Shown in pieces: positions 1-45,281 of a stretch of 45,281 bases of DNA. This stretch comes from an uncultured bacterium (GTDB taxonomy: Bacteria > Myxococcota_A > UBA9160 > SMWR01). Positions within the stretch are counted from its first letter, which is position 1, and each line of letters begins with the position of its first letter. The notes under the pieces were generated by a model. It made no database searches. It saw only the letters and a list, made by a program, of their open reading frames with translations, and was not told the DNA's origin. Made by a program: the position numbers and the translations under genes. The stretch is from NCBI GenBank assembly GCA_937937315.1, contig CALDCK010000153.1:1-45281 (forward strand), read 5' to 3'.

Positions 1-1023
1 GACGCGCCACAGCTTCAGCGCCAGGAAGGCGGTGATTCCCGCCAATCCGACCGACATCAGCAGTGGAGGACCGTTGTAGAGGCCGCGGAAGGCGAGGAAC
101 GACACGACCCCGACGGCGACGAGGAGCAGCTCTTCCGCCGGGGTGCAGTCGTAGCGTCGCGGCGGCCGCTTCGCGCCGCGGATCCGCGTGAGCCACGCCG
201 GGGTGGAGAAACTGTAGCGCAGCGCATTCTTCGGGCAGACGCTGACGCAGTCCGTGCAGCGCATGCATCCGGGATCCACCACCATCTCGTGCACGCGCAC
301 CTCTTCGTGGACCCTCACATTGGAGGTGCAGGTGGCCGTGCAGTGGCCACATCCGTCGCAGGCATCCGTCACCCGGATGCGCACCGGCGCGAGGGGCTCG
401 ACGAGTCCGAAGATCCCGCCGTAGGGACATGCGTAGGTGCAGAAGGCCTTGTTGCCCAGGGCGTAGACGATCCCGAAGCCGCACACCGCCAGGGTGAACA
501 GGGCGACCGGCCAGGAGGGGAATCGCGCCCAGAGATCGTCGGTGGCCAGGTGGGCCCTCAGGGTGGGCAGCTCGCTGCCCATCCACAGGCGGGTGAGGGT
601 GGGGAGCACGAACATGAAGATGGCCGCGAGCAGGGGGGCGAAGACGAGCAGCCGCGAGCGGAAGGGACGAGGCCGAATGCCGACCTTTGCCAGGAGCCAG
701 CTGCAGAGGTCCTGAAGCGCGAGCACGTGACAGCCCCAGCCGCAGAAGAAGCGGCCGAAGATCAGGGTCGCGAAGGTGGCCAGGACGAAGAGGATGGCGC
801 CCGCGTTGACCAGGCCCTGTCCGAAGGTCTGGATGATCTCGCTGGGCTCGAGGGGAGTGAGGGTCGTCTTGAAGAGCTTCCAGTGGAGGATGTGAACGGC
901 GATCGCCACGTGGACACCGATCAGGGAGATCGCCCGCAGGCGCGCGCGTCGGCTGCGGCGCACATGGCCTCGGGGGCGGTCCGGCTCGGCCTCGGCGAAT
1001 CCGTCGTCGCCGACCTTGGCCAT
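1..1023 (-). CDS. Membrane-bound 4Fe-4S ferredoxin-type protein (NapH/CcoG-like), C-terminus truncated by the window edge
   Basis: My reverse-strand translation from ATG at 1023 gives MAKVGDDGFAEAEPDRPRG... with GRFFCGWGCH, CTYACPYGG, CDGCGHCTATC and CMRCTDCVSVCPKNAL plus TM segments. It is absent from the ORF track because it runs off the window start. Confidence 0.85.
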   Translation of the reverse strand, partial: MAKVGDDGFAEAEPDRPRGHVRRSRRARLRAISLIGVHVAIAVHILHWKLFKTTLTPLEPSEIIQTFGQGLVNAGAILFVLATFATLIFGRFFCGWGCHVLALQDLCSWLLAKVGIRPRPFRSRLLVFAPLLAAIFMFVLPTLTRLWMGSELPTLRAHLATDDLWARFPSWPVALFTLAVCGFGIVYALGNKAFCTYACPYGGIFGLVEPLAPVRIRVTDACDGCGHCTATCTSNVRVHEEVRVHEMVVDPGCMRCTDCVSVCPKNALRYSFSTPAWLTRIRGAKRPPRRYDCTPAEELLLVAVGVVSFLAFRGLYNGPPLLMSVGLAGITAFLALKLWRV

Positions 1024-1125
1024 CGCCGCCCCGGCGGTCTGCCGATGAGCTCGCCTTCGACGGCTCTCCCGACCCACGGCTCCTCCCTGGGGGCGCCCGC
1101 AGCACCCCGGCGATCGGCTACCGGC

Positions 1126-1782
1126 TCAACGCAGCACGTCCCCGCAGCCCTGGAAGTCGCGTCCGTCGAGGGTGATCCGCACCTTCGACCCGAACTCGTC
1201 TCCGGTCATCGAGTCCAGACACAGGGCCTCCTCGATCGAGACGTGGAGGTGATGGCTCGCTGATGTCTGCTCGTAGGTGTGGCCGCCTTCGGAGGGGACG
1301 GGCTGGGGGAGGGGGAGGACGACGCGGTTCTCTCCGTAGTCGGTCTCGACGAGGATCTCCTCGGGGCCGATCTCGATGCGCCAGCCCGGCTCGTTGCCGA
1401 GCCCGCGATAGCGGACGCCGCGCAGGCGGGCATCCTCGCGAAGCGATCGCGGTCGGTTCTCTTCGCAGGTCGCGCCTGTCCGACCCGGCAGCTCGAGCAG
1501 GGCCGAGGGGCCCTTCATCCAGAACGTGGTCCCGTCGCTCGCGTACTTCACGCCCGAGGCCGCCGAGACCCGGGTCAGGTGGACCTGGCGGCTGGGCAGT
1601 GCGAGCAGGATCCCCCTGCCATCGAGCTCCACGAGAGCCTCTTCGCCGTCGCAGTCGTAGACTCGCGCCAGCAGGTGCGGCGGCGGCTCGACGGCGGGTC
1701 GGGGCGGTGGCCCGAACGCACAGGCGCCGAGCAACGCCGCGGTGCCGCACGACAGAAGCCTGCGCTGGAGCTTCGAGGGCAT
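1126..1782 (-). CDS. Lipoprotein with MliC-like and COG3650-like domains
   Basis: Lipobox LLGAC; FWMKGPSALLEL (MliC-like) followed by GNEPGWRIEI...DYGENRVVLP (COG3650-like). Confidence 0.7.
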   Translation of the reverse strand: MPSKLQRRLLSCGTAALLGACAFGPPPRPAVEPPPHLLARVYDCDGEEALVELDGRGILLALPSRQVHLTRVSAASGVKYASDGTTFWMKGPSALLELPGRTGATCEENRPRSLREDARLRGVRYRGLGNEPGWRIEIGPEEILVETDYGENRVVLPLPQPVPSEGGHTYEQTSASHHLHVSIEEALCLDSMTGDEFGSKVRITLDGRDFQGCGDVLR

Positions 1783-2094
1783 CGCGAGAGCTTACCCCCG
1801 CGGAGCCCCGGACTACAGATGTGATCTGCGAGCCCACCCGAGCGCTGCCAGCGCGCAGGACCCAAGGCCCGCCGCGCCCCCTGGACCTCGGGGTCCAGGA
1901 TCTCGGAGGGGCCTACGCGCCTCGACTCGCTGGATCGCGCAGCGCGGGTCGCGCATCGCCCTGCTCCCTACGCCCTACGAGGGATCCGTCGGCGGCAGGA
2001 GCTTCTGGATCTCTATCTCGAGGTGGTCCCGACTGAATCCGAAGGGACCGATGCCCGGGTTGTAGAGCACCCGCCGCGCGTTCGCGGATCCGGT

Positions 2095-2955
2095 TCAGCC
2101 GAGCTCTCCGGCTGCCGGACTCTGGGGTCGCCGGCGGATCTGCGCGGCGACGCTCGGGCCACCGGACGCCTCCTCCAGCAGTCGCACCCCCGGCAGGGGG
2201 ACGGGTCGCATCAGGCCCTCGGCGACGTCGAAGCAGAGCTCCGGGTAGGACAGGGCGGCGCAGATGTGGAGGAAGAAGGCGTTCAGCATGGCCGAGGCCG
2301 TGGCGAGATTCGTGAACAGGATCTGCGGCACGGTGATGAGGGCCTCGGTGCAGGAGACGTCGTTCGGCAGGGCGTCGCGGGGTGATTCGATCTCGGGGTG
2401 GAAGGCGTCCAGGGGCGGGGTCTGATCCACGCCGCCGCGGCGGAGATGGATCTGGACGTTGCCGAAGGTGCCGCGCTGGACACGTCCGGACCCGTCCTCC
2501 CCTACGCCGTCGTTTCCTCCGGAGACGAGGCAGACGTCGCCCAGGCCGCGGCAGTGGTCGCTCACGAGCTTGCGGGTGGCGTGGTTGTCGACGCAGAGCA
2601 GCACCAAGTCGCCCTCGGCGACGATCCGCGCGAGGTTCTCGTCGGTCGCGTACTCCTCGACGGCCGCGATCGTGAGCGACTCCGCCTCCACGAGCGGAAG
2701 CAGGTCGTCGCGCACGACCGCAGCCTTGTTTCCACAGCGGGAGAAGAGCATGCGCTCGGCATTTCGCGGCTCGAACTCGTCACCGTCGATCAGGACGAGG
2801 CGGGTAGATTCGTCGATCGAGGCCAGGAAGGCCGTCAGGTATCGGGCGACGATGCTTCCGACACCGCCGAGGCCGATGAGCTTGATGCTGCGGGCGCGCT
2901 CGGGCTGCGGCACCAGCGCGACGCCGCGTCGCCGCCCGGACCGAGGCCCGCTCAC
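2095..2955 (-). CDS. ThiF/E1-like adenylyltransferase (module B E1)
   Basis: IKLIGLGGVGSIVARYL nucleotide-binding loop, LVLIDGDEFEPRNAERMLF, candidate catalytic Cys in DVSCTEAL. GTG start at 2955 overlaps the upstream JAB stop. Confidence 0.88.
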   Translation of the reverse strand: MSGPRSGRRRGVALVPQPERARSIKLIGLGGVGSIVARYLTAFLASIDESTRLVLIDGDEFEPRNAERMLFSRCGNKAAVVRDDLLPLVEAESLTIAAVEEYATDENLARIVAEGDLVLLCVDNHATRKLVSDHCRGLGDVCLVSGGNDGVGEDGSGRVQRGTFGNVQIHLRRGGVDQTPPLDAFHPEIESPRDALPNDVSCTEALITVPQILFTNLATASAMLNAFFLHICAALSYPELCFDVAEGLMRPVPLPGVRLLEEASGGPSVAAQIRRRPQSPAAGELG

Positions 2956-3676
2956 GATACGCTCCCGGAGTAGACGTAGGAGGCTTGCTCCTCGAGCGTG
3001 ACGCGGTCGATCCACTCCTGGGGGACGTTCCGCCTCCGCTTCCGGTAGTCGACGATCACGTCGCGAACGTCGAGATGGAAGCGCGTTCCGTCGACGACGG
3101 CCTCGACGTGGATCTCCGGCGGCTCCTTCTGGATGCGCCCGACCACGATGTGGAGCCCCGCCGCATGGGTCTCGTCGGCGACGTCGGTGCCCGAGGCGTA
3201 GGCCGCCATGTGCACGTGGCTGTGGACGTCGCCGAAGGGAATCCAGTCCACGGGGAGATCCGTGGGCGGCAGATAGTGGACCCCGATCGCGCTCCGGTAG
3301 CCGTCCCAGGCGCGGTAGACCGTCGCCGTCTGCTCCGGAACCACGAGGCGCACCCGCTCCGCGCGCCGATCCCATACGAGCATGGCGGCGGCTTCGGAGC
3401 CGTGGAGCTCGGCGATCCGATCGAAGAACCCCACCACCCGCTCGAAGAGCGAGCGCGGGATGGCGGGGAACCGGGGCGTGAGGAAGGGGGCCTGGGACGC
3501 CAGGGCGCTGGGCCCGCGCGCCGCCGGAACGCAGCTGCGGAAGAACTCGCCGTTGCGGCAGATGAACAGTCCCTCGCGGCCGACGAGGTAGAAGACGCGT
3601 TCTCCCTCGGGCCAGGGGATGTCCGGCGTGCTCTTGACCAGGACCGGCGTGGTCGGCCCGGTGGGGTTCTGGCTCA
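2952..3676 (-). CDS. JAB/MPN (JAMM) isopeptidase, PRTRC-A-like (module B)
   Basis: MSQNPTGP...GDVHSHVHMAAYASGTD matches HxH-x7-S-x2-D exactly. Start ATG overlaps the end of the upstream gene. Confidence 0.85.
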
Positions 3677-4576
3677 TTCGGCGCTCCTTTGCGGCTGGCT
3701 GTGGAGGATGATTCGCGCGAGGTCGTCGGCGCTCGAGGCTCTGCGTCGAGTGCGCCCCATGGCCGTGATGCGCGCGGTCGCCGAGCGCAGCGTGTGACCC
3801 GAGGGCAGCCACGGCACCTCGAGGGCGAAGAGCGGATCCTCGGCACTGGCCTTCTGCCAGGACTCCACGCTGGCGATGCGCGGATCGATTCCGGCCGCCA
3901 CGGTCTCCGTGAACCAGGAGTTGAGCTCGTGGTGCTCGGAGGAGAGGTTGAACCCGGTCTCCAACAAGTGATGGAGCAGCGCGCGGAGGCCCGCAGACAG
4001 CGAGCCGCCGAGGCTGCGCTGGCGCGCGTGCTCCGCGGGCGACAGGTGCTGGGTGCAGATCCACGACAGCGGGTTCTCGGAAGCATCGGGGAAGCGGCTG
4101 CAGTTGAGCAGGGCCGGGTAGAGGAGCGGAGTGTCGAGCCCTTCCCGGTCGAGGGGCTGGTTGCTGAAGAAGCACTCGTTGCGGTTGCCGAGCCGCGGCA
4201 GCCCGCCGCGCGTGCGTTCGAAGACCGCCAGCACGATCAGGTAGGGGAGCGCGAGCCGCACGTTGCGGTAGGCGGTGCCCGGGCCGAAGGTGGCCTTCGA
4301 CTCCTGAGCGATCCAGCGGAAGCCGTAGACGCGCGGCGGGGTCTGGTGGACGATGATGTAGCCGCGCGGCGTGGGCAGCAGGCACTTCACCCCGTCCGGC
4401 AGCACGGCGTCGCGACTGTCGGGCAGGCCCGGATCCAGGCGTTCGAGCAGCTCCACCAGGGGCAGGCTGGCCGAAGCGCCCTCGGGCAGACGGGCGCGGG
4501 CCTCCTCGCCCTCGATCGTCACGGTTGCCGCTGCGGGTGCGGCGGTTCGGCGCTTGCGTGCGAGGCCCATCACCAT
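3674..4576 (-). CDS. Divergent prokaryotic E2-like protein (PRTRC-B / Prok-E2_D-like; module B)
   Basis: Sits between a Ubl and a JAB gene. RLALPYLIVLAVFE...LLYPALLNCSRFPDASENPLSWICTQHL resembles the E2 'PN...IC' core. The family call rests partly on synteny. Confidence 0.65.
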   Translation of the reverse strand: MVMGLARKRRTAAPAAATVTIEGEEARARLPEGASASLPLVELLERLDPGLPDSRDAVLPDGVKCLLPTPRGYIIVHQTPPRVYGFRWIAQESKATFGPGTAYRNVRLALPYLIVLAVFERTRGGLPRLGNRNECFFSNQPLDREGLDTPLLYPALLNCSRFPDASENPLSWICTQHLSPAEHARQRSLGGSLSAGLRALLHHLLETGFNLSSEHHELNSWFTETVAAGIDPRIASVESWQKASAEDPLFALEVPWLPSGHTLRSATARITAMGRTRRRASSADDLARIILHSQPQRSAE

Positions 4577-4911
4577 GCACCCCCGATCACAGGCGGGGCG
4601 GTCTGGATCATCCAGCCCTTCTCGCCCGCGGGGCGGATGAAGGTGAGCATCTGGCCGGCGCGCAGGGTCGTCGTGTCGTCGACCGGGTCGCCGTCGAGGA
4701 GGGCGACGGCCTCGGGGTGGATGTCGAGCCGGTCTGCGAAGTGCGCACGGACCTGCGCGACCCGGAGGCTCGCCACCGGGAGCTGCTCCACGTAGGGACC
4801 GTGGCTCACGCTCACCATGCCCGCGTTCTCGGGGATGTCGAAGAAGTCGTCGCCGCCGGGACCGTCGTCGGTGATCCGCGCTCGCTCCTGCTGTCGATTT
4901 CGTTCCTGCAT
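4570..4911 (-). CDS. Ubiquitin-like beta-grasp protein (PRTRC-C-like; module B), C-terminus IGGAW
   Basis: 113 aa; VRAHFADRLDIHPEAVALLDGDPVDDTTTLRAGQMLTFIRPAGEKG is beta-grasp-like. The C-terminus ...APPVIGGAW* was re-translated from the sequence. Its TGA overlaps the next gene's ATG (ATGGTGATG). Confidence 0.78.
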   Translation of the reverse strand: MQERNRQQERARITDDGPGGDDFFDIPENAGMVSVSHGPYVEQLPVASLRVAQVRAHFADRLDIHPEAVALLDGDPVDDTTTLRAGQMLTFIRPAGEKGWMIQTAPPVIGGAW

Positions 4912-4948
4912 GAAGGCTCCTCGTGGGTGGTTGGGCCGTGGAAAGTGG

Positions 4949-6715
4949 CTAGGACGCGCGCTCGAGCTCGATGGGCAGGACCGACGCCCGGGCGACGCGT
5001 CGCACGGTGCCGACGCGCACGGCGTCGGGGAGGGTCAGGTACTGCTCGCAGTTCCCCGGCGTGAGCTGGTCGACGATGTGTCGGACCTGGGCGTCGATCG
5101 CGCGCTGGAGCCGCTCGGTGGTCAGCCCGATCGGCTCACTGCCCCGCCACTCGTCGTCGCAGGCCTCGGCGGAGGCTTGCTGCACCGCGCGGTCGACGAG
5201 TCCCGCAGTCAGGAAGTCGCGGCGGTACTTCGTCACGGCGTTGGGCTGCCCGACGTAGTTGAGCTCGACCAGACCCTCGTCTCCCGAGTTGGGGGCGAAG
5301 AGCCAGGCGGTGAGGTCTACGATCGCGCTGCGCTGCGCGTTCGCGCTTCCCACGAAGGGGCGCCCGCGCAGGTGCTTCTCGATCACCGCCCGGAAGCCGA
5401 ACCGATCCATGCGTCCGAAGGTCGCGACGGTGCCGCCGGCGCGGCGCACGAAGGCCACGTCGAGGAGGCTCGGGACGTTGGTCGTGCAGATGACCACCAC
5501 GATGCGGTTCCGGAAGACGGGCTGGGCCGGATCGAGACCGGAGAGCAGCGTCGCCTGGATGCGGTCATGGAGCGTGTCCTGGCCGCGCTGCCGCGCCAGG
5601 GCGTCGATCTCCTCGCAGATGACGAGGCAGGGCAGCTCCCACACGGTTCCGTCCGGCGCGACGAAGGTCTCGCCAGCCACCTTCGACACCTCGTCGAAGA
5701 AGCGCGCCAGATTGCGCTCCGAGCTGCCGAGCCATTTGCTGAGCACCTCGGAGGCGCGGAGCCGCAGGACCCGCTGGGGCAGATCCTCGATCGCGGCCCC
5801 CGTGATCTCGCTCATGATCCGATAGAGGCGGTGCCACAGGGCGTTGATGCTGAGGGTCTTCCCCGTGCCGGGGACTCCGGTCGCGAGAAGCAGACTGGAG
5901 CGGCGGAGGCCATAGCGCCGACCGATCTCCGGATTCACGAGCTCGCGACGTACGTGGGTGGAGATGGTCTCGATGAACGCCGGGGGCGCACCGACGTCGC
6001 GCTCGACGATCACGTTTGGCACCGGCTCGGAGCAGAGGAAGCGCAGGTGGTTGGGGCCCTTCTCCTCGGGCAGGGCGCGCCAGGCGACGAGCCGGCGCGG
6101 GCAGACGACCACGGTGCAGCCCGGCTCGGCCTCCCCGCGCTCGATCTGCTCGTGGAGCTGCGCCGTCGCGCGGCAGACGATGCGACCGACCTCGCCCATG
6201 CTCACCTCGACGTCGCCGAGGGGAAGGCAGCGCTCGAGTCGTCCCTCCTCGCCGCGCATCGCCGGATCGGGCTGGTGGGAGAGGATCGCCCGCGCCTGGG
6301 AGTCCAGCCAGACGGCGTCGCCGCAGCGGAGCTCCTGGGCGAGCTTCGGATCCGTGACGCTGGCGAACGCGATGCCGCCGTCCGGAAGGATCAGCTGCGC
6401 GCGTCGGCCGAGGACCACGGACTCGATCATCCGGTCGAAGGTCCCGTAGCGAAGCGGTCCGTCCTGGATCTGCTGGATCACTTCCGCGAGCTCCTTCGTC
6501 TTCGAGACGTAGTGCTGGCCCGCACTCGCCAGGGTGGCGGCCTCGAGGACCGTCGCGACGACCGTCTCGCTGGTCTCGTCCTCCTCGTTGCAGACCTGGC
6601 GCAGGAGCTTCTTGCGGATCTTCATGGGCACCGTCGGATCGGTGAGCGCCTTGTCGAGGGTGTCCTTCTTGACCTGCGGTGCGTTGGGCATGGACATCGA
6701 TTCAGGCTCCTTCAT
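4949..6715 (-). CDS. AAA+ ATPase (proteasomal-ATPase/Cdc48-like unfoldase) with an N-terminal extension
   Basis: Walker A GVPGTGKT, Walker B LVICEEIDAL, sensor-1-like VVICTTN, VRRAGG. Upstream N-terminal region could be OB/beta-rich. Confidence 0.9.
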   Translation of the reverse strand: MKEPESMSMPNAPQVKKDTLDKALTDPTVPMKIRKKLLRQVCNEEDETSETVVATVLEAATLASAGQHYVSKTKELAEVIQQIQDGPLRYGTFDRMIESVVLGRRAQLILPDGGIAFASVTDPKLAQELRCGDAVWLDSQARAILSHQPDPAMRGEEGRLERCLPLGDVEVSMGEVGRIVCRATAQLHEQIERGEAEPGCTVVVCPRRLVAWRALPEEKGPNHLRFLCSEPVPNVIVERDVGAPPAFIETISTHVRRELVNPEIGRRYGLRRSSLLLATGVPGTGKTLSINALWHRLYRIMSEITGAAIEDLPQRVLRLRASEVLSKWLGSSERNLARFFDEVSKVAGETFVAPDGTVWELPCLVICEEIDALARQRGQDTLHDRIQATLLSGLDPAQPVFRNRIVVVICTTNVPSLLDVAFVRRAGGTVATFGRMDRFGFRAVIEKHLRGRPFVGSANAQRSAIVDLTAWLFAPNSGDEGLVELNYVGQPNAVTKYRRDFLTAGLVDRAVQQASAEACDDEWRGSEPIGLTTERLQRAIDAQVRHIVDQLTPGNCEQYLTLPDAVRVGTVRRVARASVLPIELERAS

Positions 6716-7856
6716 CGAGTAGTGAGTCTTCGAAATCGTCGATCACGTAGTAGCCACGACGCACGAGCATGCCGCCGCGCTGTCCGTAGAAGGCCTCGAC
6801 GGGGCGAGATCGCGCGTCGAGGCCGAATACCTGGGAGAGCTGCCAGGGCTCTCCGGGAAATACCGCGCGACACCAGGTGCGGTCGTCGCTGCTGAGGTGG
6901 GCCGTGGTGCGCGTGCACGACTCGACATAGTCACAGGCTGCGCAGGGCGTGGCGCCCTCGAGGGGAAGGAAGTTGTGACCGTGGTGTTGACCCTGGAGCC
7001 TGTGATGGCGCGAGGGGTTCTGTTTGCGACGAGCGCGCAGGATCGCCTGGATGCGCGCCCAGGTCGGACCCGAGTAGGTGAGGGAGTACTTCGTGGCCTC
7101 GGTCTCGGCCGCCTCGAGCACGTCCGTGACCACGGAGAAGATCTCGTCCGTGTCGGGACAGACGCAGAGCGGGCCCACGAACAGTCCCCCGGTCTCGACC
7201 GGCGGCTGTGCGTCGCCACCCCTGCGCGCGATGCGCTCGGCGCGATCGCGCGCCGAACGGGTGAAGAAGACGGGATGGTGTCCCTCGGTGGTCTCGCCGC
7301 CGGCCGGCGTGGCGCGATCGAGCAGCCGTGCGAGCGGTACGCGCAGGGCGCCCGGTGCGCCGCGGCCCGGGGGGCCTTCGATCGGAGCTCCCGGCTCGCC
7401 CTCGGCCCAGGGGTCGGCGCCCTCCGCCGGCCCGAGCCCGAAGTAGTAGAGCGAGCCGGCCTCCAGACGACCCTCGGCGATCAGACGCCGTGCGCCGCGC
7501 GACGCCACGTGTTCGAGGCTCTCGCGCGTGAAGAAGCCGGAGTGGACCTCGCCGCCGGGGTTGCGCGTCTCGAGGTCGAAGCCCTCCCAGATCCGCCCGA
7601 GCTCCGGGTCGTCCCGGTGGACGGGCTTCAGCAGGGCCCGCATCTGCTCCAGGCCGAAGCCGGAGAACCCGCGGCGGAGATGGCTGTCGAACCACAGCTC
7701 CGCGAGCGGGTCCACCAGGTCGCTGGGGGTCACCGGCTCGACCGCGACGGCCTCGCCGCCCCGCTCGAGATGCAGGTGCATCGCGAGCGGGGCGGCCTTC
7801 GCCGAGGGCGCGTCCCATCGCGCGGCCTCGGGCCCGATGGACGGGGCATCAGCCAA
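6702..7856 (-). CDS. JAB/MPN (JAMM)-like peptidase with Cys-rich insertion (module A)
   Basis: PPVETGGLFVGPLCV (JAMM Glu region), QGQHHGHNFLP, then insertion PCAACDYVESC, then HLSSDDRTWCRAVFPGEPWQLSQVFGLD. Start uncertain: TTG at 7856 overlapping the Ubl stop, or ATG at 7781. Confidence 0.75.
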   Translation of the reverse strand: MADAPSIGPEAARWDAPSAKAAPLAMHLHLERGGEAVAVEPVTPSDLVDPLAELWFDSHLRRGFSGFGLEQMRALLKPVHRDDPELGRIWEGFDLETRNPGGEVHSGFFTRESLEHVASRGARRLIAEGRLEAGSLYYFGLGPAEGADPWAEGEPGAPIEGPPGRGAPGALRVPLARLLDRATPAGGETTEGHHPVFFTRSARDRAERIARRGGDAQPPVETGGLFVGPLCVCPDTDEIFSVVTDVLEAAETEATKYSLTYSGPTWARIQAILRARRKQNPSRHHRLQGQHHGHNFLPLEGATPCAACDYVESCTRTTAHLSSDDRTWCRAVFPGEPWQLSQVFGLDARSRPVEAFYGQRGGMLVRRGYYVIDDFEDSLLDEGA

Positions 7857-8151
7857 GGAGACCGCCTCCGAGGTGGCTCTTGGGCGTGATGACGACCCGA
7901 GATCCGGGCGCGATCTGATCGCCGATCGCGCCTTCGTCGTCCAGGTAGGCGCTCGAACGATCATCGCGGAGAGACCAGGCGACGTCGGTGGGCAGCGCCA
8001 TGCGGTGCGCGATGGCGTCGGTGACCGATCGCACCGACAGCGAGGGTCCCACCTCGATCGGAATCTCCTGGCTTCCGGTCACGTTGACGGCGTGGACGAT
8101 CATGGCGTCGGGCACCCCCCCGCCACTCGGGCTCGAGACTTCGGTCTTCAT
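7849..8151 (-). CDS. Ubiquitin-like protein, C-terminus HLGGGLLG (module A)
   Basis: 100 aa MKTEVSSPSGGG...MIVHAVNVTGSQEIPIEVGPSLSVRSVTDAIAHRM...DEGAIGDQIAPGSRVVITPKSHLGGGLLG*. Beta-grasp-like pattern with a diglycine near the C-terminus. Confidence 0.8.
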   Translation of the reverse strand: MKTEVSSPSGGGVPDAMIVHAVNVTGSQEIPIEVGPSLSVRSVTDAIAHRMALPTDVAWSLRDDRSSAYLDDEGAIGDQIAPGSRVVITPKSHLGGGLLG

Positions 8152-8978
8152 TCGGGTCCTCCCTTGGTGCCGGACGGGATCGCGTCCCGCGCCGGCGGTT
8201 GATTCAACAGGCGACTCTCGACGCGCTCGTCGACGACTGCGGCGAGGGCCGGCAGGGCCCAGGCAGAAGCGGTCGTGAGCGCGGCGAGTCCGATCTCGAA
8301 GAGCTGCTGGGAGCAGCGCAGCGGAGCGCCGCTGAGGTCCACCTCGGCGCGCACGCCGTCGTCGTCGATTCCGAGCCGGACCAGGCGCCAGCGCGACTGG
8401 GCCTCGAGACACAGCTCCTGAATCCACGCGCGACGCGTCGCCGACAGCGTCTCGGGGATGCGCACGACGGCCGGAGCGGACAGGCCGAGGCGCGAGGCGC
8501 TTGCCGTCAGCTCGATGGGGACGACCTGCCCTCCGGCGCGGATATGGCGGCGCGTTGGCTCGACCCACGTCTCGACCTCGTCGCGCTCGACCCCGCCGGC
8601 CGACGGCGGCGGGGTCCCGTCGGAGGTCGCCCGCGCCCAGCCGAGGAGCTCCGCCATCGGATGCTCCTCGTCCGGCTCGCCCTCCCCCTCGAAGTTGGCG
8701 ACCCCCGGCGGGATCTCGAAGACGCAGGACCAGGCGCGCCGGCGACGCCGGGCCGTCCCGCGAGACAGCGGTGCGGGCACCGCGCGCCACAGTCCCGGCG
8801 CGCCCATCAGGTCCCGGAGCGGATCTCCGGTGAAGCGTGAGCGCCGGGTCAGGACGATCCAGCGCTGCTCCTCGGACACGGCGATTCCCGAGCGGCCGCG
8901 CCCCCGCGCGGCGGGCTCGAAGCCGAGGTTATCGGCGAGCTGGGACCAGGACGTCGAGGGGCAGGGCTGAGCGCTCAA
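8148..8978 (-). CDS. Uncharacterised protein embedded between E2 and Ubl of module A
   Basis: 276 aa; TTG start with upstream GAGGAGAA overlapping the E2 stop (TTGA). MSAQPCPSTSWSQLADNLGF...PPARDAIPSGTKGGPE; no family recognised. Confidence 0.75.
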   Translation of the reverse strand: MSAQPCPSTSWSQLADNLGFEPAARGRGRSGIAVSEEQRWIVLTRRSRFTGDPLRDLMGAPGLWRAVPAPLSRGTARRRRRAWSCVFEIPPGVANFEGEGEPDEEHPMAELLGWARATSDGTPPPSAGGVERDEVETWVEPTRRHIRAGGQVVPIELTASASRLGLSAPAVVRIPETLSATRRAWIQELCLEAQSRWRLVRLGIDDDGVRAEVDLSGAPLRCSQQLFEIGLAALTTASAWALPALAAVVDERVESRLLNQPPARDAIPSGTKGGPE

Positions 8979-9637
8979 GACGATTCTCCTCTGGCGCAGT
9001 CGCGCTTCGCATCCGCGGTCAGCGGCGCGAGGAAGGGGACACGGGAGAGGGGGATGCGGTGGAGATTCTGCTGCCACCAGTCCGCGGCCTCGGCGTTCAT
9101 GAGTCCGGCGGGATCCCGGGTGTCCAAGGTGACCGATTGCATCGTCATCGCCCCGTAGCTCGCGAGGACCGCCTCCCTCAGGGGATAGGACCTCGGCACG
9201 TTGGCGCCGAGGCAGAGCCGCTGAGACGGGCCGCTCGACACGTTGGCGTGGTGCACGTGGAAGGGCTTCAGGATCGCGACCAGCGCGTACCCGGGCAGTG
9301 GGCCGCGCAGGATCTCCTCCGGCAGATGGAGGGCCAGCTCCACCTCGTCTTCGACGACCAGGTCGGTGGCGCCGGGAGGCAGGCAGGGGACCGCGCAGCG
9401 CAGGCGAACGATCGCTCGCAGCTCGGTGCTCGGATCGATCGCGATCACCTCCATGCGTTCGCTGATCTGCTCGAGGGCGAAGAGGTCCCGAACCGTGGAG
9501 AGCTTGCAGTGGCGCCAGGCGCCCTCTCCGAGGGTCACCTCGCGCGCGCGGCGCAGGGCCTCTTCGTGCTCGGGGCGCAGCGGGACCCGGGGCAGATCGG
9601 AGAGGCCGAAGCCCTGGAGCGCGGGAGTGGACGTCAT
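8975..9637 (-). CDS. E2/UBC-like conjugating enzyme (module A)
   Basis: 220 aa; EDEVELALHLPEEILRGPLPGYALVAILKPFHVHHANVSSGPSQRLCLGANVPRSYPLREAV resembles the E2 'HPN...xCL' active-site block. Confidence 0.82.
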   Translation of the reverse strand: MTSTPALQGFGLSDLPRVPLRPEHEEALRRAREVTLGEGAWRHCKLSTVRDLFALEQISERMEVIAIDPSTELRAIVRLRCAVPCLPPGATDLVVEDEVELALHLPEEILRGPLPGYALVAILKPFHVHHANVSSGPSQRLCLGANVPRSYPLREAVLASYGAMTMQSVTLDTRDPAGLMNAEAADWWQQNLHRIPLSRVPFLAPLTADAKRDCARGESS

Positions 9638-10905
9638 CCGGCGATCTCCTCGGGCACGCCGCTCTCGGGCAGGTCCCGGTAGATGAGGCAGGCGCCGCGG
9701 TCGCCACGCACCCGGACGCTCGCCGGCGCTCGAGCGCCGAGCTTCGCGAGGGGGCGGTCGAGCTGGCTGCCGAGGACTGCCGCGGTCACTTCCGAGAACG
9801 TGTAGAGAGGATGGACGGTCCGCGGGGTCGTGCAGCGCGGGCAGGCGCCGGCGGGACCCTCCATCGACACGAAGCGCTCCAGCACCTCGTGGGCGTGGCA
9901 GTGGCACGCGGTCAGCTTCGCAAAGCGGCGCCCTTCCACCGTGAGGGTCACGCGCTTCGGGTCGGCGTCGCCGTAGCCGGACTGCTCGAGGAGGTCGCGG
10001 GGAGTTTGCGCGCCCAGGCCGCCGGCCAGGGGAAGCAGGCGCATGCGCTGATGGTTCAGAGGGCAATCGGCCCGGCGCATCAAGTGCGATACCGTGGTCC
10101 GGAAATCGTAGGCGCAGAGCTCGATCTGTCGGCTCTCGCTGCGATCGCCGATGCCGAGCACCCGGCGCACGAGCTCGAGGGCGACGAGATTGCCCGCGGC
10201 CGCGCAGAGCGGCGCCACGCTCGCCGTCGGCGCGCGAGACGGCGCCCATGCCGACTCCAGCTCGGGGCCCCCGGCGCAGGAGAAGACCGAGCCGTCGTCG
10301 GCCTGCTGCCACTCGTCGCGGGTGAAGGCGCAGCAGAGCGACGGGCCCGAACCGTCCTCCGTCGCCGCGAGGGAGCGCACGTGGGCGACGAGCCCGGGAC
10401 CCCAGACCGATCCCTGGATGAGCTCGGCGCCCAGGTGGAGCGCGGCCTGGGCGATGCGGAGCTCCACCCGTAGACCGTCGGTCGCCACGAGCAGGTGCGA
10501 CGCCCGTGCGATCAGCGGGATCGGCAGGGCCTCGAAGGGGCCCTCGAAGACGAAGACCCGTGAGCGGGGGCTCGCGGCCTTCGCGCGCACCCCGGCCACG
10601 AGCGCCTTGGGGCGCCCGATATCCCGATGGGAGAGGCTCGCGTGGGTCAGGAGGCTCTCGGCCTTGAAGGCCGCCGGGTCGACGATGGTGAGGCTGCGGG
10701 GGCCGAGCGGGGCCACGGCCTGGATGGTGGCGAGACCGACCGAGCCGGCCCCGATCGCCACCACGTCGATCTCGCGCAGCGCCTGGCGCGCCTCGCGGGG
10801 GACGTCGAGGAATGCCGGCATTCGCGCGGCGGGATCGAGCCGGCGCGCGGCGGCGAGGGTCGGCGTCGTCTCCGCGTGGATCTCGTGCAGGCGGGGGGTG
10901 GTCAT
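9634..10905 (-). CDS. ThiF/E1-like adenylyltransferase with Cys/His-rich C-terminal segment (module A)
   Basis: IDVVAIGAGSVGLATIQAVAPLGPRSLTIVDPAAF, PSLCCAF candidate Cys, C-terminal CHCHAHEV...GACPRC. ATGA-type overlap with the E2 gene. Confidence 0.87.
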   Translation of the reverse strand: MTTPRLHEIHAETTPTLAAARRLDPAARMPAFLDVPREARQALREIDVVAIGAGSVGLATIQAVAPLGPRSLTIVDPAAFKAESLLTHASLSHRDIGRPKALVAGVRAKAASPRSRVFVFEGPFEALPIPLIARASHLLVATDGLRVELRIAQAALHLGAELIQGSVWGPGLVAHVRSLAATEDGSGPSLCCAFTRDEWQQADDGSVFSCAGGPELESAWAPSRAPTASVAPLCAAAGNLVALELVRRVLGIGDRSESRQIELCAYDFRTTVSHLMRRADCPLNHQRMRLLPLAGGLGAQTPRDLLEQSGYGDADPKRVTLTVEGRRFAKLTACHCHAHEVLERFVSMEGPAGACPRCTTPRTVHPLYTFSEVTAAVLGSQLDRPLAKLGARAPASVRVRGDRGACLIYRDLPESGVPEEIAG

Positions 10906-10909
10906 CGGG

Positions 10910-11527
10910 CTACTCCGGCGTGTAGACGAAGCCCGTCGTCATCGAGACGGGCCTGGCACAGTCGGGACAGGTTCCCAGGCTGGAGCACTGGAGGAGGTCG
11001 CGATCGGGCTTCGTGCCCTGCTCCTCGGCGTGCAGCACCGCGTTGCACTCGCACACGAATACCCGGGTGTCCGCGTCGAAGGAGACGCTGCACACGGGGC
11101 AGCGCCGTCCGCGATGCTCCGGCGTCGGCGGTCCCACGTAGGGCTTGCGGAAGCGGGTGACGTGGAGGACCGCGTCGCGCAGCTGCACCTGGTCGGCGAC
11201 GTCGAGGATCGCGAGGCGCGGAGTCGGCCGACCGTTGACCCGGACCTCGAGCCCCGGGGGTACGGCCATCACCAGCGCGTCGCGGCCAGCGATCTGGATC
11301 GGCTCGAAGCGGAGCGCTTCGGGGGCGACCGCCGCATCGGGCTGCACCGGCTCGAGTCTCGGGCTTGTGTCGCCCACGTCGAGCTCGACGACGCCGGGCC
11401 CGCAGGGCAGCTCGGTCAGCGCACCCGCTCTGCGCCCGTCCGCTCCACCGTTGTCGAGGGCCTCGACGAGGAGGAAGAACGAAGCAACCTTCTCGGGGGT
11501 GATGGCGTTCTCGGTGGGGGGAGTCAT
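10910..11527 (-). CDS. RING-like zinc-binding protein with a possible FHA-like N-terminal beta domain (candidate E3)
   Basis: RRCPVCSVSFDADTRVFVCECNAVLHAEEQ...LLQCSSLGTCPDCARPV gives a RING/treble-clef-like Cys/His spacing. N-terminal region GLEVRVNGRPTPRLAILDVADQVQLRDAVLHVT is FHA-like. Confidence 0.72.
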   Translation of the reverse strand: MTPPTENAITPEKVASFFLLVEALDNGGADGRRAGALTELPCGPGVVELDVGDTSPRLEPVQPDAAVAPEALRFEPIQIAGRDALVMAVPPGLEVRVNGRPTPRLAILDVADQVQLRDAVLHVTRFRKPYVGPPTPEHRGRRCPVCSVSFDADTRVFVCECNAVLHAEEQGTKPDRDLLQCSSLGTCPDCARPVSMTTGFVYTPE

Positions 11528-11560
11528 TCGATCGCCTCTTTCGTGTGTCGGTGTGCGTCG

Positions 11561-11588
11561 AAATTCGCAAAACGAGCACCGCGAATTT
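11561..11588. promoter_or_regulatory. Inverted repeat AAATTCGC-N12-GCGAATTT upstream of the conjugation cluster; candidate operator
   Basis: Perfect 8-bp arms at 11561-11568 and 11581-11588, 34 bp upstream of the start codon of the first cluster gene. Confidence 0.45.
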
Positions 11589-11662
11589 GCGCCACGTCGA
11601 GGGAGTGGTCTATGAGCGCGGTGTTCGACGCAGCGATGGGTGCGGCGATGGGCGTGCGTCGA

Positions 11663-12088
11663 TCAGTTCCAGGTGGGGTCGTCTCGCGGGTCGACGATCT
11701 CGATCTTGCAGTCCGCGAGCCGGTAGCCGACACCCTGCTCGGTCAGGATGATCTCCGGAACCGGAAGATCGTCGGCGAGGGCGTTCACCGCCTTGCGAAC
11801 CGCGCGCCGGAACAAGTGGATGTACTCGCGAATCCCGAACTCCGAGAACTCACGGAGGCCCTTGATCTTCGCGTACGCGTCCGCGAGCTCGCCGACCGTG
11901 CGATAGCCGCCGACCGGGCCCGTCTCGGACTCTCGCGCTTCGGCGAGGATGCGGAGCACGATCATGGGTCCGCGTCGAATGCGAACTTCGAGGTGCCGTC
12001 CGTCCGCGAGGGTGATGAGGATGGGGATCTTGCGCGCGGGTCGATGCAGCCAGTAGATCACGTGGGTCGTGCTGTGAGGGGTGTTCAT
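11663..12088 (-). CDS. Small winged-helix protein, OmpR/PhoB C-terminal-like, probable regulator without receiver domain
   Basis: 141 aa; GIREYIHLFRRAVRKAVNALADDLPVPEIILTEQGVGYRLADCKIEIVD carries the 'GxGYRL' winged-helix signature. Confidence 0.65.
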   Translation of the reverse strand: MNTPHSTTHVIYWLHRPARKIPILITLADGRHLEVRIRRGPMIVLRILAEARESETGPVGGYRTVGELADAYAKIKGLREFSEFGIREYIHLFRRAVRKAVNALADDLPVPEIILTEQGVGYRLADCKIEIVDPRDDPTWN

Positions 12089-12533
12089 CGGCGTCGAACT
12101 CCTGATGGGTCCTTGTTGGAATTACGCCATTCTGTGTCAGCGGGAGCCCGGTGCTCGCCGATCGGGCTCCACTTCGCGATCGCGATCTGCCTGTGGCTTG
12201 CGTGCGATCGGACGCAGAGCGGCCGACGCGGGATGCCGTGATCGCGGTCTTGTCGACGCACGGGTGACCTTCGCGACGGAAGAGACGGTGTTCCGATCGG
12301 GAAGAATCTTGACGTGCACGATCGGTCCAGATGGCAAGATCTGATGGGGATCGAGAATCAATCTGAGGGAATCATACCACGAAGATGTGCCAATTCCGGC
12401 GCGATAAGGCGGCTTGTGGCCCCTTCGTGCCCATGTGCTCCTATGACAGTCGTGGCATATTTACTCCTGATCTTGTGGAGATCCTTGGCCGAAAGCGTCA
12501 GAATTCTGCCACAATAATAGAGGAGGCCCTCCG

Positions 12534-13667
12534 GTGACGACCTCGAAGCCTGCGTCCCACGGTCACATCGAATTTCGCCTGGGTCGGGTGCTCGGCGAGC
12601 GCGTGAAGAGCGAGGGGAGCTACGCAGCGCTCGCGCGGGCGATCACCCGTGCAAGCCGCGGGGAGCGGGCGCCCAAGGAGGGCGAGCCGGCCGATCTGAT
12701 CGACCGGCGGAAGCTGCATAGCCTGGTGACGTCCGGGAAGGGTGCGGTCCTGACGATCGAAGACCTCCACGCCCTCGACCGTTATCTCGAGCGCTACGGG
12801 GAAGGTCTCGCCTATCGGCCTCTCCTTCAGAGGCCCGACCTGATGGAGGCGCTGGCGGATGGAGGGCGGGTCACGTTCCTGCTCGGATCGAAGCCCGAGC
12901 TGGAGCGCGGAAGCGTCTCACACTGGGATGTGTTGGCGATGGCGGAGATCCAGCGCGCCGTTGGACGCTCGGAGGTGAGCGTGCGCTTCGACATCGAGAC
13001 CGTTCCACTGCTCAGTGGGCTGACCGAGACCCAGGACGCGCTGGAGGGGCACGCGGCGTCGAACTACCTCGAAGAAAGCGGACCGTCCCTCGTCTGTCTG
13101 GGCTCGTCCCGCAGCAATCCCCTCGCCGAGCTGATGCTCGCTCGCATGTTCGACTACCCCGGCTTTGCGACGGCGTCCCTCGCGGACCGGGAGAACCTCC
13201 CCTTTGGCTTCGTGTGGAACCCGTCGTTCTCCGACGTGTTCCCCAGCTACTTCCACTTTCCCCCCGACGAGATCGTTGCCGGCAACGCACGCGCCGCCGA
13301 CGAGATTCGGGGGGGCAAGGCGTCGGCGCTCTGGACGCCGGAGAAGGTCTATCTGGACCAGGTGACACCGCGGCAGTGGGGCGAGACCTTCGGGCTGTGC
13401 CTGGCGCAGCGTCGCCGGGGCGGACGGGTCTGGCTGCTCCTGCTCGGCATCACCGGCGCCGCGACCTTCGTGGCGGCGAAGCTCGCCAATCGCCTGGCGA
13501 CACGACTCCACGATTCGACCGATGAGAGCCGTCCCTCCCAGGTGTACTGGGGGATCGTGCGGGCGAGCGTCGCGGAAGAGCTGAAGGCGAACTTCTTCAA
13601 CCTGCGTCAGTTCGAGGGCGAGGAGATCGCTACCCAGGAGCCGATCTCGGTGCCGGGCTCGGACTGA
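12534..13667 (+). CDS. HTH-containing protein with C-terminal Rossmann-like predicted sensor/effector domain
   Basis: 377 aa; GTG start preceded by AGGAGG. Helical N-terminal region SYAALARAITRAS...DRRKLHSLVTSGKGAVLTIEDLHALDRYL, then RVTFLLGSKPE and SLVCLGSSRSNPLAELMLARMF. Confidence 0.6.
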   Translation: MTTSKPASHGHIEFRLGRVLGERVKSEGSYAALARAITRASRGERAPKEGEPADLIDRRKLHSLVTSGKGAVLTIEDLHALDRYLERYGEGLAYRPLLQRPDLMEALADGGRVTFLLGSKPELERGSVSHWDVLAMAEIQRAVGRSEVSVRFDIETVPLLSGLTETQDALEGHAASNYLEESGPSLVCLGSSRSNPLAELMLARMFDYPGFATASLADRENLPFGFVWNPSFSDVFPSYFHFPPDEIVAGNARAADEIRGGKASALWTPEKVYLDQVTPRQWGETFGLCLAQRRRGGRVWLLLLGITGAATFVAAKLANRLATRLHDSTDESRPSQVYWGIVRASVAEELKANFFNLRQFEGEEIATQEPISVPGSD

Positions 13668-13673
13668 GGCGCT

Positions 13674-15926
13674 CTAGGTCGATGCCCGTCGGCGACGGCG
13701 GTCGAGGCGTAGCGCGAGGCCGGCGATCCCGGCCACGGCCAGGGCGAGCCATGTGAGGTGAGCGCCGGAGGACGCGGGCACCTGGGGCGGGCCTACGCAG
13801 ACTCCGGCGTCGCAGCTGCCTCCCGGGCAGTCTCCGTCTCCCAGACACTCGGTGCACGAAGTGAGGGGGTCGTCGCAGAAGGGAGTGGGGGCGCTGCAGA
13901 CCGGCGGTGCGCCAGCGTCGCAGGTCCCGCCGCTGCAGATCTCGTCGCCGTTGCAGAAGAGGGCATCGTCGCAGTGGGCGTCGGCGAGGCACTCGGTGCA
14001 CGCCGCGAGGGAGTCGTCGCAGAAGGGGGTGGGGCCGCTGCAGACGGGCGGCGTACCGGGGCCGCATGCTCCGGCCGTGCAGATCTCGGGTCCGTTGCAG
14101 AAGAGGGCGTCGTCGCAGTCCGCATCGATCAGGCACTCGGGCACTGGCATCGCGGTGGCTGCTGCCAACGCTTCGGCAATACCGGCGCCCGAGTTCCGAT
14201 CGATGCCGCCCGCCTCGATGTCGAGGGCCGTCGACGTGAGTGCGGTGCGCACGTCGTCGGGGCTGGCTACGCCGGGACCGCCTCCGCGTTCGAGGAGCAG
14301 CGCAGCGATCGCCGCGGCGTGGGGAGCGGCGGCAGAGGTTCCGCAGAAGGTGGAGAAGCCGGGAGACGCGGTGGAGACGCAGTCGGCGGCGGTGAGGTCC
14401 GGCTTCTGCCGAAGCTCGCCACCGCTGCTCGAGAAGTCGCCGGGGGTGATGGCGGTGCCGTTGGCCTCGAAGAAGATGCGCCGGGGCCCGTCGGAGCTGT
14501 AGCTCTCCACGGGCTCCGTGCCGGTGAAGCCGCTCGTCTTGCCCTGGGCGGTCGTGGCTGCGACCCCCATCGCTCCCCGGGCCGTGGGGTGCCCCGAGGT
14601 CTGCCCCGCCGTGACGTGTTCGAGATCGCCCCGGTTCGCGTTCAGGTGGAGATAGCGACCCTCGCTGCCGTTCTTGCCCACGATGATCAGCTGACGGCCG
14701 CTGTCGTTCGGGGCGGCGCCGATGATCTCGAAGGGATCCCCGGATCCCGACTGGATGTCCGTCGAGGCGCCGAAGAGGACGTTGCCCGGCTTGTTCGTGA
14801 GGAAGAGGTCGTAGTCGTTGCCCGATCCGCCGAGCGGGTCGGACCAGTGGAGGGTGTACACGAAGGGCGAGCCGTCCGTGATCTCGTTCGTGATGTCGTT
14901 GCCGCCGTAGCTGTGGGCGGGACTGCCGTTGAAGGTGCGGCCGGCGGCGAAGTCGCCCTCCCAGACTCCGGCCGTACCGTCGTCGAGGTTCCCCCCGTTC
15001 CCGGCCGCGGAGAAGTAGAGCGCCCCATCGGCGACGACCTGGTCCACCGCGGCCGCGACGTCGTCGTCCTGTAAGGCGGCCTCGGCGAAGTAGCCCACAT
15101 CGTCGACGATGATGTCGGCACCGGCGTTGCGCAGCGCCACGATGTTGTTCGCGAAGGAGGCCTGGCCGCTGAAGGCGGTGGCGAAGAGGAGGCTGGCGCC
15201 GGGTGCGAGGTCGTGCACGATCTCGAGCATCGCCGAACCCTCGTTGCCCGATCCGGCCTGCCCGGGCAGGACGACCACGCCCGAGGGCAGGTCGCCCGAT
15301 GACACGAGGGAGGCGAGGGCATCGACGCCGTCCGAGAGGACGCCGACGCTGACACCGCTTCCGTCCACCCCGAGGCTCGAGCGCGCGTCGTCGGCGTAGT
15401 GGGCTCCGTCCCCTTCGGAGGTGTCGATCTTCCGGGTGAAGGCGCGGTCGGCGGGATGGATGGCGTGGACGTCCGGATGCGCCGCCAGATCCTCTGTCCG
15501 ATCGAGGGGAAGCAGGATCCGGAGCGCGCCGAGCGCGGGGACCTTCCAGCGGACGTTCCCCCCGAGCGCTTCGATCTCGGCGAGCAGCGCGTCGCTCACG
15601 TCTGCGCGCAGGTCGAGGAGCAGGCGTCCATCGGCGTCGAGCTCGATGCCGGTGCGAAGGTTGGCGATGCCCTGCGCGATCGGCAGGCCGCGCCGCATCC
15701 GGGACTCGTACACGAGCCGGGACGAGAGCTTTCGCTGGGCCGGCGTGCGCGTCCTCTTCTCCGCGAGGAGGGCCTCGATCTGTCGGGTCAGCTCCGGGTG
15801 CGGGGGCGCACCCTGGGCGCCGGCCGGGGCGGCTCCCCCCAGGGCGATCCACAGCGCGACGGCGAGGGCGGCCGGCAGGCAGCGCGTCAGGAACGGCTTT
15901 GCGGGCATTCGGGGCATCGCGATCAT
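13674..15926 (-). CDS. Secreted subtilisin-like (S8) serine protease with Cys-rich repeats and a C-terminal TM/Arg tail
   Basis: GVSVGVLSDGVDAL (Asp region), STFCGTSAAAPHAAAIAALLLERGG (Ser motif), CDDALFCNG repeats, C-terminus VPASSGAHLTWLALAVAGIAGLALRLDRRRRRAST. Start chosen at MIAMPRMPAKPF signal peptide; the open frame extends to 16064. Confidence 0.85.
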   Translation of the reverse strand: MIAMPRMPAKPFLTRCLPAALAVALWIALGGAAPAGAQGAPPHPELTRQIEALLAEKRTRTPAQRKLSSRLVYESRMRRGLPIAQGIANLRTGIELDADGRLLLDLRADVSDALLAEIEALGGNVRWKVPALGALRILLPLDRTEDLAAHPDVHAIHPADRAFTRKIDTSEGDGAHYADDARSSLGVDGSGVSVGVLSDGVDALASLVSSGDLPSGVVVLPGQAGSGNEGSAMLEIVHDLAPGASLLFATAFSGQASFANNIVALRNAGADIIVDDVGYFAEAALQDDDVAAAVDQVVADGALYFSAAGNGGNLDDGTAGVWEGDFAAGRTFNGSPAHSYGGNDITNEITDGSPFVYTLHWSDPLGGSGNDYDLFLTNKPGNVLFGASTDIQSGSGDPFEIIGAAPNDSGRQLIIVGKNGSEGRYLHLNANRGDLEHVTAGQTSGHPTARGAMGVAATTAQGKTSGFTGTEPVESYSSDGPRRIFFEANGTAITPGDFSSSGGELRQKPDLTAADCVSTASPGFSTFCGTSAAAPHAAAIAALLLERGGGPGVASPDDVRTALTSTALDIEAGGIDRNSGAGIAEALAAATAMPVPECLIDADCDDALFCNGPEICTAGACGPGTPPVCSGPTPFCDDSLAACTECLADAHCDDALFCNGDEICSGGTCDAGAPPVCSAPTPFCDDPLTSCTECLGDGDCPGGSCDAGVCVGPPQVPASSGAHLTWLALAVAGIAGLALRLDRRRRRAST
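13847..14134 (-). repeat. Tandem intragenic repeat of about 144 bp encoding a CDDALFCNGxExC...TPFCDDxLxxCTEC module (two copies)
   Basis: actcggtgca recurs at 13847 and 13991 (period 144). Protein: DADCDDALFCNGPEICTAGACGPGTPPVCSGPTPFCDDSLAACTECL / ADAHCDDALFCNGDEICSGGTCDAGAPPVCSAPTPFCDDPLTSCTECL. Confidence 0.8.
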
Positions 15927-16060
15927 CTGATCTTCGAGAGGTTCGGGATGAGGAGCTGTGGGAAGTGCGGGCTGCGTCTCGAACGCCTCTTGTCGGTCGG
16001 ACGGATCCTCGACTCGAGCGCCCGCAGCATACCGGACGGGGCTGGGGGCCGGCGTCGGAT

Positions 16061-18046
16061 TCACTCGGTCAAGAAGATCGGGCTCGTCCAGCCGGTGCCG
16101 TCGTCCTCCTGGACGGCGCGGACGTAGAGGGACTCGCCGGGTCGCAGCCCATCGATCTCGCGGTGGAGTGTGACCTCGAGCCGGCCTTCGGTGAGGACGC
16201 CGTCGACCACCGCGCCGGATCGGATCAGCTCGATTCGGTGGAGGGGCTCCTGGGCGATCACCTGCACGAAGAGCGGACCGGCGAGCTCGCCGTCTTTCCC
16301 CTCGGCGGCGACGGAGATCTCCGAGCCCATTCCGTGGCCGCCGAGCGCGAAGCGCATCAGCATGCGTGGGCCGTTGGTCGCGTAGACGCGGCGCGCGCGC
16401 AGCGCATCGAGCACGCCCTCACGGGTGCGCTCCTCCGAGAGGATCGCCGCAAGTCCGCCCTGGGGAGGATCCACCTGGTACGCGCCGGGATGTCCGTCGT
16501 GGCGGTCGCCGCTCCCGATGAATCCCAGCCGATAGCCCCGACCCAGGACGTCGCGCACGAAGTGATCGGGTACGGGATCGTAGATCGGGTTGGGCGAATC
16601 GGCGGCCTCGCTGCTGCCGTGGATCGAGACGATCTCGGTGATCGGCTCGAAGTGGGGATCCGGGGGGACCTCCCAGTTCGTTGCGATCGGTCCGCCGGCG
16701 GAGTGATGGGCGAAGGTGAGTGCGGACTGGCCTTCGAGGGCCGACCAGAGCGCCTGGGGCGAGTCCGTCTCGGGAGCCACGGAATCTACGAGAGGACCCT
16801 CGTCGCCGAAGTAGAGTACGTGGCGGTGGCCGTGAATCCAGCTCGTCCACTCGAAGCCGAGGAGTGTCACGAAGCGGCCCGGCTCGTGGAAGGCGCGCGT
16901 CTGCTCCTGGATGCCCTGCCACAGGGCAGGGTGATCGACGAGAGGGAGGATGCCCCAGTGGTCGTGGTCCGTGAGGGCCGCGACGTCGAGGCCCGAGACG
17001 TCCCGCGCGTAGACGAAGTAGTCCTCGGGAACCCCGGTCCCGTCCGAGTAGTTACTGTGGCCGTGAAGGTCGCCCCAGAGCACGCGCGGTCCCTCGGCGC
17101 TGACGACCATCGGGTTGCTTTGCACCTCCCGTCCGCTCGCTCGCGCCACCAGGCGGTAGGTGCCGGCCTTCTCGGCGACGCCATGGACGCGCTGACGTCC
17201 CCCGTCTTCGGGCGCGAAGTGCACGCTGTCGGGGAGCCCGAGCTCCGGCGGGGCCTCCAGCTCGACGTCGGCCTCGATCTCGAGGCCGGTGTTCCGCCAG
17301 GCGTCGATGACGGCGAGAGTCACGGCGAAGCGCTCGCCGGGTCGGACGAGGGTCGGCACCTGGATCACCAGCCCCGCCGCCGGTCCGGGCCTGACGTCGA
17401 TCGTCGGTGAATCCACGAGGAAGCGCCGCGTTCCATCGCCGTCTCCGTCCACTGCGATCCAGAAGGCCGAGTCGCGCTCCGCGTAGCGGTCGGGCATCGC
17501 ACCGGCCATACCGGCGCCGTAGACGATCCGGATCCGATCCCCCTCGACGAGGGCGCGCCCCGTGACCTCGATGCCGAGGAGCTGACGGTCGAGGGTCTCG
17601 GCGTGGAGCTCGATCTCCGGACTCTCGGCGGTGACCTCGGTGTAGCCGCGCTGGTCCGGTCCCAGGACCTGCGGAGTGGTCCACTCCCAGAAGGGCGAGA
17701 CCTGGAAGTAGACCATGCCGCCCGGGGCGATGCCGTGGGGACCGACCTCGTAGAAGATCTCGAAGCGATCCGGGGTATTCGAGACGGCGTAGGGCTTCTG
17801 GTCGGGACCGCGCACGAGCCAGGCGCGCCCCCCGCCATCGGAGACGTCGTAGTGCGCGGATGCGGATTCGCGTAGCGCGTCGACGGTCTCCCAGAGGGCG
17901 GTGGGAGGACCGTCCCGGACCGTTTCCGGTGCGGGGCGCTCGGCCCCGAGCTCTGCGGGGTCGGGAGGGCCGTCCTCGGCGCTCCCGCAGGCGAGGGCGA
18001 GGGCGAGGACCGGCGTCGCCAGCTGGCGGAGGGACGTCGACATCAT
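16061..18046 (-). CDS. Lipoprotein with PHP/DUF3604-like metal-dependent domain
   Basis: Lipobox LALACGS; VLWGDLHGHSNYSDGTGVPEDYFVYARDVSGLDVAALTDHDHWG, FIGSGDRHDGHPGAY. Confidence 0.8.
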   Translation of the reverse strand: MMSTSLRQLATPVLALALACGSAEDGPPDPAELGAERPAPETVRDGPPTALWETVDALRESASAHYDVSDGGGRAWLVRGPDQKPYAVSNTPDRFEIFYEVGPHGIAPGGMVYFQVSPFWEWTTPQVLGPDQRGYTEVTAESPEIELHAETLDRQLLGIEVTGRALVEGDRIRIVYGAGMAGAMPDRYAERDSAFWIAVDGDGDGTRRFLVDSPTIDVRPGPAAGLVIQVPTLVRPGERFAVTLAVIDAWRNTGLEIEADVELEAPPELGLPDSVHFAPEDGGRQRVHGVAEKAGTYRLVARASGREVQSNPMVVSAEGPRVLWGDLHGHSNYSDGTGVPEDYFVYARDVSGLDVAALTDHDHWGILPLVDHPALWQGIQEQTRAFHEPGRFVTLLGFEWTSWIHGHRHVLYFGDEGPLVDSVAPETDSPQALWSALEGQSALTFAHHSAGGPIATNWEVPPDPHFEPITEIVSIHGSSEAADSPNPIYDPVPDHFVRDVLGRGYRLGFIGSGDRHDGHPGAYQVDPPQGGLAAILSEERTREGVLDALRARRVYATNGPRMLMRFALGGHGMGSEISVAAEGKDGELAGPLFVQVIAQEPLHRIELIRSGAVVDGVLTEGRLEVTLHREIDGLRPGESLYVRAVQEDDGTGWTSPIFLTE

Positions 18047-18090
18047 GCGGCGCCGGGAGCATAGCTCGCGCCGCGCGCCGGGTTCCGGCT

Positions 18091-19650
18091 TCAGGGTCGG
18101 ATCGCGTGACGGTGCTCGCCGACGTGGCGGGCCAGCAGGGGCTGGATCCATTCGATCCATTCGCACAGGCTCGGCCGGGTCCGCCGTGGATCGATCAGAT
18201 CGTTCACCCCGAAGGACTCGGCCCGGGGAAAGGCGGAGCGGCCCCGGGAGAAGCGCTCCTCGAGCTCGCGGCGAAGCGCGTCCGGGTCTTCCGCGGCCTC
18301 GATCTCGCGTCGGAACGCCACGGCGACGCCTCCCTCGATGGGGAGCGCCCCGCCCTCCGCCGACGGCCAGGACAGCACGTGGGCGCCGGGCGCGAAGTGA
18401 CCCGCCGCGGCGACGCCGTAGGTCTTGCGCACGATGACCGAGGCCCAGGGCACACTGCTCTGTACGACGGCGAAGATCGCCTCGGTGCCGAAGCGGATGG
18501 TGGCGTCCTTCTCGGCCTCACTGCCGATCATGAAGCCCGGCTCGTCGACGAAGGCCACCACGGGCAGGTGGAAGGTGTCGCAGAGGTCGACGAAGCGGCG
18601 GACCTTCCGCGCGCCATCCGCCGTCATCGATCCCGCGTAGTAGCGCGGGTCGTTGGCCCAGATGCCGACGGGCTGTCCCGCGAGCCGGGCGAGGCCCGTG
18701 ATCTGGCTGCGCCCGTAGCCGGCGCCGAGCTCGAAGAAGGAGCCCGCATCGACGACGTGGTTCACGAGCTTCCGCGCGTCGTAGACCCGGCGCCGGTTGC
18801 GTGGAACGATCGAGAGCAGCGCCTCCTCGCAGCGCTCCGGGTCGTCGTCGCAGGACGTGCGCGGCGCGCCTTCCCACACGTTCGTCGGGAGGTAGGAGAG
18901 GAAGCGGCGGACCTGCGCCATCGCCTCCTCCTCGTCGGCCACGACGTTGTCCACGACGCCGCTCCGAGCGTGGATCTTCGCGCCGCCCAGCTGCTCCTTG
19001 GTGAGCTGCTCGCCGAGGGCCCGCTCGACCACCGCGGGGCCCGCCACCAGAACCTGGGAGGCGCCCCGCGTCATCAGGGAGAAGTGGGAGGCCACCAGCC
19101 TCGCCGCGGGAAGTCCTGCCACAGCTCCGAGTCCGGCAGAGACGACCGGCGCCGTCGCCATCGCATTGGCGATGGAAAGGAAGCGATGCGGGGCATTGAC
19201 CGGGCTGCCGGCGGTCACCTGGGCGCCCTTGCCGCTCGTGCCGGCGACGCTGCCGCCCCCACCCTGGAGGAGCCGGACCAGGGGCACCCGGTACTGCACC
19301 GCCATCTCCTCGGCAAAGACGCTCTTGCGCAGACCCGCCGGCGAAGGCGAGCCTCCCCGCTGGGTGAAGTCCTCGCCGCCAACGACGACCGGGCGGCCGT
19401 CGATCCTTCCCATGCCGAGCACGTAGTTCGCCGCGGTGAACGACTGGAGCGCTCCGTCGTCTCCGAGCTCGGCGTGTCCGGCGATCGGACCCTGCTCCGC
19501 GAAGCTCTCGCGGTCGAGCAGGGCGCCGACCCGCTCGCGGATCGTGAGGCGCCCCATCGCGTGCTGCTTCGCAACTGCCTCTTCTCCGCCCAGGTCCTGG
19601 GCGGCGCGGCGGCGCTGCTCGATTCCGTCGACCTCGGGCTTCCAGCTCAT
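18091..19650 (-). CDS. Acyl-CoA carboxylase beta subunit (carboxyltransferase)
   Basis: MGRLTIRERVGALLDRESFAE, VVVGGEDFTQRGGS, QGGGGSVAGTSGKGA, FGTEAIFAVVQSSVPWASVIVRKTYGVAAAGHF. Confidence 0.88.
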   Translation of the reverse strand: MSWKPEVDGIEQRRRAAQDLGGEEAVAKQHAMGRLTIRERVGALLDRESFAEQGPIAGHAELGDDGALQSFTAANYVLGMGRIDGRPVVVGGEDFTQRGGSPSPAGLRKSVFAEEMAVQYRVPLVRLLQGGGGSVAGTSGKGAQVTAGSPVNAPHRFLSIANAMATAPVVSAGLGAVAGLPAARLVASHFSLMTRGASQVLVAGPAVVERALGEQLTKEQLGGAKIHARSGVVDNVVADEEEAMAQVRRFLSYLPTNVWEGAPRTSCDDDPERCEEALLSIVPRNRRRVYDARKLVNHVVDAGSFFELGAGYGRSQITGLARLAGQPVGIWANDPRYYAGSMTADGARKVRRFVDLCDTFHLPVVAFVDEPGFMIGSEAEKDATIRFGTEAIFAVVQSSVPWASVIVRKTYGVAAAGHFAPGAHVLSWPSAEGGALPIEGGVAVAFRREIEAAEDPDALRRELEERFSRGRSAFPRAESFGVNDLIDPRRTRPSLCEWIEWIQPLLARHVGEHRHAIRP

Positions 19651-19715
19651 GGCTGTGAACTCATGGGGAACTCTCGCGTGCAAGGGTGGGCGACGGTCCG
19701 ATCGATCCGTCGGGC

Positions 19716-20201
19716 TCAGAAGCGCAGGACATCCGCCTCGAGGACGACAAGGTCGACGACACCGACCTGGTTGTAGCCCGCGATGTGGCCCGCGCACTCC
19801 CCGGGGTTGAAGACCAGGGCGCCCCAGTGGGCCTCGACGCGGTGGCGGTGGTCGTGGCCGTGGAGGGCGATGTCGACCTCCGAGAGCAGCGGCGGGTGGA
19901 GGTCGAGGGGATCGTGGACGACCACGATGCGCCGCTCCGCCCAGGTGAGGTGGAGCGGGGGGTCGGCGAAATGGTGACCCAGCTCGTGGCAGGTGGCCTC
20001 GAGGTCGCTGCGCTCGAGGTCGTTGTTGCCGTAGACGCCGTAGAGCGGAGCATCGAGATCCGCCAGCACGCGGAGCGTCTTCGCCTGGGTGACGTCCCCG
20101 GTGTGGACCACCCGATCGACGCTCGCCTCGTTCAGCAGCTCGACGATGCGTCGCGTGTTCGGCAGGTGATTGTGGGTGTCGCTGATGACCCCGATTCGCA
20201 T
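19716..20201 (-). CDS. Metallophosphoesterase, YfcE/MJ0936-like
   Basis: MRIGVISDTHNHLPNTRRIVE...VVHTGDVTQ...VYGNND...LHGHDHRH. Confidence 0.9.
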   Translation of the reverse strand: MRIGVISDTHNHLPNTRRIVELLNEASVDRVVHTGDVTQAKTLRVLADLDAPLYGVYGNNDLERSDLEATCHELGHHFADPPLHLTWAERRIVVVHDPLDLHPPLLSEVDIALHGHDHRHRVEAHWGALVFNPGECAGHIAGYNQVGVVDLVVLEADVLRF

Positions 20202-20305
20202 CCCCCTACCCTAACAGGGCCGGGCGGCCTCCCGCCCGCTCCGGGCCCCGGGCTCGCAATGGGAGGGGAACGCGCGAGAATGACGCCCCCAGGACAGGAG
20301 ACCCC

Positions 20306-21160
20306 ATGGCCTACGAAACCCTGCGCACCGAGCTCGACGATCGCATCATGACGGTGACCCTGAGTCGACCAGATCGCCTCAATGCCCTGAGTCCGACGAT
20401 GGCTCACGAACTCCTCGAGGTGATCGACGAGGTGGATCGCAACGACGAGGTGCGCGCCGTGATCGTGACCGGGGAGGGGCGCGCATTCTGTGCGGGGGCG
20501 GATCTCGGCGGAGGTGGCGGCTCCTTCGACCGGGGCGAGGAATCCGGCGCAAGGGAGTTCCGCGACGAGGGCGGAATCCTGACCCTCCGTCTCTTCGACA
20601 GTGTGAAGCCGTGGATCGCCGCCTTCAACGGGCCGGCCGTCGGGGTCGGAGTGACGATGACCCTCGCCATGGACGTGCGTATCGCCAGTGAGCGCTCGAA
20701 GTTCGGACTGGTGTTCGCGCGCCGCGGAATCGTACCCGAGGCCTGCAGCAGCTGGTTCCTGCCGCGAGTGGTCGGTATCGGTCGCGCGATGGAGTGGGTC
20801 GCCACGGGTCGCATCTTCGGTCCCGAGGAGGCCCTCGAGGGAGGCCTGGTCACGCGCGTGCTTCCGCCGGAGGAACTTCTCCCGGCCGCGCGCGTCCTCG
20901 CCGGCGAGATCGCGGATCACACCAGCGGCATCTCGGTGGCGCTCTCGCGACAGATGCTCTGGAAGATGCTCGGCGCCGATCACCCGATGGAGGCGCATCG
21001 CATCGACTCCGCGGGTGTCCACGCCATGGGTCGCTCTGCCGACGGCTACGAGGGCGTGAAGAGCTTCCTCGAGAAGCGCCTCCCCGAGTTCGAGATGAAG
21101 GTCTCGACGGACATGCCCGAGTTCTTTCCCTGGTGGGAGGAGCGGCGCTTCCGCGACTGA
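20306..21160 (+). CDS. Enoyl-CoA hydratase/isomerase family (crotonase)
   Basis: TVTLSRPDRLNALSPTMAHELLEVIDEVDRNDEVRAVIVTGEGRAFCAGADLGGGGG. Confidence 0.92.
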   Translation: MAYETLRTELDDRIMTVTLSRPDRLNALSPTMAHELLEVIDEVDRNDEVRAVIVTGEGRAFCAGADLGGGGGSFDRGEESGAREFRDEGGILTLRLFDSVKPWIAAFNGPAVGVGVTMTLAMDVRIASERSKFGLVFARRGIVPEACSSWFLPRVVGIGRAMEWVATGRIFGPEEALEGGLVTRVLPPEELLPAARVLAGEIADHTSGISVALSRQMLWKMLGADHPMEAHRIDSAGVHAMGRSADGYEGVKSFLEKRLPEFEMKVSTDMPEFFPWWEERRFRD

Positions 21161-21187
21161 GCTCGAGCCCCGGTCCTGCCGCCGCTG

Positions 21188-22243
21188 CTACCCGGCGCGA
21201 TAGGTCGGTGCGAGGGGCGCTCGGGAGGCCAGGGCGATTCCGGCGAGCACCGCGACTCCCCCCAATGCCTGGAGGGGACCGACGGGCTCACCCAGGATCG
21301 TCCAGGCGAGCCCGGCCGCGGCGATGGGCTGGGCGAGGAGCGCGACCGAGGCGAGGGTCGCGGGCAGGAAGCGCATCGACCACACGATGCCCAGCACCCC
21401 GCCGAGCTGAGAGACTGCGGCGGCACCCGCCATGGCCGCCCAGGCGCTTCCGGGAAAGCCCTGGAATGCATCGCCGCGCAGGACGGCGGTGATGCCGAGC
21501 ACGACTGCGGCGCCGCAGGTCACGAGGAAGAGGGCCGAGATCGTGTCGAGATCGCGTCGCGCCTCGCCGATCACCAGCAGGTAGCCGGCGTAGAACACCG
21601 ACGCGCCGAGGGCGAGTAGAGCGCCGCGCAGGTCGTCGGCACCGCCCCCTGGCGAACCGAGCAGCACCGCGCAGCCCAGGAGCCCCAGACCGGCACCGAG
21701 CACGAAGCGCCGGTGCAGGGGGCGTCGCAGCACGATGCGGGTGTAGAGGCCGACGTGGAGCGGCGTGATGTTCACCAGCAACGTCGATGTCGCGACGGTG
21801 GTGAGTACGATCGAGGTCTGCCAGAGCGCGTGATCCGCTCCGAAGAATGCGCCGGCTGCGACGGCGAGCCCCGCGCCCCGTCCGCGCCACACGACGCGTC
21901 GGCCCCGGGCGAGCTGCCAGATTCCCATGGCGATCGCTGCGAAGGCCATGCGGTAGAAGGCCACGACCACCGGTGGCGCCGGCTGGGCCAGGCGGATGAA
22001 GATCCCCGCGAAGGCGATGCCCAGCACACCGAGGGGGAATATCAGCAGGGCGAGGCGGGGCAGGCGGACTCCGGCGGCCCTGCGCAGGCGCGCGAAAGCT
22101 ATCGGCTTCGCGCTTCGCCTCGGGGCTCGGGCGCAGCATCGGCGCTGGGCGGTGCGGCTGCAAGCGAGGTCCGCCCCGCCCCGGTCGGTGTGGCTGCAAG
22201 CGGCGCCTGGCTCGCCCAGGGCGCGACGCCGGTGTCGGGCCAA
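21188..22243 (-). CDS. DMT/EamA-family transporter; start uncertain (upstream part of the ORF overlaps the preceding gene)
   Basis: Multiple TM helices, duplicated EamA-like halves (LGVLGIAFAGIFIRLAQ...; LGGVLGIVWSMRFLPATLASVALLAQPIAAAGLAWTILGEP). Confidence 0.78.
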   Translation of the reverse strand: MARHRRRALGEPGAACSHTDRGGADLACSRTAQRRCCARAPRRSAKPIAFARLRRAAGVRLPRLALLIFPLGVLGIAFAGIFIRLAQPAPPVVVAFYRMAFAAIAMGIWQLARGRRVVWRGRGAGLAVAAGAFFGADHALWQTSIVLTTVATSTLLVNITPLHVGLYTRIVLRRPLHRRFVLGAGLGLLGCAVLLGSPGGGADDLRGALLALGASVFYAGYLLVIGEARRDLDTISALFLVTCGAAVVLGITAVLRGDAFQGFPGSAWAAMAGAAAVSQLGGVLGIVWSMRFLPATLASVALLAQPIAAAGLAWTILGEPVGPLQALGGVAVLAGIALASRAPLAPTYRAG

Positions 22244-24498
22244 TCCGTGGCGACGCCGAGAAGGTCGGCAACGGCTCGTGAGACCCCTCGGATCGCCGGC
22301 GTGCCTTCTGCTCGCCCCGGCGGCGCACCACCGCCAACGGCGACGAAGAAGCTCTCCCGTGCGTGCTCCATGGCCGTGCGGATACCGTGGTCCGACATGA
22401 CGATGAGGACGTCGTCTTCATCGAGGGCGGTGTCGATCGCCGCCAGGCGCGCGTCGATGTAGCGGTAGACGTCGTAGAGCAGGCCGCGACCGTCGTCCTG
22501 CCCCTCGGCTGCGATCACTCCGAAGTGGGCATGGGTGAGGATGTCGAGGGGCTCGATCCGCACGGCGGCGAAGTCGATCCCGTCCTCGCGCAGCACCATC
22601 TCGGTGGCGTCGAACTCTGCGGCGATGGTGCGGACGTAGAGTCGGTCCCGATCGCTTCCGGGATTCGCGAGGCCCGGCCAGCGCTCGCGCTCCTTCGGGT
22701 CGAGGTCCCGGGCGGTGCGGCCGATCTCGACTCGCCGACGCCCGCCGTTCGGTCCTGACACCTCTCCGTGTCGACCCGCCCGGATCCCGCCGTGAGAGAG
22801 GAGCAGGTTCGCCGCCGAGCGCCCGCCGGCGGCGAGGGTGGAGAAGAGGTCGTCGCTCTCGGGCAGCACCCAGGCGATCTCTTCGAAGGGGTTCTCGCCG
22901 ACGGACGACAGCCCGGCGAGCTCTCCGCCCATGCGGTGCACCAGGCCGAGCAGGGATGCGTCGCCCCGCCGCAGGGGCCAGACCAGCGCCTCGAGGGCGG
23001 CGGCGGTCAGCGGAGGATCGCTGTCGAGCACCGCCCGGTGGCCGTCCCGCAGTAGCGCGGCCAGGACCGGCAGCTCGCCCCGTGCCATCAGGTAGCGGAT
23101 GATTCGCCAGTCTCCGCAGTCGAGGAGCAGGAGCAGGACCCGCCGCCGGCCGTCGCCCGGCGGCCTCGCGCGAAGGTGGGGCGTCGGAATCCGCGCCTCT
23201 TCGCGCATTGCGATCTCGACGGGACGCGCGTCGCCCGCGATGGGGTGGGCCACGCCGGAGCCGAGGACCCGATCGCCGGTTCGCACCACCCAGCGCGGTG
23301 GGGCTTCGCCCTCGGTGCGCTCCAGGGCCAGGAGGCCGCCGGCGGGAGGTTCGAAACGCTCGTAATCCGCATCGACCGGTGCGTCCGCGTCGGGAGACAC
23401 CAGGAGGACTGCGTCCTCTGGCAGGTCGGTCAGCTGGAAGACGAGGGCGCCGCGCCGGGCGGCGGCCGGCGCCCGGGACAGGAGCTCTGCCCGCGCCGCA
23501 CGCTCGAGCTCCTCGCGCTGGAGTCCGTCGCTCGGGAGGGCGTCGCGGTAGCGATCGTAGAGCGCGAGAGCCTCTTCGAGGCGCTTCGCACTCGCGAGGG
23601 AGAGCACCAGGCGCACGACCAGCCCTTCGCGGAGCTTCATGTCCGGCGAGACTTCGTTGGCCTCGAGCGCTTCACGCAGGAGGGTGATGGTGTCGCGCTC
23701 CGGGTCCGTGAGGCCCGCGATGCTGAGGGCGAGGGCGTAGCGCGCACGCAGCTCTGCCGGATCACCGCCAGCCGCGCCCCACTCGGCGATGGTGCGCCGA
23801 ACGCCGCGCAGGTCGTCCGCCATCGCAAAAGCGACGGCGCGGGTGTCGAACCAGAGAGAGGCGCCGGTACCGCTCGCACCCGGCGGCAGCGTCGGTCCGA
23901 GCACCTTCAGTGCCGCGCCGGGATCTCCGGCGCGCAAGTGCCGTTGGGCGAGGACCGAGCGAAGCTCCGCCGCGCGCAAGCCGTCGGAGGGCAGGCGGAG
24001 TGCGAGCTCGCGCAGCACCTGGTTCTCCATCTCGACGCTCGCGCGCGCATCGAGCTCGAGGGCGAAGAGCCTCGAGTCGTTTGGATAGGCGCGCCCCGCG
24101 CGAGCGGCCAGGGTCGCTGCCTCGTGGGTGCGTCCCATCGCACGGCGCGTCGCAATTGCGTGGGCGGCGAGATCCGCCGACGGCATCCAGTCCGCGCCGG
24201 CGGGCTGGACCCACACCGATTCGAGCAGCTCGGCGCAGGCGAGTCGGTTGCCGCGGGCGAGCAGTGCGCGGCAGCGGCACTCGGCCGCGGCGCGACCCGT
24301 GTCACTCGGCCCGACCCGCTCACGCGTGAGCGCGAGGGCGCGCTCGAGGTCGCCCCGCTCGACGGCGTCGCAGGCTTCGATCACGGCGAGCTGCGTCTGG
24401 CTCGAACGGATCGATACGAGGCCGACCCCTGCCGCCAGGGTGACGAGGGCCAGTGCGAGGCAGAGGCGACGCGCCGTCGACGCGATCATCGAGCCCAT
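22099..24498 (-). CDS. Alkaline phosphatase-superfamily (type I phosphodiesterase-like) protein with N-terminal TPR-like region
   Basis: RRVLLLLLDCGDWRIIRYLMARGELPVLAALL, DDVLIVMSDHGIRTAMEHARESFFVAVGGGAPPG; helical repeats in the N-terminal half. Confidence 0.72.
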   Translation of the reverse strand: MGSMIASTARRLCLALALVTLAAGVGLVSIRSSQTQLAVIEACDAVERGDLERALALTRERVGPSDTGRAAAECRCRALLARGNRLACAELLESVWVQPAGADWMPSADLAAHAIATRRAMGRTHEAATLAARAGRAYPNDSRLFALELDARASVEMENQVLRELALRLPSDGLRAAELRSVLAQRHLRAGDPGAALKVLGPTLPPGASGTGASLWFDTRAVAFAMADDLRGVRRTIAEWGAAGGDPAELRARYALALSIAGLTDPERDTITLLREALEANEVSPDMKLREGLVVRLVLSLASAKRLEEALALYDRYRDALPSDGLQREELERAARAELLSRAPAAARRGALVFQLTDLPEDAVLLVSPDADAPVDADYERFEPPAGGLLALERTEGEAPPRWVVRTGDRVLGSGVAHPIAGDARPVEIAMREEARIPTPHLRARPPGDGRRRVLLLLLDCGDWRIIRYLMARGELPVLAALLRDGHRAVLDSDPPLTAAALEALVWPLRRGDASLLGLVHRMGGELAGLSSVGENPFEEIAWVLPESDDLFSTLAAGGRSAANLLLSHGGIRAGRHGEVSGPNGGRRRVEIGRTARDLDPKERERWPGLANPGSDRDRLYVRTIAAEFDATEMVLREDGIDFAAVRIEPLDILTHAHFGVIAAEGQDDGRGLLYDVYRYIDARLAAIDTALDEDDVLIVMSDHGIRTAMEHARESFFVAVGGGAPPGRAEGTPAIRGVSRAVADLLGVATDWPDTGVAPWASQAPLAATPTGAGRTSLAAAPPSADAAPEPRGEARSR

Positions 24499-25838
24499 CC
24501 CCCTCGGCCTTCCGCCTCGAGCTCGACCCGGAGCGTCAGCGCGTCGTCACGGCGTCCTCCTCGGGCGGTCAGGCGCCGCCAGGGCCAGCTCGCGACTGCC
24601 GAAACGGCCTCCGGCCCGATCCGGCTCGCCAGGTGCAGGTCGACCTCGCGGAGTCGGGCCAGATCCAGCTCGATGCGACCCGGGTCGGCGTTGGTGCTGC
24701 GGGACGTTCCGGGCTCGAGGGCGTGGCGCAGGCTCGCCGGATTCCAGGCGAGCACCAGGGCGCGCTCGGTCGCCTGGTAGCAGGGTGCGAGATCCGGCAG
24801 CAGCCGCAGGCCCAGCAGACACGCGCCGGGGTCGCCTCCCGGTGGAAGCGGTGTGCGCGACACGGACCAGTGCGCCTCGACGTCGCCGATCAGGCGATCC
24901 GCGGCAGCGGCGGCAGCCGACTGGAGCCGTACGCCGAGGGCGATCGCGACGCGGGGTGAGTCGGAGCCTCGCTCCGGCGCGTAGAGGGCGGCCTCCCAGG
25001 TGCCGTCCAGGATCGCGGCGCCCAGCAGCTCGCTGCGCAGGCGGAAGAGATCGTCGCCCTGACTTCCCGCCGGCACCAGGCCGGCCAGGTCCAGGGGGCC
25101 GTCGACGCGCACCCGGACGTGGAAGAGTCGCTCGCCGGCGGACAGCACGTCCGGACCCGAGGGTTCGGCGCCCGGCAGGAGAGCCCCCAGGGGGGGCTCG
25201 GGATCGGGCCAGCGCAAGTCGAGCTGGAGGCCCCCAGCCGCGGTGTGGGCGACGAGTAGCAGCCGGGGCGCGTCTTCCCGGATCGGCAGGGCGAGGGACG
25301 CGACGGCGTCGCCCCGATGGGAGCGGAGGCCGGGCAGGGCCGGGGGAGATCCGACGCAGCGCAGTCCGGCGATCAGGCCTTCGGGCCCCTCCGCGATCGC
25401 CTCCACCTCCGTGCAGTCGGGCAGGGCCTCGCGCAATCGGCCGGCGTGGCGCGCCAGGGGGGTTCCCTGCAGTCGCTCGAGCTCCGCGAGCAGGGAGTCG
25501 AGGGCGTCGGTCCGCGCCGAGAGCAGTGCGCCCGCCGGCCAGGAGGCGTCGGGCGGGGGCGGCCGCGACTCTCCGCAGCCGGCAGTCCAGGCGATCAGCA
25601 GGCCGATGCAGACGGAGAGGGCTGCGGCACAGCGGCGCCGCCGCGGCGGCAGCGGCTGGAACTCGATCAATGGTGGCCTCCCGGGACAACCATCGGCGCC
25701 GAAGACGCGGGCCTTTAGGCGCGCCGATTGCGCATCGCTGCTCAGCTCCGGACCGGGCCGAGCCGATACGGGGTGGATGGAATGCGCCGCTGCCGACACG
25801 TCCCTGCCTCCGGTCGCGAGGAAGCGCTCGGCCGTCAT
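24486..25838 (-). CDS. Hypothetical lipoprotein; true start probably downstream of the ORF start
   Basis: LSVCIGLLIAWTAGCGES lipobox-like segment; overlaps the downstream AP gene by 13 nt. Confidence 0.55.
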   Translation of the reverse strand: MTAERFLATGGRDVSAAAHSIHPVSARPGPELSSDAQSARLKARVFGADGCPGRPPLIEFQPLPPRRRRCAAALSVCIGLLIAWTAGCGESRPPPPDASWPAGALLSARTDALDSLLAELERLQGTPLARHAGRLREALPDCTEVEAIAEGPEGLIAGLRCVGSPPALPGLRSHRGDAVASLALPIREDAPRLLLVAHTAAGGLQLDLRWPDPEPPLGALLPGAEPSGPDVLSAGERLFHVRVRVDGPLDLAGLVPAGSQGDDLFRLRSELLGAAILDGTWEAALYAPERGSDSPRVAIALGVRLQSAAAAAADRLIGDVEAHWSVSRTPLPPGGDPGACLLGLRLLPDLAPCYQATERALVLAWNPASLRHALEPGTSRSTNADPGRIELDLARLREVDLHLASRIGPEAVSAVASWPWRRLTARGGRRDDALTLRVELEAEGRGGWAR

Positions 25839-25845
25839 CGGACCG

Positions 25846-26598
25846 ATGACCTCCCGGCGGGTCCTGGGTCAGCGGGTCGACGTCACCAGCTATGCCAGCG
25901 CCGCCGACGCCATCCTCGCCCTGGCCGAGGCGCGGGCTGGGGGCATGACCTGCGTGTCTACGGTCCACATGGTGATGGAGGGTCACGACGATGCGGAATT
26001 CCGTCGGCTGGTGAACGCGGCGGATCTCATCACCTCCGATGGGATCCCCCTGGTGTGGATGCTGCGCGCGCTGGGCGTCGCCGATGCGAGTCGCGTCTAC
26101 GGCCCGGATCTCACCCCCTTCGTCTGCCGTGTCGCAGCGGAGCGGGGCATCTCAGTCGGCTTCTACGGATCGACACCGGAGGTGCTCGACGACCTCGCCC
26201 GGAACCTGCTGGCCCGCATCCCGGGGCTCTCCATCGGCTTCCGCTGGAGTCCGCCCTTCGGACGCAGCTCGCCCTCGGAAGAGGAGGAAGTGGTCGAGGC
26301 CATCCGGGACTCGGGGATCGGCGTGCTCTTCGTCGGACTCGGCTGTCCGAAGCAGGAGCGCTGGATGGCCCTGCACCGCGACCGGCTCGACTGCGTGCTC
26401 GTCGGAGTGGGAGCCGCCTTCGACTTCGTGGCGGGCTTGAAGCCGAGGGCTCCGGGGTGGATGCAGCGGTCCGGGCTCGAGTGGCTGTTCCGTCTCGCCT
26501 GCGAGCCGCGGCGGCTCTGGCGGCGCTACGCCCGGCACAACCCGCGCTTCGCGCTCCTCGCCCTGAGGCAGCTGTGGCGCGAGGGACACCCCGCATGA
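25846..26598 (+). CDS. WecG/TagA/CpsF family glycosyltransferase
   Basis: MTSRRVLGQRVDVTSYASA...VSTVHMVMEGHDDAEFRRLVNAADLITSDGIPLVWMLRALG, GVLFVGLGCPKQERWM, VGVGAAFDFVAGLKPRAPGWMQRSGLEWLFRLACEP. Confidence 0.93.
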   Translation: MTSRRVLGQRVDVTSYASAADAILALAEARAGGMTCVSTVHMVMEGHDDAEFRRLVNAADLITSDGIPLVWMLRALGVADASRVYGPDLTPFVCRVAAERGISVGFYGSTPEVLDDLARNLLARIPGLSIGFRWSPPFGRSSPSEEEEVVEAIRDSGIGVLFVGLGCPKQERWMALHRDRLDCVLVGVGAAFDFVAGLKPRAPGWMQRSGLEWLFRLACEPRRLWRRYARHNPRFALLALRQLWREGHPA

Positions 26599-27542
26599 GC
26601 GGAGCGGCTGCGCCGACGGTGGCGATCTGCATCGCGACCCGTCGAAGACCCGACGGGCTCTTCGCCCTGCTCGGCGCTCTCGACGCCCAGTGCTTCGAAG
26701 GCGCGATTCCCGGAATCCGCGTCGTCGTGGTGGACAACGACGACACCGCCTCGGCGCGCTCCATCTGTGAGGAGGCGCGCACCTGGCTGCGCTGGTCCCT
26801 CACCTACGTCCATGAGAAGCGCCAGGGCATTCCGATGGCGCGCAACGCGTGTGTTGCGGCCGCCTGGAGCGCCGACTGGATCGCCTTCATCGACGACGAC
26901 GAGATTCCCGAGCCGGGCTGGCTCGAGGCGTTGCTGCGTTCCCAGCGCGTCCGGAGCGCCGACGTCGTCGCGGGTCCGGTCGTACCGCGCTTCCGGGTCG
27001 ACCCCCCGGCCTGGATCGTTGCGGGTCGCTTCCACGAGCACGAGGGCTACGCGGTAGGGGCCCGCTCCGCGCGGACGGGCAATCTGCTCGTTCGCACGGC
27101 CAGCCTCGCCCGGCTTTCCGCGCTCTTCGACGAGCGCATGACGCCCCTCGGTGAGGATCGTGAGCTCTTCGAGCGGCTGACTGCCGCTGGAGGGCACATC
27201 GTGTGGGCCGCCGACGCGATCGTCGTCGAGGAGGTTCCGCCGGAGCGGGCGACGCTGCGCTGGATCCTCCAGCGGGGCTTCCGGGTGGGCGTGGCGTCGA
27301 CGCGCATCGCCTGGATCCGCCGCTCGCGCTGGCGCGCGGCGCCGCGGGTGCTGGCCCACGGCCTGTGGTGCGTGCTGCGGGGGCTCCTCGAGGCCTCCCT
27401 GGCGCCGCTGCGAGGTGCCGCCCGGGGCGCGGCGGGTCTGCGTCTGGCGGCTTTCGGTCTCGGGCGATGGGCGGGTCTCGCGGCGGGGCCGCGGATCGGG
27501 GTTCCCGAGCGAAATCAGGGGCCTGGAGTCGCTTCTGCCTAA
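26595..27542 (+). CDS. Family 2 glycosyltransferase
   Basis: PTVAICIATRRRPDGLFALLGAL...VVVVDNDD...WIAFIDDDEIPEPGWLEALL; ATGA overlap with the upstream gene. Confidence 0.88.
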   Translation: MSGAAAPTVAICIATRRRPDGLFALLGALDAQCFEGAIPGIRVVVVDNDDTASARSICEEARTWLRWSLTYVHEKRQGIPMARNACVAAAWSADWIAFIDDDEIPEPGWLEALLRSQRVRSADVVAGPVVPRFRVDPPAWIVAGRFHEHEGYAVGARSARTGNLLVRTASLARLSALFDERMTPLGEDRELFERLTAAGGHIVWAADAIVVEEVPPERATLRWILQRGFRVGVASTRIAWIRRSRWRAAPRVLAHGLWCVLRGLLEASLAPLRGAARGAAGLRLAAFGLGRWAGLAAGPRIGVPERNQGPGVASA

Positions 27543-27600
27543 AGCTCCCGGGTCTGGTCGCCGATCTTCGAAGGGGGGCGCGGGTGCGTCCGGGGAGGCG

Positions 27601-28983
27601 GTGTTGGGATCCGGACTCGGCAGGCTGCGCGCACTTCACATCGGCACCGACGCGGTGCTGGTATCCCTCGGGTGGCTCGCGGCCTACTGGGTGCGCTTCG
27701 CCCTGAACGAGCCCCTCGGCAAGCCGATCAATCCCTTCGACTGGTACGTCCGCGCGCTGCCCGTGGTCGTGGTTCCGTGGATCGTCGTTGGCTGGCTCTT
27801 CGGCATCTACCACGGCCCGCGCATGAAGACCGGGATCGACGAGCTCCAGAAGGTCGTCCGCGGCGCGGCCCTTGGACTCCTCGTGCTGGGATCGATCAGC
27901 TTCTTCTTCCGGGAGTTCCACTTCGGGCGTACTGTCGTCGCGCTCTCCGCCGTCTTCAGCCTGGGTCTCCAGGGCATGAGTCGACTGGCGTTCCTCCAGC
28001 TCGAGCGCCGCGCGCGGCGTCGGGGTGGTTGCGACGTGCCGGTGCTGATCATCGGCACGGGCGTCTCGGCGATCCGCCTGCTCCAGAAGCTCCAGGATCA
28101 CCCGGAGACGGGCTATCGCGTCGCGGGCTTCCTCGTCGACGCGGAGGATCTGCCGGAGAAGGACGTGGCCGGTCACCCGGTGCTGGGACGCGTGGACGAT
28201 CTGCGGACGATCGCCAGCGCAAACAACGTGGAGGAGGTGTTCGTCGCGCTCCCTTCGCTCGATCACACGCGCATGCTCTCCCTGGTGCTCGAGTGCGAGG
28301 ACCTGGGCATCACCTTCCGGGTCGTCACGAACCTCTTCGAGGTGCTCACCGCCGGCACCCAGATCGACCTCGTCGACGATCTGCCCCTCGTGCGTCTGGG
28401 GCGCGAGCGCGTGCACGCCCTCTACGCGCCGCTGAAGCGCGTCTTCGATTTCGCCGGTGCGCTGATGGCCCTTCTGGTCGTGTCGCCTCTCATGGGCTGG
28501 GTCGCGCTGCGGCTGCGATCCCAGGGGCTGTCGCCCTTCTTCGTGCAGGAGCGCGTGGGCCAGGACGGCCGGACCTTCCCCATGGTGAAGTTCCGCACCC
28601 TGAGTCCCGACGTCGATCCCTACGCCGTGGCGCCCCGGAACCGCCAGGATGCGCGGATCACGCCCTACGGTCGTTGGCTGCGCGCTACCAGCATCGACGA
28701 GCTTCCCCAGCTCTGGAACGTGCTCAAGGGAGAGATGTCCCTCGTGGGTCCCCGACCCGAGATGCCCTTCATCGTCCAGCAGTACGACGAGTGGCAGCGG
28801 CGGAGGCTCACGGTGAAGCCCGGCATCACCGGGCTGTGGCAGATCCTCGGTCGCAAGGATCTGCCCATGCACGAGAATCTCCAGTACGACTTCTACTACA
28901 TCCGGAATCGCTCCCTCGCTCTCGATGCGTCGATCCTGCTGCGAACCGTCGGGGCGGTTCTGTCGCGCCGCGGAGCCTTCTAG
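27601..28983 (+). CDS. Polyprenyl glycosylphosphotransferase (initiating sugar-1-P transferase)
   Basis: LYAPLKRVFDFAGALMALLVVSPLMGWVALRLRSQGLSPFFVQERVGQDGRTFPMVKFRTL...DELPQLWNVLKGEMSLVGPRPEMPF. GTG start at 27601 is a guess. Confidence 0.93.
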   Translation: MLGSGLGRLRALHIGTDAVLVSLGWLAAYWVRFALNEPLGKPINPFDWYVRALPVVVVPWIVVGWLFGIYHGPRMKTGIDELQKVVRGAALGLLVLGSISFFFREFHFGRTVVALSAVFSLGLQGMSRLAFLQLERRARRRGGCDVPVLIIGTGVSAIRLLQKLQDHPETGYRVAGFLVDAEDLPEKDVAGHPVLGRVDDLRTIASANNVEEVFVALPSLDHTRMLSLVLECEDLGITFRVVTNLFEVLTAGTQIDLVDDLPLVRLGRERVHALYAPLKRVFDFAGALMALLVVSPLMGWVALRLRSQGLSPFFVQERVGQDGRTFPMVKFRTLSPDVDPYAVAPRNRQDARITPYGRWLRATSIDELPQLWNVLKGEMSLVGPRPEMPFIVQQYDEWQRRRLTVKPGITGLWQILGRKDLPMHENLQYDFYYIRNRSLALDASILLRTVGAVLSRRGAF

Positions 28984-28985
28984 GG

Positions 28986-29894
28986 ATGGGCGTCGACGTC
29001 TCCATCTGCATCGCGACCTGGCGCCGACCGGAAGGTCTCGCGCGGCTGCTCGCGAGTCTGGAGCGGATGAAGAGCCCCGCCGATCTGGCGCTCGAGATCG
29101 TGGTGGTGGACAACGACCCGGACGCGGACTCTACGCGGACGAGCCGCGCTCTCGTCGCCGACTGCTCGCTCCCGGCCCACTGGATCCACGAGCCGCGACG
29201 CAACATCGCCCACGCGCGCAACGCAGGAGTCGAGGCGGCCCGGGGCCGCTGGATCGCTTTCGTCGACGACGACGAGGTCGTGCGCGAGGACTGGCTCGAG
29301 GCCTGCTGGAGCGCGGTCCAGCGCTTCCAATGCGATGGCTGCTTCGGTCCGGTGATCCCTCGCGCAGTGGCGTCGGGTCCGGCGTGGATCGACGTCGAGA
29401 CCTTCTACGCGCGACCCCGCTTCCCGACGGGAACGCGCCTGGAGCGCAGCGGGACACGCACGAGCAACGCCTTCCTGCGACGTGGGACGATCGGCGCTCT
29501 GCGCTTCGACCCGGCACTGGGTCGGAGCGGCGGATCCGACGTCGAGCTCTTCGGCCGACTGCTCGAACGCGGCGCCGACCTGCGCTGGTGCGACGAGGCG
29601 ATCGTCGAGGAGCTCGTTCCCCTCGAGCGGCAGTGCCTGGCGTGGCTGATGCAGCGCGCCTTCCGCGGTGGATGCGTCGCGGCGCATCTCGAGATGGGAG
29701 ATGCGAAGGGTGCGGGCAGGTCGTGGCGAGTCGCCCGGGCCCTGCTGGGTCTCGCCGGCTATGGCGCTCTGGCGCTGGCCGCGCTGACCCGAGGCCGACG
29801 CGCAGCCGTGCAACCCCTGCGTCGCGCCTGCGTGCAGGCGGGACGGCTCTACTTCTACGGCGGCGGCTGGTACGAGGAGTACAAGGACCGATGA
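28986..29894 (+). CDS. Family 2 glycosyltransferase
   Basis: MGVDVSICIATWRRPEGLARLLASLERM...IVVVDNDPDADSTRT...RWIAFVDDDEVVREDWLEACW. Confidence 0.88.
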   Translation: MGVDVSICIATWRRPEGLARLLASLERMKSPADLALEIVVVDNDPDADSTRTSRALVADCSLPAHWIHEPRRNIAHARNAGVEAARGRWIAFVDDDEVVREDWLEACWSAVQRFQCDGCFGPVIPRAVASGPAWIDVETFYARPRFPTGTRLERSGTRTSNAFLRRGTIGALRFDPALGRSGGSDVELFGRLLERGADLRWCDEAIVEELVPLERQCLAWLMQRAFRGGCVAAHLEMGDAKGAGRSWRVARALLGLAGYGALALAALTRGRRAAVQPLRRACVQAGRLYFYGGGWYEEYKDR

Positions 29895-31048
29895 GGATCG
29901 CCATCTTCCACAACCGCTATCGCCTGCGCGGAGGCGAGGATGCCGCGGTCGATGCCCAGGTCGAGCTGCTGGCGAAGGCGGGTCACGAGGTGCGTCTGTT
30001 CGCCGTCGACAACCGCGACGAGATCAAGGGCGTCGGGGGAGCGCTGCGCGCCGCGCGGCACGCGCGTTGGAATCCGACGATGTCGGCGCGAGTCGCTCGC
30101 TGGCTGGAGGACTTTCCCGCCGACGTGGCTCACGTGCACAACTTCTTTCCTCTGCTCTCTCCGTCGCTGCACCACGCCCTCGCGGGTCGCGGCGTGCCCG
30201 TCGTGCAGACCCTTCACAACTACCGCTTGCTCTGCGGGAACGCGCTCCTGCTGCGGGATCATCGCCCCTGTCGCGAGTGTGTCGATCGGAGCCCCTGGCG
30301 CGCGGTTCGTTACGGCTGCTACCGGGGCTCCCGCGCCCAGACCGCGGTCTGGGCGGATGCGATCACCCATCACCGACGTCGCGGCACCTGGCGCGACTGT
30401 GTCGATCGCTTCGTCGTGCCCAGCGAGACCGCGGGTCGGGTCATGATCGCCGGGGGTCTGCCCGCCGACCGGATCCGGGTGCTGCCGAACCCGGTCGCGG
30501 ATCCCGGCCCCCCGGTGTCGCCGGGAGACGGAGCCGTGGTCGTGGGGCGTCTCGCGCCCGAGAAGGGGGTCGATCTGCTCCTCGAGGCCTGGCGGGCGCT
30601 GGGTGAGGTGAAGCTCACGATCGTCGGCACGGGCCCCGAGGAATCGAGGCTGCGCGCCCAGGCGGCGTCCCTGCCGAACGTGCGCTTCCTGGGAGACGTC
30701 TCTCACGATCGCGCTCTCGACGCGATGGCGGCGGCGTCCTTTGCGATCGTGCCTTCGCGGGCCATCGAGGTGTTCGGCATGACCACGGTCGAAGCGATGG
30801 CCTGCGGCCGACCGATCGTAGTGCCGCGGGGGAGCGCGATGGCGGAGCCCGTCGAGTCCGGACGGACGGGTGTGGTCTTCGAGTCGGGGGATGTGACGTC
30901 CCTCGCCGACGCGAGCCGCGCCCTCGCCGAGGATCCCGAGCTCGCGACGCTGATGGGCGAGGAGGCGCGGCGGATCTACGAGGACCACTACGCCTCCGAC
31001 GCGGTCTGCGAGGCCCTCGAGTCCCTCTACGAGTCGATCCGACGCTGA
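29891..31048 (+). CDS. Family 4 glycosyltransferase
   Basis: MRIAIFHNRYRLRGGEDAAVDAQVELL...VVVGRLAPEKGVDLLLEAWRAL...PSRAIEVFGMTTVEAMACGRPIVVP. Confidence 0.92.
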   Translation: MRIAIFHNRYRLRGGEDAAVDAQVELLAKAGHEVRLFAVDNRDEIKGVGGALRAARHARWNPTMSARVARWLEDFPADVAHVHNFFPLLSPSLHHALAGRGVPVVQTLHNYRLLCGNALLLRDHRPCRECVDRSPWRAVRYGCYRGSRAQTAVWADAITHHRRRGTWRDCVDRFVVPSETAGRVMIAGGLPADRIRVLPNPVADPGPPVSPGDGAVVVGRLAPEKGVDLLLEAWRALGEVKLTIVGTGPEESRLRAQAASLPNVRFLGDVSHDRALDAMAAASFAIVPSRAIEVFGMTTVEAMACGRPIVVPRGSAMAEPVESGRTGVVFESGDVTSLADASRALAEDPELATLMGEEARRIYEDHYASDAVCEALESLYESIRR

Positions 31049-32223
31049 ACCGCCGCCGCGTGGACGATCGCGCGCCGCATGCCGGCCGCCATCTGCTCCG
31101 GCGCGAATCGCTTCGCGGTGTCCCGGGCGATCGATCCCATGCGCTCGAGATCGCGAGAGCGAAGCGCCTCGGTCAGGGTCTGGGCCGCCTCGGTCCCGTT
31201 CGTCGGGTCGAAGAGCCAGCCGTTGTGCCCCGGCTCGAGAATGTCGTCGGCACAGCCCGCGAGGCGCGAGCACACCGCCGGCAGTCCGCAGGCGAAGGCC
31301 TCGTTCACGACCAGGCCCCAGGGATCGCCGAGGCTCGGAAAGACGAGGAGATCCGAGGCGGCGTAGATCTCCGCCATGCGCTCCGGCGCGACGGCCGGGA
31401 GATGGACGATCTCTCCGGGATGGGCAGTGGCTGCCTCGTGAATCTTCGGCTCGAGGGGCCCATCGCCGACGAAGACGAGAGACCATCCCTCGCGCGCGGC
31501 CGCGGGAACCTGCGACCACTGCTCGAGCAGGGCGGTCGTCCCCTTCGCTTCGACCAGTCGGCCGACCACGAGGGCCAAGTTCTCCCGGGCGCCGGTCAAG
31601 GCGCGGAGTGCGTGGCGCGCCGCGAAGGGCTCCACGTCCGCCAGCGCGGTCTCGAGCACCTCGTGGTCGTGGGAGTTCGGTGCGTCGAAGATCCGGGACG
31701 GCGGGACGCCGTAGGACATGAGCACCTCCCGGGCCTGGCGACCCATGCCCACCACGGCGTCGGCTCGCGAGAGCAGAGCGCGGCGCAGTACCCGCTGGAA
31801 GGGACCGACAGCCCCCGCCGCACTGCGGGCGTGATAGCTCCAGATCACCAGGGGCACATTCAGGAGCGCTGCACAGGTCGCCGCGATGGCGCTGCGGGCG
31901 CCGAGCTCGGAGGTCAGGATGACGTCGGGCGCGAAGCGCCGCAGCGCCTTGAACGTTCCCAGGGGCAGGTGGGTCTCGACCCGCTGGGCCGACTCCGTCT
32001 CGCGATGCATCGAGACCCGCCGTCGCAGGGTGAGTGTCTTCGAGAGCTCGACGTCCAGCTCGTCGCAGCCGCGCTCGTAGGCGCGGGCGTAGGCGTCGGA
32101 CCAGTGGAACTCGGTTCGCACGTTGACGAAGACGCGCAGCGACCAGCCCGGCGTGGTGGCGAGATCTCGAAAGACGGGAATCCGGTAGGGACTCAGGACG
32201 TTCGTGAGGAGCGCGACGCGCAT
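31027..32223 (-). CDS. Family 4 glycosyltransferase
   Basis: MRVALLTNVLSPYRIPVFRDLATTPGW...LVVGRLVEAKGTTALLEQW...LVFPSLGDPWGLVVNEAFACGLPAVCSR. Confidence 0.92.
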   Translation of the reverse strand: MRVALLTNVLSPYRIPVFRDLATTPGWSLRVFVNVRTEFHWSDAYARAYERGCDELDVELSKTLTLRRRVSMHRETESAQRVETHLPLGTFKALRRFAPDVILTSELGARSAIAATCAALLNVPLVIWSYHARSAAGAVGPFQRVLRRALLSRADAVVGMGRQAREVLMSYGVPPSRIFDAPNSHDHEVLETALADVEPFAARHALRALTGARENLALVVGRLVEAKGTTALLEQWSQVPAAAREGWSLVFVGDGPLEPKIHEAATAHPGEIVHLPAVAPERMAEIYAASDLLVFPSLGDPWGLVVNEAFACGLPAVCSRLAGCADDILEPGHNGWLFDPTNGTEAAQTLTEALRSRDLERMGSIARDTAKRFAPEQMAAGMRRAIVHAAAVQRRIDS

Positions 32224-33941
32224 CAGTTCGAGACTCCGTAGCTCGGATAGAAGGAGATGGGGGACCTGGAGGGCGCATCGCGCAGGGAGAGGACCAGCAG
32301 GCCTTCTCCGGCGCCTCCCTCGAGACGCGCCACGTGGGTGCCGGCGGAGAGGTCCGCGATCGCACCTGGAGCGAGGGACACGCCGTCGACCTCCAGGGAT
32401 GCGTCGAGGTCCCGGGGCAGCCAGCGATAGGGCCCGGCGACGATCAGATCGAGGGCCTGGGCCTCGCCGCTCTCGGCCCGAATGCGTCGGCCCGCGACGA
32501 AGACCGAATCCCGGTAGGGCTGGTAGTGCTCCGCAAAGAAGCGGCGCAGCTCCAGCGGAAACTGATTCAGGCGGAAGGACTCGACCAGGTAGTGCACGGG
32601 CCTGACCCGGAAGTGTTCCTTCAGCCAGGCGATCTGATGCTCGCGATAGGGACCTTCGAAGCGGCGGTAGAGGGTCTGGGAGAGCCACACGCCGAGGGGC
32701 TGGGGGGAGCCGCAGAAGACGGCCCCTTCGGGCTGGAAGCCCTCGTGGGTCGGCGCGAAGTTGCGGTGGACGAAGGCCAGGCTCTCGCGCTGGACGGCCT
32801 GGGTGTCCCGCAGCAGAAGGCCCTGGGCGGCGATGGCGGGAAGCGCGAGCCCGAGCCAGAGGGCGGCCAGGGCGGGGCGTCGCCAGTCGGGTCGGAGGGC
32901 GAAGAGGCGCTCGGAGACCGGGCCGATCGCCAGGGCGCCCGCGACGGCGGGGAAGAGCCCGAGGGTCATCCAGAAGTAGGAGAAGGCGGCGGCGTGGAAC
33001 AGCCCGACCGCCGTTCCGAGGGCGAGCACGGCCCAGGCCAGGGCCAGCCAGCGCTCTCCCCGACGCTCGCGCCAGGCGAGCAGCGATGCGGCGACGAGGC
33101 CCGCGCCGAGGGCCAGGTGGGGCACGAGGGTCGGCAGCAGGGCGGCGTACTGGCTGTAGCCGATCGTGTGGCGGTAGTAGGGGAAGACGATCTCCCGGGC
33201 CGACGAGAGCTGCGGCGCCACCAGGTGCTTCGCCGCGTGGGTCTCGGGCAGGGTGAAGAGCCACATCGAGAGAGCGCGGTAGCCGAGCACCACGGCTCCG
33301 AAGCCGGCGACCGTGAGGACGCCGCGCCAGGCGTCGCGCCGCACCACGAGGGAGCCACTCACGAAGAGACGTCCCGCGGCGAGCAATGCCATGAGCGCCC
33401 CGCCGTAGGCGAGCTTCTGGGATCCGAGCCAGCCGATGCCGAAGGCCAGCCCCGCGGCGAGGGCGAGGCCCGGGGCCCGTTCCGATCGCAGCAGGGCCAC
33501 GCCGCCCCAGGTGGCGCCGAGGAGCGCCACGTGATCCGTGCGCACCTGGATCGACCATTCCAGGAAGACCGGGAGCAGGGCCAGGAGTCCCACGCCGAGG
33601 GCCGCATCGTGAAAGCGGTGCGCGCGATCGCGTAGCAGCTCCGCGAGGGCGACGAAGAGGCCTGCCAGGATTGCGAAGGTGAAGACGAGCCAGAGCCATC
33701 GCGCGCTACGGCCGACGCTCATCTCGTCGAGGCAATCCTCGACCAGGGGCATGACCAGGATCTGGGCCAGGCCCGGCCGACCGCCGCTGCGCAACACGCC
33801 GTCGGAGAGCGTGCGCGCCACCGAGTCGAAGAAGGCGAACTCGTCCCAGTTGAAGGCCGCCCGTTGGAGGGTCATCGCCCGCACCCCGACGAGCAGTGCG
33901 AGGCCGGCGACGACGAGCGCGATCCGGCTCCGGGTCGTCAC
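32223..33941 (-). CDS. Polytopic membrane protein, GT39/ArnT-like putative glycosyltransferase
   Basis: GTG start VTTRSRIALVVAGLALLVGVRAMTLQRAAFNWDEFAFFD... many TM segments; NWDE loop like GT-C family. Confidence 0.7.
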   Translation of the reverse strand: MTTRSRIALVVAGLALLVGVRAMTLQRAAFNWDEFAFFDSVARTLSDGVLRSGGRPGLAQILVMPLVEDCLDEMSVGRSARWLWLVFTFAILAGLFVALAELLRDRAHRFHDAALGVGLLALLPVFLEWSIQVRTDHVALLGATWGGVALLRSERAPGLALAAGLAFGIGWLGSQKLAYGGALMALLAAGRLFVSGSLVVRRDAWRGVLTVAGFGAVVLGYRALSMWLFTLPETHAAKHLVAPQLSSAREIVFPYYRHTIGYSQYAALLPTLVPHLALGAGLVAASLLAWRERRGERWLALAWAVLALGTAVGLFHAAAFSYFWMTLGLFPAVAGALAIGPVSERLFALRPDWRRPALAALWLGLALPAIAAQGLLLRDTQAVQRESLAFVHRNFAPTHEGFQPEGAVFCGSPQPLGVWLSQTLYRRFEGPYREHQIAWLKEHFRVRPVHYLVESFRLNQFPLELRRFFAEHYQPYRDSVFVAGRRIRAESGEAQALDLIVAGPYRWLPRDLDASLEVDGVSLAPGAIADLSAGTHVARLEGGAGEGLLVLSLRDAPSRSPISFYPSYGVSN

Positions 33942-35989
33942 GACGCGACCCCGCGGATCGCGCGCACCAGGGGATTCGGAAGCCAGGGGCGGTCGAGCCG
34001 ACTCGGTCCGCGCCACAGGCCCGCACGGGCGGGTCGGGGCGTCTCGGAGAGATCCGTCAGCAGGTCGAAGAAGGCCACGGCGCGCTCGCGCGCGTCGAAG
34101 CGTGCCCGGACTCGCGCGACGGCCGCCGTCGAGCAGCGCTCCAGCAGCGTGCGATCTCGGGCCAGCTGTGCGATCGCGTCGGCGAAGGATGTCGCGTCGC
34201 CGACCGCAGCCAGAAAGCCGCTTCTCCCCGGCTCCACCGCCTCGCGGACGCCGCTCGCCAGGTTCGAGGAGACGGGCACGACTCCCGCGGCCATGGCTTC
34301 GAGAAGAGAGAGGGGGAGCCCTTCGGCGCGTGAGGGGAGCACGAAGACGTCCTGCTCGACGAGATGATCCGCGACCTCCGCGGGAGTCAGTGCGCCGGCG
34401 AAGCGGACGCGGGGACATCCGTCGAAGGCCCGTCGCAGCGCGGCCTCGTCGGGGCCGGCTCCGATGAGCGTCCACTGGACCTGCCAGCCCGCGGCCAGGA
34501 GGTGGCCGTCGATCTCGGGCAGGTCGAGCACGCCTTTGCTGCGATCGAAACGCCCGCTGTAGACGAGACGCAGGGGCCCTCCCGTCGCGTGGCGGGTGCG
34601 CTCGGGAATCGGCACGCCGCTGGGAAGCTGGTGGATCTGCTCTTCGCGCTCCGGGAGGCGTCGGCGCAGCTCGTCGCGAATGCGGGCGCTCACCGCGACG
34701 AAGGCATCGACGTGGGCGCCGTAGCGCTCTGCCAGGCGGTAGTGGGTCTCCACGTCGCCGTGGAGGATCTGCACCACGGCTCGGCCCGGGTCCCGCCACG
34801 CGGCGAGAGCGAGACCGAAGAAGTCGCTCGCCACCAGGACGCCGGGCCCCGGCGGCGCGGCGCGGCGAACGCGGCGGAGCACCGAGAAGAGATTCTCCGC
34901 AGGCCAGTCGTGCTCGACGTGAACGCTGCGATCCACCGCGAGGTCGAGGGCTTCGGGACGGCTCGCGTGGCGCGAGCCGCGCCGCTCGATCCAGCAGGCT
35001 TCGATCGGGAGCGCATCGTCGGGTCGCGCCGTCGCGAGGTGGGAGACGAAGCTCGCCACCCCTCCCAGGGCATCCGGCAGGACGAAGCGGGCCGTCGGGC
35101 GAGTCGTCGCCCGCGGAAGGACCCGCTCGAGACCGCGAGCCAGCTTGCGGCCGAGGAGTGCGCGGGCGATCGATCCGCGGTGTGCTCGGGGAAGGGCTGC
35201 GCGCGGGCTCTCCGCCAGGGCGCACCAGACGTTCTCCCGGGCCCGATCGCAGGCCCCCGCGGCGAACTGGGCCCCGGCCCAGTGCATCCGCACGTGACTC
35301 CGGAGCGGTGGGTCGAGGGAGAAGAGGTGTCGCTCCGCAGCTCTCCAGGCGGCTGCCCTCGCCTGGTCCGCGCGTCGCGCCGTCAGTGAGGATCCGTGGT
35401 CGCGATATCGATAGAGCACGTCGTGCACCGCGGCGAAGCGGAACTGGCTCGAGGCGCGCAGCCAGAAGTCGTAGTCCTCGGCGAGGAAGAGGCTTTCGTC
35501 GAAGCCCCCGAGCTCCTCGTGCACCTCGCGCCGGTAGAGAAAGCAGGCGCCGATGACGTTCCGCAGCGGGAGCGCGGCGATGGGCCCGACCCGCACGCGG
35601 CGCTCGCTCTCCCCGTCGAAGCGGAGATAGTCGGCGTAGACGACGTCGGCGGTGGGTGTGCCTTCGAGACGCTCGAGCATGCGCTCGATCGCCCCGTCGT
35701 CGAAGAGGTTGTCGTCGCTGGTCCAGGTGAAGTGAGCGCCCCGCGCCGACCGGAACCCCGCGTTGAGAGCCGCGGGGAGTCCGCGATTCGGCGTCAGTGC
35801 GATCAGGCGGATCCGGGCGTCGCGCCGCGTCCAGTCGCGCATCCGCTCCGGCGTCTCGTCCGTCGAGCCGTCGTCGACGAGCAGGAGCTCCCAGTCCTTT
35901 TCGGTCTGGGCGACGACGGAGCCTACGGCCTCGTCGAGGTAGGTGACGCCGTCATGGCACGGCAGCACGATGGAGACGAGGGGCGTCAT
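33938..35989 (-). CDS. GT2-GT4 fusion glycosyltransferase (683 aa)
   Basis: MTPLVSIVLPCHDGVTYLDEAVGSVVAQTEKDWELLLVDDGSTDETPERM (GT2) then LRLVYSGRFDRSKGVLDLPEI...FVLPSRAEGLPLSLLEAMAAGVVPVSS (GT4). Confidence 0.9.
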   Translation of the reverse strand: MTPLVSIVLPCHDGVTYLDEAVGSVVAQTEKDWELLLVDDGSTDETPERMRDWTRRDARIRLIALTPNRGLPAALNAGFRSARGAHFTWTSDDNLFDDGAIERMLERLEGTPTADVVYADYLRFDGESERRVRVGPIAALPLRNVIGACFLYRREVHEELGGFDESLFLAEDYDFWLRASSQFRFAAVHDVLYRYRDHGSSLTARRADQARAAAWRAAERHLFSLDPPLRSHVRMHWAGAQFAAGACDRARENVWCALAESPRAALPRAHRGSIARALLGRKLARGLERVLPRATTRPTARFVLPDALGGVASFVSHLATARPDDALPIEACWIERRGSRHASRPEALDLAVDRSVHVEHDWPAENLFSVLRRVRRAAPPGPGVLVASDFFGLALAAWRDPGRAVVQILHGDVETHYRLAERYGAHVDAFVAVSARIRDELRRRLPEREEQIHQLPSGVPIPERTRHATGGPLRLVYSGRFDRSKGVLDLPEIDGHLLAAGWQVQWTLIGAGPDEAALRRAFDGCPRVRFAGALTPAEVADHLVEQDVFVLPSRAEGLPLSLLEAMAAGVVPVSSNLASGVREAVEPGRSGFLAAVGDATSFADAIAQLARDRTLLERCSTAAVARVRARFDARERAVAFFDLLTDLSETPRPARAGLWRGPSRLDRPWLPNPLVRAIRGVAS

Positions 35990-38973
35990 CGGGTGACGTC
36001 CCCTCGCACCCGTCCGCGCCAGGCGACGAACAGCCCGTCGGGCAGATCCGGGCCGGCGATGTCTTCGACGCTCACCGAATCGCAGGCCTCGCCCAGCCAG
36101 CGCTCGACCTGGGAGCGATCGAGCCACTGCTCCCAGGCGGCGGTCTCGAGGGCGCCGGCGCGGCGCGCGTCCTTGTCGACGATCACGACGTGGCCCCCTG
36201 GACGGACGACCCTCGAGAGCTCGCGCACGGCGGCCCGGGGGTCCACGGCGTGCTCGAGGACTTCGACGCCGAACGCGTAGTCGAACTCGCCGTCGGCGCA
36301 GGGGAGATCGAGGATGCTGCCCCGGCGCTTCTCCAGGGAGTCTGGGGCGTGTGCCAGGAGCGCGTCCGAGAGGTCCACCCCCACGAGGCGGGCGTCCGGT
36401 CGCTGCTCGGCGAGGGCCCGGGCGAAGCGCCCCTTGCCGCAACCGGCGTCGAGGATGCGCGGAGCGTCGAGGTCGGGCATGCCGCGAAGGACCGCCGCGA
36501 GACGCGGGTCCCGCGGGTCGATCCGGTCGGGGAAGCGCGCGACGTCGTGATCGAAGTCGCGGCGGATGTGCCAGGCGGCGGCGTCGAGGAAGAACTTCGC
36601 GGCCCAGGTGATCTCGGCCTCCGGGAAGTAGTTGGCGCGACGTCCACTGGAGCCCCGGAAGCCTCCGCTCGGTCGCTGGATCGATCGCAGGTAGGCGAGG
36701 GCCCTGTCCGCTGGGGCGCGGTCGTCGAGGGCGTACCAGGCGACGGCGTACTGTGCGACGGCCGGTGTGCACACCCAGCGCGCGTCCGGATAGGCGGGCA
36801 GGGCGCCGTCCTGGCGCTGGCGCCAGGCGATCTCCCGAAGCCCCCGTCGCGCGAGCTCGGGCTCTCCGAGATCGACCCACGCCTCCACGACGTAGGCGTG
36901 GAAGTGGGAGAGGGTGTCGAAGTCGACGAGGCCCGGTCTCTCGCTGTAGTGGCGGACGGCCCGGGCGACTCCGTCCCGGTAGCTCGGAACGCCGAAGCGG
37001 TCTGCAGCGATCCGCAGGGGCTCGAGGGCGTAGAGGTGGATGGAGTCCGGCACCCGGCGACCGCCGGGGAGCGCCCAGTAGCGGGTGTCCGGCGTGTCGA
37101 CCCGACCGTCGGGGCCGATCCGGGTGAGCAGCCAGTCGCAGCCGCGGCGCACCGACTCCTCGAATCCGTCGGCGCGCGCGTCGGTGGCCAGGAGTCCCTT
37201 GAGGATCTGACCCGTGTCGAAGGTGTAGGGAGTCGTCGAGCCCGGAGCCGACCAGGATCCGTCGTCGTTCTGGATCGTCACCAGCCAACGCGCCAGCTCC
37301 TGGGCGAGCTCGTGCTGTCCCCAGGCGTGGAGCGTCGGGATCGCATAGCCCGTGACCTCGGGGTAGGGCGTGGGGTCGACGTCGCTGACCGCGAGGCCGC
37401 CGTCGGGCTGCTGACGTGCGCGCAGCCAGGCGACGGCGCGGGTCAGCCCCTCGTGCAGGTCGGGCTGGTGCGCAGTGCGGTCGCGCTGCAGCGCCCGCCG
37501 TACCCTTCGCACGACGCGTCCTGCCCGAGCACGTGCACGCTTCGGAAGAGCGGCCGGATCGAGGGCGCGTATGCGGCACTCGGTGCGCAGCCGGCGCGAG
37601 AGCGGGGCCCGCGAGAGGACCAGCAGGGGCCGTCCGTAGTCGCCGCTGGTGGCGATCGTCTCCCGGTGGCCGAGGCCGAGCACCCGCTGGATCTCGTCGA
37701 TCTCCGCCGCGAGGCTTCCGCGCTCGGGGTAGAACCGGTCCTGGCTCGCCATCTCCGCGATCAAGACCTCCGGACCGATGCGAGCGAGGTCGGCCAGGAA
37801 GGCGTCCTTCGACTCGATGTGATGGTGGACCGAGAGCAACGTCACGACGTTGGCGTCTCCGATCTCGCCGGCAAGTGCATCGCGGCCGCACACCTTCACG
37901 TGGAACTCCGCATCCGATCCCTCGACGAAGGCCAGAGCGCGCGCGGCGTCGACGAATGGGGCGGCCCCTTCGACGCCGACCGAGCGGTCCACGCACGCCT
38001 CCCGCGACGCGGCGATGCAGAAGGCGCCGAGGTTCGCACCCACGTCGAGGTGATGGATCGGTCCCAGATCGCGGGCGAGTCCGCGCAGCAGGATTCGCAG
38101 CCAGTCGAGGCGCCGGTCTTCCGCGGGCCGCTGTCCCGCAACCTCGACGTCTCCGACCCGGACCGATTGATACACCCGGGGGTCCGGCTCCTGGAGCGGG
38201 TCGCGATTGAACTCGCAGTCCCGGTCGTAGGCGCAGCGCGCGAGCAGCTCGGGCAGGCGCTCGCTCACGCGATCGCGGAAGACCTGCTCGAGGCGGGCGA
38301 GGCAGGTCCAGCGCGGCTCGTAGTGATCCGACTCCGGATAGGCTCCCAGATTTCCGAGGGACGTCTCGCCGCAGGCGTCGAGGGAAGCCTCGAAGGGACC
38401 CGACTGGGCCAGGCGTCGCGCCTCCTCGAAGTCGACGATCACGATCCGGTCTCCGCGGAAGCAGAGATTGTGCTCGTGGAGGTCGGTGTGGACCACGCCC
38501 TGGTCGAAGAGAGCCCGGGCAGCGGCGCGCAGGTCCTGCCAGGCCCGCAGGAGGGCCGCCGCATCGAGGCGCTCGTTGGCAGTCTCGAAGGGTTCGAGCC
38601 ATTCGAGGGCCAGGAGCTGGAAGCCCGCCTCTTCGTCGAAGAAGCGCACCCGCGGAAGCCACTCCCCGGAGAGGCTCGTCAGGAAGTCGACCTCGTTCGA
38701 GAGGGAAGGCTTGCGCGGAAACCCGGGCTCGCCCTCGAGTGCGCTCTCGACCCAGACGGTCTCGTGCTTGATCTTGAGGAGCATCTGCTCCGGCCCGGCG
38801 TCCACGCGAAACAGCGTGGAGCCGCCGCCGGGCTCCCAGCTGCGCGGCAGGTGGGCGACCTCGTAGGAGGTGCGGAGGTTGCGACGCAGCACCTCGTCCA
38901 CGATCCAGGGCAGCTCGAGCACCCGGTCGAGATGGGCCTGCTTGTTGCTCAGGGCTTCCGGATCGAAGCGCAT
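35986..38973 (-). CDS. Multidomain kinase-like / methyltransferase / alpha-alpha toroid / methyltransferase protein (995 aa)
   Basis: VVHTDLHEHNLCFRGDRIVIVDFEEARR (kinase), HHLDVGANLGAFCIAASREA (FkbM-like MTase), QPDGGL/NDDGSW/TPYTFDTGQILKGL repeats (toroid), ILDAGCGKGRFARALAEQRPDARLVGVDLSDALL (class I MTase). Confidence 0.85.
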   Translation of the reverse strand: MRFDPEALSNKQAHLDRVLELPWIVDEVLRRNLRTSYEVAHLPRSWEPGGGSTLFRVDAGPEQMLLKIKHETVWVESALEGEPGFPRKPSLSNEVDFLTSLSGEWLPRVRFFDEEAGFQLLALEWLEPFETANERLDAAALLRAWQDLRAAARALFDQGVVHTDLHEHNLCFRGDRIVIVDFEEARRLAQSGPFEASLDACGETSLGNLGAYPESDHYEPRWTCLARLEQVFRDRVSERLPELLARCAYDRDCEFNRDPLQEPDPRVYQSVRVGDVEVAGQRPAEDRRLDWLRILLRGLARDLGPIHHLDVGANLGAFCIAASREACVDRSVGVEGAAPFVDAARALAFVEGSDAEFHVKVCGRDALAGEIGDANVVTLLSVHHHIESKDAFLADLARIGPEVLIAEMASQDRFYPERGSLAAEIDEIQRVLGLGHRETIATSGDYGRPLLVLSRAPLSRRLRTECRIRALDPAALPKRARARAGRVVRRVRRALQRDRTAHQPDLHEGLTRAVAWLRARQQPDGGLAVSDVDPTPYPEVTGYAIPTLHAWGQHELAQELARWLVTIQNDDGSWSAPGSTTPYTFDTGQILKGLLATDARADGFEESVRRGCDWLLTRIGPDGRVDTPDTRYWALPGGRRVPDSIHLYALEPLRIAADRFGVPSYRDGVARAVRHYSERPGLVDFDTLSHFHAYVVEAWVDLGEPELARRGLREIAWRQRQDGALPAYPDARWVCTPAVAQYAVAWYALDDRAPADRALAYLRSIQRPSGGFRGSSGRRANYFPEAEITWAAKFFLDAAAWHIRRDFDHDVARFPDRIDPRDPRLAAVLRGMPDLDAPRILDAGCGKGRFARALAEQRPDARLVGVDLSDALLAHAPDSLEKRRGSILDLPCADGEFDYAFGVEVLEHAVDPRAAVRELSRVVRPGGHVVIVDKDARRAGALETAAWEQWLDRSQVERWLGEACDSVSVEDIAGPDLPDGLFVAWRGRVRGDVTR

Positions 38974-40005
38974 TCAGACGTCTCGCGATCCGAAGAGCGC
39001 GTTGCGCAGGAAGTCCACCTGGCTCTCCCACTCATGCTTCATTCGCGCCGCGTCGAGGGCGACCGGGCATTCGAGAACGTCGCCTGCGCCAACCCGCTCG
39101 AACATGCGCAGGCGTGGAACCGCCGCCCCGAAGAGCTGGGCTCGCCCGCCGAGAGCGAGCGCCGCGATGCAGGCGTGGATGCGATCGGTGTAGGTGACCC
39201 GGGCATTCGCGTAGAGGGAGAGATGGTCCGAGGGCAGGTCCGAGATCAGGGTGGCGGGCCTCGTGAAGGCGTCCATCGGCTCCGGGAGGGTCGCGTGATG
39301 GGCGCGCACCACGTGGAGACCGCCCGCGTCGATCGCCGGGGGTGTGTAGGCGGGAGCAGATCCGCGCAGGAGGCGGCGCAGTCGCGTGCGAAGGTTGGGG
39401 CGTCGCCACCCGGCGCCACCCGCTGCCCCGACCTGCGCGGGCTCCTGAGCATTTCGAAGCGGAGGCTCTGCCATCGAGTCGAAGCAGAGCGCGACGTAGG
39501 GGCGGTCTACGAAACGCAGCGGGTCGACCGCACGACCCACGAAGAACGCGCTGTCGACTCCGTCGTGGGCGTGGGTCGCGCAGTCGCGGTAGCGCTCGAA
39601 GGAGTAGGTGTCCCGGGATGCGAAGGCGTGGATGGGGAGGTCGCGGAGGATTTCGCGCACTGCGGCGACCTCGGCATCGTCGTACCGCTCTGCACCTCCT
39701 CCGGCGATTACGATGCGTGCTCCCCGATCGAGGAAGCCGCGAAGGTTCGGCTCGGCACTCCGCAGGTGCTCGACGCTCTGGGTCATGCCCCCCATGACGA
39801 CGTAGTCCGCGTCGATCCAGTCGCCGAGGTGGAAGTCGTTCTCGGGGCGGCCCTGGCGACGCGAGAGATAGGAGGACATACCGCCGATGTGGGCGACCTC
39901 GCCGCGCTCTCCTACCGCCGCGCGCAGCGTCGCGAGTGCGCCCAGGTTGACGAAGGCATTGCCGATGTTCGTGGGCCAGCAGCTTCCGTAGAAGACGACT
40001 CTCAT
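38974..40005 (-). CDS. Polysaccharide pyruvyl transferase family protein
   Basis: MRVVFYGSCWPTNIGNAFVNLGALATLRAAVGERGEVAHIGGMSSYL...DYVVMGGMTQ...RIVIAGGGAERYDD...FASRDTYSFERY...SDLPSDHLSLYANARVTYTDRIHACIAALALG. Confidence 0.82.
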   Translation of the reverse strand: MRVVFYGSCWPTNIGNAFVNLGALATLRAAVGERGEVAHIGGMSSYLSRRQGRPENDFHLGDWIDADYVVMGGMTQSVEHLRSAEPNLRGFLDRGARIVIAGGGAERYDDAEVAAVREILRDLPIHAFASRDTYSFERYRDCATHAHDGVDSAFFVGRAVDPLRFVDRPYVALCFDSMAEPPLRNAQEPAQVGAAGGAGWRRPNLRTRLRRLLRGSAPAYTPPAIDAGGLHVVRAHHATLPEPMDAFTRPATLISDLPSDHLSLYANARVTYTDRIHACIAALALGGRAQLFGAAVPRLRMFERVGAGDVLECPVALDAARMKHEWESQVDFLRNALFGSRDV

Positions 40006-41267
40006 GCGGGGCTCTCCGCGTCCGACTTCGCGGACTCGATCGACCAGGATTGATGCAGCAGGCAGCGGCCCCCCCAGCCCTCGGGTGGCAGGCGGCCGGT
40101 GCCGAAGAAATCACCCCCTTCTACGAGGAGGGGCGCGGCTCGGCGCTCGAAGAGCAGACACTCCGAGCCGGCGAGGACCTTCAGCTCGAGGGTGTAGGCG
40201 CCGGGAACCAGGGGCAGCTCGCGGACGAGGCACTGCACCCGGTGGGTGCCGGGCTGGAGGTCCGACTCGGCTCCCGCCACCGCGCTGCTCAACACGGCGA
40301 CCCGCGCGCCGAGGGCGTCGTTCACCGCGAGCTGGATTCCGATGCGGCGCAGGGGCGCCGCGCAGGCGAGGTCGAGGCGCAGCGAGAATGATCGGCCCGA
40401 TTGAACGGCGCCGAGGGGCAGGTCATCCCGATCGACCAGCTCGATAGTGGTGACTTCGAGGCCTCCGTCGGCGCTGCGAGCGATGGGCCCGTCGGGGGTC
40501 GGTCCGACTGCCGCGCGGGCGAGGTACTCGGCGATCACGCTGCGCACGTCGCCGCGGGCCGCGACCTGGCCTCGATCCAGCAGCAGGGCCCGGTCGCACA
40601 GGCCCTCTACCGCCGCCATGTTGTGGCTCACGAAGAGCACGGTGCGACCGCTGTGAGCGACCTCGCTCATCTTGCCCAGACAACGCTGCTGGAAGGCGAC
40701 GTCGCCGACGGCGAGAACCTCGTCGATGATCAGGATCTCGGGCTCGAGGTGCGCCGCGACCGCGAAGGCGAGGCGCATACGCATTCCCGAGGAGTAGCGC
40801 TTGACCGGGGTGTCGAGGAACGCCTCGATCCCGGCGAAGTCGACGATCTCGTCGAAGCGCTGTGCGATCTCGCGGCGACCCATGCCGAGGATGGCGCCGT
40901 TCAAGCGCACGTTCTCGCGACCCGTGAGCTCCGGATGGAAGCCGGTGCCGACCTCGAGCAGGCTGGCGACACGCCCGCGAATCTCGGCCCGACCCCCCGT
41001 GGGTGTCGTGATGCGCGAGAGGATCCTGAGCAGGGTGCTCTTCCCGGCGCCGTTCGCGCCGATGATGCCGAGCACCTCTCCCTCGGCGACTTCGAAGGAC
41101 ACGTCGCGGAGCGCCCAGAGCTCGTCCGGAGCCGCATGCTGGCGACGCGTGCGCCCGAGCAGCGCGGCTGCGGCGCCGACCAGACTCTCGCGCAGGTTGC
41201 CGCTGCGCGTCTCACCCAGGGTGAAGCGCTTCGAGAGCTCCTCGACGCGGATGATGGGTGGTCTCAT
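40002..41267 (-). CDS. Polysaccharide ABC transporter ATP-binding protein (Wzt-type with C-terminal carbohydrate-binding-like domain)
   Basis: GIIGANGAGKSTLLRIL, YSSGMRMRLAFAVAAHLEPEILIIDEVLAVGDVAFQQRCLGKM; C-terminal Wzt_C-like beta domain. Confidence 0.93.
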   Translation of the reverse strand: MRPPIIRVEELSKRFTLGETRSGNLRESLVGAAAALLGRTRRQHAAPDELWALRDVSFEVAEGEVLGIIGANGAGKSTLLRILSRITTPTGGRAEIRGRVASLLEVGTGFHPELTGRENVRLNGAILGMGRREIAQRFDEIVDFAGIEAFLDTPVKRYSSGMRMRLAFAVAAHLEPEILIIDEVLAVGDVAFQQRCLGKMSEVAHSGRTVLFVSHNMAAVEGLCDRALLLDRGQVAARGDVRSVIAEYLARAAVGPTPDGPIARSADGGLEVTTIELVDRDDLPLGAVQSGRSFSLRLDLACAAPLRRIGIQLAVNDALGARVAVLSSAVAGAESDLQPGTHRVQCLVRELPLVPGAYTLELKVLAGSECLLFERRAAPLLVEGGDFFGTGRLPPEGWGGRCLLHQSWSIESAKSDAESPA

Positions 41268-41271
41268 GTCC

Positions 41272-42147
41272 TCACACCCAGTCCGCGAAGACGCGTTCCA
41301 TGCGGCGGAAGTAGATCGCGCCGCCGACGAGGAGGACGACCACGGCGATGCTCGAAGCCAGGAGCGCCCCTGTGGCCGGCGCGGGTCCGCCGATCAGCGC
41401 CCAGCGGAAGCCCTCGACGACGCCCACCATCGGGTTGGCGGCGTAGAGCCAGTGGGCCCAGGGCGGTGCCTCCCCGAGCACGCTCGCGGTGGTGTAGACG
41501 CAGGGCGTGACGAAGAACCAGAGCTGGGTGAGGAAGGGCAGGGCGTAGCGGACGTCGCGATAGAGGGCGTTCAGCGCGGAGAGCCAGAGCGAGACCGCGA
41601 GCGCCGTGGCGAGCGCCAGGACGACGAAGAAGGGAAGGAGTGCGATTGCTGCGCCGGGGACGATGCCGTAGGCGAGCATCATCAGGAGCAGAACGGCGAA
41701 GGCGGCGCCGAAGTCGACGAGGGCCGCGATGATCGGCGCGATGGGGAGCACGAGGCGCGGGAAGTAGACCTTCGTGACCAGGTTCTGGTTCTGGACGATG
41801 CTGTTGCCCGAGAACGAGAGGGCGGTGGCGAAGAGCTGCCACGGCACCAGGGCGCAGAAGGTCGACACGGCGTAGGGCACGCCTTCGACCGTGGGCTTTC
41901 CCTCGGCACCCATCAGGAAGCCGAAGAGCACACTGAACACGACCATCGTGAGCAGGGGCTGGAGCACCGCCCAGGAGACGCCGAGCGCCGCCTGCTTGTA
42001 CCGGACCTTCACGTCCCGCAGGGCCAGGAACCCGATCAGCTCCCGGAAGCGCCAGAGCTCCGCCAGGTCGACCGTGCCGAGGCCGCGAGGGGGCGTGATG
42101 ACGATGCCGTCGATCCGCCCGGATCTGCTCTCGTCCGGTTCCGTCAT
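41272..42147 (-). CDS. Polysaccharide ABC transporter permease (Wzm-type)
   Basis: LIGFLALRDVKVRYKQAALGVSWAVLQPLLTMVVFSVLFGFL...YFPRLVLPIAPIIAALVDF. Confidence 0.93.
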   Translation of the reverse strand: MTEPDESRSGRIDGIVITPPRGLGTVDLAELWRFRELIGFLALRDVKVRYKQAALGVSWAVLQPLLTMVVFSVLFGFLMGAEGKPTVEGVPYAVSTFCALVPWQLFATALSFSGNSIVQNQNLVTKVYFPRLVLPIAPIIAALVDFGAAFAVLLLMMLAYGIVPGAAIALLPFFVVLALATALAVSLWLSALNALYRDVRYALPFLTQLWFFVTPCVYTTASVLGEAPPWAHWLYAANPMVGVVEGFRWALIGGPAPATGALLASSIAVVVLLVGGAIYFRRMERVFADWV

Positions 42148-42282
42148 GCCTGAACCCTTCCGCCCCTGCCGCGTCGCGAACCGCGTTCATGCGCCCGCAA
42201 CTTCCGTCCCTTCCATCGGTCGGAACGGACGCTTTCTTGAAGGGGCGGAGGGGCTCCCGGGGCGCTCACGCCGGGGGAGGGA

Positions 42283-42708
42283 TCAGTGGGAGAGCTGCAC
42301 CTGCGGGTGGCCTCCCCGCTCTACCTCGATCGGTCCCAGCGACCGGATCTGGACCGCACAGGTCCGAGGGACCCAGGCCCGGACGCGGACCCCGGGGGAG
42401 CTATGGAGCCACCCGAGCCAGGGCTCCGCAGCGCCGGTCAGCACCACGTCGCGGCCCTCTACATGGGCGTCGAAGTGGACGCCGCTGGCGCCGATGCCGC
42501 GCGAGACGGCCTCGAGCCGGATCTCACTTCCTTCGTGGGTCTGAACTGCAACACTTCCGAAGTCCAGGGCGATGCGCAGCGTTCCCCCGCCGGCGGCTGG
42601 AAACGTGCGGTCGAGCTCGCCGCCGTTCGCAGCGGCGGCGAGCCCGATCGCGAGACCGAGGAGGGTCCCGATCGACTTGATCCGCATGTCGACCGAGAGA
42701 GCAAGCAC
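42283..42708 (-). CDS. Small secreted protein with DUF4097-like beta repeats
   Basis: Signal peptide MRIKSIGTLLGLAIGLAAAANGG then LDRTFPAAGGGTLRIALDFGSVAVQTHEGSEIRLEAVSRG. Likely start at internal ATG MRIKS. Confidence 0.6.
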   Translation of the reverse strand: MLALSVDMRIKSIGTLLGLAIGLAAAANGGELDRTFPAAGGGTLRIALDFGSVAVQTHEGSEIRLEAVSRGIGASGVHFDAHVEGRDVVLTGAAEPWLGWLHSSPGVRVRAWVPRTCAVQIRSLGPIEVERGGHPQVQLSH

Positions 42709-42859
42709 CGTGCCACGGGTCGCGGGCGGGCGACGGAGGGCACCGGGTCGGCCCGGATCTACGGAGCCTCATGAGTTCGGGGACTTGCACGAGCCCCGTA
42801 GCTCGGGGTGCCGGCTCGGGACCTCCGCCCGAGCGCAGCCGCATTAGGCATGCCGTGTC

Positions 42860-43564
42860 ATGATGCCCCTCCGCGGTGGGGCCAATCGCCGGTTATCCTT
42901 CCGGGCGATGTGGGGTTGGGCGACCGCGGCAGCGCTCGGGGCCCTGGGCGCGTGGGGGTGCGCCCGGATCTTCGTCGGCTATCCGCCTCCGTCCGGGTCT
43001 CCCCAGGCGCTCCGGCGCCGGGAGCTCGCCACTCTCGCCGCCGTCGCCGAGGCCCTCTTCCCACCCGGCGGAGAGATCCCACCTTCGGGGTCCGATGCGG
43101 GCATCGCGGCCTACGTCGATCGGCTCGTCGCCGCGTCCCAGCCGAGACAGCGTCAGCTGATGCGGGCGCTCTTCTTCCTGATCGAGCACGGCACCCTCGC
43201 CTTTCCCGCACCGGGGGGCCTCTCGGGCCTGCGGCGCTTCTCGGGTCTCGACGCCTCTCAGCGGGAAGCCGTCCTCGACGCCTGGCAGCACAGCGGCTGG
43301 TTCGTGCGGCGGCTCGTCTTCACGAGCCTGCGAGCGCTCTGCACCCTCGGTTACTTCGCCGACCCGACCGTGTTGCGACGCCTGCGCCTCGCGCCCTACG
43401 CGATCGACACTCCCGTGTGTGAGGCCGACCTGCGCTACCCGCGGATCGGAGCGGCCGCGAGCTCGATCCCGTACACGGCGGACGACCTCACCCCGCCGAG
43501 CGACGGCGCGCCCATCGACCTCGACGGCCCGTGGATGGCGGGATTTGCGGAGGACGCGGATTGA
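42860..43564 (+). CDS. Gluconate 2-dehydrogenase subunit 3-like protein
   Basis: RRRELATLAAVAEALFPPGGEIPPSGSDAGIAAYVDRLVA...RRFSGLDASQREAVLDAW; directly precedes and overlaps a GMC oxidoreductase. Confidence 0.65.
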   Translation: MMPLRGGANRRLSFRAMWGWATAAALGALGAWGCARIFVGYPPPSGSPQALRRRELATLAAVAEALFPPGGEIPPSGSDAGIAAYVDRLVAASQPRQRQLMRALFFLIEHGTLAFPAPGGLSGLRRFSGLDASQREAVLDAWQHSGWFVRRLVFTSLRALCTLGYFADPTVLRRLRLAPYAIDTPVCEADLRYPRIGAAASSIPYTADDLTPPSDGAPIDLDGPWMAGFAEDAD

Positions 43565-45087
43565 GCGAGGGGGACCTGCGCGTCTTTGCGGGCTACGACC
43601 GCGACTTCACCGAGGAGGCGGACGCGGTCGTGGTGGGCTCCGGGCCCGGCGGTGCGATCGTTGCCGGCGAGCTCACCCGGGCGGGATACCGGGTCGTGCT
43701 CGTCGAGGAGGGCCCCCCCTTCACGCCGGGCGACTACGAGGTGGACGGGGGGCTGTCGATGGCCCGGACCCTGCGGGAGGGAGGGCTGCGGACCACCGTC
43801 GGAACGGTCATGCCCACGATGCAGGCCGTCGCCCTCGGTGGCGGCTCCCTCGTCAACTCTGCGATCTGCAACCGGGCGCCGGAGTTCGTGCTCGATCGCT
43901 GGTGCGAGGACTTCGATCTCTCCGACACGCACCTCTCGGACCTCGATCCCCACTACGACGCCGTCGCCGAGACGATCGGGATCTCGCCCACCCCGGAAGC
44001 CGTCCAGGGTCGCCGCAACCTCCTCTTCCGGGACGGGTGCGACGCCCTCGGCTTCTCGAGCGAGCCGATCGCGCGCAACGTGCGCGGTTGCCGGGGCAGT
44101 GGAGAGTGCTTCACCGGCTGCCGGTCCCGCGCGAAGCAGTCGATGGACATCACGACGGTGCCCGCGGCGCTGCGCGGCGGCGCCACGGTCCTTACCTCGG
44201 CGCGGGTGGAGGCGGTGGAGACCTCCGGCGATCGCGCGATCGGCGTGATGGGACGCATCGTTGCGCCCTTCACCGGACGTCCCTCGCACCGCTTCCGGGT
44301 GCGCGCCCGGGCGGTGGTGCTGGCGGCGGGCTGCATGGCCACGCCGGTGCTGCTCCAGAAGAGCGGGGGCATCGCCAATCGCTCGGGTCAGGTCGGGCGC
44401 AATCTCCAGTTCCATCCCGGGGTGGGGGTGATGGGAATCTTCCCGGACCGGGTCGAGCCCCAGTTCGGCGCAACCCAGGGATACCAGTCCCGGGAGTTCC
44501 TCGAGGCGGGCTTCAAGCTCGAGACCCTGTGGGCACCGCCCGCCCTGCTGGCGGTCCGACTCCCCGGATCGGGCCTCGACCTCAAGCGCCGTCTCGCGGA
44601 CGTGCCGTACTCCGCCGTGTGGGACGCCATCGCGAGCTGCGACCGCTCCCTCGGTCGGGTCGAAGCGCGACGCAGCGGCTTCGATCCGAAGATCACCTGG
44701 CGATTGAATCCCGACGACACGCCGATCCTGGCCGAGGCGGTCTACCGCCTCGCAGAGATCTTCTTCGCCGCCGGCGCCCGTTCTGTTCTCTGCGGGGTTC
44801 ACGGCTTCCCGGACGAGATTCACACCCTCGAAGAGGCGGAGATCCTGCGCCGCCGCACCCTGCGTCCGTCGGACCTGGTGCTCGGCGGCAATCACGCCTT
44901 CTGCACGACGCGCATGCACGGGGACCCCACCCGGGGCGTCGTAGACGAGCTCGGCCGCTGCCACGACCTCGAGAACCTGTGGATCGCCGACAGCGGCGTC
45001 TTTCCGCGCTGCCCGTCGGTGAATCCCATGTGGACGATCATGGCCCTGGCCCGCCGGACCGCTCTCGCACTGGCAGAACGGCTGTAG
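43561..45087 (+). CDS. GMC-family FAD oxidoreductase
   Basis: DAVVVGSGPGGAIVAGELTRAGYRVVLVEEGPPF, ALGGGSLVNSAICNRAP, NPMWTIMALARRTALALAERL. TTG start at 43561. Confidence 0.88.
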   Translation: MSEGDLRVFAGYDRDFTEEADAVVVGSGPGGAIVAGELTRAGYRVVLVEEGPPFTPGDYEVDGGLSMARTLREGGLRTTVGTVMPTMQAVALGGGSLVNSAICNRAPEFVLDRWCEDFDLSDTHLSDLDPHYDAVAETIGISPTPEAVQGRRNLLFRDGCDALGFSSEPIARNVRGCRGSGECFTGCRSRAKQSMDITTVPAALRGGATVLTSARVEAVETSGDRAIGVMGRIVAPFTGRPSHRFRVRARAVVLAAGCMATPVLLQKSGGIANRSGQVGRNLQFHPGVGVMGIFPDRVEPQFGATQGYQSREFLEAGFKLETLWAPPALLAVRLPGSGLDLKRRLADVPYSAVWDAIASCDRSLGRVEARRSGFDPKITWRLNPDDTPILAEAVYRLAEIFFAAGARSVLCGVHGFPDEIHTLEEAEILRRRTLRPSDLVLGGNHAFCTTRMHGDPTRGVVDELGRCHDLENLWIADSGVFPRCPSVNPMWTIMALARRTALALAERL

Positions 45088-45201
45088 AACCGCTCGAATC
45101 CGCGAGGCTTTCTCCGGAAACGGGGGTCTCCCTTCACTCTCCGGCACGTGCTGCCGATAGATCAGGAGACCGCAGCCCCTCGCGCGGAGGGGGAGGGCTC
45201 G

Positions 45202-45281
45202 ATGCGTCACGTCGCCACGCTGCTCCTGGGACTCGTACTCCTGACTCCATGCCTCGCCTCGGCGGGGAACGGGCAGGGCAG
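45202..45281 (+). CDS. N-terminal fragment of a secreted protein, truncated by the window end
   Basis: ATG at 45202: MRHVATLLLGLVLLTPCLASAGNGQG..., signal-peptide-like; upstream gcggagggggaggg RBS-like stretch. Confidence 0.5.
   Translation, partial: MRHVATLLLGLVLLTPCLASAGNGQG

Follow-up and report, generated by a model that had tools for sequence, protein, structure and literature searches.

Does a bacterium encode a RING-type ubiquitin ligase in the same operon as the enzymes that activate and conjugate a ubiquitin-like protein (Ubl)? The question is raised by a small zinc protein encoded in the window (the whole stretch of DNA analysed, 45,281 nucleotides), which an earlier note had placed at the head of an operon and read as a candidate bacterial E3. 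The open reading frame is real and had been correctly placed (Table 1); its ATG at 11527 has an AAAGAGG ribosome-binding site just 5′, as read in the sequence, and a gap of 4 nt separates its stop from the ATG of the E1-like gene E1a. It opens a run of genes, all on the minus strand, in the order RING-E1-E2-p4-Ubl-JAB-AAA(Mpa/ARC-like)-Ubl-E2-JAB-E1. Zinc-finger proteins of such operons have been proposed as E3-like adaptors (Iyer et al., 2006; PMC1779556), and Burroughs et al. (2011) are cited in PMC11354881 and PMC12687455 for the prediction that prokaryotes encode RING proteins close to E1/E2/Ubl genes.

Table 1. Features of the RING-headed operon in the window, with the basis of each assignment
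Feature	Position	Strand	Basis and remarks
FHA-like/RING protein gene	10910..11527	(-)	205 aa; beta-sandwich ~15-127, RING ~139-195
First half of RING, C143..H166	11030..11101	(-)	CPVC-x12-CEC-x4-H; sequence read and alignments
E1a, E1-like adenylating enzyme, 423 aa	9634..10905	(-)	PF00899 1.4e-20; ThiF domain and C-terminal Cys-rich region
E2a, E2-like enzyme, 220 aa	8975..9637	(-)	HHAN...LCLG catalytic motif
p4, possible TY-chaperone/YbjN-like peptide-binding protein	8148..8984, start approximate	(-)	TY-Chap1 0.0044, sub-threshold; conserved position
Ubl a, 100 aa	7849..8151	(-)	ends SHLGGGLLG; family end ...HLG or ..AG
JAB/JAMM peptidase a	6702..7781, start approximate	(-)	H-x-H...S-x-x-D; homologue in L011 matches Prok-JAB 3.4e-8
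AAA+ unfoldase, Mpa/ARC-related	4949..6715	(-)	AAA 7.5e-19; pup_AAA 3.1e-23 over residues 59-556; PDB Mpa 8e-15
Ubl b, 113 aa	4570..4911	(-)	family end AGEKG, then variable tail
E2b, second E2-like protein, 300 aa	3674..4576	(-)	invariant WxC
JAB b, second JAB-like protein	2952..3677	(-)	frame read; position conserved in L009, L010
E1b, second E1-like ThiF protein	2095..2988, start approximate	(-)	PF00899 1.2e-15

As a single query, the 205-aa protein returned nothing above cut-off in Pfam, NCBIfam, PADLOC or PDB, and a contig scan with this protein alone gave no homologue; profiles made from whole-genome homologues succeeded. Whole-genome protein and profile searches, together with a contig scan with E2b, recovered 19 homologues, each from a separate genome, in Deltaproteobacteria, Verrucomicrobia, Planctomycetota and Acidobacteria (Candidatus Sulfopaludibacter); the best single-sequence match was 1.5e-33, and the profiles performed far better. 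Two further candidates were rejected, namely L006 (antisense within a transposase-like frame) and L007 (internal stops in the matched stretch). When the homologues are aligned with the window protein, the zinc-ligand positions C143, C146, C161, H166, C181, C187, and C190 are invariant (20/20), the eighth proposed ligand, C159, is kept in 19 of the 20 members, and the C-terminal tail carries a conserved aromatic-x-x-P-E motif in which P204 is invariant. Because so many homologues were recovered and their ligand positions are conserved, the open reading frame is not a product of chance.

The ligands of the window protein are spaced CxxC-x12-CxC-x4-H-x14-C-x5-CxxC, and their order across the family is C4HC3-like (CxxC...CxC....H...C.....CxxC) rather than the classical C3HC4. 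The RING/treble-clef pattern that had been read from the letters is borne out by these eight conserved ligands, with the correction that CPVC and CEC are separated by 12 residues (SVSFDADTRVFV) and not by the nine originally counted. Taken alone, the window protein has only sub-threshold matches in Pfam (Prok-RING_1, 0.065; C1_2, 0.009), reaching 13.6 bits against a gathering cut-off of 29.1 bits for Prok-RING_1 (PF14446). Across the family, 11 of 20 members match Prok-RING_1 at E<=0.1 (best 1.7e-6), a profile-profile comparison by hhalign gives 96.8% between the RING family and one Prok-RING_1 protein, and the family HMM also retrieves Prok-RING_1-type domains in unrelated proteins from the genomes of the planctomycete search. 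Prok-RING_1 is reportedly linked to the prokaryotic RINGs that Burroughs, Iyer and Aravind described in 2011. The two families share the ligand arrangement CxxC...CxxC....H...C...C, but many members have a longer H-to-C6 insert, and the partner of the window RING is an FHA-like domain, not a membrane or protease domain. Prok-RING_1 is also borne by proteins without a ubiquitin context, for example serine-protease-like membrane proteins. A genome of the same phylum as the window (G131; loci L021, L029-L040) has 13 Prok-RING_1 matches, which lie outside the context considered here.

Profile searches of the PDB matched the E3 RINGs of EL5 (0.0016), Arkadia (0.003), and RNF126 (0.0096) and also PHD fingers (KMT2D, 6e-4), within an overall range of 6e-4 to 1e-2, and C1 domains were likewise matched by the family profile. 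An AlphaFold2 model of the RING alone (75 aa, 20 sequences) had a pLDDT of 86.5, and its best PDB matches in Foldseek were the RINGs of RNF12, RNF13, and RNF38, several of them solved with an E2, at a TM of about 0.5 and with weak E-values of about 0.1, which are perhaps to be expected because the query has 75 residues. Structure prediction, which had been proposed as a check, gives a fold matched best by E3 RINGs, and this counts against an unrelated zinc ribbon. On ligand conservation, Prok-RING_1 homology and modelled fold taken together, the C-terminal zinc domain is assigned as a true RING/treble-clef domain with C4HC3-like ligand order.

The genomic setting of the gene is equally constant. 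An E1 gene lies directly 3′ of the RING gene in all 20 loci (19 by BLAST or Pfam, and G353 by reading of an incomplete downstream frame), and the position at the head of the operon claimed for the window gene holds in every locus seen, where the RING gene is the first of the conjugation cassette. The window-type gene order recurs in G250 and in two Verrucomicrobia loci, and in Planctomycetota and Acidobacteria it is the same as far as the contigs extend. E2a alone has no Pfam match; in an alignment of its relatives from 16 loci the catalytic Cys in CxG is invariant and is accompanied by HPN or H-x-x-N-like and LNxxA-like motifs. In both Ubl families a single Gly is conserved near the end across homologues (HLG or AG in Ubl a, EKG in Ubl b) and is followed by variable residues, and this combination suggests that the mature Ubl would end in a single Gly and that the extra tail residues of both families would be removed by the JAB proteins. 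In JAB a of the window and its counterpart in L011 (9096-10184), the H-x-H and S-x-x-D motifs of the JAB/JAMM active site are separated by a Cys-rich insert. In one genome (G944, locus L119), the RING-E1 pair is present with a second RING-like fragment nearby (L119 11447-11665 and 13147-13779), and no recognisable E2, Ubl, JAB or AAA was found around the pair. No match to phage or plasmid carriage was obtained.

Upstream of the operon, a co-directional gene for a 141-aa protein of unassigned family (11663-12088, minus strand) lies 135 nt from the RING gene and has a weak match in L009, and a divergent gene for a 377-aa protein (12534-13667, plus strand) is conserved in L008, L009, and L123 (29-43%). 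Neither protein has a Pfam match, and both are possible regulators. Also upstream, by reading, are a subtilisin-like secreted protease with a Cys-rich C-terminus (13674-16064, minus strand) and a PHP/DUF3604-like protein (16061-18166, minus strand).

A second operon type (type 2), in which RING-E1-E2-Ubl-JAB-AAA is followed by two Pup-ligase-family genes, occurs in G210, G302, G828, G1033, G997, and G994 (loci L011 5265-16120 in G210, L020 5661-16192 in G302, L122, L125, L126, and L127), and here too the RING gene is the first of the cassette. The two Pup-ligase-family genes of G210 match Pfam Pup_ligase at 7e-93 and 1.5e-89; a Pup-like gene lies between them in G210, where its product ends in GGQ, and in G302, and one was picked up in G828 and G994 as well. 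The AAA protein of G994 bears proteasomal ATPase OB domains. In L011 (6240-7403) and L020 (6410-7492) the E1 looks circularly permuted, as a segment found 3′ of the ThiF core in L119, L120, L122, L125, and L127 precedes the core in these two. The AAA protein of the window operon is likewise closest in sequence to the proteasomal ATPase Mpa/ARC. Its C-terminus (...ELERAS) is without the GQYL tail found on the canonical Mpa of the host, and docking to the 20S proteasome is doubtful for this reason. That canonical Mpa is encoded elsewhere in the window's own genome (G000, contig C336, L070), together with a Dop/PafA-family gene and two proteasome subunit genes, and the host thus encodes a 20S proteasome and pupylation genes apart from the window operon. 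The canonical Pup-proteasome system (PMC2588565) has the Mpa/ARC-like ATPase in common with these operons, and Pup and Pup-ligase-family genes in common with type 2, but uses no E1, E2, RING or JAB.

The N-terminal part of the RING protein had been described as an FHA-like beta segment, from which phospho-dependent recognition was proposed. Foldseek with the full-length AlphaFold model (moderate overall, pLDDT 67, and 82-90 over residues 71-120) gave 354 PDB matches, and among the matches listed nearly all were FHA domains (best 3e-4). Profile searches also drew in ordinary FHA proteins through an NG...L..gDeI motif, and alignment of the family with such proteins indicates that the C-terminal half of the FHA fold is retained. 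The GR, SxxH, and SxN residues with which known FHA domains bind phosphothreonine are absent from all family members having the region, and Pfam FHA matches none of the 20 members, while the same test finds the control L047 at 1e-17 (L047 and L050, with FHA-only matches, are ordinary FHA proteins rather than homologues and served as controls). The FHA-like reading therefore survives with respect to the fold, but the domain is degenerate, and phospho-reading is unlikely because the binding residues are missing. CHFR and RNF8 are eukaryotic ligases that combine an FHA-type domain and a RING in one protein, as the bacterial family does, and a ligase of their kind, recognising phosphothreonine targets, would agree with the Foldseek result and with the cross-matches to true FHA proteins; the loss of the three binding elements and the negative Pfam test set the bacterial domain apart from theirs and leave this alternative very improbable. 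No evidence was found for common descent of the pair of domains with CHFR or RNF8.

Whether the RING would act as a ligase can be approached through the E1/E2/srfp(RING) cascade of Candidatus Caldiarchaeum subterraneum, where mutations show that the E2-contact hydrophobic I30 (its counterpart here, by inferred position, is V145) and the linchpin R69 matter and that W58 is also important (PMC5654768). This position (C1+2) is occupied by V, F, I or L in all 11 members of the window's subgroup, whereas the type 2 operon members and L079 have Arg, which is not hydrophobic. No conserved Arg/Lys linchpin follows C8: at C8+1 the window has A191, L079 has Lys, L078 has Arg and the rest have other residues, and for this reason ligase activity is argued mainly from context and fold. 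Some active RINGs are also without a linchpin Arg/Lys. The variable linchpin and the Arg of type 2 members would suit a non-catalytic, RING-like scaffold that docks E1 to E2, or that reads a Ubl or substrate peptide in the manner of PHD or C1 domains, with the E2 conjugating alone. The profile matches to PHD fingers and C1 domains and the direct adjacency of E1 even where no E2 was detected (L119) point the same way. This main alternative is nevertheless unlikely, although of some weight, since the model is matched best by E3 RINGs, several of which were solved together with an E2, and the hydrophobic residue is kept throughout the window's subgroup. Far less credible, and close to negligible, is a zinc ribbon of unrelated type, functionally unconnected to the adjacent genes; the sub-threshold single-sequence Pfam matches would be compatible with it, but the eight-ligand pattern, the Prok-RING_1 homology, the RING fold match and the operon position kept across phyla speak against it. 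Since the protein carries a true RING, always lies beside an E1 and normally belongs to an E1-E2-Ubl-JAB-AAA operon, the gene is best described, as originally proposed, as encoding a candidate bacterial E3.

The RING protein is thus probably the E3 of a bacterial system that conjugates ubiquitin-like proteins, with the following proposed route. E1a would activate Ubl a, E2a would take it over on its catalytic Cys, and the RING domain would dock on E2a~Ubl and promote transfer of Ubl a to a substrate; both the binding of E2 and the discharge of E2~Ubl by the RING protein are predicted from fold and context. The degenerate FHA-like domain may hold the substrate or scaffold the E1/E2 complex, without need for phosphothreonine. 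JAB a would trim the Ubl tail to the terminal Gly and would also take the tag off, and the Mpa/ARC-like AAA+ ring would unfold or remodel tagged proteins, possibly feeding the 20S proteasome of the host. A wider proposal, put forward tentatively, is a bacterial route from ubiquitin to an unfoldase. A RING E3 whose FHA fold has been repurposed would serve both of the Ubl cassettes that surround an Mpa/ARC-like AAA+ ring, and type 2 operons would merge ubiquitin-like tagging and pupylation into one pathway.

Among known systems, the Caldiarchaeum cascade likewise has an operon with a ubiquitin-like protein, E1, E2, and a small RING protein; the window differs in its two Ubl/E1/E2/JAB sets and Mpa-like AAA, and its RING family differs in having no conserved linchpin and an added FHA-like domain (PMC5654768). 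Similarly, Bil, Bub, and CBASS Cap2/Cap3 have E1, E2, protease, and, in Bil and Bub, Ubl in one operon, and the accessible portions of their descriptions give Ubl, E1, E2, and protease and name no RING or E3 (PMC12687455, PMC13373217, PMC10097602). The PADLOC models of Bil and CBASS matched the window operon only through ThiF and generic AAA domains, which both have. While a RING beside E1/E2/Ubl genes had already been predicted in prokaryotes, three features were not found in the literature searchable here and are apparently new: the fusion of an FHA-like domain to a RING, the presence of two Ubl cassettes around an Mpa-like AAA, and the combination of such genes with Pup genes. In at least four phyla, conserved operons begin with a RING gene and also encode a proteasome-type unfoldase, in hosts with a 20S proteasome of their own, and the type 2 operon puts ubiquitin-like tagging and pupylation into a single gene set. 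With such operons, a prokaryotic origin of RING E3s and of ubiquitin-guided unfolding can be tested directly.
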